Positions 1 through 57,058 of a DNA stretch of 57,058 nt are shown piece after piece. Position numbers and translations under genes: made by a program. Source of the stretch: Asanoa iriomotensis (GTDB taxonomy: Bacteria > Actinomycetota > Actinomycetes > Mycobacteriales > Micromonosporaceae). Below the pieces are notes generated by a model. It was not told the DNA's origin and did not search any database. It saw nothing but the letters and a program-made list of their open reading frames with translations. Location: contig NZ_BONC01000052.1 in NCBI RefSeq assembly GCF_016862515.1, positions 1 to 57,058 of the forward strand. Reading direction: 5' to 3'. How positions within the stretch are numbered: position 1 is the stretch's first letter; the number at the start of each line of letters is the position of its first letter.

Positions 1-874
1 CGATCGCGTCCGTCTGGTCCACGCTGTCTACGACGAGCTGCCCGAGGTCCTCGACGACCTGGGCATCCCGGCGGTCGACGGCGTGCTGATGGACCTCGGC
101 GTCTCCTCTCTGCAGCTCGACGTGCCGGACCGGGGCTTCTCGTACGCCCAGGACGCGCCGTTGGACATGCGGATGGACCAGACCCGGGGCCTGACGGCCG
201 AGACCGTCGTCAACACCTACAGCGCCGGGGAGCTCACCCGGGTGCTGCGGGTGTACGGCGAGGAGCGGTTCGCCAACCGGATCGCGGCGGCGATCGTGCG
301 CGAGCGGACCAAGCAACCGATCACGTCGTCGGCGCGGCTGGCGGAGCTGGTCCGCGACGCGATTCCGGCGGCCGCCCGGCGCACCGGCGGGCACCCGGCC
401 AAGCGCAGCTTCCAGGCGCTGCGGATCGAGGTCAACGGCGAGCTCGAGACGCTGGAGCGGGCGGTGCCGGCGGCACTGGACGCGCTCGACCTGGGCGGGC
501 GGATCGTGGTGCTCTCCTACCACTCGCTGGAGGACCGGATCACCAAGCGGGCGATGGCCGAACGGGCCCGGTCGTCCGCGCCGATCGACCTGCCGGTCGA
601 GCTGCCCGGCACGGGGCCGACGCTGCGCCTGCTCACGCGCGGCGTCGAGCTGCCGACCGACGACGAGGTGGCCGCCAACCCGCGCGCCGCGTCGGTGCGG
701 CTGCGGGCGGCGGAACGGATCGATCCCGACGCGGTCGAACGCGATCGCCCGCGCAGGGTCAAGGCAATGCACCAACCCGCCGCGCGAACGGCGGGCCGGC
801 CCGGGGGCGGAGACCGCCGTGCCCCGGCCGGAGAGTCCCACGAGGACGACGAGCACGAGGGGGAGGGAACATGA
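1..874 (+). CDS. rsmH: 16S rRNA m4C1402 methyltransferase RsmH (MraW), 5' truncated
   Basis: SAM-dependent N4-methyltransferase acting on C1402 of 16S rRNA in the ribosomal P site. The reading frame is open from base 2, so the start codon lies upstream of the window and about 290 residues are seen. Family blocks are clear: [15 protein letters not shown] near the visible N-terminus, then RGFSY and APLDMRMD, then [15 protein letters not shown], then the [11 protein letters not shown] motif. The C-terminal tail is rich in Arg, Gly and Glu. It is the first visible gene of the dcw cluster, and its TGA overlaps the ATG of the next gene (ATGA), so the two are probably translationally coupled. Confidence 0.96.
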
Positions 875-1389
875 CAGAGCAGAAGCGCGCGCCGCGGTCG
901 GGGGGCCGGACCACGGAGCGCGGAACGCGGCGGGGCGTCCGTAGCGACCCGCGGCAGTTCCCGACGGAGGGCAGCGCAGCCCTGCGTCCGAAGGAGCGGA
1001 CCGGTGTGGTGGCGGCTGGGGGGCCGCAGCTCAAGGTCGCGCCGCCGCCACCGGTGACGGGGCCGCGCGTCCCGTTCGTGGCACTGATCCTGGTGCTGGT
1101 GGTCGGCGGCGTGCTGGGCATCCTCGTGGTCAACACGAAGATCGCCGAGAACGCGTTCCAGATCGAGCGCCTGAAGGAAAGCGGTGCCGCGCTCAACATC
1201 CAGCAGCAGCAACTGGAGCAGGAGATCGCCAAGGCGCAGGCACCGGGCAACCTGACCGCGCAGGCGCGCAAGCTGGGCATGGTCAGCGGCGGCGACCCGG
1301 CCTACATCCGGCTGCAGGACGGCAAGATCATCGGTATTCCGAAGCCTGGCTCCGGCGCGCCGTCGGTGACCAGCGACCAGGGGCGGTGA
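871..1389 (+). CDS. ftsL: FtsL-like bitopic septum protein
   Basis: A 172-residue protein with FtsL topology. It has a basic, Pro-rich cytoplasmic tail of about 65 residues, one membrane helix at about 67-88 ([14 protein letters not shown]...), then a short coiled coil (about 95-125, Gln/Glu/Leu-rich) and a small extracellular end. FtsL partners FtsB and FtsQ in the divisome and helps activate FtsW/FtsI. The sequence is poorly conserved, so the name rests mainly on topology and on position between rsmH and ftsI, coupled at both ends by 4-base overlaps. The cytoplasmic tail is long compared with proteobacterial FtsL, as usual in actinobacteria. Confidence 0.82.
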
Positions 1390-3653
1390 GCGTGCCGCCG
1401 CGGACGCCGGATCCCCGGCGCAATCCGTCCCGCGGCGGCCGTCCCGCCGACGACGGTTCCGCCCCGGCCCGCAGTGGCCGGGGCGGCATCTTCGAGGCAC
1501 AGGCCTACACGCCGCGTGGCCGGTCGGTGCGCGAGCAGGCGCGTTCGCGTACCAGCGGACAGGCGGCGGAGACGACGGAGCCGGCGCCGCCGACCCTGCG
1601 GGTGGTCGACGGCGGCCGGGCGGACGAGCCGCGCACCCCGCGGCAGCCCGCGGCGCGGTCCGGTGCGGCCGGGGGGCGGACCGGCACAGCGGCGGGCGCG
1701 GCGAAGAAGGCCGCCGCGCCCGCCCGGTCCCGCGCGCCCCGCGCCCAGACCGGCGCGGCGACCAAGGCGGGTGGCGCGGCGACCAAGGCGGGTGGCGCGG
1801 CGCCCAAGGCGCGGAGCACGGCGACCAACGCCCGGGGCACGGCCGACAACCGGAGCACGGCGGCCAAGGGCCGGGCGACCGCGCCGCGGCCGCCGCTGCG
1901 CCGCAAGCCCCGCGCCCAGCTCAAGCTGGCCGACTCGAACCGGCGGCTGCGGCTCGGCGCGTTCCTCGCGCTGGCGATGTTCGCCGGCATCGGCATCCGG
2001 CTGATCACGCTCCAGGTCATGCCGACACCGGCGTACGCGAACGGCGGCCTCCAGGACCGCTTGCGCAGCGTCACGCTGTTCGCCTCCCGCGGCGGCATCT
2101 ACGACCGGTCCGGCGTGCCGCTGACGCACAGCGTCGAGGCCCGTTACGTGTACGCCGACCCGACGCTGATCGAGAACCCGGCCGAGGCCGCGGCGAAGCT
2201 GTCCCCGCTGCTCGGCGTCGCGCGCTCCGACCTGGAGAAGCGCATGGCCAAGCGGAAGCTGCCCACCGGCGTCCAGTCGACGTTCGCGTGGCTGGCCCGC
2301 GGTGTGCCGATCGACAAGGCCAACCAGGTGATGGCGCTCAACATCAAGGGCATCGGCACCGAGTACGACGAGCGCCGGGAGATCCCGGGCGCGGACCTGG
2401 CGGCCAACCTGATCGGGATCACCGGCGAGGACCTGACGGGGCTGGAGGGGCTGGAGGCGCGTTACGACGACGTGCTGCGCGGCACCAACGGCAAGCATCT
2501 CTTCGAGTTCGGCAACGACGCCGCGTACACCCCGATCCCCAACGGTTACAGCGAGATCCAGGAGGCCAAGCCGGGCAGCTCGCTGACCCTGACGATCGAC
2601 CGGGACCTGCAGTACGAGTTCCAGCGGTCGCTCAGCGAGAACGTGCAGGCCCGCAAGGGCACCGTGGGCGCGGCCATCGCGATCGACATCAAGACCGGCG
2701 AGGTGCTGGCACAGGCGAGCCAGCCGACGTTCAACGCGGCCGACTGGGAGGACTATCCGGCCGTCGACCGGGAGGACGCGGCGACCTCGTTCGTCGTCGA
2801 CCCGGGCTCGGTGCACAAGGCGATCATCTTCGGCGCGGGTCTGGAGGAGGGTGTGATCAACAAGAACACCGTCTGGCCGGTTCCGTCGACGATCGACAAG
2901 GCCGACACGACCTACCGGGACACCCACCCGGCCGGCGGCAAGAAGATGACGATGGCCGGCGCGCTCGCGTACTCGTCGAACGTCACGACGATCAAGATCG
3001 CCGACAAGCTGGGACCGCAGAAGGTGTACGACTACCAGCTCAAGTTCGGTCTCGGTAAGCCGACGGGCGAGGGGATGCCGGGCGAGGCGTCCGGGCGGGT
3101 GCTGCCGCCGGCCGAGTGGAACGGCACGTCGCCGGGCTCGATCCCGATCGGGCACAGCGTCGACGTGACGCCGCTGCAGATGGCGGCGGTCTACGCGGCG
3201 ATCGCCAACGACGGCAAGTGGATCCAGCCGCACCTGATCAAGGACACCGTCGCGCCGGACGGGAGCCGGGTGGCCCCGCCGGCGCCGGAGACCCGGCAGG
3301 TGATCAGCCCGCAGCACGCCGCGGACCTGCGCTACCTGATGGAGGCGGTGACCACGATCCCCGACGCCACGGGCGTCAACGGCCGGATCAAGGGCTACCG
3401 GGTGGCCGGCAAGACGGGCACGGGCCTGCGCGTGGTCGACGGGAAATACGCGGCCGGCGAGGTGGCGTCGTTCATCGGCATGGCGCCGGCCGAGGCGCCG
3501 CGGTACGTGGTCGCGGTCTTCGCGTTCACCCCGAGCGGCGGTGGCGGCGACGTCGCGGGCCCGGCGTTCCGGGAGATGATGCAGTACACGCTGCAGCACT
3601 ACCGCGTCCCGCCGAGCACCAAGTCCGCGCCGAAGTACACGGCCTTCCCGTAG
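1386..3653 (+). CDS. ftsI: Septal transpeptidase FtsI (PBP3, class B PBP)
   Basis: Class B penicillin-binding protein that cross-links septal peptidoglycan together with FtsW. It has 755 residues with a GTG start overlapping the previous stop. Residues 1 to about 185 are a disordered Ala/Lys/Arg-rich tail with repeats such as ATKAGGA. A membrane anchor follows at about 193-212, then the PBP dimerisation region and the transpeptidase domain. Catalytic motifs are S475-V-H-K478, S530-S-N532 and K676-T-G678. The segment around the nucleophile reads DPGSVHK instead of the common PGSTFK, but SxxK is kept. The long basic tail makes the protein longer than FtsI of most phyla. Confidence 0.96.
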   Translation: MSVPPRTPDPRRNPSRGGRPADDGSAPARSGRGGIFEAQAYTPRGRSVREQARSRTSGQAAETTEPAPPTLRVVDGGRADEPRTPRQPAARSGAAGGRTGTAAGAAKKAAAPARSRAPRAQTGAATKAGGAATKAGGAAPKARSTATNARGTADNRSTAAKGRATAPRPPLRRKPRAQLKLADSNRRLRLGAFLALAMFAGIGIRLITLQVMPTPAYANGGLQDRLRSVTLFASRGGIYDRSGVPLTHSVEARYVYADPTLIENPAEAAAKLSPLLGVARSDLEKRMAKRKLPTGVQSTFAWLARGVPIDKANQVMALNIKGIGTEYDERREIPGADLAANLIGITGEDLTGLEGLEARYDDVLRGTNGKHLFEFGNDAAYTPIPNGYSEIQEAKPGSSLTLTIDRDLQYEFQRSLSENVQARKGTVGAAIAIDIKTGEVLAQASQPTFNAADWEDYPAVDREDAATSFVVDPGSVHKAIIFGAGLEEGVINKNTVWPVPSTIDKADTTYRDTHPAGGKKMTMAGALAYSSNVTTIKIADKLGPQKVYDYQLKFGLGKPTGEGMPGEASGRVLPPAEWNGTSPGSIPIGHSVDVTPLQMAAVYAAIANDGKWIQPHLIKDTVAPDGSRVAPPAPETRQVISPQHAADLRYLMEAVTTIPDATGVNGRIKGYRVAGKTGTGLRVVDGKYAAGEVASFIGMAPAEAPRYVVAVFAFTPSGGGGDVAGPAFREMMQYTLQHYRVPPSTKSAPKYTAFP

Positions 3654-3670
3654 ATCAGCCGTAGATCAGC
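3650..3670 (+). repeat. 10-bp tandem direct repeat over the ftsI stop
   Basis: GTAGATCAGC occurs at 3650-3659 and again at 3661-3670. The first copy contains the ftsI TAG stop codon. It looks like a small slippage duplication, and a second in-line TAG follows. Confidence 0.8.
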
Positions 3671-3701
3671 GTGGGTATGCGGAAGCCGGGCGCCGACCGG
3701 G

Positions 3702-3716
3702 TAGGGTCTGACGCCG
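3702..3716 (+). promoter_or_regulatory. Putative -10 box for a leaderless murE transcript
   Basis: TAGGGT at 3702-3707 lies 8 bases before a GTG at 3716, so a transcript starting at the normal distance would begin at or near the start codon. No good -35 hexamer is seen. This supports choosing GTG 3716 over the in-frame GTG at 3671. No convincing Shine-Dalgarno sequence precedes either start. Confidence 0.4.
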
Positions 3717-5266
3717 TGCCCGGCAATCCGCGCCCAAGCGCCGTCGCTCCCGTCCGGCTCGCCGACCTGGCGGCCCTGGTCGGGGCGGCTGTGCCCGCCA
3801 CCGACGTCGCGGTGACCGGCATCACCCACGCCAGCGGCGAGGTCCGGCCGGGCGATCTCTACGCGGCCCTGCCCGGCGCCCGCCGGCACGGCGCCGAGTT
3901 CGTGCCCGCCGTCGTCGCGGCCGGCGCGGTCGCGGTGCTCACCGACCCGGCCGGCGCCCCGGCGGCCGCCGCGGCGGGCCTGCCGGCGATCGTGGTCGAC
4001 GATCCCCGCGAGGCCCTGGGCGCGGTCGCCGCCGCCGTCTACGGCGACCCCACGGCCGACCTGGTGGTCATCGGCCTCACCGGCACCGCCGGCAAGACCT
4101 CGACCGCCTACCTGGTCGAGTCCGGGCTGCGCGCCGCCGGCCACGTGACCGGGCTGATCGGCACCGTGGAGACCCGGCTCGGCGACCTCGTGGTCGACAG
4201 CGTGCGCACGACGCCCGAGGCCACGGACCTGCACGCGCTGCTCGCCACCGCCCGCGAGCGCGGCGTGACGGCCGTGGTCATGGAGGTGTCCAGCCACGCC
4301 CTGGCGATGGGCCGGGTCGGCGGTGTGCGCTTCGCGGTCGGCGGCTACACCAACTTCGGCCAGGACCACCTGGACTTCCACGCGGACCGCGACGACTACT
4401 TCGCCGCCAAGGCCAAGCTCTTCGACGGTCGCTGCCGGGTCGAGATCCTCAACTTCGACGACCCGGCCCTGCTGCCGCTGCGCAAGCCAGCGACGGTGAC
4501 CTACTCGGCCGCCGGCGACCACGCCGCGACGTGGTGGGCCGACGGGGTGGCCGACGCCGGCTACGGGCAGGCCTTCACGGCACACGGGCCCGACGGGGTC
4601 GCGGTGGACGCCGGCGTCGCGCTGCCGGGCCTGCACAACGTCGCCAACGCGCTGCTGGCGATCGCCTCGCTGGTGGCGGTCGGTGTCGACGCGGCCACCG
4701 CCGCGGCCGGCGTCGCCGCCTGCCGGGGCGTGCCCGGCCGGCTCGAGGTGGTCGACGCGCCCGGCCCGGTCCTCGGGGTGGTCGACTACGCGCACAAGCC
4801 CGACGCGATCGTGGCCGCGCTGCGCGCGCTGCGGGCCCGGGCGGAGTCCCGCGGCGGCCGGCTGATCTGCGTGATCGGCGCGGGCGGCGACCGCGACCGC
4901 GGCAAGCGGCCGCTGATGGGCGCGGCCGCCGCCGAGGGCGCCGACCTGGTGCTGGTCACCGACGACAACCCGCGCACCGAGGACCCGGCGGGGATCCGGG
5001 CCGAGGTGTTGGCCGGCGCGCGAGCGACGGTTGAGCGGACAGCCGGAGCCAAGGGGCCCGCGGCCGTCGAAGAGGTCACCGGCGGGCGGCGGGCGGCCAT
5101 CGACGAGGCGGTCCACCGGGCCGGTGACGACGACGTGATCGCGGTGCTCGGCAAGGGGCACGAACGAGGGCAGGAGGTGGCCGGCGTGACGCATCCGTTC
5201 GACGACCGGGTCGAGTTGGCGGCGGCACTGCGCGCCCGGTTCGGCCACCTGGTGGGCCAGCGATGA
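3716..5266 (+). CDS. murE: UDP-MurNAc-tripeptide synthetase MurE (meso-DAP adding)
   Basis: Cytoplasmic ATP-dependent Mur ligase that adds meso-diaminopimelate to UDP-MurNAc-L-Ala-D-Glu. It has 516 residues from GTG 3716. The order is typical: N-terminal UDP-binding domain, ATP loop GLTGTAGKTST, central-domain motifs EVSSHAL and NFGQDHLDFH, then the C-terminal domain with VVDYAHKPDAI and GAGGDRDRGKR. TDDNPRTEDP contains the DNPR signature of DAP-type enzymes; Lys-type enzymes differ here. The stop overlaps the murF ATG (ATGA). Its substrate is the MurD product, yet murD is not in this cluster. A longer start at 3671 is possible but less likely. Confidence 0.95.
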   Translation: MPGNPRPSAVAPVRLADLAALVGAAVPATDVAVTGITHASGEVRPGDLYAALPGARRHGAEFVPAVVAAGAVAVLTDPAGAPAAAAAGLPAIVVDDPREALGAVAAAVYGDPTADLVVIGLTGTAGKTSTAYLVESGLRAAGHVTGLIGTVETRLGDLVVDSVRTTPEATDLHALLATARERGVTAVVMEVSSHALAMGRVGGVRFAVGGYTNFGQDHLDFHADRDDYFAAKAKLFDGRCRVEILNFDDPALLPLRKPATVTYSAAGDHAATWWADGVADAGYGQAFTAHGPDGVAVDAGVALPGLHNVANALLAIASLVAVGVDAATAAAGVAACRGVPGRLEVVDAPGPVLGVVDYAHKPDAIVAALRALRARAESRGGRLICVIGAGGDRDRGKRPLMGAAAAEGADLVLVTDDNPRTEDPAGIRAEVLAGARATVERTAGAKGPAAVEEVTGGRRAAIDEAVHRAGDDDVIAVLGKGHERGQEVAGVTHPFDDRVELAAALRARFGHLVGQR

Positions 5267-6651
5267 TCAAAATGCGCCTCGACGAGGTCGCGGCCGCGGT
5301 CGGCGGCCGGCTGGCCGGCGCGGACCCGGCGGCCGAGGTGACCGGAGCCGTCGAGTACGACTCCCGCAAGGTCGGACCCGGCGGCCTGTTCGTCGCGTTC
5401 CCCGGCGAAAAGGTCGACGGGCACGACTACGCCGCCGGCGCGGTGGCCGCGGGCGCGACCGCGGTGCTCGGCACCCGCCCGGTCGAGGGCGTGCCGATGG
5501 TGCTCGTCGACGACCCGCTGGCGGCGCTGGCCGGGCTGGCCCGCGCGGTGCTGCCCCAGCTGCCCGACCTGTGCGTGATCGGGCTGACCGGCTCGTCCGG
5601 CAAGACCACGACCAAGGACATGGTCGCCCAGCTCGCCGCCAAGCTCGGCCCGACGGTCGCGCCGCCCGGCTCGCTCAACAACGAGCTGGGCTTCCCATAC
5701 ACCGTGCTCAAGGCCGACGAGCAGACCCGCTACCTGGTGCTCGAGATGGGCGCCCGCGGTGTCGGGCACATCAGCCACCTCGCCGGCATCGCCCGGCCCC
5801 GGGTCGGCGTGGTGCTCAACGTCGGCACCTCGCACATCGGCGAGTTCGGGTCGGTCGACAACATCGCCACGGCCAAGGGCGAGCTGGCGGAGGCCGTACC
5901 CGTGGACGGGGTGGCGATCCTCAACGCCGACGACGAGCGGGTCCGGAAGATGGCCGTGCGTACCCGCGGCCGGGTGGTCCTGGTCGGTGAGGCGCCGGAC
6001 GCCGACGTGCGCGCCGACGACGTGACCGTGGACGCGCACGGCCTGGCCTCCTACACCCTGCGGGTGGCCCGGGGCAGCGTCCCCGTGCGGCTGCGGGTGC
6101 CCGGGCGGCACCAGGTCGGCAACAGCCTCGCCGCCGCCGCGGTGGCCCGGGAGCTGGGCATGCCGCTGCGCGAGCTGGGCGAGGCCCTGGGCGAGGTGGA
6201 GCTGCGCTCGGCCCGCCGGATGGACGTCTTCGAGCGGCCCGACGGGGTCACCGTCATCGACGACTCCTACAACGCCAACCCGGCCTCGATGGCCGCCGCG
6301 CTGCGGGCGCTCGCGGCCATCGGAGCGGGACGGCGTACCGTCGCGGTGCTCGGCTACATGGCCGAGTTGGGTGGGTTCGAACGTTCCGGCCACGAAGAGG
6401 TCGGGCGGCTCGCCGCGGCACTGGGCGTCGACCGGCTGTTCGTGGTCGGCGAGGCGGCCGGTCCGATCCACGACGGCGCGACGGCCCATCCGGGCTGGGA
6501 AGGTAGGTCGGTGGTGCTGGGCGACCAGGAGGCGGCGATCGACGCGCTCCGGGCCGATCTGCGGCCGGGCGACGTCGTGCTGGTGAAGGGTTCCCGGTAC
6601 CGCACCTGGGACGTGGTCGACGCCCTGCGCGAGCGGGAGTCGGCGGCGTGA
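5263..6651 (+). CDS. murF: UDP-MurNAc-tripeptide-D-Ala-D-Ala ligase MurF
   Basis: Mur ligase that adds D-Ala-D-Ala to complete the cytoplasmic UDP-MurNAc-pentapeptide. It has 462 residues, normal for the family. Visible motifs are the ATP-binding loop [13 protein letters not shown], the central [13 protein letters not shown] and [10 protein letters not shown] blocks, and the C-terminal [12 protein letters not shown] signature that sets MurF apart from MurE. The ATG overlaps the murE stop, and its own TGA overlaps the mraY GTG, so murE-murF-mraY form one coupled run. Confidence 0.97.
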
Positions 6652-7781
6652 GGGCGGTCATCGTCGCCATCGCGGTGGCGTTCCTCGTCTCGCTGTTCGG
6701 CACCCCGCTCGCGATCAAGGTGTTCACCCGGCTCAAGGCCGGCCAGCCGATCCGCACCGACGGCCCGCAGATGCACCTGACCAAGAAGGGCACGCCGACG
6801 ATGGGCGGCGTGGTCTTCATCGTGGCCACGATCATCGCGTACGTGGCCGGCCACCTCGCCCTGACCACGCTGCCGTCCCAGCAGATCTTCCAGGTCGGCC
6901 CGACGATCACCGCGCTGGTGCTGCTGGGCCTGCTGGTGTTCTGCGGCGCGGTCGGCTTCATCGACGACTTCCTCAAGGTCCGCCGGCGGCACAGCGGCGG
7001 GCTCAACAAGCGCGGCAAGCTGCTCGGCCAGCTCCTGGTCGGCGCCACCTTCGGCATCGTCGCGCTGTACTTCCCGAGCACCATGCTCGACACCACCGGC
7101 AGCCGGACCAACACCGAGACCGTCGGCAGCACGGCCGTCTCGTTCATCCGCGAGGTGAGCTGGCTCGACATCGGCAAGGTCGGCTCGGTCATCCTCTTCG
7201 TGCTCGTGGTGCTCGCCTCGACCAACGGCGTCAACCTGACCGACGGGCTCGACGGCCTGGCGACCGGGGCGTCGACGATGGTGCTCGCCGCGTACGCGCT
7301 GATCGCGTTCTGGCAGTACCGGCACTGGTGCGCCGACCCGACCTACGTCAAGAGCGCCAGCACCTACTGTTACGCGGTCCGCGACCCGCTCGAGATAGCC
7401 CTGATAGCCGGCGCCGCCGCCGGGGCCTGTGTCGGCTTCCTGTGGTGGAACACCTCGCCGGCGCGGATCTTCATGGGCGACACCGGCGCGCTCGGCCTGG
7501 GCGGCCTGATCGCCGGCATGGCGATGTCGACGCGCACGGTGCTGCTGCTCCCGATCATCGGCGGGCTCTTCGTGATCATCACGATGTCGGTGGTCATCCA
7601 GATCATCTCGTTCCGGACCACGGGCAAACGGGTGTTCCGCATGTCGCCGCTCCAGCACCACTTCGAGCTGGCGGGGTGGAGCGAGGTCAACATCGTGGTC
7701 CGCTTCTGGATCATCGCCGGCATCGGCGTCGCGATGGCCCTGGGCCTCTTCTACAGCGACTTCCTCGCCGCTGTCAGTTAA
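6648..7781 (+). CDS. mraY: Phospho-MurNAc-pentapeptide translocase MraY
   Basis: Integral membrane enzyme that transfers phospho-MurNAc-pentapeptide to undecaprenyl phosphate, forming lipid I. It has 377 residues with about ten hydrophobic segments. Family signatures are [10 protein letters not shown] (catalytic Asp region), [24 protein letters not shown] and the C-terminal [10 protein letters not shown] loop. GTG start, overlapping the murF stop. In related clusters the next gene is murD; here the TAA stop is followed directly by a long inverted repeat and then ftsW. Confidence 0.97.
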
Positions 7782-7945
7782 GGGGGTGGCTCGCGGGTCA
7801 GGGCGGCACGCCGCCGGGCCCAGACGACGACCGACCGCACGCGGAGCCGGGCCGGATACAACACCGGTATCCGACCCATCTCCGCGCACGCCCGGACGCC
7901 GCCTGGACCTCGCCGGCGCACCACCCTGACCCGCGAGCCACCCCC
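7782..7945. repeat. 164-bp imperfect palindrome in the mraY-ftsW gap (MITE-like or structured RNA)
   Basis: The outer 22 bp at 7782-7803 are a perfect inverted match to 7924-7945. The inner arms continue pairing to a 7-bp perfect core (7853-7859 with 7867-7873) around a 7-base loop, so the whole segment is one long hairpin. By hand alignment the left arm of 78 bases has 62 identical pairs, 16 substitutions and one gap. Eleven of 12 transition differences leave a G-U pair in minus-strand RNA, but only one does so in plus-strand RNA. It starts on the base after the mraY stop. No target duplication is visible. It may be a transposon-derived miniature element, a minus-strand structured RNA or a strong terminator. 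No coding is seen in 7782-8010. Confidence 0.85.
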
Positions 7946-8010
7946 CCCAGAACCCGACACGCCGAAAGTTTCTCCGCTGTCCGGGCGCGTCCAGCGTCGA
8001 TGATGGGCCG

Positions 8011-9408
8011 GTGGCCGAGGAAGCGAAAGCGCGTCAGCCGCGCCGCTCGCTGTTCGAGGGCGGCGTGGCCGCCCTGCGCGGCCTGCTCGCCCGCCCGCTG
8101 GCGTCCTACTACCTGCTGATCTCCAGCGCCGGGCTGCTGCTGGTGATCGGCCTGACCATGGTCTTCTCGGCCACGGGCCCGAAGGACATCGCCGCCGACG
8201 GCAACGCGTTCTCCGCCCTTGCCAAGCAGGGCCTGTTCGCCGTCGTCGGGTTGACCGCGTTCTGGGTCTGCCAGCGGCTGCCCGCCCGCACGTTCCGCGC
8301 CCTGGCCCGCCCGCTGCTGGGCATCGCGGTCGCCCTGCTGCTGTTCCTCAACGGGTTGAACGCGCTGGCGGCCATCCGGGGCGTCAAGGAGATCCGGCTC
8401 GGCCCTATCGAGAGCGACGTGCTCTGGTTGCACGTCGGTCCGATCCAGGTGCAGCCGTCCGAGCTGGCCAAGATCGGCCTGATCCTCTGGGCCGCCGACG
8501 TGATCAGCCGCAAGGGCCCGGCGCTGAGCCAGTGGCGCGAGCTGGCCATGCCGCTGTTCCCGGTGGTCGCGCTGCTGTTCGTGCTGGTCGGCTACAAGGA
8601 CCTCGGCACGATGCTGATCCTGCTCGCCATCGTGGTGGGCGTGCTGTGGGCCGCCGGGGTGCGGCTGCGGGTGTTCGCCAGCCTGTCCGTGATCGGCCTC
8701 GCCGGGATCGCCCTGCTGATCGCGGCCGCCTCCACCATGAACTCGGGCGGCGAGGGCGGCAACTACCGGTTCGCCCGGTTGCTCACCTTCTTCAACCCGC
8801 CGGCCGACTGCAAGGAGGCCGGCTGCTACCAGGGCATCCAGGCCCGGTACGCGATCGACAACGGCGGCTGGTTCGGTGTCGGGCTGGGCCAGGGCCGGCT
8901 CAAGTGGAACTGGCTGCCGGAGGCCAACAACGACTTCATCTTCGCGGTGGTCGCCGAGGAGCTGGGCGTCGTCGGCTGCGCGGTGATCCTCGCCCTGTTC
9001 GGCGTGCTCGCGTTCACCGGCCTGCGGATCGCCCGCCGCATCGACGACCCGTTCCGCCGCCTGGTCGCCGCCGCCATCACCACCTGGCTCGTCGCCCAGG
9101 CCCTGATCAACATCGGTGGCGTGGTCGGGCTGATCCCGATCACCGGCCTGCCGCTGCCGTTCATCTCCGACGGCGGCAGCGCCCTGGTGGTGACGCTGGC
9201 CGGCGTCGGCATGCTGGCGTCGTTCGCGCGGGCCGAACCCGACGCGGCCCGAGCCCTGCATGCCCGCCCGCCGGCCCGGTGGGTCCGACTACTCTGGGCC
9301 CCGCTGCCTCCGTTGCCACCGGCTCCGGCGGCCAGCCGCCCGTCGGCGTCCGCCGCCGGGCGCACCGCGCGTGACCGCGCCGGTGTGGGTGGCGAGAGGA
9401 GACGGTGA
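8011..9408 (+). CDS. ftsW: Septal peptidoglycan glycosyltransferase FtsW (SEDS)
   Basis: Polytopic SEDS-family polymerase working with FtsI at the septum. It has 465 residues with about ten membrane segments after a basic N-terminus. Signatures are VQPSELAKIGLILW, GVGLGQGRLKWNWLPEANN with DFIFAVVAEELG following, and PLPFISDGGSALV. The GTG at 8011 has no clear ribosome site, and GATGAT six bases before it could be a weak -10 for a leaderless message. Unlike its neighbours it is separated from the upstream gene by 229 bp, so it needs read-through past the palindrome or its own promoter. The C-terminus is Ala/Pro/Arg-rich and disordered. Confidence 0.95.
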   Translation: MAEEAKARQPRRSLFEGGVAALRGLLARPLASYYLLISSAGLLLVIGLTMVFSATGPKDIAADGNAFSALAKQGLFAVVGLTAFWVCQRLPARTFRALARPLLGIAVALLLFLNGLNALAAIRGVKEIRLGPIESDVLWLHVGPIQVQPSELAKIGLILWAADVISRKGPALSQWRELAMPLFPVVALLFVLVGYKDLGTMLILLAIVVGVLWAAGVRLRVFASLSVIGLAGIALLIAAASTMNSGGEGGNYRFARLLTFFNPPADCKEAGCYQGIQARYAIDNGGWFGVGLGQGRLKWNWLPEANNDFIFAVVAEELGVVGCAVILALFGVLAFTGLRIARRIDDPFRRLVAAAITTWLVAQALINIGGVVGLIPITGLPLPFISDGGSALVVTLAGVGMLASFARAEPDAARALHARPPARWVRLLWAPLPPLPPAPAASRPSASAAGRTARDRAGVGGERRR

Positions 9409-10517
9409 TGGGTCCGCTGCGGTCGGTCGTGCTGGCTGGTGGAGGGACGGGTGGGCACATCTATCCGTTGCTCGCCTTCGCCGACTGCCTGCGCCGGCAC
9501 GATCCGTCGGTCCGGATCACCTGCCTCGGCACGCCGAAGGGCCTCGAGAACGAGCTGATCCCGCCGGCCGGCTACGACCTGCGGCAGATCCCCGCGTTCC
9601 AGCTCCCGAGGTCGATCAACATGGCGTTGCTGCGTACGCCTGACCGGATGCTGACGTCGACCCGCGCGGCCGGCAAGGTGCTCGACGAGGTCCGCGCCGA
9701 CGTGGTGGTCGGGTTCGGCGGCTACGTCTCGGTGCCCGGCTACCTGGCCGCCTGGCGCCGCGAGGTGCCGATCGTGGTCCACGAGGTCAACGTGCCGCCG
9801 GGCGTGGCCAACCGGATGGGCATGCGGTTCACCAAATACGTGGCGGTCGGCTTCCCGCACCAGCCCAAGCAGGCCGAGTCGCTGCGCGATGCCCGGGTCG
9901 TCGGCGTGCCGCTGCGCTCCTCGATCGCCCACCTCGACCGCCGTGCGGCGTCGGCGGCCGCCCGCGCCCGCTTCGGCCTGCGCCCCGACCTGCCCGTGCT
10001 GTTCGTCTCCGGCGGCTCGCAGGGCGCCCGGTCGATCAACCTGGCCGTCGCCGGTGCCGCCAAGGAGCTGTCCCGGGCCGGCATCCAGGTGCTGCACGTG
10101 ATCGGCGCCCGCAACGAGCCGGTCTCGGTGCCCAACGACCTGCAGGTGCCCTACGTGACGGTGCCCTACCTGAGCGAGATGGAGCTCGGCTACGCGGCCG
10201 CCGATCTGATGCTGAGCCGGGGCGGCGCGATGACCGTCGCCGAGGTGGCCGCGATCGGGCTGCCGACGATCTACGTGCCGTACCCCTACAGCAACCAGGA
10301 GCAGAGCCGCAACGCGCAGCCCGTGGTCGACGCCGGCGGCGGCCTGCTGGTCGAGGACGGCGAGATGACGCCGGCCTGGGTCGAGCGCACGGTGATCCCG
10401 CTCCTGCGCGACCCGCACCGGCTGGCCGCGATGGGCCACGCGGCCGCGGGCTACGGCCGGCGCGACGGTGACGAGGCGCTGCTCGACTTCGTTTACGAAG
10501 CGGCGACCCACAGCTGA
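9408..10517 (+). CDS. murG: Lipid II synthase MurG (GlcNAc transferase)
   Basis: Membrane-associated GT-B glycosyltransferase that adds GlcNAc from UDP-GlcNAc to lipid I. It has 369 residues. The N-terminal glycine loop LAGGGTGGHIYPLLA binds lipid I diphosphate. The C-terminal half carries FVSGGSQGARSIN and LMLSRGGAMTVAEVAAIGLP, and YPYSNQEQSRNA matches the donor sugar-binding region. AGGAGA at about 9394 lies 8 bases before ATG 9408, which shares one base with the ftsW TGA; the GTG at 9405 is an alternative start one codon earlier. Confidence 0.96.
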   Translation: MGPLRSVVLAGGGTGGHIYPLLAFADCLRRHDPSVRITCLGTPKGLENELIPPAGYDLRQIPAFQLPRSINMALLRTPDRMLTSTRAAGKVLDEVRADVVVGFGGYVSVPGYLAAWRREVPIVVHEVNVPPGVANRMGMRFTKYVAVGFPHQPKQAESLRDARVVGVPLRSSIAHLDRRAASAAARARFGLRPDLPVLFVSGGSQGARSINLAVAGAAKELSRAGIQVLHVIGARNEPVSVPNDLQVPYVTVPYLSEMELGYAAADLMLSRGGAMTVAEVAAIGLPTIYVPYPYSNQEQSRNAQPVVDAGGGLLVEDGEMTPAWVERTVIPLLRDPHRLAAMGHAAAGYGRRDGDEALLDFVYEAATHS

Positions 10518-10553
10518 ACGGCCCGGGCGGATAACTGACGAGAGCGAGGCACG

Positions 10554-12032
10554 GTGGCAGGGCTCAACATCGCGGATTTCACCCCGGCCGGCGAACTGGC
10601 CGCCGAGGATCTCGGCACGGTGCACCTGATCGGCGTCGGCGGCGTCGGCATGAGCGGGCTGGCCCGCCTGCTGCTGACCCGGGGGATAGCCACCTCCGGG
10701 AGCGAGCTGCGGGAGTGGCCGGCGCTGGCCGGGCTGCGCGCGCTCGGCGGCACGATCCACATGACGCACGTGCCGGAGAACCTCGACGGCGTCGACACCG
10801 TGGTCTATTCCACGGCGATCCCCCAGGACCACCTGGAGCTCGAGGAGGCCCGCCGGCGGGGCCTGCGGATCATGCACCGGTCCGAGGCCCTGGCGGCCGC
10901 GATGACCGGCCGGCGCACGGTCGCGGTGGCCGGCACGCACGGCAAGACGACCACCACCTCGATGGTCACGCTGATCCTCCAGCACGCCGGGCTCGACCCG
11001 TCGTTCGTGATCGGCGGCGAGATCTCCGAGGCCGGCTCCAACGCCCACCACGGCAGCGGTGACCTGTTCGTGGCCGAGGCCGACGAGAGCGACCGCTCGT
11101 TCATGCTCTACCGGCCGTTCGTGTCGATCATCACGAACATCGACGCGGACCACCTCAACACCTACGGCGACCTGGCCGGCCTGCAGGCCGCGTTCCTGGA
11201 GTACGCGCTGCTCACCGACCCGGCCGGGTTCATCGTGACCTGCGCCGACAACGAGGGCACCCGGCAGCTCGCGGCGACGCTGCGGGCCGAGGGGCGCAAG
11301 GTGGTCACCTACGGCACCGCTGAGGACGCCGACCTGCGCCTGTTCGACATCTCCTCGTCGGTGCTCGGCGTCCGCTACCAGGCCGCGCTGCACGGCGAGC
11401 AGGTCGGCCAGATCAGCCTGCCGGTGCCCGGCGGGCACTTCGGGCTCAACAGCGCGGCCACCGTGCTGGCCTCGGTCGAGCTGGGCGTCGCGCTGCCGGT
11501 CGCGGTGGAGGCGCTGGCCGCGTTCCCCGGCGTGCGCCGGCGGTTCGAGCGCAAGGGTGTCGCCAACGGCGTCGTCGTCTACGACGAGTACGCGTACCAC
11601 CCGGTGTCGATCACCGCGGCGCTGGAGACGCTCCGCGAGGTCGCGGCCGGTGGCCGGCTGGTCGTGGTGTTCCAGCCCTACCGGGTCTACCGCACCCGCG
11701 ACATGGAGGCGGAGCTGGCCGCCGCGCTGGCCATCGCCGACGAGGCGATCATCCTGGAGGTCTTCGGGCCGGGGGAGACCCGCGGCCCGGGCGAGGGCGG
11801 TGTCGCGCTGACCGCGGCGATCGACCTGCCGCCGGCGCACAAGGTGTTCGTGCCCGACTGGGACGCGGTGCCGGCCGAGGTGGTCCGCCGGGCGCACGCC
11901 GGCGACCTGGTGGTCACGATGGGCGCTCCGCCCAGCTCCCTGCTCGGTGACGAGCTGCTCGCCGCCCTGTCGGCGGCGGACCCGGCCGTGGGTGGTGCGG
12001 CGGCGGGTTCGGTGTCGCCGGTCGCACACTGA
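10554..12032 (+). CDS. murC: UDP-N-acetylmuramate-L-alanine ligase MurC
   Basis: First Mur ligase, adding L-Ala to UDP-MurNAc with ATP. It has 492 residues. The N-terminal Rossmann motif HLIGVGGVGMSGLARLLL, the ATP loop AVAGTHGKTTTTSM, the central EADESDRSF and NIDADHLNTYGD blocks, and the C-terminal YDEYAYHP motif are all visible. It begins at GTG 10554, 36 bp after murG, behind a GAGCGAGG ribosome site. The stop shares one base with the ftsQ ATG. The C-terminus has a short Ala/Gly-rich extension. Confidence 0.96.
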   Translation: MAGLNIADFTPAGELAAEDLGTVHLIGVGGVGMSGLARLLLTRGIATSGSELREWPALAGLRALGGTIHMTHVPENLDGVDTVVYSTAIPQDHLELEEARRRGLRIMHRSEALAAAMTGRRTVAVAGTHGKTTTTSMVTLILQHAGLDPSFVIGGEISEAGSNAHHGSGDLFVAEADESDRSFMLYRPFVSIITNIDADHLNTYGDLAGLQAAFLEYALLTDPAGFIVTCADNEGTRQLAATLRAEGRKVVTYGTAEDADLRLFDISSSVLGVRYQAALHGEQVGQISLPVPGGHFGLNSAATVLASVELGVALPVAVEALAAFPGVRRRFERKGVANGVVVYDEYAYHPVSITAALETLREVAAGGRLVVVFQPYRVYRTRDMEAELAAALAIADEAIILEVFGPGETRGPGEGGVALTAAIDLPPAHKVFVPDWDAVPAEVVRRAHAGDLVVTMGAPPSSLLGDELLAALSAADPAVGGAAAGSVSPVAH

Positions 12033-12817
12033 TGACCGTCCGGCCCGGGGGCAGCGCGCCCGAGCGGCGCCGCTGGACCCTGGTCCGGGCCGGCAACGAC
12101 GCGGTGCCGTCGTCGGTCCGGCGCTTCATGCAGCGTGCCCGCCGCCGGCGGCTGCGGGCCGCGCTGCCCTGGGCGGCGGTCGCGGCCGCCCTGGTCGTGC
12201 TCGGTCTGCCGGTCTGGCTGGTGCTGGGCACCGGCCTGCTCGGCGTGCGGTCGGTCGCGGTCGACGGCACCTCGCTGGTCACGCCCGACGAGGTGCGGGC
12301 GGCGGCCGCGGTGCGCGCCGGCGCTCCGCTGGCCCGCGTCGACCTGGCGGCGGTGGCCGCGCGGATCGGCACGCTGCCGGCGGTGGAGAAGGCGACCGTG
12401 ACCCGCGACTGGCCCAACGCGCTGACCGTCGTGGTCGTCGAGCGCACCCCCGAGGCGGTCGTGCCGGAGGGCCGGCGGTTCCTCGTGGTCGACCGGTTCG
12501 GCGTGGCGTTCCAGGAGCTGCGGCGCCGCCCGGCGCACCTGCCGTTCGTGCGGATCGCGGACCCGCGCGGCAACGTCGACGGCGTCCGCGGCGCGGTCGA
12601 GGTCGTCGACGCCCTCTCGCCGACCCTGCGCCGGCAGCTCGTCGAGGTCGGCGTGGCCGGGCCGGCCCAGATCACCCTGAAGCTCAACGGCGGCCGCACG
12701 GTGGTGTGGGGCGACGCGAGCCGCAACAGCACCAAGTCCACGGTGACCACGGCGCTGTTGGAAAAGGACGGAACGACCATCGACGTCAGCGATCCCGAGG
12801 TCGTCACGATCCGCTGA
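12032..12817 (+). CDS. ftsQ: Cell division protein FtsQ
   Basis: Bitopic divisome protein that recruits FtsL and FtsB. It has 261 residues. A basic cytoplasmic part is followed by one membrane helix at about 45-66, then a POTRA domain (GVRSVAVDGTSLVTPDEV...) and the FtsQ beta domain with RDWPNALTVVVVERTPEAVV and FLVVDRFGVAFQEL. It overlaps murC by one base. It is the last gene before the 190-bp ftsZ promoter region. Confidence 0.94.
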   Translation: MTVRPGGSAPERRRWTLVRAGNDAVPSSVRRFMQRARRRRLRAALPWAAVAAALVVLGLPVWLVLGTGLLGVRSVAVDGTSLVTPDEVRAAAAVRAGAPLARVDLAAVAARIGTLPAVEKATVTRDWPNALTVVVVERTPEAVVPEGRRFLVVDRFGVAFQELRRRPAHLPFVRIADPRGNVDGVRGAVEVVDALSPTLRRQLVEVGVAGPAQITLKLNGGRTVVWGDASRNSTKSTVTTALLEKDGTTIDVSDPEVVTIR

Positions 12818-12899
12818 AGAAATACCGCGTGGCGACACGCCGTAGCCGGTCCTTGGATCACGGTCACGTCCCGCTTACGTTGCCCGAGAGGCAGCGCAG

Positions 12900-12932
12900 T
12901 TGACATAACTCTAAGCCTCTAGTAGAGGGTGA
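12900..12932 (+). promoter_or_regulatory. ftsZ promoter with internal dyad
   Basis: TTGACA at 12900-12905 and TAGAGG at 12923-12928 are spaced by 17 bp, a good housekeeping sigma-70-type pair. The -10 lies inside an inverted repeat, CCTCT-AGT-AGAGG (12916-12928), which could be an operator or simply promoter architecture. The leader to the ftsZ ATG is about 70 bases. A promoter at this position is expected, because ftsZ needs more transcript than the upstream mur genes. Confidence 0.7.
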
Positions 12933-13007
12933 GGGTTTACCCCTTGCCCTTCGCGTAGCGGCGGCATGCCGCGGTCCGGCCGCACACGGGAAGGGAAGGC
13001 ACCCCCG

Positions 13008-14117
13008 ATGACACCTCCGCACAACTACCTGGCGGTCATCAAGGTCGTCGGCATCGGTGGCGGTGGCGTCAACGCCGTCAACCGAATGATCGAAGTCGGC
13101 CTGAAGGGCGTCGAGTTCATCGCCATCAACACCGACGCCCAGGCGTTGCTGATGAGCGACGCCGACGTCAAGCTCGACGTCGGCCGCGAGCTGACCCGCG
13201 GCCTCGGTGCCGGCGCCAACCCCGACGTGGGCAAGAGCGCCGCCGAGGACCACCGCGACGAGATCGAAGAGGTGCTCAAGGGCGCCGACATGGTCTTCGT
13301 GACCTGCGGCGAGGGCGGCGGCACGGGCACGGGCGGCGCGCCGGTCGTCGCCAACATCGCCCGCAAGCTCGGCGCGCTGACCATCGGCGTGGTCACCCGG
13401 CCGTTCTCGTTCGAGGGCAAGCGCCGCCAGGTGCAGGCCGAGGCCGGCATCGACGAGCTGCGCAACCAGTGCGACACGCTGATCGTGATCCCCAACGACC
13501 GGCTCCTGGCGCTCGGCGACCGCGGCATCAGCATGATGGACGCGTTCCGCCAGGCCGACCAGGTGCTGCTCTCCGGTGTCCAGGGCATCACCGACCTGAT
13601 CACCACGCCCGGTCTGATCAACCTCGACTTCGCCGACGTGAAGAGCGTGATGAGCGGCGCGGGCAGCGCGCTGATGGGCATCGGCAGCGCCCGCGGCGAC
13701 AACCGCGCGGTGGAGGCGGCCGAGGCGGCCATCTCCAGCCCGCTGCTGGAGCAGAGCATGGACGGCGCGCGCGGCGTGCTGCTCTCCATCGCCGGCGGCT
13801 CCGACCTCGGCCTGTTCGAGATCAACGACGCGGCGCAGCTCGTCACCGACGCCGCACACGCGGACGCCAACATCATCTTCGGTGCGGTCATCGACGACGC
13901 GCTCGGCGACGAGGTGCGGGTGACCGTCATCGCGGCCGGCTTCGACGGCGGCACGCCCGCCTACAAGCCGTCCGAGGTGCGCAAGGTCGCCCAGCCGCAG
14001 CCGGTCAACACCGCACCGCCCGCGGAGCTCCCGCCGCCGGTGGCGCCGTCCCAGCCGGCCCGCCGGGTGCTCTTCGACGACGTCGACGTCCCTGACTTCC
14101 TCAAAAACGGCAGCTAA
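13008..14117 (+). CDS. ftsZ: Cell division GTPase FtsZ
   Basis: Tubulin-like GTPase forming the Z ring. It has 369 residues from ATG 13008, chosen because GGGAAGGGAAGG lies about 7 bases upstream and because the FtsZ N-terminal pattern [20 protein letters not shown] begins there; an earlier in-frame ATG at 12966 adds residues not expected in the family. The GTP-binding signature GGGTGTG is residues 103-109. The conserved C-terminal tail [10 protein letters not shown], which binds SepF, FtsW and other partners, is present after a short Pro/Ala linker. Confidence 0.98.
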
Positions 14118-14130
14118 TAGCCTGACCGGG
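14118..14130 (+). promoter_or_regulatory. Putative -10 for leaderless yggS
   Basis: TAGCCT (14118-14123) sits just after the ftsZ stop and 6 bases before the GTG start of yggS. The same 9-mer TAGCCTGAC recurs at 14844 over the yggS stop. No convincing -35 is seen. Read-through from ftsZ is the alternative. Confidence 0.4.
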
Positions 14131-14846
14131 TGAGTGCTGACGACACCCGGCGGGCCGAGCTGGCGGCCAACCTGGCGCGGGTGCGCGCCCGGATCGACGC
14201 CGCCCGCACGGCCGCCGGGCGCACCGACGAGGTCACCCTGGTCGCGGTCACGAAGACCTACCCGGCCACCGACGTCGCCCTGCTGGCCGACCTCGGTGTC
14301 ACCGACGTCGGCGAGAACCGCGACCAGGAGGCGGCGCCCAAGGCCGCCGCGATCGGCGGGCGGGTGCGCTGGCACTTCGTCGGCCAGCTCCAGCGCAACA
14401 AGGCCAGATCCGTCACCGCGTACGCCGACGTCGTGCAGTCCGTCGACAGCGTGCGCCTGGCGGCGGCGCTCGACCGGGGCGCGGCCGGCCACGGGCGGGT
14501 CGTCGACGTGCTGATCCAGGTGAGCCTCGACGGCGACCCGGAGCGGGGCGGCGCGCTGCCCGGCTCGGCCGACCCGGACCGCGGTCTCGGTCCCGCGGCG
14601 GAGGCGGTGGCGGGCGCGCCGGCGCTGCGGCTGGCCGGGCTGATGGCGGTCGCGCCGCTGGGTGCGCCGCCGGACGCGGCGTTCGCCCAGCTCGCCGAGG
14701 TCGCGGCCGCCTTCCATGTCGATCATCCGACAGCCACGGTCCTGTCGGCGGGAATGTCCGATGACCTGGAAAGCGCCGTTTCGCACGGCGCGACACATGT
14801 GCGCGTCGGTAGCGCGTTGCTCGGTAAGCGTCACTACCTGGGGTAG
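14130..14846 (+). CDS. yggS: YggS/YlmE family PLP-binding homeostasis protein
   Basis: Small fold-type III PLP protein (PROSC/PLPBP family) involved in pyridoxal phosphate and amino acid homeostasis; it is not known to be an active racemase. It has 238 residues. The PLP lysine lies in LVAVTKTYPA, and other family blocks are DVGENRDQEAAPK, WHFVGQLQRNK, LSAGMSDDLESAVSHGATHVRVGSALLG. The loop around residues 130-155 is longer and more Gly/Asp-rich than usual. It starts 12 bp after ftsZ; the laccase-domain gene pgeF (ylmD), common at this position, is absent. Confidence 0.93.
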   Translation: MSADDTRRAELAANLARVRARIDAARTAAGRTDEVTLVAVTKTYPATDVALLADLGVTDVGENRDQEAAPKAAAIGGRVRWHFVGQLQRNKARSVTAYADVVQSVDSVRLAAALDRGAAGHGRVVDVLIQVSLDGDPERGGALPGSADPDRGLGPAAEAVAGAPALRLAGLMAVAPLGAPPDAAFAQLAEVAAAFHVDHPTATVLSAGMSDDLESAVSHGATHVRVGSALLGKRHYLG

Positions 14847-14849
14847 CCT
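14844..14849 (+). promoter_or_regulatory. Putative -10 for the sepF transcript, over the yggS stop
   Basis: TAGCCT overlaps the yggS TAG stop codon and is followed by GAC, exactly as in the box before yggS. If used, it gives a sepF leader of about 190 bases, in which no gene is seen. No -35 match is evident, so confidence is low. Confidence 0.3.
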
Positions 14850-15042
14850 GACGGCGGACACCAAACTACATCGGTGTTGTTTTCCATGCCGAGCTTCGCA
14901 GCGCCGGGGGGCGCGCCGTCAACCGGGAGGGTGACGGCAGAGGAAGGTCGGCCTGGTGCCGATGCATAGGCGGAGTCCACGCGCGTGACAGTGGTTCGTG
15001 CAGGGGGGTACGTGCCACACGGCGGACGGAGGGGCGCGGCAC

Positions 15043-15777
15043 ATGGGAGCGTTGCGAAAGGCGGGCGTCTGGCTCGGACTGGTCGAAGAGGAAGACGACG
15101 ACCAGGCCTACGACGACGGCTACGACGCCCGGTCGGGTGGTGGCCGGTCCGGCAACAGCCGGTCCGGTGATGCCGGCTACCGCGAGTCGCGTTACCGGTC
15201 GAGCCGGTACGCCGACGAGTTCGCCGAGGAAGAGGAAGACCAGGACGACGTGCCGGCGGTGCCGCGGGCCCGGTCGACCCGGCACACCGAGCGCACCCCG
15301 AGCCGCCTGGAGGCGGCCGAGGCGGAGCTGGCCGAGGCCCGGGAGAGCCGCGCCGTCGACCGCACCAGCGTGCGATCCATCACCCGCGCGCCGGCTCCGG
15401 AGAGCCCGGCGCCCGTGAGCTACCCCACCCGCGACAACCTCGCGCTGGCACCTCAGGTGCAGCTGCGCGAGCGCGCGGTGGTCGCCGACGACGAACAGCG
15501 GTATCAGATCACCACCCTGCACCCGACCACCTATCGCGAGGCCCGCACCATTGGCGAGCATTTCCGCGACGGTGTTCCAGTGATCATCAACCTCACCGAA
15601 ATGGATGAGTCGGACGCCCGCCGTCTGGTGGATTTTGCTGCGGGCTTGGCGTTCGGTCTGCGGGGTACCATCGAGCGCGTCACCAACCGGGTGTTCCTGC
15701 TTTCACCGGCCAACGTCCAGGTCACCGCAGAGGACAAGGCGAAGATCGCTGAGGGCGGTTTCTTCACCCTGCCGTAG
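15043..15777 (+). CDS. sepF: Cell division protein SepF
   Basis: FtsZ-binding membrane anchor, essential in actinobacteria that lack FtsA. It has 244 residues from ATG 15043, preceded by GGACGGAGGGG. The N-terminus [18 protein letters not shown] is the usual amphipathic membrane-binding helix. An acidic, Arg/Ser-rich linker covers about 20-140, and the C-terminal SepF domain runs from about 150 ([20 protein letters not shown]) through [19 protein letters not shown] to the end. An in-frame ATG at 14998 would add residues without family support. Confidence 0.96.
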
Positions 15778-15821
15778 CCCTGAGCAGGGCAGAGTCGGCC
15801 TGACGGAGGGTTCAGCGAGTC

Positions 15822-16115
15822 GTGTTGTCGATTCTGTTCCAGGTGCTCTACCTGCTGTTGTACTTCTTCCTGATCATCCTGCTCGCACGTTTCGTATTGA
15901 GCGCGGTGCTTCAGTACGGCCGTCGTTGGCAGCCGAGGCGAGGTGCGGCCGCCGGACTCGAAGTGGTGTGGAGCGTCACCGATCCGCCCCTCAAGACGTT
16001 GAGGCGTGTGATCCCACCACTGCGGATCGGTAACCTCAGCATCGACCTCGCTTCGCTTGTGCTCTTGGTTATCCTGTTCGTGCTGATGAGATTCGTGGTG
16101 CAGCCCTGGATCTGA
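15822..16115 (+). CDS. YggT/YlmG family membrane protein
   Basis: A 97-residue protein with two membrane helices: about 4-25 (LFQVLYLLLYFFLIILL) and about 70-92 (LASLVLLVILFVLMRFV). Between them is the family segment VTDPPLKTLRRVIPPLRIGNLSIDL, typical of YggT. Family members are tied to division or osmotic stress, but the biochemical role is unknown. It starts with GTG, with GGAGGG about 13 bases upstream, and lies between sepF and divIVA as in many Gram-positive bacteria. Its base composition is slightly less GC-rich than its neighbours. Confidence 0.92.
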   Translation: MLSILFQVLYLLLYFFLIILLARFVLSAVLQYGRRWQPRRGAAAGLEVVWSVTDPPLKTLRRVIPPLRIGNLSIDLASLVLLVILFVLMRFVVQPWI

Positions 16116-16166
16116 CACACGGTCTGACCAGGAGCTACGCGGCCGCAACTGACCCGAGGAGTTTCG

Positions 16167-16979
16167 ATGCCGCTTACCCCGGCCGACGTGCACAACGTCG
16201 CCTTCAAGAAACCCCCGATCGGCAAACGGGGGTACGACGAGGAGGAGGTCGACGCATTCCTCGATGAGGTCGAGCGCGAGCTCGCCCGTCTGATCGAGGA
16301 GAACAACGAGCTGCGCGCTCAGGTCGAGCGTGGCGGACCCCGTGGCGGCGCGCCAGCCGGCCCGGGTGCCGACCCTCGCATGGCCGCGGAGCTCAACGAC
16401 CTCAAGGCCCAGATCGACCGGGTCCAGCGTGACAAGGCCGCCGCTGAGCAGGCCGCCCGCGCCATGCAGGGCGAGCTTGAGCAGATGCGTGCCCAGGGCG
16501 CCCCGGTGGTGGGCGGCGACGGCGAGCAGCAGGCCCTCCGGGTCCTGATGATGGCCCAGCGCACGGCCGACGACCACGTGTCCGACGCCCGGCGTGAGGC
16601 CGACAAGCTGCTCTCCGACGCGCGCACCAAGGCCGAGGAGGTCACCCGCGAGGCGCGGGCCAAGGCCGACGCGCTCGAGCGTGACGCGCGGCAGCGGCAC
16701 CAGGAGGCCATGGGCGGCCTCGACGCCAAGCGCACCGCACTGCAGAAGCACATCGAAGAGCTCAAGCAGTTCGAACGGGAGTACCGCACCCGGCTCAAGG
16801 CCTACCTGGAGAGCCAGCTTCGTGACCTCGACGGTCGCGGGCAGGGCCTCGAGGCCGAGATGACCCGGACCGACGGCAATCGGTCCGTGACATCCGGCGC
16901 ACCTGGTCTGGCCACCGCTGGTCTGGCGGGCTCCTACGGCGGCGGGGGACGTTCCGGTTCCCTCGAAGCCGGTCGCTGA
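16167..16979 (+). CDS. divIVA: Polar growth protein DivIVA (Wag31)
   Basis: Coiled-coil protein that marks cell poles and directs tip extension in actinobacteria. It has 270 residues. The N-terminal DivIVA domain is clear ([20 protein letters not shown], then [17 protein letters not shown]). A first coiled coil ends at about 50, followed by a Gly/Pro-rich linker and long coiled coils from about 75 to 235. GAGGAG lies 6 bases before the ATG. Two hairpins downstream (17012-17036 and 17051-17084) suggest the dcw transcript ends here. Confidence 0.97.
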
Positions 16980-17011
16980 CTGAGCCTTCGACCGACGGTT
17001 CCGTAGCCCAA

Positions 17012-17036
17012 CCGGGGGCGGGCATGCGTCCCCCGG
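17012..17036 (+). terminator. Hairpin terminator after divIVA
   Basis: CCGGGGG (17012-17018) pairs perfectly with CCCCCGG (17030-17036), about 33 bp past the divIVA stop. There is no T run, which is common in high-GC actinobacteria. Confidence 0.55.
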
Positions 17037-17050
17037 ACGGTGCCGTGACT

Positions 17051-17084
17051 CCGGCGCGCCCGGGTCTCCCCGGGGGCACGCCGG
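17051..17084 (+). terminator. Second hairpin after divIVA
   Basis: CCGGCG (17051-17056) pairs with CGCCGG (17079-17084), and an inner CCCGGG (17059-17064) pairs with CCCGGG (17069-17074). Together with the preceding hairpin it forms a double stem between divIVA and the next gene. Confidence 0.5.
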
Positions 17085-17096
17085 ACCCACGACATC

Positions 17097-17102
17097 TATA
17101 CA
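17097..17102 (+). promoter_or_regulatory. -10 box upstream of the zinc-motif membrane protein
   Basis: TATACA at 17097-17102, an AT-rich hexamer in a GC-rich gap, lies 20 bases before the GTG at 17123, with a GGGGGTG ribosome site in between. No clear -35 is seen because the double hairpin occupies that region. Confidence 0.5.
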
Positions 17103-17122
17103 GAAAGCGGCGGGGGTGAGCC

Positions 17123-17950
17123 GTGATCGTTGCAAGTTTGGTGCTCATCCTCGGTGCTGTCACGCTGCTCGTGCTCGGACTCGCAGGTGGTTCGAGCGTG
17201 TTGCTGGTCCTGTCGATCGCGGCGAGCCTGTTCGCCGCAGTCGCGCTCGTCGTCGGTGCCCGTCAGGCCGCCGCCGCACGCGCGCAGGGCAGCTTCACCG
17301 ATGACGAGCGGTTCACGCGTGCCGGCGACGAGGATGACTCGAGAGTGTTCCACCACCGCTCGACGGCCAGGGGCAACGAGCCCGGCCGCCGACGGGCGAC
17401 CGCATGGGGGGCGGACGAGACGTCCGTCGCGGTCGCGGACCCCGTCAGCCCACCGAGCGTGCCCGGCCAGGGCGCCTATCGGTCGGGCGAGGGCACGGAA
17501 TACGGCCGCCGCCGGGCGGCGGCCGCGACCGTCGACGAGCCGGGGGGCCTTGTCGACGACCGGACCGGCCAGTTCGACCAGGGCTTCGCCGACCTGCGGG
17601 CCCCCGACGGGCCGCAGGGTTCGGGGTGGCCCGGGCAGCAGCCGCCACCACCGCAGCAGGCGTACCCCGCGGCGGTGCCGGACGACGACGATGACGATGA
17701 CGACGAGGACCCACCGGACGAGCCGGCGGCCCAGTTCGTCTCGGCGGCCGACGCGGCCCGGGTGGCCCGGATGTCCGCACCGGTCCTGGTGATCGACGGA
17801 CGCCCGCGCTACCACATCACGGGCTGCGTGCACCTGCTCGGCCGCGAGAGCGAGCCGTTGCCGGTGAGCGAGGCGGCAGATCTCGGCTTCACGCCGTGCA
17901 GCCTCTGCGAACCCGACAGCGCACTGCTCGCCGGAGCACGCCGAGTCTGA
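17123..17950 (+). CDS. Membrane-anchored protein with C-terminal Cys/His metal motif
   Basis: A 275-residue protein. Two hydrophobic helices at the N-terminus (about 2-20 and 24-45) are followed by a long hydrophilic, Pro/Asp-rich region containing a run of eight Asp/Glu near 190-198. The C-terminal 60 residues read VLVIDGRPRYHITGCVHLL followed by LPVSEAADLGFTPCSLCEP. This YHxxxC...PCxxC layout resembles the small zinc-binding motif at the end of many actinobacterial and nuclease-associated proteins. The function is unknown. Its place directly after divIVA suggests a cell-envelope or growth link, but that is only an inference. Confidence 0.85.
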   Translation: MIVASLVLILGAVTLLVLGLAGGSSVLLVLSIAASLFAAVALVVGARQAAAARAQGSFTDDERFTRAGDEDDSRVFHHRSTARGNEPGRRRATAWGADETSVAVADPVSPPSVPGQGAYRSGEGTEYGRRRAAAATVDEPGGLVDDRTGQFDQGFADLRAPDGPQGSGWPGQQPPPPQQAYPAAVPDDDDDDDDEDPPDEPAAQFVSAADAARVARMSAPVLVIDGRPRYHITGCVHLLGRESEPLPVSEAADLGFTPCSLCEPDSALLAGARRV

Positions 17951-17962
17951 AAACTGTTGTTA

Positions 17963-17995
17963 AAGAAGGGCACCCATGTTGTGGGTGTCCTTCTT
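17963..17995 (+). terminator. Hairpin terminator after the zinc-motif protein
   Basis: A 14-bp stem (17963-17976 with 17982-17995) with one G-T pair and a 5-base loop. The base of the stem is AAGAAGG/CCTTCTT, giving a T-containing end. It sits 13 bp after the stop and probably also ends transcripts from the other strand. Confidence 0.8.
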
Positions 17996-18008
17996 GGCAC
18001 AATGAGGC

Positions 18009-18311
18009 ATGGTCAGCGGGTCTGTCGTGATAGCCGTCCGGGTCAAGCCCGGCGCTTCGCGCGCCCGGGTGGGTGGCCGGCACGAGGGCCCGCACGGTCC
18101 GGCGCTGGTCGTCGCGGTCACCGCGCCGGCCGTCGACGGCCGAGCGACCGAGGCCGCCCGGGTCGCGGTGGCCGGCGCGCTGGGCGTGCGGCGCGCGGCC
18201 GTGGCGCTGAAGGCCGGCGCGGCCAGCCGCGACAAGCTCTTCACGGTCGCGGTGCCCGACAGCGGCGCGGCGCTCGACCGGCTCGCCCTGCTGCGCGACA
18301 CGGGGACGTGA
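18009..18311 (+). CDS. DUF167 (UPF0235, YggU-like) protein
   Basis: A 100-residue protein matching the YggU-like fold: VVIAVRVKPGASRARVGG at the start, LVVAVTAPAVDGRATEAA in the middle, and a SRDKLFTV segment near the C-terminus. The family function is unknown; members are small alpha/beta proteins. It starts at ATG 18009, only 13 bp after the terminator stem, and CACAAT five bases upstream of its start region may be a -10. Its TGA overlaps the GTG of the antiporter, so the two are probably coupled. Confidence 0.8.
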   Translation: MVSGSVVIAVRVKPGASRARVGGRHEGPHGPALVVAVTAPAVDGRATEAARVAVAGALGVRRAAVALKAGAASRDKLFTVAVPDSGAALDRLALLRDTGT

Positions 18312-19807
18312 CCGCGGACCTCAACCTCGCCCTGCTGCTGGGGGCGGGGGTGCTGCTCGTGGCGGTCGCCGCGGTGCGGCTGTCGACCCGACTGGGTCTG
18401 CCCAGCCTCCTGGTCTACCTGGCGCTCGGCCTGCTGCTCGGCGAGGCGGGCTTGGGCGTCCAGTTCGAGAACGTGTCGCTGACGCGCACCCTCGGCTTCA
18501 TCGCCCTGATCGTGATCATCGCCGAGGGCGGCCTGACGGCGCGCTGGTCGACGCTGCGGCCGGTGCTCGGCGTCTCGCTCACGCTGGCCACGGTCGGCGT
18601 GGCGGTGAGCATCGTCGTGGTCGGCGTCGCCGTACACGCGTTCCTCGATCTGGGTTGGCAGCTTTCCATGCTGTACGGCGCGGTCGTGGCGTCGACCGAC
18701 GCGGCCGCCGTCTTCGCGACCCTGCGCAAGCTGCGCCTGCCGGCGCGCCTGGTGGCCGCGGTCGAGGCCGAGTCCGGCATGAACGACGCGCCGGTGGTCA
18801 TCGTCGTGGTGCTGCTCTCGACCGTCGGGCCGTTCCCGCACCCGTGGTGGTACGAGGTCCTGCTGGTCATCTACGAACTCGTGGTCGGCGGGGCGATCGG
18901 TCTCGGGGTCGGTTTCGTCGGCCGCTGGGTGCTGCGGCGGGCCGCCCTGCCCTCGTCGGGGCTGTATCCCATCGCGGTCGTCGGCCTGACCGTCCTGGCC
19001 TACGCGGCCGGCGCGGTCGCGCACGCGTCCGGCTTCCTGGCCGTCTACACCGCCGGCGTCGTGCTCGGCAACTCCCGGCTGCCGCACCGGCCGGCGATCC
19101 TCGGCTTCGCCGACGGCCTGGCCTGGGTCGCCCAGATCGGCCTGTTCGTGCTGCTCGGGCTGCTCGCCTCGCCCGACCGGCTGGCCGACGTGGTGGTGCC
19201 GGCCCTGGTGGTCGGCGTCGCACTCGTCTTCTTCGCCCGGCCGCTGTCCGTGCTGATCTCGGCCACCCCGTTCGCGGTGCCCTTACGGGCCCAGGCGTTC
19301 CTGGCCTGGGCGGGGTTGCGGGGCGCGGTGCCGGTCGTGCTCGCCACCATCCCGCTGTCGGCCGGTCTGCCCGGGGCGGAACGCCTCTTCGACGTGGTCT
19401 TCGTGCTGGTGCTGATCTTCACGCTGATCCAGGCGACCACGATCGCGCCGGTCGCCCGGGCGTTGCGGCTGATCTCGCCGGGTGAGGCACAGGAGCTGCA
19501 GGTGGAGACCGCGCCGCTTGAGCGGATGGGCGCCGACCTGCTGCAGCTCGAGGTGCCGCCGGGTTCGAAGCTGTCCGGCGTGCACCTCGACGAGCTCCGG
19601 CTGCCGGTGGGCGCGTCGGTGACCCTGGTGCTCCGCGACGGCCGCGGCTTCGTGCCGGGCCCCGACACCCGCCTCAAGGTCGGCGACAGCCTGTTGATCG
19701 TGGCCACCGCGGCGGTGCGGGACGCCGCCGAGCGCCGCCTCCGGGCCGTGAGCCGGCGGGGACGTTTGGCCCGCTGGTTTGCCGAGTACGGGGAGGAAAG
19801 GGGCTAA
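18308..19807 (+). CDS. Potassium/proton antiporter with RCK-C domain (CPA1/NhaP2-like)
   Basis: Cation/proton antiporter of 499 residues. It has about 12-13 membrane segments over residues 5-390, with conserved patches LGLLLGEAGLG, IAEGGLTARW, VASTDAAAVFATLR, AVEAESGMNDAPVV (the acidic transport site) and LRGAVPVVLAT. A cytoplasmic TrkA-C/RCK-C domain follows at about 405-480 (LEVPPGSKLSGVHLDEL...), the arrangement of NhaP2/CvrA-type K+/H+ antiporters, where RCK-C senses a ligand. GTG start overlaps the upstream stop. The substrate (K+ rather than Na+) is inferred from the RCK-C domain. Confidence 0.9.
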   Translation: MTADLNLALLLGAGVLLVAVAAVRLSTRLGLPSLLVYLALGLLLGEAGLGVQFENVSLTRTLGFIALIVIIAEGGLTARWSTLRPVLGVSLTLATVGVAVSIVVVGVAVHAFLDLGWQLSMLYGAVVASTDAAAVFATLRKLRLPARLVAAVEAESGMNDAPVVIVVVLLSTVGPFPHPWWYEVLLVIYELVVGGAIGLGVGFVGRWVLRRAALPSSGLYPIAVVGLTVLAYAAGAVAHASGFLAVYTAGVVLGNSRLPHRPAILGFADGLAWVAQIGLFVLLGLLASPDRLADVVVPALVVGVALVFFARPLSVLISATPFAVPLRAQAFLAWAGLRGAVPVVLATIPLSAGLPGAERLFDVVFVLVLIFTLIQATTIAPVARALRLISPGEAQELQVETAPLERMGADLLQLEVPPGSKLSGVHLDELRLPVGASVTLVLRDGRGFVPGPDTRLKVGDSLLIVATAAVRDAAERRLRAVSRRGRLARWFAEYGEERG

Positions 19808-19890
19808 CCATCGGTTAGGGTTCCTTTTGCCCTGATTGCCACCGATTCATGGTCAATCACGGGCGGAACTGGCGGAATCGGTGCGGCATG

Positions 19891-19919
19891 TTGTCGGACG
19901 TCTTCACGTTCCGTATTCT
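19891..19919 (+). promoter_or_regulatory. Promoter of the DksA-like gene
   Basis: TTGTCG (19891-19896) and TATTCT (19914-19919) are separated by exactly 17 bp, in a locally AT-richer gap. The predicted start near 19926 gives a leader of about 55 bases before ATG 19981. Confidence 0.65.
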
Positions 19920-19980
19920 TGCCAACCTCCGGAGTGCGCGGCGGCCCGCCGCGCGCCCGTTTTGCACGTGGGGGAACGTG

Positions 19981-21405
19981 ATGGCCGACCGCGCGAGCAT
20001 CGCCCGGAATGCACCGGCCACGGCCGGCGCGCCGGGCACGCGCGCCGTCGTGCAGGACCCCGACCGCCCACGCCGCCGCAACGCGTCGGGCCGCGCCCGG
20101 ACCACGGCCGGCGCCGCGCGCACGAACGCGGCGGCGCCCAAGCGATCGACCGACGGAAACGCGCCCACGCGGGCTCGCGGCACCGGCGACAAGCCGGACC
20201 GGTCCGCGCGGAACGCGTCGGCGGCGCAGACCAAGGCGGTCGCGACGGCGCGGATCGAGCCGGCCTCCGGGTCCGGCGACCGGCCCCGGTCGGGGCGCAA
20301 GACGGTGGTGGCGGCACAGGCCGGGTCGGGGCGCAAGGCGGCGCCGGCGGCCAAGGCTGGTGCGGCCAGGAAGAGCAGCCCCGCCAAGGCGACCAAGAAA
20401 GCGGCGCCAGCGGCGCCCGCCGAGGCGACGCCGAACGGCCGGAAGGCCGTCGCGAAGAAGGCGGCCAAGGCGACCGCTGCCGAGGCCCCGCCCGCGAAGG
20501 CCGCGCCGGCCAAGAAGGCTGCCGCGAAGAGCACGGCGAAGGCCGCGCCCGCGAAGAAGACGGCTGCCAAGCGGGCCGCGAAGGCCGCACCGGCGAAGAG
20601 CACCACCGCCAAGAAGGCGCCGGCCAGGAAGGCCGCGCCGGCGAAGGCCGCCAAGAAGGCGGCGCCGGCCAAGAAGACGGCCGCGGCACCCGTGACGGGG
20701 GTCCCCGCGGATGCACAGGAGAAGGCCACGCCGGCGCGCAAGGCGCCGGCGAAGAAGGCGGCCCGCACGGCGGCGGCCTCGGACCGCACGGCCGCCCCCC
20801 GCGGCTCGAAGGCGGGGAACCGCACCCGCGCCACCAGGTCGGAGGTGGGCGCGACACGCGCGCCGGCCGGAGCCGACACCTCGATCCAGACCGGGTCTGC
20901 CGACCCGGTCGCGCCGCGGAGGAAGCGTTCGTCCTCCACGGCGGCAGCACAAACCGCCGCGGGGGCCGCGGCTGAGGGAGAAGCCATGGTGAAGCCAGCC
21001 GACACGAAGACCGCCGCGAGCCGCAAGGCGCCCAGGGGCACCCGCTCCGCGGCGGAGACGGAGAAGATCCGCGCGGCGCTCTCGGCCCGACGGGAAGAGC
21101 TGACGGTCGAGCACAGCCAGACGCTGACCGAGATCACCGTTCTGCAGCGCGACCGCTTCACCGACTCGGCGGGCGACGACCAGGCCGACACCGGCACCAA
21201 GACCTTCGAGCGCGAGCAGGAGATCTCCCTCGCCAACAGCATCCTGGACCGGATCAGCCAGGTGGAGCGAGCGCTGGAACGGCTCGACGAAGGCAACTAC
21301 GGCTGGTGCGAGCGGTGTGGCAACCCGATCCCGGTCGAGCGGCTGGCCGCGTTCCCCTCCGCGACCCTCTGCGTCACCTGCAAGCAGCTGGAGGAGCGCC
21401 GGTAA
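19981..21405 (+). CDS. DksA/TraR zinc-finger protein with histone H1-like tail
   Basis: A 474-residue protein. The first ~330 residues are Ala/Lys/Pro-rich with many AAKKAAPAKK-type repeats, like histone H1 C-terminal tails. The last ~140 form a DksA/TraR module: a coiled-coil segment (about 360-440) and a four-Cys finger with spacing C-x2-C-x17-C-x2-C (CERC...CVTC). DksA-type proteins bind RNA polymerase through the secondary channel; the basic tail likely binds DNA. ATG 19981 is chosen for the GGGGGAA site before it. A second in-frame ATG at 20986, preceded by GAGGGAGAA, could give a short finger-only form. Similar tails occur in other actinobacterial relatives next to lspA. Confidence 0.88.
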   Translation: MADRASIARNAPATAGAPGTRAVVQDPDRPRRRNASGRARTTAGAARTNAAAPKRSTDGNAPTRARGTGDKPDRSARNASAAQTKAVATARIEPASGSGDRPRSGRKTVVAAQAGSGRKAAPAAKAGAARKSSPAKATKKAAPAAPAEATPNGRKAVAKKAAKATAAEAPPAKAAPAKKAAAKSTAKAAPAKKTAAKRAAKAAPAKSTTAKKAPARKAAPAKAAKKAAPAKKTAAAPVTGVPADAQEKATPARKAPAKKAARTAAASDRTAAPRGSKAGNRTRATRSEVGATRAPAGADTSIQTGSADPVAPRRKRSSSTAAAQTAAGAAAEGEAMVKPADTKTAASRKAPRGTRSAAETEKIRAALSARREELTVEHSQTLTEITVLQRDRFTDSAGDDQADTGTKTFEREQEISLANSILDRISQVERALERLDEGNYGWCERCGNPIPVERLAAFPSATLCVTCKQLEERR

Positions 21406-21427
21406 GGAAGGCGCCCACGCTTTCGCG

Positions 21428-21433
21428 TAGAGT
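21428..21433 (+). promoter_or_regulatory. Putative -10 upstream of lspA
   Basis: TAGAGT at 21428-21433, 23 bp after the previous stop, would start a leader of about 110 bases to the lspA ATG. There is no strong -35. No gene is seen in the leader. Confidence 0.4.
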
Positions 21434-21550
21434 TGCCCGGCCGGGCCGTGTCACCCGCGGCCCGACCGGGCTTCCCGTTATTCGGGCATCCGGGCGCAAT
21501 CCAGCCGACGAGGAAGCAGGCCCGAGCTGAACGCCGCCGACGAGGGACAG

Positions 21551-22180
21551 ATGACCGCGACCACGCCCGCGGACGAGAAACCGGCACCGCCCAAGCGCGC
21601 CCGGTCGGTGGCCGTCTGGGCCCTGGTCGCCGTGGCGGCCTTCATCATCCTGCTCGACCAGCTCACCAAGCACTTCGCGACCGAGGAGCTCACCGGCCGA
21701 GGGCCCGTGCGGATCCTCGGCGGCGCGATCTACCTCAGCCTGATCCGCAACAGCGGTGCCGCGTTCAGCATGGCCAGCGGCCACACCTGGGTGTTCCCGC
21801 TGATCACGATCGCCGTCATCGGCTGGATCACCTGGATGGCGTTCAAGCTGCGCTCGATGCCCTGGGCGATCGCGCTCGGGCTGGTCGCCGGCGGCGCACT
21901 GGGCAATTTCACGGACCGCCTGTTCCGGGCACCCGGCCCGTTCCAGGGCCACGTGGTCGACATGATCAGCCTGTTCGCGCCGTACGGCGAGAAGTTCGCG
22001 GTCTTCAACATCGCCGACAGCGCCCTGACCTGTGGCGTCGTGCTGGCCATCATCCTGGAGTTCAGCGGCCGGCAACGGGACGGCTCGCGGATACCCCTGC
22101 GCAGGCAGAAGGCCGAGGCGGTCAAGGCAAGGGACGGCGACGGCGACGACGCGGCAGGGTCGGGCGAGGGCGACAAGTGA
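21551..22180 (+). CDS. lspA: Lipoprotein signal peptidase LspA
   Basis: Membrane aspartyl peptidase that removes signal peptides from diacylglyceryl-prolipoproteins. It has 209 residues, slightly long because of hydrophilic ends. Four membrane helices are visible. The family boxes are [28 protein letters not shown] with catalytic Asp122, and FNIADSAL with catalytic Asp156. GAGGGA lies just before the ATG. The Lys/Asp/Gly-rich C-terminal tail ends in a TGA that overlaps the rluD GTG. Confidence 0.96.
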
Positions 22181-23100
22181 CCTCGCGCGCGCTGCCCGTG
22201 CCGGACGGGCTCGACGGCATGCGGCTCGACCAGGCGATCTCGCGGCTCTTCGGGTTGTCCCGCACGGCCGCCGCGGCCATCGTCGAGGCCGGTGACGCGG
22301 TCGTCGACGGCACGCCGCGGCCGAAGTCCGACAAGGTGGCCGCGGGCGCGTGGCTCGAGGTCACGCTGCCGGAGCCGCAGTCCGAGACGGTCGCGGTGGT
22401 GCCGCAGGCGGTGCCGGGGCTGCACGTGGTCTACGCGGACGACGACATCGTGGTCGTCGACAAGCCGGTCGGCGTCGCCGCCCACCCCAGCCCCGGCTGG
22501 ACCGGCCCGACCGTGGTCGGGGGGCTGGCCGCGATCGGGCACCGGATCTCCACCAGCGGCGCCGCCGAGCGGCAGGGCGTCGTGCACCGGCTCGACGTGG
22601 GCACCAGCGGGCTGATGGTGGTGGCCAAGAGCGAGCGCGCGTACACCGACCTGAAGCGGGCCTTCAAGGTGCGCGAGGTCGACAAGCGCTACAGCGCCGT
22701 GGTGCAGGGGCACCTCGACCCGCTGCGCGGGACCGTCGACGCGCCCATCGACCGGCACCCGCACCACGACTACCGGTGGGCCGTGGTCTCCGGCGGCAAG
22801 CCCAGCGTCACCCACTACGACACGATCGAGGCGTTTCCGGCCGCCAGCCTGGTCGACGTGCGGCTCGAGACCGGGCGTACACACCAGATCCGGGTGCACT
22901 TCTCCGCGCTGCGCCATCCGTGCGTCGGCGACCTGACCTACGGCGCGGACCCGACGCTGTCGGCCCGGCTCGGCCTGACCCGGCAGTGGCTGCACGCCCG
23001 GGCGCTCGCGTTCGTCCATCCCGGCACGGGCGACGAGGTGCTCTTCGAGAGCAGCTACCCTGACGACCTGCGGCACGCGCTGGACATCCTGCGGGACTGA
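22177..23100 (+). CDS. rluD: RluA-family pseudouridine synthase (RluD-like)
   Basis: Converts uridines to pseudouridine in 23S rRNA. It has 307 residues. An N-terminal S4 RNA-binding domain ([21 protein letters not shown], about 10-75) is followed by the catalytic domain with [16 protein letters not shown] (catalytic Asp140), [10 protein letters not shown] and [16 protein letters not shown] start overlaps the lspA stop; lspA-rluD adjacency is widespread in bacteria. Assignment to RluD rather than RluA/RluC rests on the S4 domain and context. Confidence 0.92.
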
Positions 23101-23123
23101 CCGGACTCGACTGGGGAGGGATC

Positions 23124-24068
23124 GTGCGCTTCGACGACCTGCTCCGCCGGATCGACGACGCGGTCATCCCGCCGCTGGGTCGCCTGCTCGACCGGCTCCG
23201 CCGGCCCACCGGCCACACCGGCCTGCTGACCGTGGTCTCGCTGGTCTCGGTCACCGCAGTGCTGGCGACCGCCGTCTGGGTGGCGGAACGGCCGGGGTCG
23301 GGCGATCCGCCCGCCGGCGAGGTGGTCCGGGTCGGCGTGCCGGAAGGCGCCTCGGTGCCGAGCTACCTCGCCGAGTCCCGGCGCGAGTTGGACGCGCTCT
23401 CCGCCGAGGCGTCCGGCAAGGGTCCGCCGTACGCGCTGGTCATGTTCGCGGCCTATCTCGCGCCCGACCGGCTGCCGACCGTGCTCGACGGCGCGCCGGT
23501 GTCCGAAGTGTTCATCCGCGCGCCGCTGCCCGGCATGCAGACCCAGATCGCCCGGATGCCGGTGCGGCGGGTGCCCGAGGACGTGGTCGCCGGGATGCTC
23601 CGGTTCGCCGACCGCAAGGAACGCGAGGCGCGCGAATACCAGGAACGCGCGGCTGAGGTCGTCGGCACACCCGAGGAAGCGGACCTGCGTCCCGTGTACG
23701 AGACAGCCGCCCGAGTGGCGATCGCGGAGGCGACCGCATACCGTGCGAACTGCTCATGTGTCTACGCGGCGGTCCTGCGCGCGGCGGCGCCCGACCTGAA
23801 GCGCCTCGCCGCGCGACCGGGCGTGCGCGCCGTCGACCCCGCACCCGAGGTCCGCACGCTGGACCGGGCGGTGTTCCTGCCGCCGCTGCCGGGCCCCGAC
23901 CCCGAGCCCACCTCGGTCGTCGAGCCGACACCGACACCGCCGGCACCCACGCCGACGGCCGAGCCGACGCCGACCGGGGAGGAGGCGGCGCCGACCACGG
24001 CACCGCCGACAGCGGCGCCGACGGGCCCGGCGGGCGGCGATTTGACCGGTTCACCGGAGCCGGGGTAA
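23124..24068 (+). CDS. Single-pass membrane protein with Pro/Thr-rich tail, unknown function
   Basis: A 314-residue protein starting at GTG 23124 behind GGGGAGGG. One membrane helix at about 33-53 (LLTVVSLVSVTAVLATAVWV) is followed by a predicted extracellular region of about 190 residues, containing two Cys close together (NCSCVY near 212). The last ~75 residues are Pro/Thr/Glu repeats (PTPTPPAPTPT style) typical of wall-spanning linkers. Type II topology (N-in) is likely. No family is recognised. It is 24 bp after rluD and lies upstream of the ParA-like gene. Confidence 0.8.
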   Translation: MRFDDLLRRIDDAVIPPLGRLLDRLRRPTGHTGLLTVVSLVSVTAVLATAVWVAERPGSGDPPAGEVVRVGVPEGASVPSYLAESRRELDALSAEASGKGPPYALVMFAAYLAPDRLPTVLDGAPVSEVFIRAPLPGMQTQIARMPVRRVPEDVVAGMLRFADRKEREAREYQERAAEVVGTPEEADLRPVYETAARVAIAEATAYRANCSCVYAAVLRAAAPDLKRLAARPGVRAVDPAPEVRTLDRAVFLPPLPGPDPEPTSVVEPTPTPPAPTPTAEPTPTGEEAAPTTAPPTAAPTGPAGGDLTGSPEPG

Positions 24069-24225
24069 TCGTGGGGTGGCCCACATCCGCTGACCGGCCC
24101 GGCACGTTGGACCAGTCTGACGGTGCGCCATCTGCACAGTGGGGATATGCGTCCTGGAGTGGGCCGCATAGGGTTGCTTCGTAGCCGGATCTGTCGAGCG
24201 GGCGTACGCGTCGGGAGGGCAAGGC

Positions 24226-25617
24226 GTGGAGGGCACCGAAACCGGATGGGGTCGACCGGCTGAGCCGGCCCCGCGGTGGCGGGCGCTGCTCGACCGTGCG
24301 CTGCTGGGCGGCCGCACCGGCGAAAACCACGAGATCCGGGAGGCACGGGTGGCCGCGCCGCGCGCTCCGGTCGAGCGCCACGACCAGCCGGTCGCTCCGG
24401 TCAACGGATACCAGGGCCGGGCGGTGGCGCCCGTGTCCTATCCGCCCGAGCGGCGCTATCCGCCTGCGCAGGAGAGCTACGCGCAGCCCGAGAGCTACAC
24501 GCCGGCGCAGGAGAGCTATCCGTCGCCACCCCCACAGGACAGTTACGAGCCGGGGGCCTACCGGTCCGGGAGCTACTACGGCGGCGACACCGACTACGGC
24601 TACGGCGCGCAGGCCGGCTATGGCGAGGACCGCTACACCGGCGACCGGTTCGACGGCGGCGACTACGCCGAGCGCTACACGGGCGGGGGATACGAGAGCT
24701 ACGCCCGGGCCGAGCCGCGCCTGGCCGAGCCGCCGGTGGCCCCGCCGCCGGTGGCCGCGCCCGAGCCGGCCGGGCTCGAGTGGCGCGCGCCCGCGGCGTC
24801 CGGCAAGTCCGAGCTCGAGCGCGCGGCCAGTGTGCTGCGCCGCGAGTTCGGCGGCTCGCGGGTGCTGGCGTTCGCCAACCCCAAGGGCGGCGTGCACAAG
24901 ACCACCGCGACCGTGCTGGCCGCCGCGACCGTCGGCAGCATCCGCGGCCAGGGCGTGCTGGCCTGGGACGACAACGAGCTGCGCGGCACGCTGGGGCTGC
25001 GGGCCGGCAGCGCCCGGCACGCCCGCACGATCCGCCACCTGATCACCAACCTGGCCGAGGTCGAGGCACAGCACGGGTACGGCCTGACCGAGGCGCTCGA
25101 CGAGTTCCTCCGGCACGCGTCGGACGGTTCCTACGACGTGCTGGCCGGCGAGGAGAGCCCGCGGTTCGCCCAGCGGCTCGACCAGTACACGGTGCGCCGG
25201 GTGATGGAGCTGCTGCGGCGCACGCACGACGTCATCTGCGTCGACACCGGCAACAACGTGGAGAGCGCCAACTGGCAGACGGTCCTGCAGGCCGCCGACC
25301 AGCTCGTGATCACCACGGTGCCGCGGGAAGACGCCGCTTTCACCGCCGACTGGATGCTCGACCTGCTCTACGACGTCGGCATGGGCGAGTTGGCGACCAA
25401 CGCGGTGACGCTGTTGTCCTGCCCGACGCCGGGCAAGTCGCCGCTGCTCGACGACTTCGCGGCCCATTTCGCCACCCGCACCCGGGCGGTCGCGGTGGTG
25501 CCCTACGACCCGGCTCTGGAGGCCGGCTCGTCGATCGAATACCAGCAGCTCCAGCCCGAGACCCGCGACGCCTGGTTGAAGGCCGCGAGCATCATGTTGG
25601 AGCCCTTCGCCCGCTGA
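24226..25617 (+). CDS. ParA/MinD-like P-loop ATPase with Tyr-rich N-terminus
   Basis: A 463-residue protein. The first ~185 residues are low-complexity, rich in Tyr, Pro, Ser and Gly (repeats such as PAQESY). The SIMIBI ATPase domain follows. Its P loop is NPKGGVHKTT (K220 to T227): the signature lysines of the deviant Walker A are kept, but the Gly before the second Lys is His. DVICVDTGNNVES is the switch/Walker B region, and ITTVPREDAAF the next strand. Such proteins act in partitioning, polar positioning or secretion. It has no adjacent parB or ftsK-like partner. GTG start. The downstream neighbour has Clp_N repeats. Confidence 0.82.
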   Translation: MEGTETGWGRPAEPAPRWRALLDRALLGGRTGENHEIREARVAAPRAPVERHDQPVAPVNGYQGRAVAPVSYPPERRYPPAQESYAQPESYTPAQESYPSPPPQDSYEPGAYRSGSYYGGDTDYGYGAQAGYGEDRYTGDRFDGGDYAERYTGGGYESYARAEPRLAEPPVAPPPVAAPEPAGLEWRAPAASGKSELERAASVLRREFGGSRVLAFANPKGGVHKTTATVLAAATVGSIRGQGVLAWDDNELRGTLGLRAGSARHARTIRHLITNLAEVEAQHGYGLTEALDEFLRHASDGSYDVLAGEESPRFAQRLDQYTVRRVMELLRRTHDVICVDTGNNVESANWQTVLQAADQLVITTVPREDAAFTADWMLDLLYDVGMGELATNAVTLLSCPTPGKSPLLDDFAAHFATRTRAVAVVPYDPALEAGSSIEYQQLQPETRDAWLKAASIMLEPFAR

Positions 25618-25661
25618 CCGCGAGTGGCGATCACCGCCTACCGTGTGGTGCGGAGGCGGCG

Positions 25662-26832
25662 ATGGGCGATGCTCGATGGGTCGGTGTCGGCACCGGGGTG
25701 CACAACGCGCTGTTCCGCGCCTACGCGTCGGCGGTCCGCCGCGGCGTCGGCGTGGTCGGGACCATCGACGTGTTGGCGCAGGTCCGGGCGCCACCCCTGT
25801 TCATCCACCAGCAGCAGCGCGCGGGCTTGCGGGAGATCAGGCTGGGCGGGCACGCGCCGCTGCGCTACATCGCCGGTGAGAACGGCCCGGACCCCGCGCC
25901 GGACGCCGAGGTGGCGGCGACGCTGCGCGAGGTGGAGTGGCAGGTCCGCCGGCAGGCGGGGCCGCTCGCGATGGTCCGGGCAACCGACGTCGTGTCCTGG
26001 GCCGACCGTCCGAGATGGACGGCGGCGGTGCGGACCGGGGTCGGCGACACGCTGGCCGAGGCCCGCACCCGCGAGGTCGCGTTCGCCGGGACGGCCCATC
26101 TCTTCATCGCGATGCTGCGGCTGCGCGACTGCGCGGGCACGCGGTTCCTCGCCGCGAACGATGCCGCGCACGCGGCCGCCCTCGCGTCGGTAGGGCGGGA
26201 CAGCCACCTGGACGTGACGGCCGCGCCATACCCCGAGCCCGACGCGGACCTGCTGGCGGGCACCGGCGGCGGGCTCGGTGCCCGGTTCATGCGCGGTCTT
26301 GCCCGGATGGCCCGGGAAGAACCCTACTTGGCCGATGTGCGTAGCGACGCCAGAGCGCAGGCGGTCCGACTGGACCATCCGGTCGCCGGCGCGGGCCACG
26401 CGATGCTGGCGCTGCTCCGCGTGGACACCGCCGTCTCGGCGGCGCAGGTTCAGCTCATACCCCAACGCCGGGCGGCCAACGCCCGGGGCGGCGCTGTCGC
26501 GTGCGGCGGGCGTCACCCCCGACGCCCTGGTGGCCGCCATGTCGGTCGCGCCGCAGCCGCCGGAGCCGAGCGCCGAAACCCTGGCGGAGCAGGTCCGGCG
26601 CATGCGCCCCGGCGGCCCCTTCCTCGGCGACGAACTGCTCGCGGCGAAGGAGCGGTCCGAGGAGATCTCGCTGCACCGTCGCCACCGACCGACCGGCACG
26701 ACCCACTACCTGCTCGCCCTGCTCGAAGCACCGACCACGGCTCCACTGCTCGACGCCTGCGGCGTGGACAGCGCGGCCCTGCGCGCGTCGACGGAGGAAC
26801 TGCTCAGCCAAATGCCGACGGCTTGGCGATAG
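25662..26832 (+). pseudogene. Clp_N-domain protein gene with a frameshift
   Basis: GGAGG sits 5 bases before ATG 25662. The frame from that ATG gives about 270 residues resembling Clp N-terminal repeats (HNALFRAYASAVRRG with VVGTIDVLAQV; HLFIAMLRL; GHAMLALLRVDT). From about 26,460 the similarity moves to the +1 frame: ALSRAAGVTPDALVAAMSV, then RRHRPTGTTHYLLALLEAP with CGVDSAALRASTEELL, ending at the TAG at 26832. The original frame stays open to 26843 but loses all resemblance. This suggests a one-base insertion (or two-base deletion) near 26455-26490, a sequencing error in a GC run, or recoding. Clp_N domains bind substrates for Clp proteases, but no ATPase domain is present. Confidence 0.6.
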
Positions 26833-26868
26833 CGCCGCGCTGAGCGGGCGTTGTCGTTCTGGCCTGTT

Positions 26869-26888
26869 CGCGGGTCGGCTGACCCGCG
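26869..26888 (+). terminator. Hairpin after the Clp_N gene
   Basis: CGCGGGTC (26869-26876) pairs perfectly with GACCCGCG (26881-26888) around a 4-base loop, 37 bp past the stop. No T run follows. Confidence 0.55.
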
Positions 26889-26935
26889 GCCGCCGCCCGG
26901 CAGGATGGCCTGGTGATGGGGCGCGGCCACGCCCA

Positions 26936-26964
26936 GGGCGGTAGGGCCGGGCGGTAGGGCCGGG
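26936..26964. repeat. 13-bp tandem repeat
   Basis: GGGCGGTAGGGCC occurs twice end to end (26936-26948 and 26949-26961), followed by a partial GGG. It is in the 780-bp non-coding gap before dnaE. Confidence 0.75.
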
Positions 26965-27108
26965 CTTCCTGGTGACGGCTGCCGCGAGCAGCCGTCCCCG
27001 AGCAGCCGCGAGCAACTGTGCGCGTCGGCGTCGGAGATCCTCGACGAGGTAGTGACCGCCGCGACCTGCACCTTCCCAGCGTCGGCGGGCGCGCCCCGCG
27101 AGCAGATT

Positions 27109-27120
27109 CATCCTAGGATG
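27109..27120. repeat. Perfect 12-bp palindrome
   Basis: CATCCTAGGATG is a perfect palindrome in the intergenic gap, 8 bp before the dispersed repeat block. It could be a protein-binding site, but nothing else supports that. Confidence 0.5.
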
Positions 27121-27127
27121 CCTGTGT

Positions 27128-27284
27128 GGTGGATCTGGGAATTAGAGATCAAATCCTCACATCTAATGCGCCGGTTGATCGCCGGTTGACGTCGACCCAC
27201 TGCCGACCCCGCCATCCAGGACACCCCGTGCGCCGGACGTCGGTAAATGATTGCTGCTATAGCCGCAAGGGACTACCAAGATCT
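27128..27284 (+). repeat. Dispersed repeat block A (copy 1)
   Basis: This ~157-bp AT-richer non-coding block aligns along its whole length with the reverse complement of 44891-45050. Shared stretches in order are GGTGGATC, AGAGATCAAATC, CCGGTT..CGTCGA, CCGACCCCG, CACCCC and GCAAGG..TACC.AGAT. By eye about two thirds of positions agree with few gaps. No ORF fits it. A GC-rich partner repeat lies 165 bp downstream, in the same relative order as at 44-45 kb. Confidence 0.7.
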
Positions 27285-27449
27285 GCCGCCGTCCCGGGCG
27301 GCCCGCCCCGATTGACCGAGTTTGCCGGGGGTCGACGGCAGTCCCCACCTCGCGCTGGCGCGCGCACCAGGTGCGCCGATCGACGGCGTGCCGGCCGCGC
27401 ATCATTTCTTTCTTGGCGGTGAGGCACCGCGGACCTGGCAGCGCAGCGG

Positions 27450-27496
27450 AGCGGTGTCCGGCGGGAGCGGCGGTCCGGGCCACCGCGGGCCCGGGA
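27450..27496 (-). repeat. GC-rich dispersed repeat (copy 1)
   Basis: Read on the minus strand, this 47-bp segment matches 43989-44035 (plus) at all but two positions, starting TCCCGGGCCCGCGGTGG and ending GCCGGACACCGCT. It is non-coding and much better conserved than the neighbouring block A pair. The intervening DNA between the two copies (dnaE to the MocR gene) is about 16.5 kb. Confidence 0.85.
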
Positions 27497-27549
27497 AAGT
27501 CTGATCTTGAAGTTCATGAGAATTTGATCTTCAACTCACCCGGGCCCGC
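27485..27549 (+). repeat. Stem-loop just upstream of the dnaE promoter
   Basis: GCGGGCCCGGG (27485-27495) is a perfect inverted match to CCCGGGCCCGC (27539-27549). Inside the 43-base AT-rich loop, TTGAAG (27507-27512) pairs with CTTCAA (27529-27534). The left arm is the end of the GC-rich repeat. It could act as a terminator protecting dnaE or mark the end of the repeat element. Confidence 0.7.
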
Positions 27550-27576
27550 TTGATGCCGACTGTCGTACCTCGCGAC

Positions 27577-27582
27577 TAGTCT
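27577..27582 (+). promoter_or_regulatory. Putative -10 of dnaE
   Basis: TAGTCT lies 32 bases before the dnaE GTG, with AAGGGGG as ribosome site in between. The nearest -35-like hexamer, TTGATG at 27550, is too far away (21 bp), so the assignment is tentative. Confidence 0.4.
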
Positions 27583-27613
27583 CGTCACGGCGCTTGAGTG
27601 AAGGGGGTCCCGG

Positions 27614-30600
27614 GTGTCCGACTCGTTCGTGCATCTGCACGTGCACACCGAGTATTCGATGCTCGACGGTGCGGCCCGGCTCAAGGAGCTGTTCGCCGAG
27701 GCCAACCGGCTGGGCATGCCCGCGCTGGCGATGACCGACCACGGCAACATGTACGGCGCCTACGACTTCTTCAAGCAGGCCACCGGTGCCGGGGTCAAGC
27801 CGATCATCGGGGTCGAGGCCTACCTCACACCCAACACGCCGCGGCGTGACCGGGTGCGGGTGCGGTGGGCCGACGGTGGCGAGAACGACGTCTCCGGTGG
27901 TGGCGCCTACACCCACATGACCATGCTCGCCGCCGACGCCGAGGGGTTGCGCAACCTCTTCCGGCTGCAGTCGCGGTCCTCGCTGGAGGGTTACTACTTC
28001 AAGCCGCGGGCCGACCGTGAGCTGCTGCACGAGCACGGCAAGGGGATCATCGCGACCACCGGGTGCCCGTCCGGCGAGGTGCAGACCTGGTTGCGGATCG
28101 GTGACTTCGACAAGGCGTGCGCGTCGGCCGCCGAGTTCATGGACATCTTCGGCCGCGACAACTTCTACCTCGAGCTGATGGACCACGGGCTCGACATCGA
28201 GACCCGGATCCGGGCGGACCTGCTCGCCCTCGGCAAGCGGCTCAACCTCAAGCCCGTCGCGACCAACGACCTGCACTACACCTACGAGAAGGACGCCGAC
28301 TCGCACGAGGTGCTGCTCTGCGTGCAGTCGGGGTCCACGATGGCCGACCCCAAGCGGTTCAAGTTCGACGCGCGCGACTTCTACCTCAAGTCCGCCGCCG
28401 AGATGAAGGCGCTGTGGGACGCCGAGGTGCCGGGCGCCTGCGCCAACACCCTGGAGATCGCCGAGAAGATCGGCGACTACTCGTCGGTGTTCGGGCACCG
28501 CAAGCTGATGCCGTCGTTCCCGGTGCCCGACGGCTACACCGAGGAGTCGTGGCTGCGTGCCGAGGTGCACCGCGGGCTGCGCGAGCGGTTCCCCGGTGGC
28601 GTCCCCGAGGACCGGCTCAAGCAGGCCGACTACGAGCTCGACGTCATCTGCAAGATGGGCTTCCCGGGCTACTTCCTGGTCACCGCCGACCTGTGCGAAT
28701 ACGCGCGCAAGGAGAAGATCCGGGTCGGGCCGGGCCGAGGTTCGGCGGCGGGCGCGATCATCGCCTACGCGCTGAAGATCACCGAGCTCGACCCGATGGA
28801 CCATGGGCTGCTGTTCGAGCGGTTCCTCAACCCCGACCGCATCTCGATGCCCGACATCGACATGGACTTCGACGAGCGCCGGCGCGGCGACATGATCCGC
28901 TACGCCACCGAGCGGTGGGGCGAGGAGCGGGTCGCCCAGATCGTCACCTACGGCAAGATCAAGGCGAAGGCGGCGATCAAGGACGCGGCCCGGGTGCTCG
29001 GCTACCCGTTCGCGGTCGGCGACAAGATCACCAAGGCGATGCCGCCGCCGGTGATGGGCAAGGACATCCCGCTATCCGGCATCTTCGACCCGTCGCACAA
29101 CCGCTACGCCGAGGCCGCCGAGTTCCGCACCCTCTACGAAACCGACCCCGACACCAAGAAGGTCGTCGACACGGCCAAGGGCATCGAGGGCCTGATCCGC
29201 CAGCCGGGCGTGCACGCCGCGGGCGTGATCCTGTCCGGCGAGCCCCTGATGGACGTCCTGCCGATCTGGCGGCGCGACAACGACGGCGCGATCATCACGC
29301 AGTGGGACATGGGCGCCTGCGAGTCCATCGGCCTGCTCAAGATGGACTTCCTCGGCCTGCGCAACCTCACGATCATGGACGACTGCCTCGACGGCATCGC
29401 CGACAACCGGGGCGAGACGGTCGTCCTCGAAAAGCTGCCGCTGGCCGACAAGCCGACCTACGAGCTGCTGGCCCGCGGCGACACGCTGGGCGTCTTCCAG
29501 CTCGACGGCGGGCCGATGCGCTCGCTGCTGCGCTCGATGGTCCCCGACAACTTCGAGGACATCTCGGCGGTGCTCGCGCTCTACCGGCCGGGTCCGATGG
29601 GCGCCAACGCACACAACGAATACGCCGACCGCAAGAACAACCGCAAGCCCGTCGTGCCGATCCACCCCGAGCTGGCCGACGCGCTCGAAGACATCCTGGG
29701 CGACACCTACGGGCTGATCGTCTACCAGGAGCAGGTCATGGCGATCGCGCAGAAGCTCGCCGGCTATTCGTTGGGCGCCGCCGACCTGCTGCGGCGGGCG
29801 ATGGGCAAGAAGAAGAAGGAGATCCTCGACAAGGAGTACGTGCCTTTCTCCGAGGGCATGCGGTCCAAGGGATACTCCGACGCGGCGATCAAGACGCTCT
29901 GGGACATCCTGGTCCCGTTCTCGGACTACGCGTTCAACAAGGCACACACCGCCGGCTACGGGCTGGTCTCGTTCTGGACCGCCTACCTCAAGGCCAACTA
30001 CCCCGCCGAATACATGGCGGCGCTGCTCACCTCGGTCGGTGACGACAAGGACAAGGCCGCCGTCTACCTCGCCGAGTGCCGCCGCATGGGCATCAAGGTG
30101 CTGCCGCCCGACGTCAACGAGTCGCGGGCCCGGTTCGGCGCCGTCGGCGGCGACATCCGGTTCGGCATGGCCGCGGTCCGCAACGTCGGCGTCAACGTCG
30201 TCGAGGCGATCGTGCGGGCGCGCAAGGAGCACGGCGCCTACACCGACTTCTACGACTTCCTCCGCAAGGTCGACGCGGTGGCCTGCAACAAGCGCACGAT
30301 CGAGTCGCTGATCAAGGCGGGCGCCTTCGACTCGCTCGGCCACACCCGCAAGGGCCTGCTGGCGATCCACGCCGACGCGATCGACGCGTTCATGAGCATC
30401 AAGCGCAACGAGGCGGTCGGGCAGTACGACCTCTTCGGTGCCGCTTTCGGCGACGCGCCCGAGACCGCGATGGTCGCCGCGCCGACGATCCCCGACAGCG
30501 AGTGGGACAAGCCCGACAAGCTCTCCTTCGAGCGCGAGATGCTCGGCCTCTACGTGTCGGACCACCCGCTCTCGGGCCTCGACCGGGCGCTGTCGGCCGC

Positions 30601-31153
30601 GGCCGACACCCCGATCGCGGCGCTGTCCGAGGAGGGTGCGATCGCCGACGGCGCGGTGGTCATGCTGGCCGGCATCCTGACGGGCGTCCAGCGCCGGATC
30701 ACGAAGCAGGGCCGGCCGTGGGCGTCGGCGTCCATCGAGGACATGACCAGCGGCGTCGAGGTGCTGTTCTTCCCCAACACCTACGAGCTGGTCGGGCAGT
30801 ACATCGCCGAGGACGCGATCGTCGTGGTCAAGGGCCGCGTCGACCGCCGCGACGACCAGGCCCGCATCATGGCGATGGACATGTCCATCCCGGACATCTC
30901 GACAGCGGGCGCCGACGGCAACCAGCCGGTCGTGATGAACATCGCGACCAACCGGGTGACGCCACCGCTGGTCGAGCGGTTGCGCGAGATCCTCAACACG
31001 CATCCTGGGCCGTCCGAGGTCCACGTGCGCCTGGTCAACGGCTCCAAGGCCACGGTCCTGAGGCTGAGCCCGCTGCGGGTGGCGCCGACGACCGCGCTGA
31101 TGGCAGATCTCAAGGCGTTGCTCGGGCCGTCGGCGGTCGAGCTGGCGCGGTGA
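27614..31153 (+). CDS. dnaE: DNA polymerase III subunit alpha (DnaE1)
   Basis: Catalytic subunit of the replicative polymerase, 1179 residues, full length for actinobacterial DnaE1. The N-terminal PHP domain keeps its metal-binding pattern ([23 protein letters not shown]), suggesting an active PHP proofreading exonuclease as in mycobacterial DnaE1. The polymerase core has [16 protein letters not shown] and the catalytic Asp motif [12 protein letters not shown], plus [12 protein letters not shown]-terminal helix-hairpin-helix, an OB-fold nucleic-acid domain (about 985-1075) and a tail domain follow. It starts at GTG 27614 behind AAGGGGG and is transcribed alone, with a hairpin right after the stop. 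Confidence 0.98.
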
Positions 31154-31157
31154 TCAG

Positions 31158-31177
31158 GCCCGCCTGAGACGGCGGGC
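31158..31177 (+). terminator. Hairpin terminator after dnaE
   Basis: GCCCGCC (31158-31164) pairs perfectly with GGCGGGC (31171-31177) around a 6-base loop, 4 bp after the dnaE stop. No T run. The following ~170 bp up to 31348 contain no gene. Confidence 0.65.
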
Positions 31178-31348
31178 GCAGGCCACGGCCTTCGCCAGGG
31201 CGGCGGCTGGGTGGTCGCAGGCCGCGTTGATCGGCAGGGCGCGCCATCGTGGGGCCGGTGGGGCTGGGGTGGTCGGTGGGGCCGTGGGCTTGATCGTTGA
31301 CGGCGGGGTGCGGTGGGCATTGGGCGATTCGCCTGAGAGGATCGGTCG

Positions 31349-32539
31349 GTGACCGCCGCCAGCCCCGAACCGACCGACGGGTCCTGGGCGGCGCCCGCCG
31401 GATCCGGCGCCAACCCCGTTCCCGGGGACGGCACGTGGACGACGGCGGACGCCTCGCCGCCCCCGCCACCCGCACCAGACGTCACCGGTCCGCCGGCGTC
31501 CGGGAACCACGTCGGACCGTGGGCGACGCCGCCGGCCGGTTGGCGGGCGCCGGGAAATCATGAGCAGTCCTGGCCGCCGGCCACGGGTGCGCCGCCGGGA
31601 ACGGCCGGCCAGGGGCCGCCGATCGGTCCGGTCGCGCCGGGCCCGGACCTGGTGGCCTCGGAGTCCTCGCTGACGGCCGATCCGGGCACGGATGCGCCGC
31701 TAGACGCGAGCGGCGACGGGCCGTGGGTGGCGCGGGCGCCGCGGATCCCGTTGAAGCAGCGGCTCGGGGCCGCGGGCCTGACCGCGGTGGTCGTCGCCGT
31801 CGTCGGTGCGCCGCTGGGGTTGCTCTGGGCGGTGATCGCACCGGGTGTGCCGATCATCAAGACCGACGACGGTGCGGTGTTCGCCACGCCGAGCCCGGAG
31901 GAGTTCATCGCCGCCGACGGGTGGTTCACGATCCTGATGTTCGCGCTTGGCGTGGTCGCGGCGCTGGCGACGTGGATCGGGTTCAAGCGCTACCGCGGGC
32001 CGCTGACGCTGTGCGCCCTGCTCGTCGGCACCGTAGGCGCCAGCATCCTGGCCTGGCAGGTCGGCAAGCGGATCGGAGTCGGCGACTACCGCGCGGAAGT
32101 GCTCGCGGCCCAGCCGGGCGACATGATCATTCGGCCGCCGGACCTGCGTGCCGGTGGTTTCACGAAGCTCTGGGACGTCATCCCGTTCGTGCACGGCGAC
32201 CTGTTGATCGCGACCTTCGGCACGGTGATCGTCTACACCCTGCTGGCCGGCTGGTCGCGCACCCCGTCGCTGCGGCCGGAGACCCGGGTCCCGCTGCCCA
32301 CGGCACAGCCGACCAACCCGTTCTACGTGCTCAACGACCCGACACAACCGCCCGCCCTCGGCGCGCCCGGCGTCCCCACCGGGCCGCCGGGTTCGGCCCC
32401 GCCCGAAGGCGGGCAGGGCGCATTCGGTGGTCCGCCAGGTGCGGCGGGGTCGGGGTGGTCGAGCGGTGCGGCGAGTGGGGCGGACGCCGGTGGGCATCGG
32501 CCGGATGGGGCGCACGAACCGCCGGCGTTCGGGCGCTGA
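31349..32539 (+). CDS. Polytopic membrane protein, DUF2567-like
   Basis: A 396-residue protein from GTG 31349. The first ~130 residues are Pro/Gly/Ala-rich and disordered. Four membrane segments follow at about 140-163, 185-207, 217-235 and 285-303. The block PSPEEFIAADGWFTILMFALG is like that in actinobacterial DUF2567 proteins, whose function is unknown. The C-terminal ~75 residues are again Gly/Pro/Ala-rich. The next gene starts 3 bp downstream, so the two may be co-transcribed. Family assignment is from memory of the pattern and not certain. Confidence 0.75.
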   Translation: MTAASPEPTDGSWAAPAGSGANPVPGDGTWTTADASPPPPPAPDVTGPPASGNHVGPWATPPAGWRAPGNHEQSWPPATGAPPGTAGQGPPIGPVAPGPDLVASESSLTADPGTDAPLDASGDGPWVARAPRIPLKQRLGAAGLTAVVVAVVGAPLGLLWAVIAPGVPIIKTDDGAVFATPSPEEFIAADGWFTILMFALGVVAALATWIGFKRYRGPLTLCALLVGTVGASILAWQVGKRIGVGDYRAEVLAAQPGDMIIRPPDLRAGGFTKLWDVIPFVHGDLLIATFGTVIVYTLLAGWSRTPSLRPETRVPLPTAQPTNPFYVLNDPTQPPALGAPGVPTGPPGSAPPEGGQGAFGGPPGAAGSGWSSGAASGADAGGHRPDGAHEPPAFGR

Positions 32540-32542
32540 GCT

Positions 32543-33430
32543 TTGAGCGACGCCCTGCGCGGGATCGAGCCGCGTACCCGGGCGTGGGTGGAGAAGGCTC
32601 TACCGTCGGGCCATCGCGTCGCGGCCGTCACCGAGTTGCGCGGTGGGTGGACCTCGCGGATGTGCCGGCTCGACGTCGTCGGGACCGGTGACCCGTACCA
32701 GTTGGTGTTGCGGTCCTTCATCAAGCCCTTCTTCGTCCGTCACGCGCCCGGCCTGCTCGCAAGAGAGGCCACGATCCTCCAGATGCTCGCCGGTACCAGC
32801 GTCCCGGCCGCGCGACTCCACGCCGTCGATCCCACCGCCGAGTTCTGCGACCACCCGTCCCTGCTGATGTCGCTGCTGCCCGGCCGCGTCGACCTCGCCG
32901 CCGACCGGTCCGCCGCGCTCGCCAGACAGCTCGTGGCGATCCATGCCGTGGCGCACCGGCCTCGGACCTACCAGGCCTGGACCGACCCCGACCGGGTCCG
33001 CGTGCCCGAGGACAGCCCGCTCTGGCGCCGTGCCGTCGCGCTGATCCGCCGCGAGCCGCCACCATGGCAAGGCAGCTTCCTGCACCGCGACTTCCACCCC
33101 GGCAACGTGCTCTTCACCGGCGACGCGATCACCGGCGTCGTGGACTGGGTCGAGACCTCCTGGGGACCGACCGACCTCGACGTCGCGCACTGCGCGACCG
33201 CCACCGCCCTCCTCCACGGTGCCGAGGCGGGGCTCCGCTTCGCCGACCACTATCGGGCCGCGGGTGGCCAGGCCACCGGCGACCCGTACTGGCGACTGAT
33301 CGACGCCCTCGCCTTCGCCCCCGACGCCGAGAAGGTCGCCGGGCCCTGGCGGGAGCTCGGTCGCACCGACCTGACCCCAAAACGGCTGACGCGGCGGCTG
33401 ACCGACTACGTCGCCGCCGTGGTCAGTTAG
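32543..33430 (+). CDS. Aminoglycoside phosphotransferase-fold kinase (APH family)
   Basis: A 295-residue kinase-fold protein. The catalytic loop FLHRDFHPGNVLF (HxDxxxxN) and the following metal site GVVDWVETSWGP (Asp of the DFG equivalent) match APH/choline kinase enzymes. The N-lobe is short. The substrate is unknown: families of this type phosphorylate antibiotics, sugars, homoserine or choline. The chosen start is TTG 32543, 3 bp after the upstream gene; a later GTG near 32587 is possible. Its 3' end overlaps the convergent LON-domain gene by 8 bp. Confidence 0.83.
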   Translation: MSDALRGIEPRTRAWVEKALPSGHRVAAVTELRGGWTSRMCRLDVVGTGDPYQLVLRSFIKPFFVRHAPGLLAREATILQMLAGTSVPAARLHAVDPTAEFCDHPSLLMSLLPGRVDLAADRSAALARQLVAIHAVAHRPRTYQAWTDPDRVRVPEDSPLWRRAVALIRREPPPWQGSFLHRDFHPGNVLFTGDAITGVVDWVETSWGPTDLDVAHCATATALLHGAEAGLRFADHYRAAGGQATGDPYWRLIDALAFAPDAEKVAGPWRELGRTDLTPKRLTRRLTDYVAAVVS

Positions 33431-34199
33431 GGCTCGCCGGCACCGCCAGCTCGCGCAGTGGCACCGGCACCGCGCGTACCTGGCGCAGCAGCGCCGACTC
33501 CCGGCTCAGCATCCGCAGCTCCGACCGCAGCCGGCCCGCCGTGTCCGGTGTCGCCAGCAGGCGCTGCCGGTCTTCCAGCGTCAGGGCCGCCGTCGCCGCC
33601 ACGAGGTGGGACAGGACCGTCGGGTCCTCCGGTAGCTGCTCGGTCAGTTCCTGTTCGTCGGCGCGGATCAAGGTCAGGTACTGCCGGAACACCGCCAGCA
33701 CCCGGGGCGCCAGCAGGTCGGCCAGCTCCTCCTGGCCCGCCGGCTCGGGTAGCCATTCGACCTCGGCCATCAGGTAGGGCTCGGTGGTCCGGTCGATCGA
33801 CACCACCCGGAACCGGCGCCGGCCCACGGTGACGATGTCGTAGCGGCCGTCCGGCAGCTCGGTCACCTGGCGCAGCTCGGCGGTGCAGCCGATCTCGTGC
33901 AGCGCCACGTCGCCCGGACCGGCGGGTGCGGCGGCGGGCGGCGGCGGGAGCGGCGTCGTCGTGGGCACCGGGCCCAGCCGCGGCGGCTGCGTGGACGGCG
34001 GGCCCGGCGGCACCGCGGTCGGCGATGTCTCCCAGCCCTGCTTGATCGCCACCACGCCGAACTCGCGCGGATCACCGTCCGGCCGGCTGAGCAGATGCTT
34101 CACGAGGTCGCGGTAGCGCTCCTCGAAAATGTGCAACGGCAGCACGAGGCCGGGAAAAAGCACCGTCCCAAGGGGGAAAACGGGCAGCCGCGACGTCAC
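33423..34199 (-). CDS. LON N-terminal (substrate-binding) domain protein
   Basis: A 258-residue stand-alone LON substrate-binding (PUA-like) domain, with no protease or ATPase part. MTSRLPVFPLGTVLFPGLVLPLHIFEERY at the N-terminus (first strands) and IGCTAELRQVTELPDGRYDI are diagnostic. A Pro-rich insert of about 35 residues (about 62-97) splits the domain in a loop. A helical C-terminal half follows. Stand-alone proteins of this family are common in actinobacteria; the role is unclear. It is divergent from hisD with a 91-bp shared promoter region. GTG start, probably leaderless. Confidence 0.88.
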   Translation of the reverse strand: MTSRLPVFPLGTVLFPGLVLPLHIFEERYRDLVKHLLSRPDGDPREFGVVAIKQGWETSPTAVPPGPPSTQPPRLGPVPTTTPLPPPPAAAPAGPGDVALHEIGCTAELRQVTELPDGRYDIVTVGRRRFRVVSIDRTTEPYLMAEVEWLPEPAGQEELADLLAPRVLAVFRQYLTLIRADEQELTEQLPEDPTVLSHLVAATAALTLEDRQRLLATPDTAGRLRSELRMLSRESALLRQVRAVPVPLRELAVPASPN

Positions 34200-34211
34200 C
34201 GTCCGAGCCTA
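34200..34211 (-). promoter_or_regulatory. Putative -10 for a leaderless LON-domain gene
   Basis: On the minus strand TAGGCT (34211-34206) lies 6 bases before the GTG start at 34199. The layout is the same as for murE, yggS and hisD in this window. Confidence 0.45.
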
Positions 34212-34277
34212 GCGCCTGATGGGGCACCGGGACCCGAACAGTGCGAACGGCGCCCGAATCCCGGTTGCTGGGACGCC

Positions 34278-34291
34278 TAGACTTTCAGGGG
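34278..34291 (+). promoter_or_regulatory. Putative -10 for a leaderless his operon
   Basis: TAGACT (34278-34283) lies 7 bases before GTG 34291, the expected hisD start, so transcription may begin at the start codon. No -35 hexamer is obvious. A his leader peptide or T-box is not seen in the 91-bp gap. Confidence 0.5.
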
Positions 34292-35610
34292 TGTTGAACC
34301 GGATCGACCTGCGCGGCGTCGACACCGACCCGCGCGGTCTGCTGCCCCGCGCCCGGCTCGACGTGTCGCAGGCCGTCGAGACCATCCGCCCGCTCGTCGA
34401 GGCGGTGCGCGAGCATGGGTTCAGCGCCGTCCAGGAGGCGACGACGAACTTCGACGGCGTCACCCTCGACGAGCTCCGCGTCCCGCCGGAGACGATCAAG
34501 GCCGCCGAGCAGAGCCTCGACCCCGACGTCCGCGCCGCGCTGCTGGAGGCGATCGCGCGCGCCCGCCGCGTGCACGAGGACCAGCGACGGCAGGACACCA
34601 CCACCCAGGTCGTACGCGGCGGCACGGTCACCGAACGCTGGGTCCCGGTCGAGCGCGTCGGCCTGTACGTGCCGGGCGGCCTCGCCATGTACCCCTCGAC
34701 GGTCGTGATGAACGTGGTGCCCGCCCAGGTCGCCGGCGTCGACGCGCTGGTCGTGGTCAGCCCGCCGCAGAAGGACAACAACGGCCTGCCGGACCAGCGG
34801 GTGCTGGCGGCCTGCGCCCTGCTCGGCGTCGACGAGGTCTACGCGGTCGGCGGCGCACAGGCGATCGCGATGCTGGGCCACGGCAGCACCACCAACGCCG
34901 CGGGCACCGGCGTCTGCCGGCCGGTCGACATCATCACCGGCCCCGGCAACGTCTGGGTCACCGCGGCCAAGCGGCTGCTCCGCTCCGGCGGCACCGTCGG
35001 CATCGACGCCGAGGCCGGCCCCACCGAGATCGCGGTCCTGGCCGACGACACCGCCGACCCGGGCCACGTCGCCGCCGACCTGATCAGCCAGGCCGAGCAC
35101 GACCCGCTGGCGGCCAGCGTGCTGGTGACACCGTCCGAGCGCCTCGTCGACGCGGTCGACGCCGAGCTGGCGACGCGGGTGGCCGTCACCAAGCACACCG
35201 GGCGCATCACCGCCGCGCTCACCGGCGAACAGTCCGGCACCGTCCTCGTCGACGACCTCGACCAGGGGTTGCGCGTCGTCGACGCGTACGCCGCCGAGCA
35301 CCTGGAGATCCAGACCCGCGACGCCCGCGCCATCGCGATGCGCGTGCGCAACGCGGGCGCGGTGTTCGTCGGCCCCTACGCGCCGGTCTCGCTCGGCGAC
35401 TACTGCGCCGGCTCCAACCACGTGCTGCCCACCGGCGGCTGCGCCCGGCACTCCAGCGGCCTGTCGGTGCAGTCGTTCCTGCGGGGGATCCACATCATCG
35501 AGTACGACGAGCCCGCGCTGCGCGAGGCCGCGCCGCACGTGGTCACCCTGGCCACCGTCGAGGACCTGCCGGCACACGGCGAGGCCGTCACCGCGAGGTT
35601 CAGCGCATGA
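34291..35610 (+). CDS. hisD: Histidinol dehydrogenase HisD
   Basis: Catalyses the last two steps of histidine synthesis, L-histidinol to L-histidine with 2 NAD+. It has 439 residues from GTG 34291; an upstream in-frame ATG at 34219 adds residues outside the family. Visible signatures are [75 protein letters not shown] (Zn ligand region) and [15 protein letters not shown]. It is the first gene of the his operon, overlapping hisC by 4 bases. Confidence 0.97.
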
Positions 35611-36677
35611 CCCACCTCGACGACCTCCCGCTGCGGGACGACCTGCGCGGGCTGACGGCCTACGGTGCGCCGCAGCTCGACGTGCCGGTGCGCCTGAACA
35701 CCAACGAGAACTCGTACCCCGTGCCCGACGACGTGGTCGAGGCGATCGCCAAGGCGGTCCAGGACGAGCTGCGCGACCTCAACCGCTACCCCGACCGGGA
35801 CGCGGTGGCGCTGCGGGCCGACCTCGCCGCCTACCTCGGCCACGGGCTGACCGCCGCCGACGTCTGGGCCGCCAACGGCTCCAACGAGATCCAGCAGCAG
35901 CTTCTCCAGGCGTTCGGCGGGCCGGGGCGCACGGCGCTCGGCTTCACGCCCGCGTACTCGATGCATCCGTTGCTCGCGGTCGGCACCGGCACGGCCTGGC
36001 TCGACGGCCGGCGGGGCGCGGACTTCTCGTTGACGGCGTCCGACGTGACCGCGCAGATCCTGGAACACCGGCCCGACCTGGTCTTCCTGTGCTCGCCCAA
36101 CAACCCCACCGGCACCGCGCTGCCGCCGGAGGTCGTGACGGCGGCGCTTGACGCGGCGAAGGGCATGGTGATCGTCGACGAGGCCTACGCGGAGTTCGCC
36201 CGGCGGGGGACGCCGAGCGCCCTGGAAGTGCTGCCCGGCCACCCGCGGCTCGTGGTCACCCGCACGATGAGCAAGGCGTTCGGGTTCGCCGGCGGGCGGC
36301 TGGGCTACCTCGCCGCCGACCCGGCCGTGGTCGACGCCGTGCAGCTCGTCCGGCTGCCCTATCACCTGAGCGCCCTGACCCAGGCCGCCGCCCGCGCCGC
36401 CGTCGCGCACCGCGACGGGCTGCTCGCCACCGTCGAGGCGATCAAGGAGCAGCGCGACCGGATCGTGGCCACCCTGCGGTCCCGTGGCCTGCGCGTGGCC
36501 GACAGCGACGCCAACTTCGTGCTGTTCGAGGTGGGCGGTGACCAGCGGGTCGCGTGGCAGGCGCTGCTGGACCGCGGCGTGCTGGTCCGCGACGTCGGCC
36601 TGGCCGGCTGGCTGCGGGTCACCGCCGGGACCCCTGCCGAGACCGACGCCTTCCTGGCCGCCATGGAGGAACTGTGA
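35607..36677 (+). CDS. hisC: Histidinol-phosphate aminotransferase HisC
   Basis: PLP-dependent fold-type I enzyme converting imidazole acetol phosphate to histidinol phosphate using glutamate. It has 356 residues. [14 protein letters not shown] at the N-terminus, [39 protein letters not shown] and the PLP-lysine motif [16 protein letters not shown] are present. The ATG overlaps the hisD TGA and its TGA overlaps the hisB GTG. Confidence 0.96.
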
Positions 36678-37285
36678 GCCGCATCGGGCGCGTCGAGCGC
36701 ACCACCAACGAGACCAAGGTGCTGGTCGAGATCGACCTCGACGGCACCGGCCGCGCGTCGATCAGCACGGGGGTCGGCTTCTACGACCACATGCTCAACC
36801 AGATCGCCCGGCACGGTGGTTTCGACCTGACCGTGCAGACGGTCGGCGACCTGGAGATCGACGCGCACCACACGATGGAGGACACGGCGATCGCGCTGGG
36901 CACGGCGTTCGCGGAGGCGCTCGGCGACAAGGCCGGGATCCAGCGGTACGGCAGCGCCACGGTCCCGATGGACGAGGTGCTGGTGCGGGCAGCGGTCGAC
37001 CTGTCCGGGCGGGCGTACGTGGTGCACGACGAGCCGCCGCTGGCGCCGTACATCGGGCCGGTCTACCCGACCAGCATGACCCGGCACATCTTCGAGTCGT
37101 TCGGCCTGGCCGCCCGCATCACCATGCACGTCGACGTGCTCCGGGCCGCGCGGCCGGGCGGCAACCCGGACGCCCACCACGTGGTCGAAGCACAGTTCAA
37201 GGCCGTCTCCCGGGCACTGCGCGAGGCGGTCGCGATCGACCCGCGCTCCGGCGGCGCCGTACCGTCCACGAAGGGTGCCTTGTGA
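36674..37285 (+). CDS. hisB: Imidazoleglycerol-phosphate dehydratase HisB
   Basis: Mn-dependent dehydratase giving imidazole acetol phosphate. It has 203 residues, a monofunctional form without the phosphatase domain. Motifs are [35 protein letters not shown], and the second half-site [14 protein letters not shown] followed by [14 protein letters not shown] with HH metal ligands. GTG 36674 overlaps the hisC stop, and its own TGA overlaps the GTG of a 54-residue membrane protein gene. Confidence 0.97.
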
Positions 37286-37446
37286 GCTCGGTCGTTCCGG
37301 TTCTGCTGCTTGCGTTGGCCGGCATCCTGTCCGGCGGTGCGTATTCGCTGCACAAGCAGGGTGCCTCGCGTGGCGCGGTGGGCTTCGTCGGGCTGCTCGC
37401 CCTGCTGGCGCTCGGTGGCGGCGTGCTCTGGTTGCTGCCGTCATGA
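37282..37446 (+). CDS. 54-residue two-helix membrane protein inside the his operon
   Basis: A short gene in the hisB-hisH gap. GTG 37282 overlaps the hisB TGA (GTGA), and its TGA overlaps the hisH ATG (ATGA), so the frame is held exactly by coupling at both ends. The product has two hydrophobic helices (about 3-20 and 32-52) joined by a short basic turn (LHKQGASRG). No family name is recognised. The tight placement argues it is real, not chance. A link to histidine synthesis is unproven. Confidence 0.75.
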   Translation: MSSVVPVLLLALAGILSGGAYSLHKQGASRGAVGFVGLLALLALGGGVLWLLPS

Positions 37447-38060
37447 CCGCGCGCACGGTCGTCGTCCTGGACTACGGCTCGGGGAACCTGCGCTCGGCGC
37501 AGCGGGCCCTGGAGCGGGTCGGCGCTTCGGTCACGGTGACCCCGTCGCTGGAGGCAGCCGCGGCCGCGGCCGGCCTCGTCGTGCCTGGCGTCGGCGCCTA
37601 CGCCGCCTGCATGGCCGGCATCGAGGCGCTCCCCGGATCCGCCGGGCGGGTGATCGGCGATCGGGTCGCCGCCGGCCGCCCGGTGCTCGGCATCTGCGTG
37701 GGCATGCAGGTGCTGTTCGAGGCCGGCGAGGAGCACGGCGTGGTGACCAAGGGGCTGGGCCTGCTGCCCGGCACGGTCACGCGGCTCGCCGCCCGCCGGG
37801 TGCCGCACATGGGCTGGAACACCGTCGCACCGCCGGCCGACTCGGTGCTGTTCGCCGGGCTGCCGGACGACACGAGGTTCTACTTCGTCCACTCGTACGC
37901 CGCACACGAACCGGTGCCCGGTGCCACGCTGTGCACCCACGACGAGCCGTTCGTGGCCGCCGTCGAGCGCGGAGCGCTGTCGGCGACCCAGTTCCACCCG
38001 GAGAAGTCCGGCGACGCGGGCGCGACGCTGCTCGAGAACTGGCTGGCCACCCTTGGCTAA
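37443..38060 (+). CDS. hisH: Imidazole glycerol phosphate synthase, glutaminase subunit HisH
   Basis: Class I glutamine amidotransferase that supplies ammonia to HisF. It has 205 residues from ATG 37443. VVLDYGSGNLRSAQRALERVG opens the protein. The nucleophile Cys85 lies in LGICVGMQVLFE, and the His/Glu pair of the triad is in TQFHPEKSGDAG. The glycine-rich VPGVGAY oxyanion region is present. Its 3' end overlaps the next gene by 8 bases. Confidence 0.97.
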   Translation: MTARTVVVLDYGSGNLRSAQRALERVGASVTVTPSLEAAAAAAGLVVPGVGAYAACMAGIEALPGSAGRVIGDRVAAGRPVLGICVGMQVLFEAGEEHGVVTKGLGLLPGTVTRLAARRVPHMGWNTVAPPADSVLFAGLPDDTRFYFVHSYAAHEPVPGATLCTHDEPFVAAVERGALSATQFHPEKSGDAGATLLENWLATLG

Positions 38061-38376
38061 GGAACGCGCCCTCCGCCGTGCCGCCCGCGAAGCCGAGGCG
38101 GCCAAGCTGCGCGCCAAGCGGGCGCGCCTATCCGCGCGCCGCCAGCGCCGCCGTGCCGTCGTCGCCCGCCTCACACCGCAGCGCCGCCGCACCGGCCGCC
38201 TGCTCGCCCGCCGCAGCCGGGGCGAGCGGGCCGGCATCGTGATCGTCACGCTCGTGCTGCTCGGGCTCGTCTGGTTCCTGGTCGACGACGTCGCGCTGCG
38301 CCTCGTGCTCACCGTGCTCCTGCTGCTCTGCCTGCCCGCCCTGGTCATCGTCGCCCTGGGCCGGCGCGCCGGATAA
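38053..38376 (+). CDS. 107-residue basic membrane protein inside the his operon
   Basis: A TTG start at 38053, within the hisH 3' end, gives [20 protein letters not shown] and a further Arg-rich stretch: about 60 residues with very high Arg/Ala content. Two membrane helices follow at about 62-80 ([17 protein letters not shown]) and 86-104 ([19 protein letters not shown]). The positive N-terminus should be cytoplasmic. No known family is recognised. The start is the least certain part; the position between hisH and hisA and the clean membrane pattern support the gene. Confidence 0.7.
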
Positions 38377-38395
38377 CCGTTCCCGGAGGAACTCC

Positions 38396-39118
38396 ATGAC
38401 GCTGCACCTGTTGCCCGCCGTCGACGTCGCCGACGGCCAGGCCGTCCGCCTCGTGCAGGGCGCCGCCGGCACCGAGACCGGCTACGGCGACCCGCTGGAG
38501 GCGGCCCTGGCCTGGCAGCACGACGGGGCGGAGTGGGTGCATCTGGTCGACCTCGACGCCGCGTTCGGCCGAGGGTCCAACGCCGACCTGCTGGCTTCCG
38601 TGGTCGGGCGGCTCGACGTGCGGGTCGAGCTGTCCGGCGGGATCCGCGACGACGAGTCGCTGCGGGCCGCGCTGGCCACCGGGGCCGCCCGGGTCAACAT
38701 CGGCACGGCCGCGCTCGAGGACCCGGAGTGGTGTGACCGGGTGGTCGGCGAGTACGGGGACCGCGTGGCGATCGGGCTGGACGTGCGCGGGCGTACGCTC
38801 TCGGCCCGGGGCTGGACCCGCGACGGCGGCGACCTCTACGAGGTGCTGGAGCGGCTCGACAAGGCCGGTGCGGCCCGCTACGTGGTCACCGACATCACCA
38901 AGGACGGCACGATGCGCGGGCCGAACCTCGACCTGTTGCGCGAGGTATGCGCCCGTACCCCCGCACCCGTGATCGCCTCCGGCGGTGTGTCCACGTTGGA
39001 CGACCTGCGCGCGCTGGCGACGCTGGAGAGCGCGGGCGTCGAGGGCGTGATCGCCGGCAAGGCGCTCTACGCGGGCGCGTTCACGGTGCGCGAGGCGTTG
39101 GCGGTGCTGGCGTCGTGA
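38396..39118 (+). CDS. priA: Phosphoribosyl isomerase HisA/PriA
   Basis: (Beta-alpha)8 isomerase acting on ProFAR in histidine synthesis. In actinobacteria without trpF the same enzyme (PriA) also isomerises phosphoribosyl anthranilate. It has 240 residues. [22 protein letters not shown] holds the first catalytic Asp; [19 protein letters not shown] and [16 protein letters not shown] hold the second Asp and phosphate site; [16 protein letters not shown] is the C-terminal phosphate loop. GGAGGAA lies before the ATG. Dual function is inferred from the lineage, not shown by the sequence. Confidence 0.95.
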
Positions 39119-39870
39119 GCGTCGCGGTCCGGGTGATTCCCTGCCTCGACGTCGACGCGGGCCGGGTGGTCAAGGGCGTCAACTTCGTCGACCTCCGGGA
39201 CGCGGGGGATCCGGTGGAGCTGGCCGCCGCCTACGACGCGGCCGGCGCCGACGAGCTGACCTTCCTCGACGTGACCGCGTCGTCGGACGACCGGGCGACG
39301 ATGCTCGACGTGGTACGGCGTACCGCCGAATCGGTCTTCATCCCGTTGACCGTGGGTGGCGGTGTCCGCTCGGTGTCCGATGTGGACACGTTGCTGCGGG
39401 CCGGCGCGGACAAGGTCGGCGTCAACACGGCGGCGATCGCCCGGCCATCGCTGGTCAGCGAGATCGCGTCGCGGTTCGGCAACCAGGTGCTGGTGCTGTC
39501 GCTGGACGTCCGTCGCGCGGCGGGTGGCGGGTTCGAGGTGACCACGCACGGCGGTCGGCGCGGCACGGGGCTCGACGCGGTCGATTGGGCCCGCCAGGTC
39601 GCCGACCTGGGCGCGGGGGAGATCCTGCTCAACTCGATGGACGCGGACGGCACCAAGGCGGGCTTCGACCTGGAGCTGATCCAGGCGGTCCGCGAGGTGG
39701 TCGACATCCCGGTGATCGCGAGCGGCGGTGCCGGTGCGACGGCACACTTCCCGCCGGCCGTCTCCGCGGGCGCCGACGCGGTGCTGGCGGCGAGCGTGTT
39801 CCACTTCGGAGAGTTGCGGATCGCCGACGTTAAGGTCGCGTTGCGTGAGGCTGGCCACCCGGTGCGCTAA
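39115..39870 (+). CDS. hisF: Imidazole glycerol phosphate synthase, cyclase subunit HisF
   Basis: Cyclase subunit that uses ammonia from HisH to make IGP and AICAR. It has 251 residues from GTG 39115, overlapping the hisA stop. [20 protein letters not shown] includes the catalytic Asp of strand 1, [11 protein letters not shown] and [13 protein letters not shown] follow, and [15 protein letters not shown] carries the second catalytic Asp. A hairpin 9 bp after the stop ends the operon; hisG, hisE and hisI are not in the window. Confidence 0.97.
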
Positions 39871-39878
39871 CGGGGTCG

Positions 39879-39898
39879 CACGGCCAACCGTGGCCGTG
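39879..39898 (+). terminator. Hairpin terminator of the his operon
   Basis: CACGGCC (39879-39885) pairs perfectly with GGCCGTG (39892-39898) around a 6-base loop in the 33-bp hisF-MFS gap. Confidence 0.55.
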
Positions 39899-39903
39899 GT
39901 GGG

Positions 39904-41154
39904 ATGCCTGCCATGGGGGTGCGGGAGAACCTGATTCCGCCGGCCGGCTTGCCCAGGGCGTACGCGCTGGTGAGCTTGATCTTCGGGGTCGGAGTCGGCA
40001 CGTTCATCACCGGCAGCACGGTGTTCTTCACGCGGGTGGTCGGGCTGAAGCCGCACGAGATCGGCATCGGCCTGTCCGCCGCGGCCGGCGCCGTGCTGTT
40101 GTGCTCGGTGCCGCTGAGCACGCTCGCGGACCGCTTCGGCCCGCGCCGCGCGTGGCTCTTCGGCGTCGCGGGCAGCGCGGCCGGCTTCCTGCTGTGGCCG
40201 TTCGCGCACGGGTTCTTCGCGTTCCTCGCGATGATCGTGTTCTTCGAGCTGGTCAACGGGGTGGCGCAGGCGGGCCGCAACGTCTACCTGGTCGAGACGG
40301 TCGACTCGGAGACCCGGGTGCGCACGCAGGCGTTCGCGCGCTCCTGGCTCAACGTGGGCTGGTCGGCTGGCGCGGGCCTGGCGGCGCTGGCGCTGGCGAT
40401 CGACACCCGGTGGGCCTATCTGGCGCTGCCCCTGACCAACGCGGTGGTGCTGCTGGCCAACCTGGTGCTGATCGCGCGGCTGCCCGCCGGCCCCGCCGGA
40501 CGGGCCCGGCAGCGCACCGCCGGGCAGCGGCACGTCTTCGCGGACCGGCACTTCCTGGCGGTGACGGTGCTGTGCGCGGTGCTGCTGGCCTACGGGACGA
40601 TCGAGTTGCAGGTCGCGCCGCTCTGGCTGCTGACGCACACGGACGCCCCGAAGTGGTGGATCGGCGTACTCACCCTGATCAACACGCTGATGGCGACGAC
40701 GCTGCAGGTCGCGATGACCCGCGACGCGCACACCCTGCCGGGCGCCGCCCGCGCGCTGCGCCTCGGCGGCCTGGCCGCGGCCCTGGGCTGCCCGATCTTC
40801 TACCTGGCCGGCGCCACCTCGGGCGCGGTCACCCTGGTCGTCTTCGTCGTGGCGACGGTCCTGTTCACGCTCTCGGAGATGTGGCAGTCGGCGGGTTCGT
40901 GGACCCTGGCCGCCGAACTCCCGCCACCGGGCCGCCGCGGCGAGTACTTCGGCGCGTTCCGCATGGGCAACTCGGCGATCGAGATGGTGGCGCCGGCGTC
41001 ATTGATCGCCCTGGCCGTGACCACGGGCGGCTGGGGGTGGCTGGTGATCGGCGCGGTCTTCCTGGCCGCCGCCCTCATCGCGGTGCCGCTGGTCGACTGG
41101 GTTTCCCGACACCGCCAACCCGCACCGGCGGAGCCGGCGCCCGCTCTGACCTGA
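39904..41154 (+). CDS. MFS transporter
   Basis: Major facilitator superfamily permease, 416 residues with about 12 membrane helices. The loop between helices 2 and 3 reads STLADRFGPRRAWLFG, the MFS signature A-type loop (GxLaDrxGrrr). The motif VETVDSETRVRTQAFARSWLN after helix 5 is common in actinobacterial drug-efflux-like members. The substrate cannot be told. ATG 39904 is used; ATG 39913 is an in-frame alternative. It is downstream of the his terminator and probably independent. The C-terminus is Pro/Ala-rich. Confidence 0.88.
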   Translation: MPAMGVRENLIPPAGLPRAYALVSLIFGVGVGTFITGSTVFFTRVVGLKPHEIGIGLSAAAGAVLLCSVPLSTLADRFGPRRAWLFGVAGSAAGFLLWPFAHGFFAFLAMIVFFELVNGVAQAGRNVYLVETVDSETRVRTQAFARSWLNVGWSAGAGLAALALAIDTRWAYLALPLTNAVVLLANLVLIARLPAGPAGRARQRTAGQRHVFADRHFLAVTVLCAVLLAYGTIELQVAPLWLLTHTDAPKWWIGVLTLINTLMATTLQVAMTRDAHTLPGAARALRLGGLAAALGCPIFYLAGATSGAVTLVVFVVATVLFTLSEMWQSAGSWTLAAELPPPGRRGEYFGAFRMGNSAIEMVAPASLIALAVTTGGWGWLVIGAVFLAAALIAVPLVDWVSRHRQPAPAEPAPALT

Positions 41155-41278
41155 CACTGCGCGCCTTGTTCGGATGCACGCCGCGCGTACCGAGGTCGGA
41201 CCTAGCTGCCGGGTCCGGACACGCCCCGGCGGAGGTCGGCGCCGACCGGCCAGGCACACACGAAGACGTCCAGGTCGT

Positions 41279-41707
41279 TCACGGCTGCACCCGGTCGTCG
41301 CCGCGGCCCGCGTACTCCAGGATCGCCGCCGCGTGGTCCGCTTCGTCCAGGGTCCACTCGCCGTCGTCCGGCAGCGGGCGTCGCAGCAGCGCTGTGTAGA
41401 CGGTGTCGACCGCGCCCACCCCCGACCGCCGGTTGCGCCACATGGTCGCGCCGGACGCGGTGACCCGGAACCAGCCGTCCGCCACCGTGATCAGGTCGGC
41501 GCCGGTCAGACGCCGCACGGCCTCCTCGACCTCGCGCCGACCGGGCAGCACCTGGCGCAGATGGTCGGCCATCGAGAGCACGTCCGCGAGCCGCACGCCC
41601 TCCGGCCGTCTGGTGGTCGCCGAGCGCATATGTCGTCCGGCACCGTTCGCCATCACCACCGCGACGAAGATCCAAGCGTCGGATCGCCGCCAGCCGTCCT
41701 GCCCCAT
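41279..41707 (-). CDS. Hypothetical protein with winged-helix-like middle
   Basis: A 142-residue protein. The centre (about 38-90: LADVLSMADHLRQVL, then VEEAVRRLTGADLITVADGWFRVTASG) has the helix-helix-wing pattern of small winged-helix domains, and the ends are Asp/Glu-rich. No family is named with confidence. It starts at ATG 41707 and is convergent with the MFS gene across a 124-bp gap, in which no feature is seen. Confidence 0.65.
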   Translation of the reverse strand: MGQDGWRRSDAWIFVAVVMANGAGRHMRSATTRRPEGVRLADVLSMADHLRQVLPGRREVEEAVRRLTGADLITVADGWFRVTASGATMWRNRRSGVGAVDTVYTALLRRPLPDDGEWTLDEADHAAAILEYAGRGDDRVQP

Positions 41708-41789
41708 GGACCAATGATGCCAACGTCAACGGGCCATGAACATTGTGGTGATCTTTTGTTTACCTGAAACCTTCACCAGTTTCGATGCA

Positions 41790-42455
41790 TCATGCAGCCG
41801 GGTCGGGCAGCGCTGTCGCCGGGATCCGGTCCGCCGTCGGACGCACCGTGAACAGCGGAATGAAGACGTGGTTCAACGGTCCGATCAGGAGGGCGTACGC
41901 GATGGTCCCGACCCCGACCGTGCCCCCGAGCAGCACGCCCACGCCGAGGACGGAGAGTTCGATCACGGTCCGGGTGAGCCGGATCGACCGTCCCGGACGC
42001 CGGGCGACCCATCCGGTCATCAGCCCGTCCCGCGGCCCCGGCCCGAGCCGCGCCCCGATGTAGAGGCCGCCCGCGACCCCGTTGAGCACGATCCCGAGCA
42101 CGAGGAACGTGATCCGCACCGCGAGCGCCGACGGCGTCGGCAGCAGAGCCAGAGTCAGGTCCACGCCGAGGCCGATGAGGACGATGTTGCTGACGGTGCC
42201 GATGCCCGGTTTCTGCCGCAGCGGGATCCAGAGCAGCAGCACGGCCGCACCCACGATGATCACGATGGTCCCGAACGAGAGCCCGGTCCGCTCCGCGAGC
42301 CCCTGGTGGAAGACGTCCCACGGATCCAGCCCCAGGGCGGCCTCGATCATCAGCGCCATGCTCGCGCCGTACAGGGCCAGCCCCACGAAAAGCTGGACCA
42401 GCCTGCGGGGAAGCCGGTCGCGCAGGCCGGTGGAAGAGTTGCTCTCGGACGCCAT
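41790..42455 (-). CDS. yczE: YczE/YyaS-type integral membrane protein
   Basis: A 221-residue membrane protein with five or six hydrophobic segments. LVQLFVGLALYGASMALMI at the N-terminus, then LGLDPWDVFHQGLAERTGLSFGTI, are the clearest family patches (GLDPWDV..G). Family members are membrane proteins of unknown transport role that often lie next to MocR-type regulators (YczR in Bacillus). It starts at ATG 42455 and is transcribed away from the MocR gene, with 60 bp between the two starts. Confidence 0.85.
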   Translation of the reverse strand: MASESNSSTGLRDRLPRRLVQLFVGLALYGASMALMIEAALGLDPWDVFHQGLAERTGLSFGTIVIIVGAAVLLLWIPLRQKPGIGTVSNIVLIGLGVDLTLALLPTPSALAVRITFLVLGIVLNGVAGGLYIGARLGPGPRDGLMTGWVARRPGRSIRLTRTVIELSVLGVGVLLGGTVGVGTIAYALLIGPLNHVFIPLFTVRPTADRIPATALPDPAA

Positions 42456-42471
42456 GCATGCCACTCTGAAG

Positions 42472-42501
42472 GCCAATTGGTTCGGTGCTGAAGAGCCAAT
42501 T
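42472..42501. promoter_or_regulatory. Candidate MocR operator: two direct GCCAATT repeats
   Basis: GCCAATT occurs at 42472-42478 and 42495-42501, a spacing of 23 bp (about two helical turns), in the 60-bp gap between divergent yczE and the MocR gene. The first copy is also part of the palindrome GGCCAATTGG minus its outer pair. MocR-type regulators often bind direct repeats in such gaps. Confidence 0.6.
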
Positions 42502-42515
42502 CGCGAGGAGTGGAT

Positions 42516-43970
42516 ATGACAAGCCTGGTCCGCGGAAGCCAACTCGCCCGTCTGCTCGGCCAGTGGCACGCGCTGCCGGGCCGCCGCCGCAACCCGGACT
42601 ACGCCGCCCTGGCCGGCGCCGTGCGCGGGCTGCTGTCCGACGGCCGCCTGCCGCTCGGGATCCGCCTGCCCGCCGAACGCGAGCTGGCCGAGGCCCTCAA
42701 GGTCAGCCGCACGACCGTCACGGCCGCGTACCGCGAGCTCCGCGAGAGCGGCCACCTCACCAGCCGCCGCGGCGCGGGCAGCTGGACCACCCTGCCCGGC
42801 GGGCACCGGGTGGCCAGCAGCGGCCTGTGGACCCCGCTCAACGAGTTCGGCATGATCGACCTGGGCTGCGCCGCCCTGGCCGCGCCACCGGAGCTGATCC
42901 CCGCGGCCCGCGCCGCCGCCGACGAGCTGCCCAGATATCTCGGCGACGCCGGCTACCACCCGACCGGCCTGCCCGAGCTGCGCGAGGCGGTGGCCCGCGG
43001 CTTCACGGACCGCGGCCTGCCGACGAGCCCCGACCAGATCATGGTCACGAGCGGCACCCAGCAGGCGCTGGACCTGGTGCTGCGGCTGACGGTCCAGGCC
43101 GGCAACGGCGTGCTCATGGAGTCACCGACCTATCCCAACGCGCTGGCGGCGCTCTCGGCGCGCCGGGCGCGCATCACGACGCACGGCCTGGACCCGGCGA
43201 CGGGTTGGGACGGCGAGCTGCTGCTGGGCGCGCTGCGACAGACCACCCCTCGTCTGGCGTACGTGATCCCGGAGTTCCACAACCCCACCGGCCACCTGAT
43301 GCCGGCGGACCTGCGCGAGCGCCTGGTGGCCACGGCCCACGCGACGGGCACGGACCTGGTGGTCGACGAGTCGTTCGTGGACCTGCCGCTCGACGGTGTG
43401 TCGGTTCCGCCGCCGGTGGCGCTCTTCGACCGCCACAGCCGCGTGATCACGATCGGCGGCATGAGCAAGCCCTACTGGGGCGGCCTGCGCATCGGCTGGG
43501 TCCGCGCGTCGGCCCCCACGGTCCAACGCCTGGCAGCGCTGCGGGTCGGCGTCGACATGTCGAGCCCGGTCCTGGACCAACTGGTCGCGGCGCAACTCCT
43601 GGACCGCGCCGACACGATCGTCCCGGCCCGCCGGATCCAGCTGGCGGCCCAACGCGACGCCCTGCTGGAGGCACTGACCGAACACCTGCCGGAGTGGCAG
43701 GTCCACGCACCGCACGGCGGAGTGACGCTGTGGGCGGAGCTAGACGGCCCGATCTCGAGCGCCCTGGCCCGCGCGGCGGAGGAGGTCGGGGTGCGGCTGG
43801 CCCCGGGGCCGCGGTTCGGGCTGGACGGGACGCTGGAACGGTTCCTCCGGCTGCCGTACACGCTGCCGGCCGGCGACCTGGTCGACGCGGTCAAGCGGAT
43901 CGCCACGGTCCGCTACGACCTGGACCGGACCCCCCACCCGAGCTGGCGCAAGCCGGTGGTCATCGCTTAG
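42516..43970 (+). CDS. yczR: MocR-type regulator (GntR wHTH plus aminotransferase domain)
   Basis: A 484-residue regulator. The N-terminal GntR winged helix (about 25-90) has GIRLPAERELAEALKVSRTTV and LTSRRGAGSWTT. The rest is a fold-type I aminotransferase domain with VTSGTQQALDLVL, SPTYPNALAAL, PEFHNPTGHLM and the PLP-lysine motif ITIGGMSKPYWGGLRIGW (Lys in GGMSKP). Domains of this kind usually sense PLP or an amino acid derivative. ATG 42516 is chosen because GAGGAG ends 5 bases before it. It probably controls itself and yczE. Confidence 0.92.
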   Translation: MTSLVRGSQLARLLGQWHALPGRRRNPDYAALAGAVRGLLSDGRLPLGIRLPAERELAEALKVSRTTVTAAYRELRESGHLTSRRGAGSWTTLPGGHRVASSGLWTPLNEFGMIDLGCAALAAPPELIPAARAAADELPRYLGDAGYHPTGLPELREAVARGFTDRGLPTSPDQIMVTSGTQQALDLVLRLTVQAGNGVLMESPTYPNALAALSARRARITTHGLDPATGWDGELLLGALRQTTPRLAYVIPEFHNPTGHLMPADLRERLVATAHATGTDLVVDESFVDLPLDGVSVPPPVALFDRHSRVITIGGMSKPYWGGLRIGWVRASAPTVQRLAALRVGVDMSSPVLDQLVAAQLLDRADTIVPARRIQLAAQRDALLEALTEHLPEWQVHAPHGGVTLWAELDGPISSALARAAEEVGVRLAPGPRFGLDGTLERFLRLPYTLPAGDLVDAVKRIATVRYDLDRTPHPSWRKPVVIA

Positions 43971-43988
43971 GTCAAGGGCGGCGTGCGG

Positions 43989-44035
43989 TCCCGGGCCCGC
44001 GGTGGTCCGGACCGACGCTCCCGCCGGACACCGCT
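43989..44035 (+). repeat. GC-rich dispersed repeat (copy 2)
   Basis: This 47-bp segment, 18 bp after the MocR stop, is an inverted near-identical copy of 27450-27496 with two mismatches. After it the sequence GCGCTTCGCTCCGCTGC continues as a low-complexity extension that is only partly shared with the first copy. Confidence 0.85.
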
Positions 44036-44347
44036 GCGCTTCGCTCCGCTGCCGGGCCCGCGCCGGGTCACCGTCAAACCAGTTGAGCGCGCGCGGTCGG
44101 TCGCCGACCCGCGCACCCGGTGCGCGCGGCCGATCCGGACTTCCGCAAACGCGGTCACTCAGGACGGGCCACTGTGCCCGGCGGCAGATCAGATGATCAA
44201 CTCCAAGGGTCATCAGGACAGCGAGCCGACGTGAGGGCGTCCCGATCCACACAACCATGGCGTAACGAGCAAGACCAACGTCGCTCGACCCGCCTGCGCG
44301 ACACATCCCGGCCGCGCTCGACAGCTTGCACGCGCCGCCGCCCGCGC

Positions 44348-44600
44348 GGCTCGCAGATCTGGCGGCGATGGTTTCGGGTGCGTCGGGGGGCTGGCCGTGT
44401 TGGAGGGCTCGCAGATCTGGCGGCGATGGTTTCGGGTGCGTCGGGGGGCTGGCCGTGTTGGAGGGCTCGCACATCTGGCGACGGTGTTGCTTCGGCTGCG
44501 TCGGCGGGCTGGCCGTGTTCGAGGGCTCGCAGATCTGGCGACGGTGTTGTCCGCGGCCGCGACGGCCGGCCCGGCCGGCGAGAGGCGCGCACATCCTCGG
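44348..44600. repeat. 58-60-bp tandem repeat array
   Basis: Units beginning GGCTCGCA(G/C)ATCTGGCG start at 44348, 44406, 44464 and 44524, with a degenerate fifth (GGCGCGCACATC) at 44584. The first two copies are virtually identical over 58 bp; later ones are 60 bp and diverge, the fourth losing similarity in its second half. Because 58 is not a multiple of 3, the array cannot encode a constant peptide repeat. It lies in the 1.5-kb non-coding stretch 43971-45462. Confidence 0.9.
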
Positions 44601-44730
44601 GACCGTCGTCGACCAGTCAGCACGGCCCGAATCGGGCCAGCCTTGGCCATGATCGTGTGAACCTCACAGGATCAGGACAACCCCACCCACGTGATCAGGT
44701 GTGCGAGATCAGGCGACGCGGCGGCGTGTC

Positions 44731-44798
44731 GCGCAGACCAACCGCACCGGATCATTCGACGCGCACCATCCCGCGCTGACCAGCCACACATGATCTCC
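44731..44798. repeat. 42-bp spaced direct repeat
   Basis: CGCGCAGACCAACCGCACC at 44731 and CGCGCTGACCAGCCACAC at 44773 are related copies, each followed by a GATC. It is a minor repeat in the non-coding stretch. Confidence 0.55.
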
Positions 44799-44890
44799 CC
44801 CGGGACAACCCGAAGCGAAACAGTCCGTGGTGCAGAGCAGGTCACCCGGCCACCCGGCCTGCCAAAGCTCCTGCCATCCCCTCGGAAATA

Positions 44891-45050
44891 GATCATCTAG
44901 GTACTTCCTTGCTGCTGCGACAGCGATCCCTCGCTAACTCGTCGCGTGGGGTGGCTCAGTTGTCGGGGTCGGGAGTGTTTGTTCGACGGGAACCGGTGAC
45001 CATTTGGGCGTCGGATCTGGAGATTTGATCTCTAGATCCCTGGATCCACC
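44891..45050 (-). repeat. Dispersed repeat block A (copy 2)
   Basis: Read on the minus strand this 160-bp block aligns with 27128-27284. It includes a hairpin at 45013-45039: a 12-bp stem with one mismatch and a 3-base loop (GGATCTGGAGAT/ATCTCTAGATCC). The hairpin is weaker in copy 1. It is non-coding, about 415 bp downstream of the fadD-like gene in the same direction. Confidence 0.7.
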
Positions 45051-45065
45051 GCCCTGGTTGGACTC

Positions 45066-45200
45066 TCGCACGGCGACCGACGACTGCCGGCGGAGAGTTT
45101 GGGGGACCCGACCTGTGCGTGCGCCCGCACTCGCACCGCGACCGACGCCTGCGCGGCGGAGAGTTTCGGAGACCCGACCAATGCGTGCGCCCGCTTTCGC
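45066..45200. repeat. 65-66-bp tandem duplication
   Basis: Two adjacent units begin TCGCAC at 45066 and 45131, each containing GCGACCGACG, GGCGGAGAGTTT, ACCCGACC and TGCGTGCGCCCGC. A third start at 45197 is truncated. Non-coding, just upstream (plus strand) of the fadD terminator. Confidence 0.85.
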
Positions 45201-45416
45201 ACGACCCGCCCGCGATCGCGCTGGAATCAGCTTCCGCCGGCCGGGCGCGGCCGGCGATCGGGCTCGGGGTGGATGCCCCACGCACGACGGAAGCTGCGGC
45301 GAGCAGGGATGGTCGGCCCAGGACGAACAGGTGGGGTTGACACCCGGCACGCCCGACGCGTTCTCGGCCGCCACACGGCGGAATGCGTGGGTGGGCGCGG
45401 TCAGCCCGGGAAACGT

Positions 45417-45450
45417 TCGGGCCCGCCGGGACGAATCCTGGCGGGCCCGA
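45417..45450 (-). terminator. Terminator of the fadD-like gene
   Basis: An 11-bp perfect stem, TCGGGCCCGCC (45417-45427) with GGCGGGCCCGA (45440-45450), starts 13 bp after the stop of the minus-strand acyl-CoA synthetase gene. Confidence 0.75.
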
Positions 45451-45462
45451 CTGCGGGGAGGC

Positions 45463-47283
45463 TCAGATCTCGGCGACCGAGCCCTCGTACATCTTGTTGA
45501 TTTCCGCCTCGAAGTTCGACTCCACGCCGCGGCGCTTGATCTTCATGGACGGGGTCATTTCGCCGTCCTCGATGGTCAGGTCGCGGGGGAGGATCGTGAA
45601 CTTCTTGATCGTTTCCCAGCGGTTGAGCTTCGCGTTCAGTTCCGTGATGTAGCCCTCGACCATCGCGTTGGCCGCCGGTGACGTGACGATCTCCGCGTAG
45701 GACTTGCCGGCCAGCTCGCCGCCGGCGGCCCAACCCACGACCGCGTCCGGGTCCAGGGTGATCAGCATCGTGCAGAAGTTGCGGGCCTGACCGACGACGA
45801 TCGCTTGCGAGGTGTACGGGCAGAGCGCCTTGAACAGGCCCTCGATGTGCGACGGGGCGATGTATTTGCCGCCCGAGGTCTTGACCAGGTCCTTCTTCCG
45901 GTCCGTGATCTTCAGGTAGCGGTCCTCGGAGATCTCGCCGATGTCGCCGGTGCGGAAGAAGCCGTCGTCCGTGAACGCGGCCGCCGTCTCCTCCGGCAGG
46001 TTGTGGTAGCCCCGCATCACCGGCGTGCCCCGCAGCAGGACCTCGCCGTCCTCGTCGATCTTGCATTCCAGGTCGCCCAGCGGCTGGCCGACCGTGCCGA
46101 TGCGCAGGCCGCCCGGGCGGTTGACGAAGTTGCCGGCGCTGGTCTCCGTCAGGCCGTAGCCCTCCGAGATCGGCAGGCCCGCCGCCGCGAAGAACTCCGC
46201 GATGTCGACGCTCAGCGGGGCCGCGCCCGAGACCAGCGTGCGGATGTTGCCGCCCAGGCGGGCCTGGAGCTTGCTGAAGACCAGGCGGTTCGCGAGCGCG
46301 TACTGCAGCTTCAGGCCCGCCGGGACCGGCTGGTCCGCCTGCTCCAGCTTGACCTTGCGCTTGCCGGTGGCGACCGCCCAGCCGAAGATCTTGGCCTTGG
46401 CGCCGCCCTCGGACGTGGCGTTGGTGATCGCGCGGTTGTAGACCTTCTCGAAGATCCGGGGCGCGCCGCACATCAGCGTCGGCTTGACCATGCCGAGGTT
46501 GTCGACCAGGACGTCGATGCGACCGTCCACATAGGTCGGCAGGCCGACGTGGATGATGCCGCACAGCAGCGTCTTGCCGAAGGAGTGCGACAGCGGCAGC
46601 CACAGGTACTGCAGATCGTCGGCGCGCAGGATGCCCAGGTCGGCCTGTGCCACCGCCTCCCAGCACCAGCCCGCGTGCAGCAGTTCCACGCCCTTCGGGC
46701 GGCCCGTCGTGCCCGACGTGTAGATCAGCGTCGCGAGGTGGTCCGGGGCGATCGGTGAAACCAGGCGCTCGATCAGGTCCGGGTCGCCGGCCAGCGCGGC
46801 GGCGCCCTGCTTCTCGAGGTCGGCCATCGTGATCTGCGGCGGGGTCGCCGCGGGGTCGGCTTCGCCGTCGATGAGCACGACGTGCGTCACCGTCGGCAGC
46901 GAAGCGCCGGCGAGCTTGCCCGCCTGCATCGGGTTCTCCGCGATGACGACCTTGGAACCCGAGTCCGCGATGATGAACGTCGCGTCCTCCGGTTCGGTGG
47001 TCGGGTAGACCGTGGTGGTCGCGCCGCCCGCGCACATGATGCCGAGGTCGGCGATGACCCATTCGATGCGGGTGTTGGCCAGGATGGCCACCCGCTCCTC
47101 GGCACCGACGCCGAGGCCGTGCAGGCCCGCGGCGAGCGCGCGGGCGCGCTCGCCCGCCTGCTGCCACGTCATCCACTGCGGACCCGAGGCGCCCGGGTAG
47201 CCGAACGCCCGCGCGTCGGGCGACGCGGCGACACGCTTGAGGAACATGTCGGGAATCGACCGGTAAGGGACATCGAGCGACAT
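45463..47283 (-). CDS. fadD: Long-chain fatty acyl-CoA synthetase (AMP-forming)
   Basis: ANL-superfamily enzyme activating fatty acids to acyl-AMP and then acyl-CoA, 606 residues. The AMP/ATP P-loop motif YTSGTTGRPKGVEL is at about 185-198. GYGLTETSAGNFVNRPG is the A5 region, FRTGDIGEISEDRYLKITDRKKDLVKTSGGKYI covers A7-A8 and the hinge (long run of conserved residues), and a C-terminal catalytic Lys segment (KLNRWETIKKF) is present. It resembles FadD15-type long-chain synthetases of actinobacteria. ATG start. It has its own terminator and a CRP-like site upstream. Confidence 0.94.
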   Translation of the reverse strand: MSLDVPYRSIPDMFLKRVAASPDARAFGYPGASGPQWMTWQQAGERARALAAGLHGLGVGAEERVAILANTRIEWVIADLGIMCAGGATTTVYPTTEPEDATFIIADSGSKVVIAENPMQAGKLAGASLPTVTHVVLIDGEADPAATPPQITMADLEKQGAAALAGDPDLIERLVSPIAPDHLATLIYTSGTTGRPKGVELLHAGWCWEAVAQADLGILRADDLQYLWLPLSHSFGKTLLCGIIHVGLPTYVDGRIDVLVDNLGMVKPTLMCGAPRIFEKVYNRAITNATSEGGAKAKIFGWAVATGKRKVKLEQADQPVPAGLKLQYALANRLVFSKLQARLGGNIRTLVSGAAPLSVDIAEFFAAAGLPISEGYGLTETSAGNFVNRPGGLRIGTVGQPLGDLECKIDEDGEVLLRGTPVMRGYHNLPEETAAAFTDDGFFRTGDIGEISEDRYLKITDRKKDLVKTSGGKYIAPSHIEGLFKALCPYTSQAIVVGQARNFCTMLITLDPDAVVGWAAGGELAGKSYAEIVTSPAANAMVEGYITELNAKLNRWETIKKFTILPRDLTIEDGEMTPSMKIKRRGVESNFEAEINKMYEGSVAEI

Positions 47284-47311
47284 ATCCGGAAACCCACCTT
47301 TAGTTTGGCCA

Positions 47312-47327
47312 TGTGATCGTGGTCACT
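47312..47327. promoter_or_regulatory. CRP-family-like binding site upstream of fadD
   Basis: TGTGATCGTGGTCACT matches the CRP consensus TGTGA-N6-TCACA at 9 of 10 defined positions. It lies 29-44 bases upstream of the fadD ATG (minus strand). Actinobacterial CRP-family regulators (GlxR, Rv3676) use this same consensus and control fatty-acid and central metabolism genes. Its distance to the start codon could mean repression. Confidence 0.5.
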
Positions 47328-47434
47328 TGCTACCGAAGAGTATGGCCAACAACGGCACGGATGCCAGTCCCAGTGGCCCGTGTCGATCATGGCCTGACCA
47401 GGGTCTTCATAGCAGACTCAGCGAAGGGCCACGC

Positions 47435-48373
47435 TCAGGAGTACCTGCGGGCGCCCATCGACCAGTCGTAGGTGCCGCGCAGCCAACGGCGCCGGGACAT
47501 CAGCATCCGCGACAGCCGGCCGTCCGCGTCCTCCAGCACCTCGGCTTCCAGCGCCCGGTATGCGGCGATACCCGCGTTGTAGCGCGCCGCCGCCTCCGTC
47601 AGCGCCGCCCGCTCCGGCCAGTTCAGCTCGTGTGCGATGACGCTCGCCAGGTTGTGCCCGTCCCGCAGCCGTTCCTTCCCGTACGAGAAGACGTCGTTGC
47701 ACCAACACACGAGGTCGGCGGCGAGCAGGTCGAGCCGGACCACCCGCGGGTCTACCCGGTCCGTGGTCGTGGCCAGGCCGTCGGCGGCCAGGTCGGTCAG
47801 CGCGAAGCTCGGCAGCACCGCGCCCGTGTGCCGGCGCATCTGCACGTACTCGGCGAACCGTGGCACCCGGTGCAGCTGCCGGTTGGTCGCCTCCCAGAGC
47901 AGCGCGAACAGGTACTCCCGGAACGCCGCCGAGAACCGCAGCAGCCCACCGGGCTTGTCCAGGGCGCGGATCCGCCGGCACAGGTCGTGCAGGGCCGCCG
48001 CGGTCGGGCCCGCGGGCTGGTAGTGCGCGACCGTGCCGAACCGGTCGACCACCTCCAGCAACGGCGCCAACGCCGGGGCCAGCCGGCCCGGGTCGGTGCC
48101 CATCGCGTCCTCGTCGCACCGGTCGTCGAAGGCGAACAGCCACGTCATCAGGTCTGCGAGCAACCGCACCGCGGGCTCCGGCACGTCGGGACAGGCCCGG
48201 GCGGCCAACTCGGCCGCGTTGGCCCGACTCAGCCGCTCGCGGGCGTCCGGCGTCGGCGCCAGGCCGAACGCCTCGGCCCAGTCCGCGGAGTGCGCCGCGA
48301 TCTCGTCGACGGCGGGGTGGACGACCGCGTCATACGGCGGGGGAGTCAACGCCGTCGCCGCGAACGTCCGCAT
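47435..48373 (-). CDS. Class I terpene synthase
   Basis: Terpene cyclase of 312 residues, a normal single-domain size. The metal-binding Asp motif is D83-D-R-C-D87-E88, the NSE triad is N226-D-V-F-S230-x3-E234, and the C-terminal RY pair is R310-Y311. The Arg pair in VQMRRHTG (about 180-181) fits the diphosphate sensor. All catalytic elements are intact, so an active cyclase using geranyl, farnesyl or geranylgeranyl diphosphate is expected; the product cannot be read from sequence. There is no prenyltransferase or P450 next to it. GGAGGG lies 5 bases before the ATG, inside an inverted repeat. Confidence 0.93.
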   Translation of the reverse strand: MRTFAATALTPPPYDAVVHPAVDEIAAHSADWAEAFGLAPTPDARERLSRANAAELAARACPDVPEPAVRLLADLMTWLFAFDDRCDEDAMGTDPGRLAPALAPLLEVVDRFGTVAHYQPAGPTAAALHDLCRRIRALDKPGGLLRFSAAFREYLFALLWEATNRQLHRVPRFAEYVQMRRHTGAVLPSFALTDLAADGLATTTDRVDPRVVRLDLLAADLVCWCNDVFSYGKERLRDGHNLASVIAHELNWPERAALTEAAARYNAGIAAYRALEAEVLEDADGRLSRMLMSRRRWLRGTYDWSMGARRYS

Positions 48374-48375
48374 AC

Positions 48376-48428
48376 TTCCCTCCGGAAGGCCGGTCTCCCG
48401 ATGATGTAGGCGCGTCGGCCGGAGGGAA
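48376..48428 (-). promoter_or_regulatory. Leader hairpin that can hide the terpene synthase ribosome site
   Basis: TTCCCTCCGG and CCGGAGGGAA form a perfect 10-bp inverted repeat (48376-48385 and 48419-48428) with a 33-base spacer. In the minus-strand mRNA the 3' arm contains the GGAGGG ribosome site of the terpene synthase, ending 2 bases before the ATG. Folding would block initiation. It could also work as a terminator for the gene upstream. Confidence 0.6.
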
Positions 48429-48449
48429 AGAGTGGATCGGCCCGGCGAA

Positions 48450-49079
48450 TCAGATCTTCAGCGGGGCGGTCCGCAGCCGTTCGGTCAACGCCGGCGGACC
48501 GTCGATCTGCACCCGGGCCGCGCGCTGCCGCCCGGAGAGGAAGTAGGCCAGCTCACCGGGCGCGCCGACCAGCCGCAGTCGCTCGCCGCCGGCGCCCGCG
48601 GTGACCTCGCCGAACCCGGGCGCCTGCACCAGCAGCGATGCCGGGAATCGGCGCAGCCGCAACCGGGCGATCAGCGACGCGTTGCGCCAGAGCGTCGCCT
48701 GGTCCTCTTTGGGCAGCTCGCGCGGCTGCCAGTCGGGCTGCGCCCGGCGCACGTCCTCGTGATGGACGAAGAACTCGAGCGTGTTGGTCATGCCCTCGGT
48801 CAGCGGGTTGCTCACCGGGCTCCACATCGGGGGGTTGCGGACCAGATCGACCAGCTCGGTGTACGGGCGCGCGGCGAACGAACGCAGCGTGTTCTTGGCG
48901 TGCCCCCGCAGCGGTGGGACGAACATGCCGAGGCTCGCGTCGGGCCGGCGCTCCCGGATCACCAGGTGCGCGACCAGGTCGCGGGCGACCCAGCCGGTGC
49001 ACATCGTCGGCGCCTCGGGCCCGACTGTGGCGAAAAGGTCAGCCAGTTTCTCGCGTTCGGACCGCACGAACCGGGACAT
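48450..49079 (-). CDS. TIGR03085-type / mycothiol-dependent maleylpyruvate isomerase-like protein
   Basis: A 209-residue DinB-like four-helix protein. MSRFVRSEREKLADLF and TVGPEAPTMCTGWVARDLVAHLVIRE contain the first metal His, and FFVHHEDVRRAQPDWQPREL carries the second His pair and the family HxEDVRRA block. The C-terminal ~70 residues form a small domain with GERLRLVGAPGELAYFLSGR. The family is often metal-dependent and linked to mycothiol chemistry; the substrate is unknown. ATG 49079 is preferred because upstream in-frame codons lack family similarity. It lies 76 bp upstream of the terpene synthase. Confidence 0.85.
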   Translation of the reverse strand: MSRFVRSEREKLADLFATVGPEAPTMCTGWVARDLVAHLVIRERRPDASLGMFVPPLRGHAKNTLRSFAARPYTELVDLVRNPPMWSPVSNPLTEGMTNTLEFFVHHEDVRRAQPDWQPRELPKEDQATLWRNASLIARLRLRRFPASLLVQAPGFGEVTAGAGGERLRLVGAPGELAYFLSGRQRAARVQIDGPPALTERLRTAPLKI

Positions 49080-49230
49080 GGCGAGAATCGTAGCCAGGGC
49101 GCGCGAACCGGCCTCTGTGACGGCGGACACACGGAATACCCGCTCGCACCGGAGGCTTGGGTCCGGTAAGGATGACTGTGCAACAAGCGGCTTACGTGTG
49201 GCCGCGTCGACAGGCAGAGGGGCAACCACA

Positions 49231-51102
49231 GTGGCGAGCGTGACCAGCCGGGACGTGCTCGCCCGGGGCTTCCGCGTGCTCGGCCGGGCAATCCGCGACG
49301 AACCGCGCATCTTCGCCTTCGCGGTCGGCGGCAGCGTCCTGTTCGGCGGCCTCGTCGTGGGCAGCGCCTACGTGATCGGGCACATCGTCGGCGGCGTCAT
49401 CGTGCCGGCGATCGAGGACGGCGAGATCAACCAGGCGCTGCTCTGGCTCGGCGCGATGGCGGTGCTCGCGGTCAGCGTGCTCCGGGTCGTCGGCATCTTC
49501 GGCCGCCGGCTCGGCGCCGGTTACATGCAGTTCCGCCTCCAGGCCCGCTACCGGCGGCTGGTCACCGGCCGCTACCTCGACCTGCCGCTGTCCTGGCACC
49601 ACCGGCACGCGACCGGCACGCTGCTGTCCAACGCCAACTCCGACGTCGAGGCGGCCTGGTTCCCGATCGCGCCGCTGCCGTTCGCCGTCGGCACGGTGGT
49701 GATGCTGTTCGGCGCTGTCGGTTCGCTGTTCTTCACCGACTGGGTGCTGGCCCTGGTGGGCGTCGCCACGTTCTTCGGGCTGTTCCTGATCAACGTCTTC
49801 TACTCGCGCCGCATGGCACCGCGTCAGGCCCGGGCCCAGTTCATGCGCGGCGAGGTCAGTGCGATCGCGCACGAGAGCTTCGACGGCGCGCTCGTGGTCA
49901 AGACCATGGGCCGCGAGACCGAGGAGACCGACCGGTTCGCCGGCCGGGCCCGTGAGCTGCGCGACGCGCTGATCTCCGTCGGCCGGCTTCGCGGCCTGTT
50001 CGACCCGCTGATGGAGACGCTGCCCAGCCTCGGCACCCTCGCCGTGCTGGTGGTCGGCACGTTCCGGCTGCGCAGCGGCGACATCTCGGTGACCGACCTC
50101 GTCAGCGTCGCGTTCCTGTTCACGGTGCTGGCCTTCCCCGTGCGCGCGATCGGCTGGGTGCTGGCCGAGTTGCCGCGCAGCGTGGCCGGCTGGGACCGCC
50201 TCCAGCACGTGCTCACGGCCACGGGCGAGATGCGTTACGGCACGATAAGTCCGGAAAAGTCGGACACACCGGCCAAGCTGGCCTTCGACCGCGTCGACTA
50301 CGCCTATCCCGCCGGCGCCGAGACCGACGGCGACGACATGATCAACGCGACCGCCGACGAGCACGGCCCGACCGTCCTGCACGACATCAGCATGGTCGTT
50401 CCCGCGGGCAAGACCGTCGCCCTGGTCGGCCCGACCGGCTCCGGCAAGTCCACGATCGCCTCGCTGGCCGTCCGCCTGGTCGACCCGGCCACCGGCACGG
50501 TCGACATCGACGGACACGACCTGCGCGACCTCACCGCCACCGCGCTGGCCGGCACCGCCGCCCTGGTCGCGCAGATCCCGTTCGTCTTCGACGACTCCGT
50601 GCGCGCCAACGTCTCCCTCGACCGGCCGGGCATCGACGACGAGACCGTCTGGGCCGCCCTGCGCCTCGCCCAGGCCGACGACTTCATCCGCCGCCTGCCC
50701 GAGGGCCTCGACACGATGGTCGGGGAGCGCGGCACGTCGCTCTCCGGCGGCCAGCGCCAGCGGCTGACGCTCGCCCGCGCCCTCGCCGGCAGGCCCCGCC
50801 TGCTCGTGCTCGACGACGCCACCAGCGCCGTCGACCCGAGGGTCGAGGCCGCCATCCTGGCCGGCCTGCGGGGCGGCGAGCAGCCGACCTCGATCCTGGT
50901 GGTCGCCTACCGCCGGGCCACGATCGCGCTCGCCGACGAGGTGGTCTACGTCGAGCACGGCCGGGTGGTCGCCGCCGGCACACACCACGAACTGCTCACC
51001 ACCACACCGGGGTACGCCGACCTGGTCACCGCCTACGAGCGGGCCGAGGCCGAGCGGGAACGCGACCACGCGTACGACGAGGAAGGGGCGGTGACCGCGT
51101 GA
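49231..51102 (+). CDS. ABC exporter half-transporter, subunit with degenerate catalytic site
   Basis: A 623-residue type IV ABC exporter subunit: six membrane helices in the first ~330 residues, then a nucleotide-binding domain. Walker A is GPTGSGKST and the signature LSGGQRQR is canonical. The Walker B end reads LLVLDDATS, with Asp529 where the catalytic Glu is expected, and the H-loop His is replaced by Tyr560 (VVAYRRA). GTG 49231 has AGAGGGG upstream. It overlaps its partner gene by 4 bases, and the pair should form a heterodimer with one non-hydrolysing site. Confidence 0.93.
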   Translation: MASVTSRDVLARGFRVLGRAIRDEPRIFAFAVGGSVLFGGLVVGSAYVIGHIVGGVIVPAIEDGEINQALLWLGAMAVLAVSVLRVVGIFGRRLGAGYMQFRLQARYRRLVTGRYLDLPLSWHHRHATGTLLSNANSDVEAAWFPIAPLPFAVGTVVMLFGAVGSLFFTDWVLALVGVATFFGLFLINVFYSRRMAPRQARAQFMRGEVSAIAHESFDGALVVKTMGRETEETDRFAGRARELRDALISVGRLRGLFDPLMETLPSLGTLAVLVVGTFRLRSGDISVTDLVSVAFLFTVLAFPVRAIGWVLAELPRSVAGWDRLQHVLTATGEMRYGTISPEKSDTPAKLAFDRVDYAYPAGAETDGDDMINATADEHGPTVLHDISMVVPAGKTVALVGPTGSGKSTIASLAVRLVDPATGTVDIDGHDLRDLTATALAGTAALVAQIPFVFDDSVRANVSLDRPGIDDETVWAALRLAQADDFIRRLPEGLDTMVGERGTSLSGGQRQRLTLARALAGRPRLLVLDDATSAVDPRVEAAILAGLRGGEQPTSILVVAYRRATIALADEVVYVEHGRVVAAGTHHELLTTTPGYADLVTAYERAEAERERDHAYDEEGAVTA

Positions 51103-52895
51103 CCGCCCCCACCGCAGCGGCCGCGGTCGACAAGGCGGAGGCGCCGGAGTCGACCTGGGCCACCATCAAGCGCGGCCTGGCGCTCTCGCCCGAGCTGCGG
51201 CTGGGCCTGGGCGGCACCCTGTTCTTCGCCGTCGTCTCGATGATCGGCCGCGCCGCCGTCCCGGTCGCCATCCAGCAGGGCATCGACCGGGGCATCGCCG
51301 GCCCGGGCGGGCTCGACGTCGGTTTCGTCGGCACGGTCGTCGCGATCACCGCGGGCGTGCTGGCGATCACCACGCTCTGCGGCTACCTGATGATGCGACG
51401 GCTGTTCACGGTGAGCGAGACCGCGCTCGCCAACGTCCGGGTCCGCACGTTCCGGCACATCCACGACCTCTCGATGCTGCACCAGCAGTCCGAGCGGCGC
51501 GGCTCGCTCGTCTCGCGGGTCACCAGCGACATCGACCAGATCACGCAGTTCCTGCAATGGGGCGGCGTCATCCTGATCATCAGCGCCGGCCAGCTCGTCG
51601 TCACCGCCGGCGTGATGGCCTACTACTCGTGGCAGCTCACGCTCGTCGTGCTGATCGCGTTCGCGCCCGCCGTCTTCGTCATCCGGGCCTTCCAGAAGCG
51701 GTTGGCCGGCGCCTACGGCACCGTCCGGCAAAAGATGGGCACGCTGCTCGCGGCCGTGTCCGAGAGCGTCGTGGGCGCTCCCGTCATCCGGGCGTACGGC
51801 GTGTCGGACCGCACCCGGGTCCGGCTCAACACCGCCATCGACGACCACCGGACCTCACAGATGCGGGCGCTGCGCACCAGCGTCATCGGCTTCTCCAGCG
51901 GCGAGCTGGCGGCGGGGCTGGCCACCGCGGCCGTGGTGGTCGTCGGCGTGCAGCTCGGCGTCGGCGGCACGCTGTCGATCGGCCAGCTCACCGCGTACCT
52001 CTTCCTGGTCACGCTCTTCATCCAGCCGGTGCAGATTGCCACCGAGGTGCTCAACGAGGCCCAGAACGCGGTGGCCGGCTGGCGCCGTGTGCTGGACGTC
52101 CTCGACGTGCGCCCCGACGTGGCCGATCCCGGCGAGCAGGGCGCCGAGCTGCCGCCCGGGCCGGTCGACGTGCGGTTCCAGGACGTGTCCTTCACGTACG
52201 GCGGCCCGATCGTCCTCGACGACGTCGACCTCGACATCCCGGCGAAGACCCGGGTCGCGGTGGTCGGCGAGACGGGCAGCGGCAAGACGACATTCGCGAA
52301 GCTGCTGACCCGGCTGATGGACCCGACCACGGGCAGCGTGCGGCTCTCCGGCGTGCCGCTCGACCAGGTCCGCTTCGACTCGCTGCGCTCCCGCGTGGTG
52401 ATGGTGCCGCAGGACGGCTTCCTGTTCGACACGACGGTGGCCGACAACGTGCGGTTCGCCCGGCCGGACCTGTCCGACGCCGACCTCGAGCTGGCGTTCA
52501 CCGAGCTGGGCCTGATCGACTGGGTCGAAGGGCTGCCGCAGGGCCTGGCGACCCGGGTCGGCGAGCGCGGTGAGGCGCTCAGCGTGGGCGAGCGGCAGTT
52601 GGTCGCCCTGGCCCGGGCGTACGTGGCGGATCCGGACCTGCTGGTCCTCGACGAGGCGACCAGCGCCGTCGACCCGGCGACCGAGGTGCGGCTGCAGCGG
52701 ACCCTCGACGCCGTGACCCGCGGCCGCACGACGGTCGCGATCGCGCACCGCCTCTCCACGGCGCAGGCCGCCGACGAGGTGATCGTCGTCGACAAGGGCC
52801 GCATCGTCCAGCGCGGCCCGCACGACCAGCTGGTCCAGGAGACGGACTCGGTCTACGCCAAGCTCTATGCGAGCTGGCTCGAACAAACCCGCTAG
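51099..52895 (+). CDS. ABC exporter half-transporter, catalytic partner subunit
   Basis: A 598-residue type IV ABC exporter subunit with six membrane helices (to about 330) and a nucleotide-binding domain. Walker A GETGSGKTT, Walker B LLVLDEATSAVD with intact Glu, and H-loop TVAIAHRLST are canonical. Its signature is L494-S-V-G-E-R-Q instead of LSGGQ. This degenerate signature faces the degenerate Walker B of the partner, so the dimer has one full and one defective site, as in heterodimeric drug or lipid exporters of the BmrCD/TM287-288 type. The substrate is unknown. The stop codon overlaps the convergent methyltransferase stop. Confidence 0.93.
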   Translation: MTAPTAAAAVDKAEAPESTWATIKRGLALSPELRLGLGGTLFFAVVSMIGRAAVPVAIQQGIDRGIAGPGGLDVGFVGTVVAITAGVLAITTLCGYLMMRRLFTVSETALANVRVRTFRHIHDLSMLHQQSERRGSLVSRVTSDIDQITQFLQWGGVILIISAGQLVVTAGVMAYYSWQLTLVVLIAFAPAVFVIRAFQKRLAGAYGTVRQKMGTLLAAVSESVVGAPVIRAYGVSDRTRVRLNTAIDDHRTSQMRALRTSVIGFSSGELAAGLATAAVVVVGVQLGVGGTLSIGQLTAYLFLVTLFIQPVQIATEVLNEAQNAVAGWRRVLDVLDVRPDVADPGEQGAELPPGPVDVRFQDVSFTYGGPIVLDDVDLDIPAKTRVAVVGETGSGKTTFAKLLTRLMDPTTGSVRLSGVPLDQVRFDSLRSRVVMVPQDGFLFDTTVADNVRFARPDLSDADLELAFTELGLIDWVEGLPQGLATRVGERGEALSVGERQLVALARAYVADPDLLVLDEATSAVDPATEVRLQRTLDAVTRGRTTVAIAHRLSTAQAADEVIVVDKGRIVQRGPHDQLVQETDSVYAKLYASWLEQTR

Positions 52896-53635
52896 CGCCC
52901 GAAGACGGAGAGCTGGAAGGGCAGTCGGCGGTCGCGTGGGTCGTCGGGGTCCGGGAGGTCGCGCAGGCCCTGGACGATGGGCTCGACCGTGGTGGCCCAG
53001 ACCGCGCCGTCGACGTTCCAGAGGTTCGACCAGACGCGGTTCTCGATGATCTCGGCGAGCTGGTTCGGCGACTCCGCGAAGGACCGCGCGGTCACCTCGC
53101 CGCTCTGCAGCGTGTGGAGGCCGGCCGCGGTCGCGGCCGCGAGCACCGCGGCCGGCGTGTCGACCCGGTCGCGGCCGGGCAGCCCGGCCAGCAGGTCGCC
53201 GAACTCGTCGCCCTTGCCTCGCTCGGTCGCGGCGGTGAGCGAGACGACCCGGCCGCCGGGGCGGACCACCCGCGCCGCCTCCGCCAGCGCCGCCGCCAGG
53301 TCGACGATCACGTGCAGGGCGCCGACGAACACCGCGTTGTCGACGCTGCCGGTGCGGACCGGCAGCCGCCGCGCGTCGCCGACCGTGACCCGCGCGCCGA
53401 GGCGGGCGTGCGCGTGGCCCAGCATCGCGGGGGAGAGGTCGACACCGACCGCGGACGCGCCGTGCCGGCGGTTGAGGGCATCGGCCACCAACCCGGTGCC
53501 GACGCCGATCTCCAGCGTGCGGCCGGGCAGCAGGTGCGGCGCCAGGACGGCGGCGAACTCGCGCCCGCGCCGCTCGCCGCCGCGGGTCTCGTCGTAGGTG
53601 TCGGCGACGCGGTCGAACGGCAGTGACTCGGCCAT
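52892..53635 (-). CDS. Class I SAM-dependent methyltransferase
   Basis: A 247-residue Rossmann-fold methyltransferase. Motif I is TLEIGVGTGLVADAL (about 40-54), followed by VGVDLSPAML (acidic end of strand 2), GDARRLPVRTGSVDNAVFVGALH (motifs II/III) and VRPGGRVVSLT. It is like UbiE/small-molecule methyltransferases; the acceptor is unknown. Its last 4 bases overlap the ABC exporter stop on the opposite strand (CTAG). The TetR gene lies 10 bp upstream (beyond its start), in the same direction. Confidence 0.88.
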   Translation of the reverse strand: MAESLPFDRVADTYDETRGGERRGREFAAVLAPHLLPGRTLEIGVGTGLVADALNRRHGASAVGVDLSPAMLGHAHARLGARVTVGDARRLPVRTGSVDNAVFVGALHVIVDLAAALAEAARVVRPGGRVVSLTAATERGKGDEFGDLLAGLPGRDRVDTPAAVLAAATAAGLHTLQSGEVTARSFAESPNQLAEIIENRVWSNLWNVDGAVWATTVEPIVQGLRDLPDPDDPRDRRLPFQLSVFGR

Positions 53636-53645
53636 GCGCGCCAGG

Positions 53646-54257
53646 TTAGTCCGCCGCCTTGGGCTTGGGCAGGTCGCCGAAGATGTAGCGCTGAATGGTC
53701 GGGCCGACGGCGGCGACCAGCACCTCGCGCGGGGTCGAGGCGAGCGGCTCCACCTTGAGCACGTAGCGGACCATCGCGAGCCCGGCGAGCTGGCTGGCCA
53801 CCAGGCTGACCCGCAGGGGTGCCTCCTCCGGTGGCATCGGCACGGCGTTCATCACCCGGCGCAGCACCTGGGTGACCACGAAATCGCGGAACATCCGGGC
53901 CGTCCAGTCGCTGCTCATCGCCGACCGCAGCAGGCCGACCCCGGCCTTTCCCGCCGGCGAGTCCCAGACGGTGAGGAACATCCTGACCAACCGCTCGCCC
54001 AGGCCCTCCGGATCGCCGGCCAGCACCTCCGGGATGATCTCGCCGGGGTCGAGCGGCATGTTCATCGCGGCCAGGAACAGCTTGTCCTTGGTGCCGAAAT
54101 AGTGGTGGACCAGCGCCGGGTCGACCCCGGCGCCGGTCGCGATCGCGCGGATCGACGCGCCGTCGTAGCCCTTCTCCGCGAACGCGCTGCGCGCCGCCGC
54201 CAGGATCGCGTCGCGGGTGTCGGGGTTGCCGGGCCGGCGTCCGGTCCGTCGTACCAC
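53646..54257 (-). CDS. TetR-family regulator
   Basis: A 203-residue TetR protein. The N-terminal HTH is clear: DAILAAARSAFAEKGYDGASIRAIATGAGVDPALVHHYFGTKDKLF (about residues 15-60), and the helical ligand domain follows. The chosen GTG at 54257 is preceded by AAAGG. It sits at the end of a minus-strand operon after an ABC-2 ATPase and permease (20 bp from the permease stop), so it most likely controls that exporter through the inverted repeat at 55754-55769. The ligand is unknown. Confidence 0.92.
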   Translation of the reverse strand: MVRRTGRRPGNPDTRDAILAAARSAFAEKGYDGASIRAIATGAGVDPALVHHYFGTKDKLFLAAMNMPLDPGEIIPEVLAGDPEGLGERLVRMFLTVWDSPAGKAGVGLLRSAMSSDWTARMFRDFVVTQVLRRVMNAVPMPPEEAPLRVSLVASQLAGLAMVRYVLKVEPLASTPREVLVAAVGPTIQRYIFGDLPKPKAAD

Positions 54258-54277
54258 TTTCTCTGCCTTTCGTTGGT

Positions 54278-55012
54278 TCAAGCCGTGCGGCGCCGCAGCG
54301 TCGCAGCACCGAGGACGAGCGCGAGGATGATCGCGCCGACCACGATGCCAAGGTCCCGCCACATCGTGCCGGTCGGGTCCGGGTGCCGGCCGACCTCGGT
54401 GAGCGCTTCGACCGAATAGGACAGTGGCAGCACGTCGCTGATCGCCCTCAGCCAGCCGGCCATCTGGTCGCGGGCCACGAACAGGCCGCACAGCAGGATC
54501 TGCGGGAGCGCCACGACCGGCATGAACTGCACGGCCTGGAACTCCGTGCGCGCGAAGGCGCTGCAGAGCAGGCCGAGCGCGACGCCGAGCACCGCGTTGG
54601 CCACCGCGATCACGATGACCAGCCAGGCGCTGCCGGCGGTGCTCAGGTCGAACAGCCAGTAGGCCAGACCCGCGGCGACCGCGGCCTGCACGGCGGCGAC
54701 CAGGCCGAACGCGATGCCGTAGCCGAACAGCAGGTCGAGCTTGCCGACCGGGGTGGTGAAGAGGCGTTCGAGGGTGCCGCTGGTGCGCTCCCGCAGCATC
54801 GCGATGCTGGTGATCAGGAACATGATGATGAACGGGAAGATGCCGAGCATGACCAGCGCGATGCGGTCGAACAGCGGCCCGCCGTCGAACATGTAGTAGA
54901 GCAGGGTCAACAGCAGCAGGGGTACGACGATGACCATCGCGACCGTGCGGCGGTCGTGGCGGAGCTGGCGGACGATCCGGTCGATGGTGCTGGCGAGGGT
55001 GCGGGGGGACAT
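54278..55012 (-). CDS. ABC-2 type exporter permease
   Basis: A 244-residue membrane protein with six hydrophobic segments. The conserved ABC-2 stretch MLRERTSGTLERLFTTPVGKLDLLFG (after helix 2) is diagnostic of NodJ/DrrB-type permeases. The C-terminal loop LPLSYSVEALTEV with a following helix also fits. Its ATG shares bases with the TGA of the ATPase gene (TGATG), so the two are coupled. Likely exports drugs or small lipophilic compounds. Confidence 0.92.
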   Translation of the reverse strand: MSPRTLASTIDRIVRQLRHDRRTVAMVIVVPLLLLTLLYYMFDGGPLFDRIALVMLGIFPFIIMFLITSIAMLRERTSGTLERLFTTPVGKLDLLFGYGIAFGLVAAVQAAVAAGLAYWLFDLSTAGSAWLVIVIAVANAVLGVALGLLCSAFARTEFQAVQFMPVVALPQILLCGLFVARDQMAGWLRAISDVLPLSYSVEALTEVGRHPDPTGTMWRDLGIVVGAIILALVLGAATLRRRTA

Positions 55013-55734
55013 CACGCGGCCGCCTTCTCCTGTTGACGGATGATGCGCAGGAACGCCTCGTCGAGGTCGTCGGTGCCGGCCGTGCTCTTGATCGCGGCCG
55101 GGGTGTCGTCGCCGATCAGGTGGCCGTCGCGGATCAGCAGCAGCCGGTCGCAGCGGTTGGCCTCGTCCATGACGTGGCTGGAGACGAGGATCGTGGTGCC
55201 GGCCGCGGCCAGGGAGCGGAACCGGCCCCAGAGGTCGTCGCGGAGCACCGGGTCCTGTCCGACGGTGGGCTCGTCGAGGACCAGCACCTCCGGCCGGCCG
55301 ACGATCGCGCAGGCGAGGCTCGCGCGGCTGCGCTGGCCGCCGGAGAGGTTGGCGACGAGCTGGTGTGCGGCGTCGCTGAGTCCGACCGCCGCCAGCGCCG
55401 CGTCGGCGTCGGCCGCGCCGAGCCGGTAGAGGCTCGCGAAGTAGCGGGCGTTCTCCCGCACCGTGAGGTCGTCGTAGACGCTCGGCGCCTGTGTCAGGTA
55501 GCCGATCTTGTGCCGCAGGGCCGGTGAGCCGGCCGGCTCGCCGAGGACGGTGACCCGCCCGGAGGCGACGAGCTGCACGCCGACCACGGCGCGCATCAGG
55601 GTGGTCTTGCCGCTGCCGCTGGGCCCGAGCAGCCCGGTGATGCTGCCGCGCGGGATCGCGCAGCTCAAACCGTGCAGCACCTCCCGCTTTCCGCGGTTGA
55701 TCACGAGGTCGGTGACCTCGATCGCGGTCTCCAT
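55012..55734 (-). CDS. ABC-2 exporter ATP-binding protein
   Basis: A 240-residue ATPase. Walker A GPSGSGKTT (about 37-45), Q-loop YLTQAPSVYDDL, signature LSGGQRSR, Walker B VLVLDEPTVGQDP and H-loop VSSHVMDEA are all canonical. Start at ATG 55734 is set by AGGAGG 5 bases upstream. It is the first gene of the exporter operon, which runs ATPase-permease-TetR; the operator and promoter are in the 125-bp gap upstream. Confidence 0.94.
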   Translation of the reverse strand: METAIEVTDLVINRGKREVLHGLSCAIPRGSITGLLGPSGSGKTTLMRAVVGVQLVASGRVTVLGEPAGSPALRHKIGYLTQAPSVYDDLTVRENARYFASLYRLGAADADAALAAVGLSDAAHQLVANLSGGQRSRASLACAIVGRPEVLVLDEPTVGQDPVLRDDLWGRFRSLAAAGTTILVSSHVMDEANRCDRLLLIRDGHLIGDDTPAAIKSTAGTDDLDEAFLRIIRQQEKAAA

Positions 55735-55753
55735 CGGTCCTCCTGTTCTGAAA

Positions 55754-55769
55754 TTCAACGCCTGTTGAA
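55754..55769. promoter_or_regulatory. TetR operator upstream of the ABC-2 operon
   Basis: TTCAAC-GCCT-GTTGAA is a perfect 6+6 inverted repeat with a 4-bp spacer, and a third half-site (CTCAAC) follows at 55770. It lies 20-35 bp upstream of the ATPase start. The size and dyad fit a TetR dimer site, so autoregulation of the operon by its own TetR product is likely. Confidence 0.7.
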
Positions 55770-55807
55770 CTCAACGGTAGATGAAATAGAAGGGTGTACG
55801 CAAGCGA

Positions 55808-55847
55808 AAGCCCCGGCCTCCCCGCGTGGTGGGGGAGACCGGGGCTT
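55808..55847 (-). terminator. Terminator of the acidic repeat protein gene
   Basis: AAGCCCCGG-C-CTCCCC pairs with GGGGAG-A-CCGGGGCTT over 15 bp with one internal mismatch, and the stem ends in a TT/AA base. It lies 13 bp past the stop of the minus-strand gene, and also separates it from the ABC-2 promoter. Confidence 0.8.
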
Positions 55848-55859
55848 CCGGGTGTGTCT

Positions 55860-57058
55860 TTAGAGCGCGAGCACCCGGTCGAGGAAGTCGCGGTAACGGC
55901 GCATCGCCACCCGCATCGCCTCGGTGTCCGGAGCCTCGTCCGCCCGGCGGGGGTCGAGCTCGAGCTGCTGCGCGAGCAGCGTCTCGGCGAGCTGCTGCAC
56001 GGCCCGACCGACCAGCGCCTGTGCGTGGTCGAGGGCATCGGTCGGCTCGTCGACGAACTGCGCCTTGACCTCGTGCCACTCGGCCCGCAACGCGTCGGCA
56101 GCCTCGGCACTCCAGACGGCGATCCGGGTCTCGGGCACGTCACCGGGCCGCATCGGCGGCCCACTGACCGGCCGCACGTCCGCGGCCGGCGACCCGATGT
56201 CAGCCAAACTCGGTGCCGCCACGACCGCGGCCGCTGCTGCTGCCGGCTCGTCGTCCTCGTCGGCTTCCTCGGCGTCCGCCGCGGCAGCGGGCTCAGGCGC
56301 CGCGGCGGTCTCCACCAGACCCTCGGCGTCGGCGGCCGCCTCCACGGCCGGCGCATCGACGGCCGCGGTGTCAACCAGCTCCACGGCCTCAGCGACCGCC
56401 TCGGGCTCGACCTCGTCGGCGTCGGCCCCGCCGGTTTCGGCGACCGCCTCGGGCTCGGTTTCGGCGTCTTCCGCGACGGCTTCCGCCTCGTCTTCCGCCT
56501 CGACGACGGCCTCGGGCTCGGCGTCGGCGACCGCCTCAGGCTCCGCGTCGCCTTCGGCCTCGTCGTCGGCCACTGCCTCGGCAACGGCTTCCGGCTCGGC
56601 GTCCGCCTGAGCTTCGTCGGCGACAGCCGCCGGCTCCACGTCGGCCTCATCATCAGCGACTTCTTCGGGCGCGGCGTCACCCGCCACGTCGGCGACGGCT
56701 TCGGCCTCGTCGCTCGCATCAGCGTCGGTGGCGGCCTCGGGCTCCGCGTCGCCTTCTTCGGCGTCGGCCTCAGCGGTCACCTCGGGCTCGACGTCGGCGA
56801 CCGCCTCCGGCTCGGCGTCGGCTTCGTCGCCCGCGTCGGCGGCGGCCTCCGACTCCGCTTCGGTGTCGGCCGCTGCCTCGGGCTCCGCCTCGGCTTCGGT
56901 CGCATCGTCGGCGACTGCCTCGGTTTCGGCTTCGCCGTCCGCGTCGGTGGCGGCCTCGGGCTCCACGTCGGCGTCGGCGGTCGCCTCGGGCTCCGTCTCA
57001 GCCTCGGTCGCGTCGTCAGCGACCGCTTCCACGATGGCTTCCGGCTCGGCGTCGGCTT
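55860..57058 (-). CDS. Acidic Ala/Glu/Asp repeat protein with conserved C-terminal domain (5' truncated)
   Basis: The frame is open to the window edge, so the start is outside; about 399 residues are visible. Up to about 280 residues are Ala/Glu/Asp/Pro/Val repeats of the kind EPEAVADAE, highly acidic and probably disordered. The C-terminal ~95 residues are ordered-looking (WSAEAADALRAEWHEVKAQ, FVDEPTDALDHAQALVG, MRVAMRRYRDFLDRVL), a small helical domain that also ends other actinobacterial proteins of unknown function. GTG and other in-frame codons within the repeats should not be taken as starts without the upstream sequence. Confidence 0.8.
   Translation of the reverse strand, partial: ADAEPEAIVEAVADDATEAETEPEATADADVEPEAATDADGEAETEAVADDATEAEAEPEAAADTEAESEAAADAGDEADAEPEAVADVEPEVTAEADAEEGDAEPEAATDADASDEAEAVADVAGDAAPEEVADDEADVEPAAVADEAQADAEPEAVAEAVADDEAEGDAEPEAVADAEPEAVVEAEDEAEAVAEDAETEPEAVAETGGADADEVEPEAVAEAVELVDTAAVDAPAVEAAADAEGLVETAAAPEPAAAADAEEADEDDEPAAAAAAVVAAPSLADIGSPAADVRPVSGPPMRPGDVPETRIAVWSAEAADALRAEWHEVKAQFVDEPTDALDHAQALVGRAVQQLAETLLAQQLELDPRRADEAPDTEAMRVAMRRYRDFLDRVLAL

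Follow-up and report, generated by a model that had tools for sequence, protein, structure and literature searches.

Why does a 164-nt, almost perfect palindrome stand directly behind mraY in the dcw cluster of Asanoa iriomotensis, and why do the differences between its arms leave one strand better able to fold than the other? The window (the whole stretch of 57,058 nucleotides that was analysed, from contig NZ_BONC01000052.1) carries the palindrome at 7782..7945, between plus-strand open reading frames at 6648..7781 and 8011..9408, which we take, following an earlier note on this DNA, to be mraY and an ftsW-like gene. The earlier note had the element starting immediately after the mraY stop codon, and it does begin directly behind that TAA (7779..7781, plus strand), with the TA at 7779-7780 taken as the insertion point. 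The right flank reads CCCA (7946..7949, plus strand), from which the duplicated right-hand TA is absent and has presumably decayed.

Folding recovered one near-complete hairpin, with the coordinates and the fold that the earlier note had given. As RNA, the minus strand folded at -164.4 kcal/mol (z -15.6) and the plus strand at -122.7 (z -11.9), and none of 200 shuffles folded as well on either strand; as DNA, the values were -90.8 kcal/mol for the minus and -69.1 for the plus strand. Hereafter, K denotes the well-folding strand (minus in the window), the mismatches of which are mainly keto-keto (G·T, G·G and T·T), and M its complement. The pairing register, taken from 31 aligned copies, joins K positions 1-35 with 164-130 and 37-79 with 129-87 around a 7-nt loop, leaving A36 (window position 7910) bulged; pairing the arms without this bulge creates false mismatches. 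In this register the 78 pairs of the window copy on the minus strand comprise 63 Watson-Crick pairs, 11 G·U pairs and 4 other mismatches, with no A·C. All 11 transition differences between the arms are thus G·U on the minus strand once one base is bulged, where the earlier note had counted 11 of 12 and about 73 pairable positions of 78; the register accounts for the difference.

The outer arms, which form the terminal inverted repeats (7924..7945, 5' on the folding strand, and 7782..7803, 3'), make 22 perfect pairs and the innermost 7-bp stem is also perfect, as had been claimed. Among copies the outer arms differ chiefly through paired changes, and many of their pairs show changes on both sides. 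An inner core of ~103 nt (7812..7914) is common to subfamilies with different outer arms, as seen in the alignment and in cross-genus BLAST matches, many of which cover element positions 31-133 alone. At the apex, the 7-nt loop CGGTGTT (7860..7866, minus strand) and its closing stem GGATAC/GTATCC are invariant or more than 90% conserved in the 31 copies. A search of window positions 7000-8700 against Rfam 15 yielded no family over threshold, the only match being MIR1858 at 49.8 bits against a gathering score of 137.

The window palindrome belongs to a family of mobile DNA hairpins that occurs in soil actinobacteria, in several families of the order. The earlier note had proposed looking for copies elsewhere in the genome and running a covariance search in relatives, and both returned members. 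The own genome (G000) gave 37 matches to the 164-nt element, with partial and both-strand ones counted and several at contig ends; its contigs C14, C91, C120, C124 and others end within copies, so the copy number is probably underestimated. With the 164-nt element as DNA query, matches were detected in 23 of 61 genomes (own included), among them all six of the genus. A covariance model built from 31 gap-free Asanoa copies (set A1, out of 62 aligned sequences) found members in at least 37 of the 298 genomes examined from the order, and the matches listed were mostly 161-166 nt long; this count is a lower bound, as nine candidates per genome were scored, and the pair-rich model may also take unrelated hairpins. 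Outside the own family, inspection of 29 loci revealed the apical motif clearly in L227, L243, L245, L252 and L253 (16-18 of 19 bases) and partially in L226 (13 of 19); it was not seen in L235 and L248 (9 of 19), nor was the element seen in the stretch of L249 that was viewed. An exact core pattern matched 103 stretches in named genomes, and the 80 listed, each with a 51-base match, all belonged to Micromonosporaceae, i.e., Asanoa, Phytohabitans, Micromonospora, Virgisporangium, Rugosimonospora and an unclassified member. The outer ~30 nt of each arm vary from one subfamily to another, and the inner ~103 nt are common to them. No title or abstract naming this hairpin family was found in the literature searched, most subscription journals lying outside that search.

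Tandem arrangements occur in L083 (G001:C2:1730211-1730542), with three partial matches in a row, and in L263 (G271), with two full copies sharing a CTAG edge. The loci L116, L115, L262, L264, L266 and others carry shorter hairpins (about 52-95 bp) that keep these ends but lack the apical part, as though replication had skipped over the hairpin.

None of the five other Asanoa genomes compared has the element between mraY and ftsW, which shows it to be mobile. The empty site reads GTCAGTTAGGGCTC in two of the five relatives, and the window reads GTCAGTTA, the element, then CCCAGAACCC. A search for empty sites of 121 further copies among the available loci gave six candidates. One was clean (CTA[element]TAG in L126 against CTAG in L142), the reciprocal comparison of L142 with L126 was not, and the other four were tandem copies in L120 and L263, inserted in CTAG at the edge of another copy. 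Among 225 copies, TA was found on both sides together with good outer pairing (at least 11 of 14 outer pairs, in a boundary search that gives a bonus for TA) in 122, on one side in 81, and on neither in 19. Read along K, the targets of these 122 copies were CTAG (n = 71), CTAA (n = 24), TTAG (n = 8), TTAA (n = 5), CTAC (n = 5) and rarer others, and the first base of the element was G in 118 and A in 4. The element thus inserts at CTAG/YTAR and duplicates TA, and its targets are often stop codons, hence its start right after that of mraY; a first base of G or A would re-form a stop codon, TAG or TAA.

We examined the gene context of 174 copies with a crude GC3 gene caller, counting copies that overlap a called gene separately. 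Copies lay within 10 bp of 114 of 210 stop-side gene ends and of 6 of 104 start-side ends, and were far more often between convergent (n = 55) than between divergent genes (n = 10). Such a distribution is what would be seen if the host retained the element after insertion as a terminator or as a stabiliser of mRNA ends, an explanation that we consider highly improbable: the CTAG/YTAR target can by itself account for these places, the strand bias described below has no clear relation to gene direction, and the mraY-ftsW site is empty in every relative. Between tandem genes, no orientation preference relative to the flanking genes was detected (30:26; 35:34 with gene-overlapping copies included), nor in Asanoa alone (8:9; 8:13 with such copies). 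The suggestion in the earlier note of an antisense RNA acting against the dcw operon is likewise not supported: among the six Asanoa genomes compared, only this one has the site filled, and the tandem orientation is even. Its other suggestion, a mobile miniature element with strand-specific structure, is supported by the many copies, the empty site in relatives, the TA duplication and the 204 of 210 copies that favour the same G·U-rich strand. The note had also raised a plain MITE as an alternative; the target duplications make the family MITE-like, but its copies are not identical and it is not a plain MITE.

Through repeated rounds of copying, the K strand is maintained in a foldable state, and its apical loop is conserved. 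Across set A1 (31 copies by 78 pairs), 94.5% of the 2418 cells pair, a signal that is destroyed by sliding the partner, and 28 pairs show two-sided changes against 14.6 in shuffles, none of 500 of which had as many. On K these cells comprise 1950 Watson-Crick, 335 G·U, 1 A·C and 132 others (G·G 85, T·T 21, A·G 21, C·T 3, C·C 1 and A·A 1), so that the G·U bias noticed in the single copy is well beyond chance, and the arm differences of the homologues, a lack of bias in which would have counted against the earlier note, lean to G·U as well. With orientation assigned from the apical loop alone, the K fold was richer in G·U than the M fold in 204 of 210 distinct copies, a set restricted to those that have the apical motif and pair at 10 or more of the 14 outer positions; copies lacking the apical part thus fall outside it. 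By group, K-biased copies were 76 of 78 in Asanoa and a few relatives, 24 of 24 in G035, 62 of 63 in named records, 18 of 18 at other loci, 16 of 18 in the order sample and 8 of 9 in G264.

The same bias was evident between close relatives. Comparison of the 55 closest disjoint copy pairs gave 216 differences, including 83 one-sided changes between Watson-Crick and G·T as against 17 involving A·C, and 22 paired double changes where 2.5 were expected, 17 of them in the outer arms. Changes at A-T pairs went to or from G·T 40 times and A·C 5 times, and those at G-C pairs 43 and 12 times. As A-T pairs are biased too, cytosine-specific damage on one strand was ruled out as the source of G·T. One group of 19 copies around L118 was nearly even (G·T:A·C 11:9). 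From singletons to group consensus, the G·T:A·C ratio rose from 63:28 to 88:12 (p 0.002), which we read as selection on the copied lineage, the bias being weaker in single copies. We used the two-sided consensus count, as the count from K folds alone is one-sided (100 K·K to 2 M·M). Keto-keto against amino-amino mismatches numbered 92:38 in singletons and 52:12 in shared variants, a difference that was not significant (p 0.16). A self-alignment that ignores the bulge gave G·T:A·C of 199:33 in G004, 163:23 in G002, 215:49 in G035 and 63:54 in G264, the last with hardly any bias by this measure and with a fold-based mean of 6.0 G·U on K and 3.3 on M; we preferred the register- and fold-based counts.

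These patterns bear on which molecule folds. If the element were transcribed, by read-through or from an unrecognised promoter, a K-strand hairpin RNA could be needed for its spread, e.g., bound by a protein, and the fork orientation in Asanoa (see below) would be a separate insertion-targeting effect. We hold this to be unlikely, yet it deserves serious weight. The covariation carries strand-specific G·U, though folding of single-stranded DNA could give the same signal; the apical loop is conserved; and the strand bias, unlike the replication bias, is seen in every group. G·U also behaves as a true pair, being gained from G-C (n = 23) and A-U (n = 18) and lost to A-U (n = 21) and G-C (n = 18) alike. 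Among within-group changes at G-C pairs, the preference for G·T rather than A·C was no stronger than that for G·G and G·A rather than C·C and C·T (odds ratio 1.0), as DNA mismatch stability would lead one to expect; this equal treatment of G·G, G·A and G·T suits DNA. The ratio of G·T to G·G, with G·G counted only where it is an isolated 1x1 mismatch, was 88:9 at consensus pairs and 101:32 among within-group variants (p 0.005), so that the consensus is enriched in G·U and its preference leans to RNA. The even orientation of copies relative to flanking genes (30:26) and the lack of an Rfam family above threshold speak against an RNA. Since wobble also fits single-stranded DNA, the folded molecule may be either, with DNA only slightly ahead of RNA.

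To relate orientation to replication, we set the origin at dnaA and assumed the terminus at the opposite point, counting listed copies only; G271, G310 and most of G040 fell outside these counts as dnaA was on another contig. K ran against the fork in 25 of 27 listed copies in G004, 13 of 16 in G002 and 9 of 11 on contig C2 of G001, i.e., 47 of 54 listed copies in the three Asanoa genomes pooled (p 2e-8), and in 43 of 49 when the loop motif alone was used. K is therefore mostly the leading-strand template in these three genomes, and the lagging-strand template carries the poorly folding M. The two exceptions in G004 lie 19 and 61 kb beyond the assumed terminus. Two G001 contigs with no origin had all listed copies in one direction (C4, 6 of 6; C3, 3 of 3), and copy directions were mixed on C28 of G003 and C21 of G000. 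From the copy directions on G001 C2 (flip at 1.04 Mb) we had predicted dnaA at 1.03-1.06 Mb; it was found at 96 kb, leaving two copies as exceptions. Provided that fork and dcw cluster travel in the same direction, as they do in G004 (mraY at 7.32 Mb, minus strand), the window copy obeys the fork rule.

No fork bias was detected outside Asanoa, where the pooled count of K against the fork was 30 of 51 listed copies (p 0.26), made up of G035 20/31, G264 4/10, G221 3/3, G048 2/4, G006 1/2 and G040 0/1. As the strand bias is general and the fork bias is absent outside Asanoa, the link to the fork is not general. The mean energy difference between strands was -20.9 kcal/mol in G002, -17.8 in G004 and -21.5 in G001, compared with -12.3 in G035 and -9.4 in G264, and orientation bias and strand asymmetry thus go together, on few lineages.

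One way to obtain this association involves no folded stage at all: a MITE transposase would need the inverted symmetry, and copies or variants folding well on the lagging-strand template would be lost; in a variant, only mismatches ignored by the mismatch nuclease NucS would be tolerated on the exposed strand. The lagging-strand template in Asanoa is indeed mostly M, the strand with the weaker DNA fold in the window, and strand difference and orientation bias fall together across G002, G004, G035 and G264. Apex-deleted hairpins are common. The actinobacterial NucS prefers G-T, G-G and T-T and hardly cuts A-C (PMC8228993), and the K mismatches of set A1 besides G·T are mostly of NucS types (G·G and T·T, 85 and 21 of 132). 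Avoidance of this kind nevertheless seems improbable. It leaves the strand bias in lineages with no orientation bias unexplained, and close copies in G004 are oriented already (15 of 17). Slow loss of wrongly oriented copies was supported neither by that count nor by the pooled data, in which close copies and others were alike (33 of 47 and 20 of 26, p 0.59). Fork-dependent repair of inserted copies, e.g., by NucS, was not supported either, as copies in the rare orientation had the same kind of new mismatches as the rest (13:8 vs 25:12, p 0.78).

Target orientation was considered as a further cause of the fork bias. In Asanoa and a few relatives, K-oriented targets were CTAA in 15 cases and TTAG in 2, and this could be a partial cause only, given that all five matched G004 copies at the symmetric CTAG were fork-oriented. 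Replication-linked orientation is unusual for such small elements.

The explanation that we favour, tentatively and with somewhat less than even confidence, is that the element is a fold-back transposon, non-autonomous, which passes through a single-stranded hairpin stage specific to one strand, perhaps as DNA at the fork. A fork can orient a near-symmetric element only if the machinery senses the difference between its strands, and from this we infer a single-stranded folded stage. The K strand would become single-stranded and fold into a hairpin, most likely as DNA at the replication fork; the hairpin would be recognised through its stem and loop; and a transposase with a TA target, similar to those of IS5/IS630, may move the element in trans. 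TA-target insertion sequences include the IS5/IS427 and IS630/Tc1-mariner families, and the target and its duplication fit TA-target DDE enzymes. More specifically, a DDE-type TA-target transposase, not a Y1 HUH enzyme, might handle the strand-specific single-stranded DNA hairpin at the fork, with G·T wobble permitting the fold while the duplex stays an imperfect palindrome; this narrower proposal is doubtful.

Besides the lack of a fork bias outside Asanoa and the consensus pairs that lean to RNA, two further results count against a fold-back transposon with a single-stranded stage. Y1 HUH transposase, the known machine for single-stranded DNA hairpins, was present (PF01797) in only 5 of 32 genomes, i.e., G013, G022, G024, G025 and G001 (the last a weak match with a stop), and a pattern scan of 12 genomes found no autonomous partner with exactly the ends of the hairpin. 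The nearest candidate was a TA-flanked IS5-type element in G004, the two ends of which differ from the hairpin ends by 3 and 4 mismatches in 21; the ends of this element obeyed the fork rule in 2 of 4 cases. A pair of 1.5-kb loci in G237 (L255 and L256) have TA-flanked inverted ends, TAGTGCGGTGTCCACTAACGTT and close variants, around an OrfB/TnpB-type frame, that of L255 with a Pfam OrfB_IS605 match; these ends are similar to the arms of one of the hairpin subfamilies of that genome.

That a Y1 HUH transposase mobilises the element in the form of single-stranded DNA, in the manner of IS200/IS605 or REPINs, has been largely refuted and is very improbable. The appeal of this alternative is that REPINs, which are doublets of hairpins, show compensatory changes and have a putative excised hairpin intermediate (PMC3116915), and that the orientation of IS200/IS605 follows replication (PMC5371812). 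The target here is a symmetric YTAR with TA duplicated, and PF01797 is missing from most carriers tested: the carrier G025 has it and G001 the weak match, and it was not found in G000, G002-G005, G028, G035, G040, G264, G271 and G310.

The family thus shares features with several known systems and differs from each. It resembles MITEs of TA-target insertion sequences in its inverted repeats, in the TA duplicated at CTAG-like targets, in its many copies, and in having ends similar to an IS5-type element of the same genus. It is unlike them in being palindromic throughout, with a core and loop common to subfamilies that have different ends, and in having one strand selected to fold and a fork orientation in three Asanoa genomes. 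With REP sequences and REPINs, which are linked to Y1 transposases (RAYTs), it shares the short hairpin, the compensatory arm changes and a possible folded intermediate (PMC3116915); it differs in its length of 164 nt, in the TA duplication, where REPINs and IS200/IS605 are defined by having no target duplication, and in that no Y1 was found in most carriers tested. Tn7 with TnsE, IS200/IS605 and insertion sequences with clamp-binding transposases likewise have an orientation that follows fork direction (PMC5371812). Unlike these, the hairpin family has near-identical inverted repeats at its ends, so that only small differences between the strands could make its orientation recognisable, and its fork orientation is not seen in the other genera tested. 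The family is best placed among the MITEs, with an autonomous partner that is putative, and falls outside REPINs and IS200/IS605.

Palindromic repeats of this small size tend to be regarded as passive MITEs. The strong ongoing one-strand covariation seen here, together with an orientation of the Asanoa copies that is tied to replication and not to transcription, opens to testing the way in which hairpins without genes move and the question whether they use a single-stranded stage. There is also a warning in these data: covariation biased to G·U, the usual sign of a structured RNA, might come from a mobile DNA hairpin.

A minor observation concerns the upstream host gene. In addition to mraY itself, each of five Asanoa genomes contains a region with 78-81% identity to the 3' part of that gene (G004:C1:5297910, G003:C27:191333, G001:C3:1485837, G002:C1:7664700 and G005:C33:49261), which suggests, from sequence similarity, a second mraY-like gene in these five genomes.
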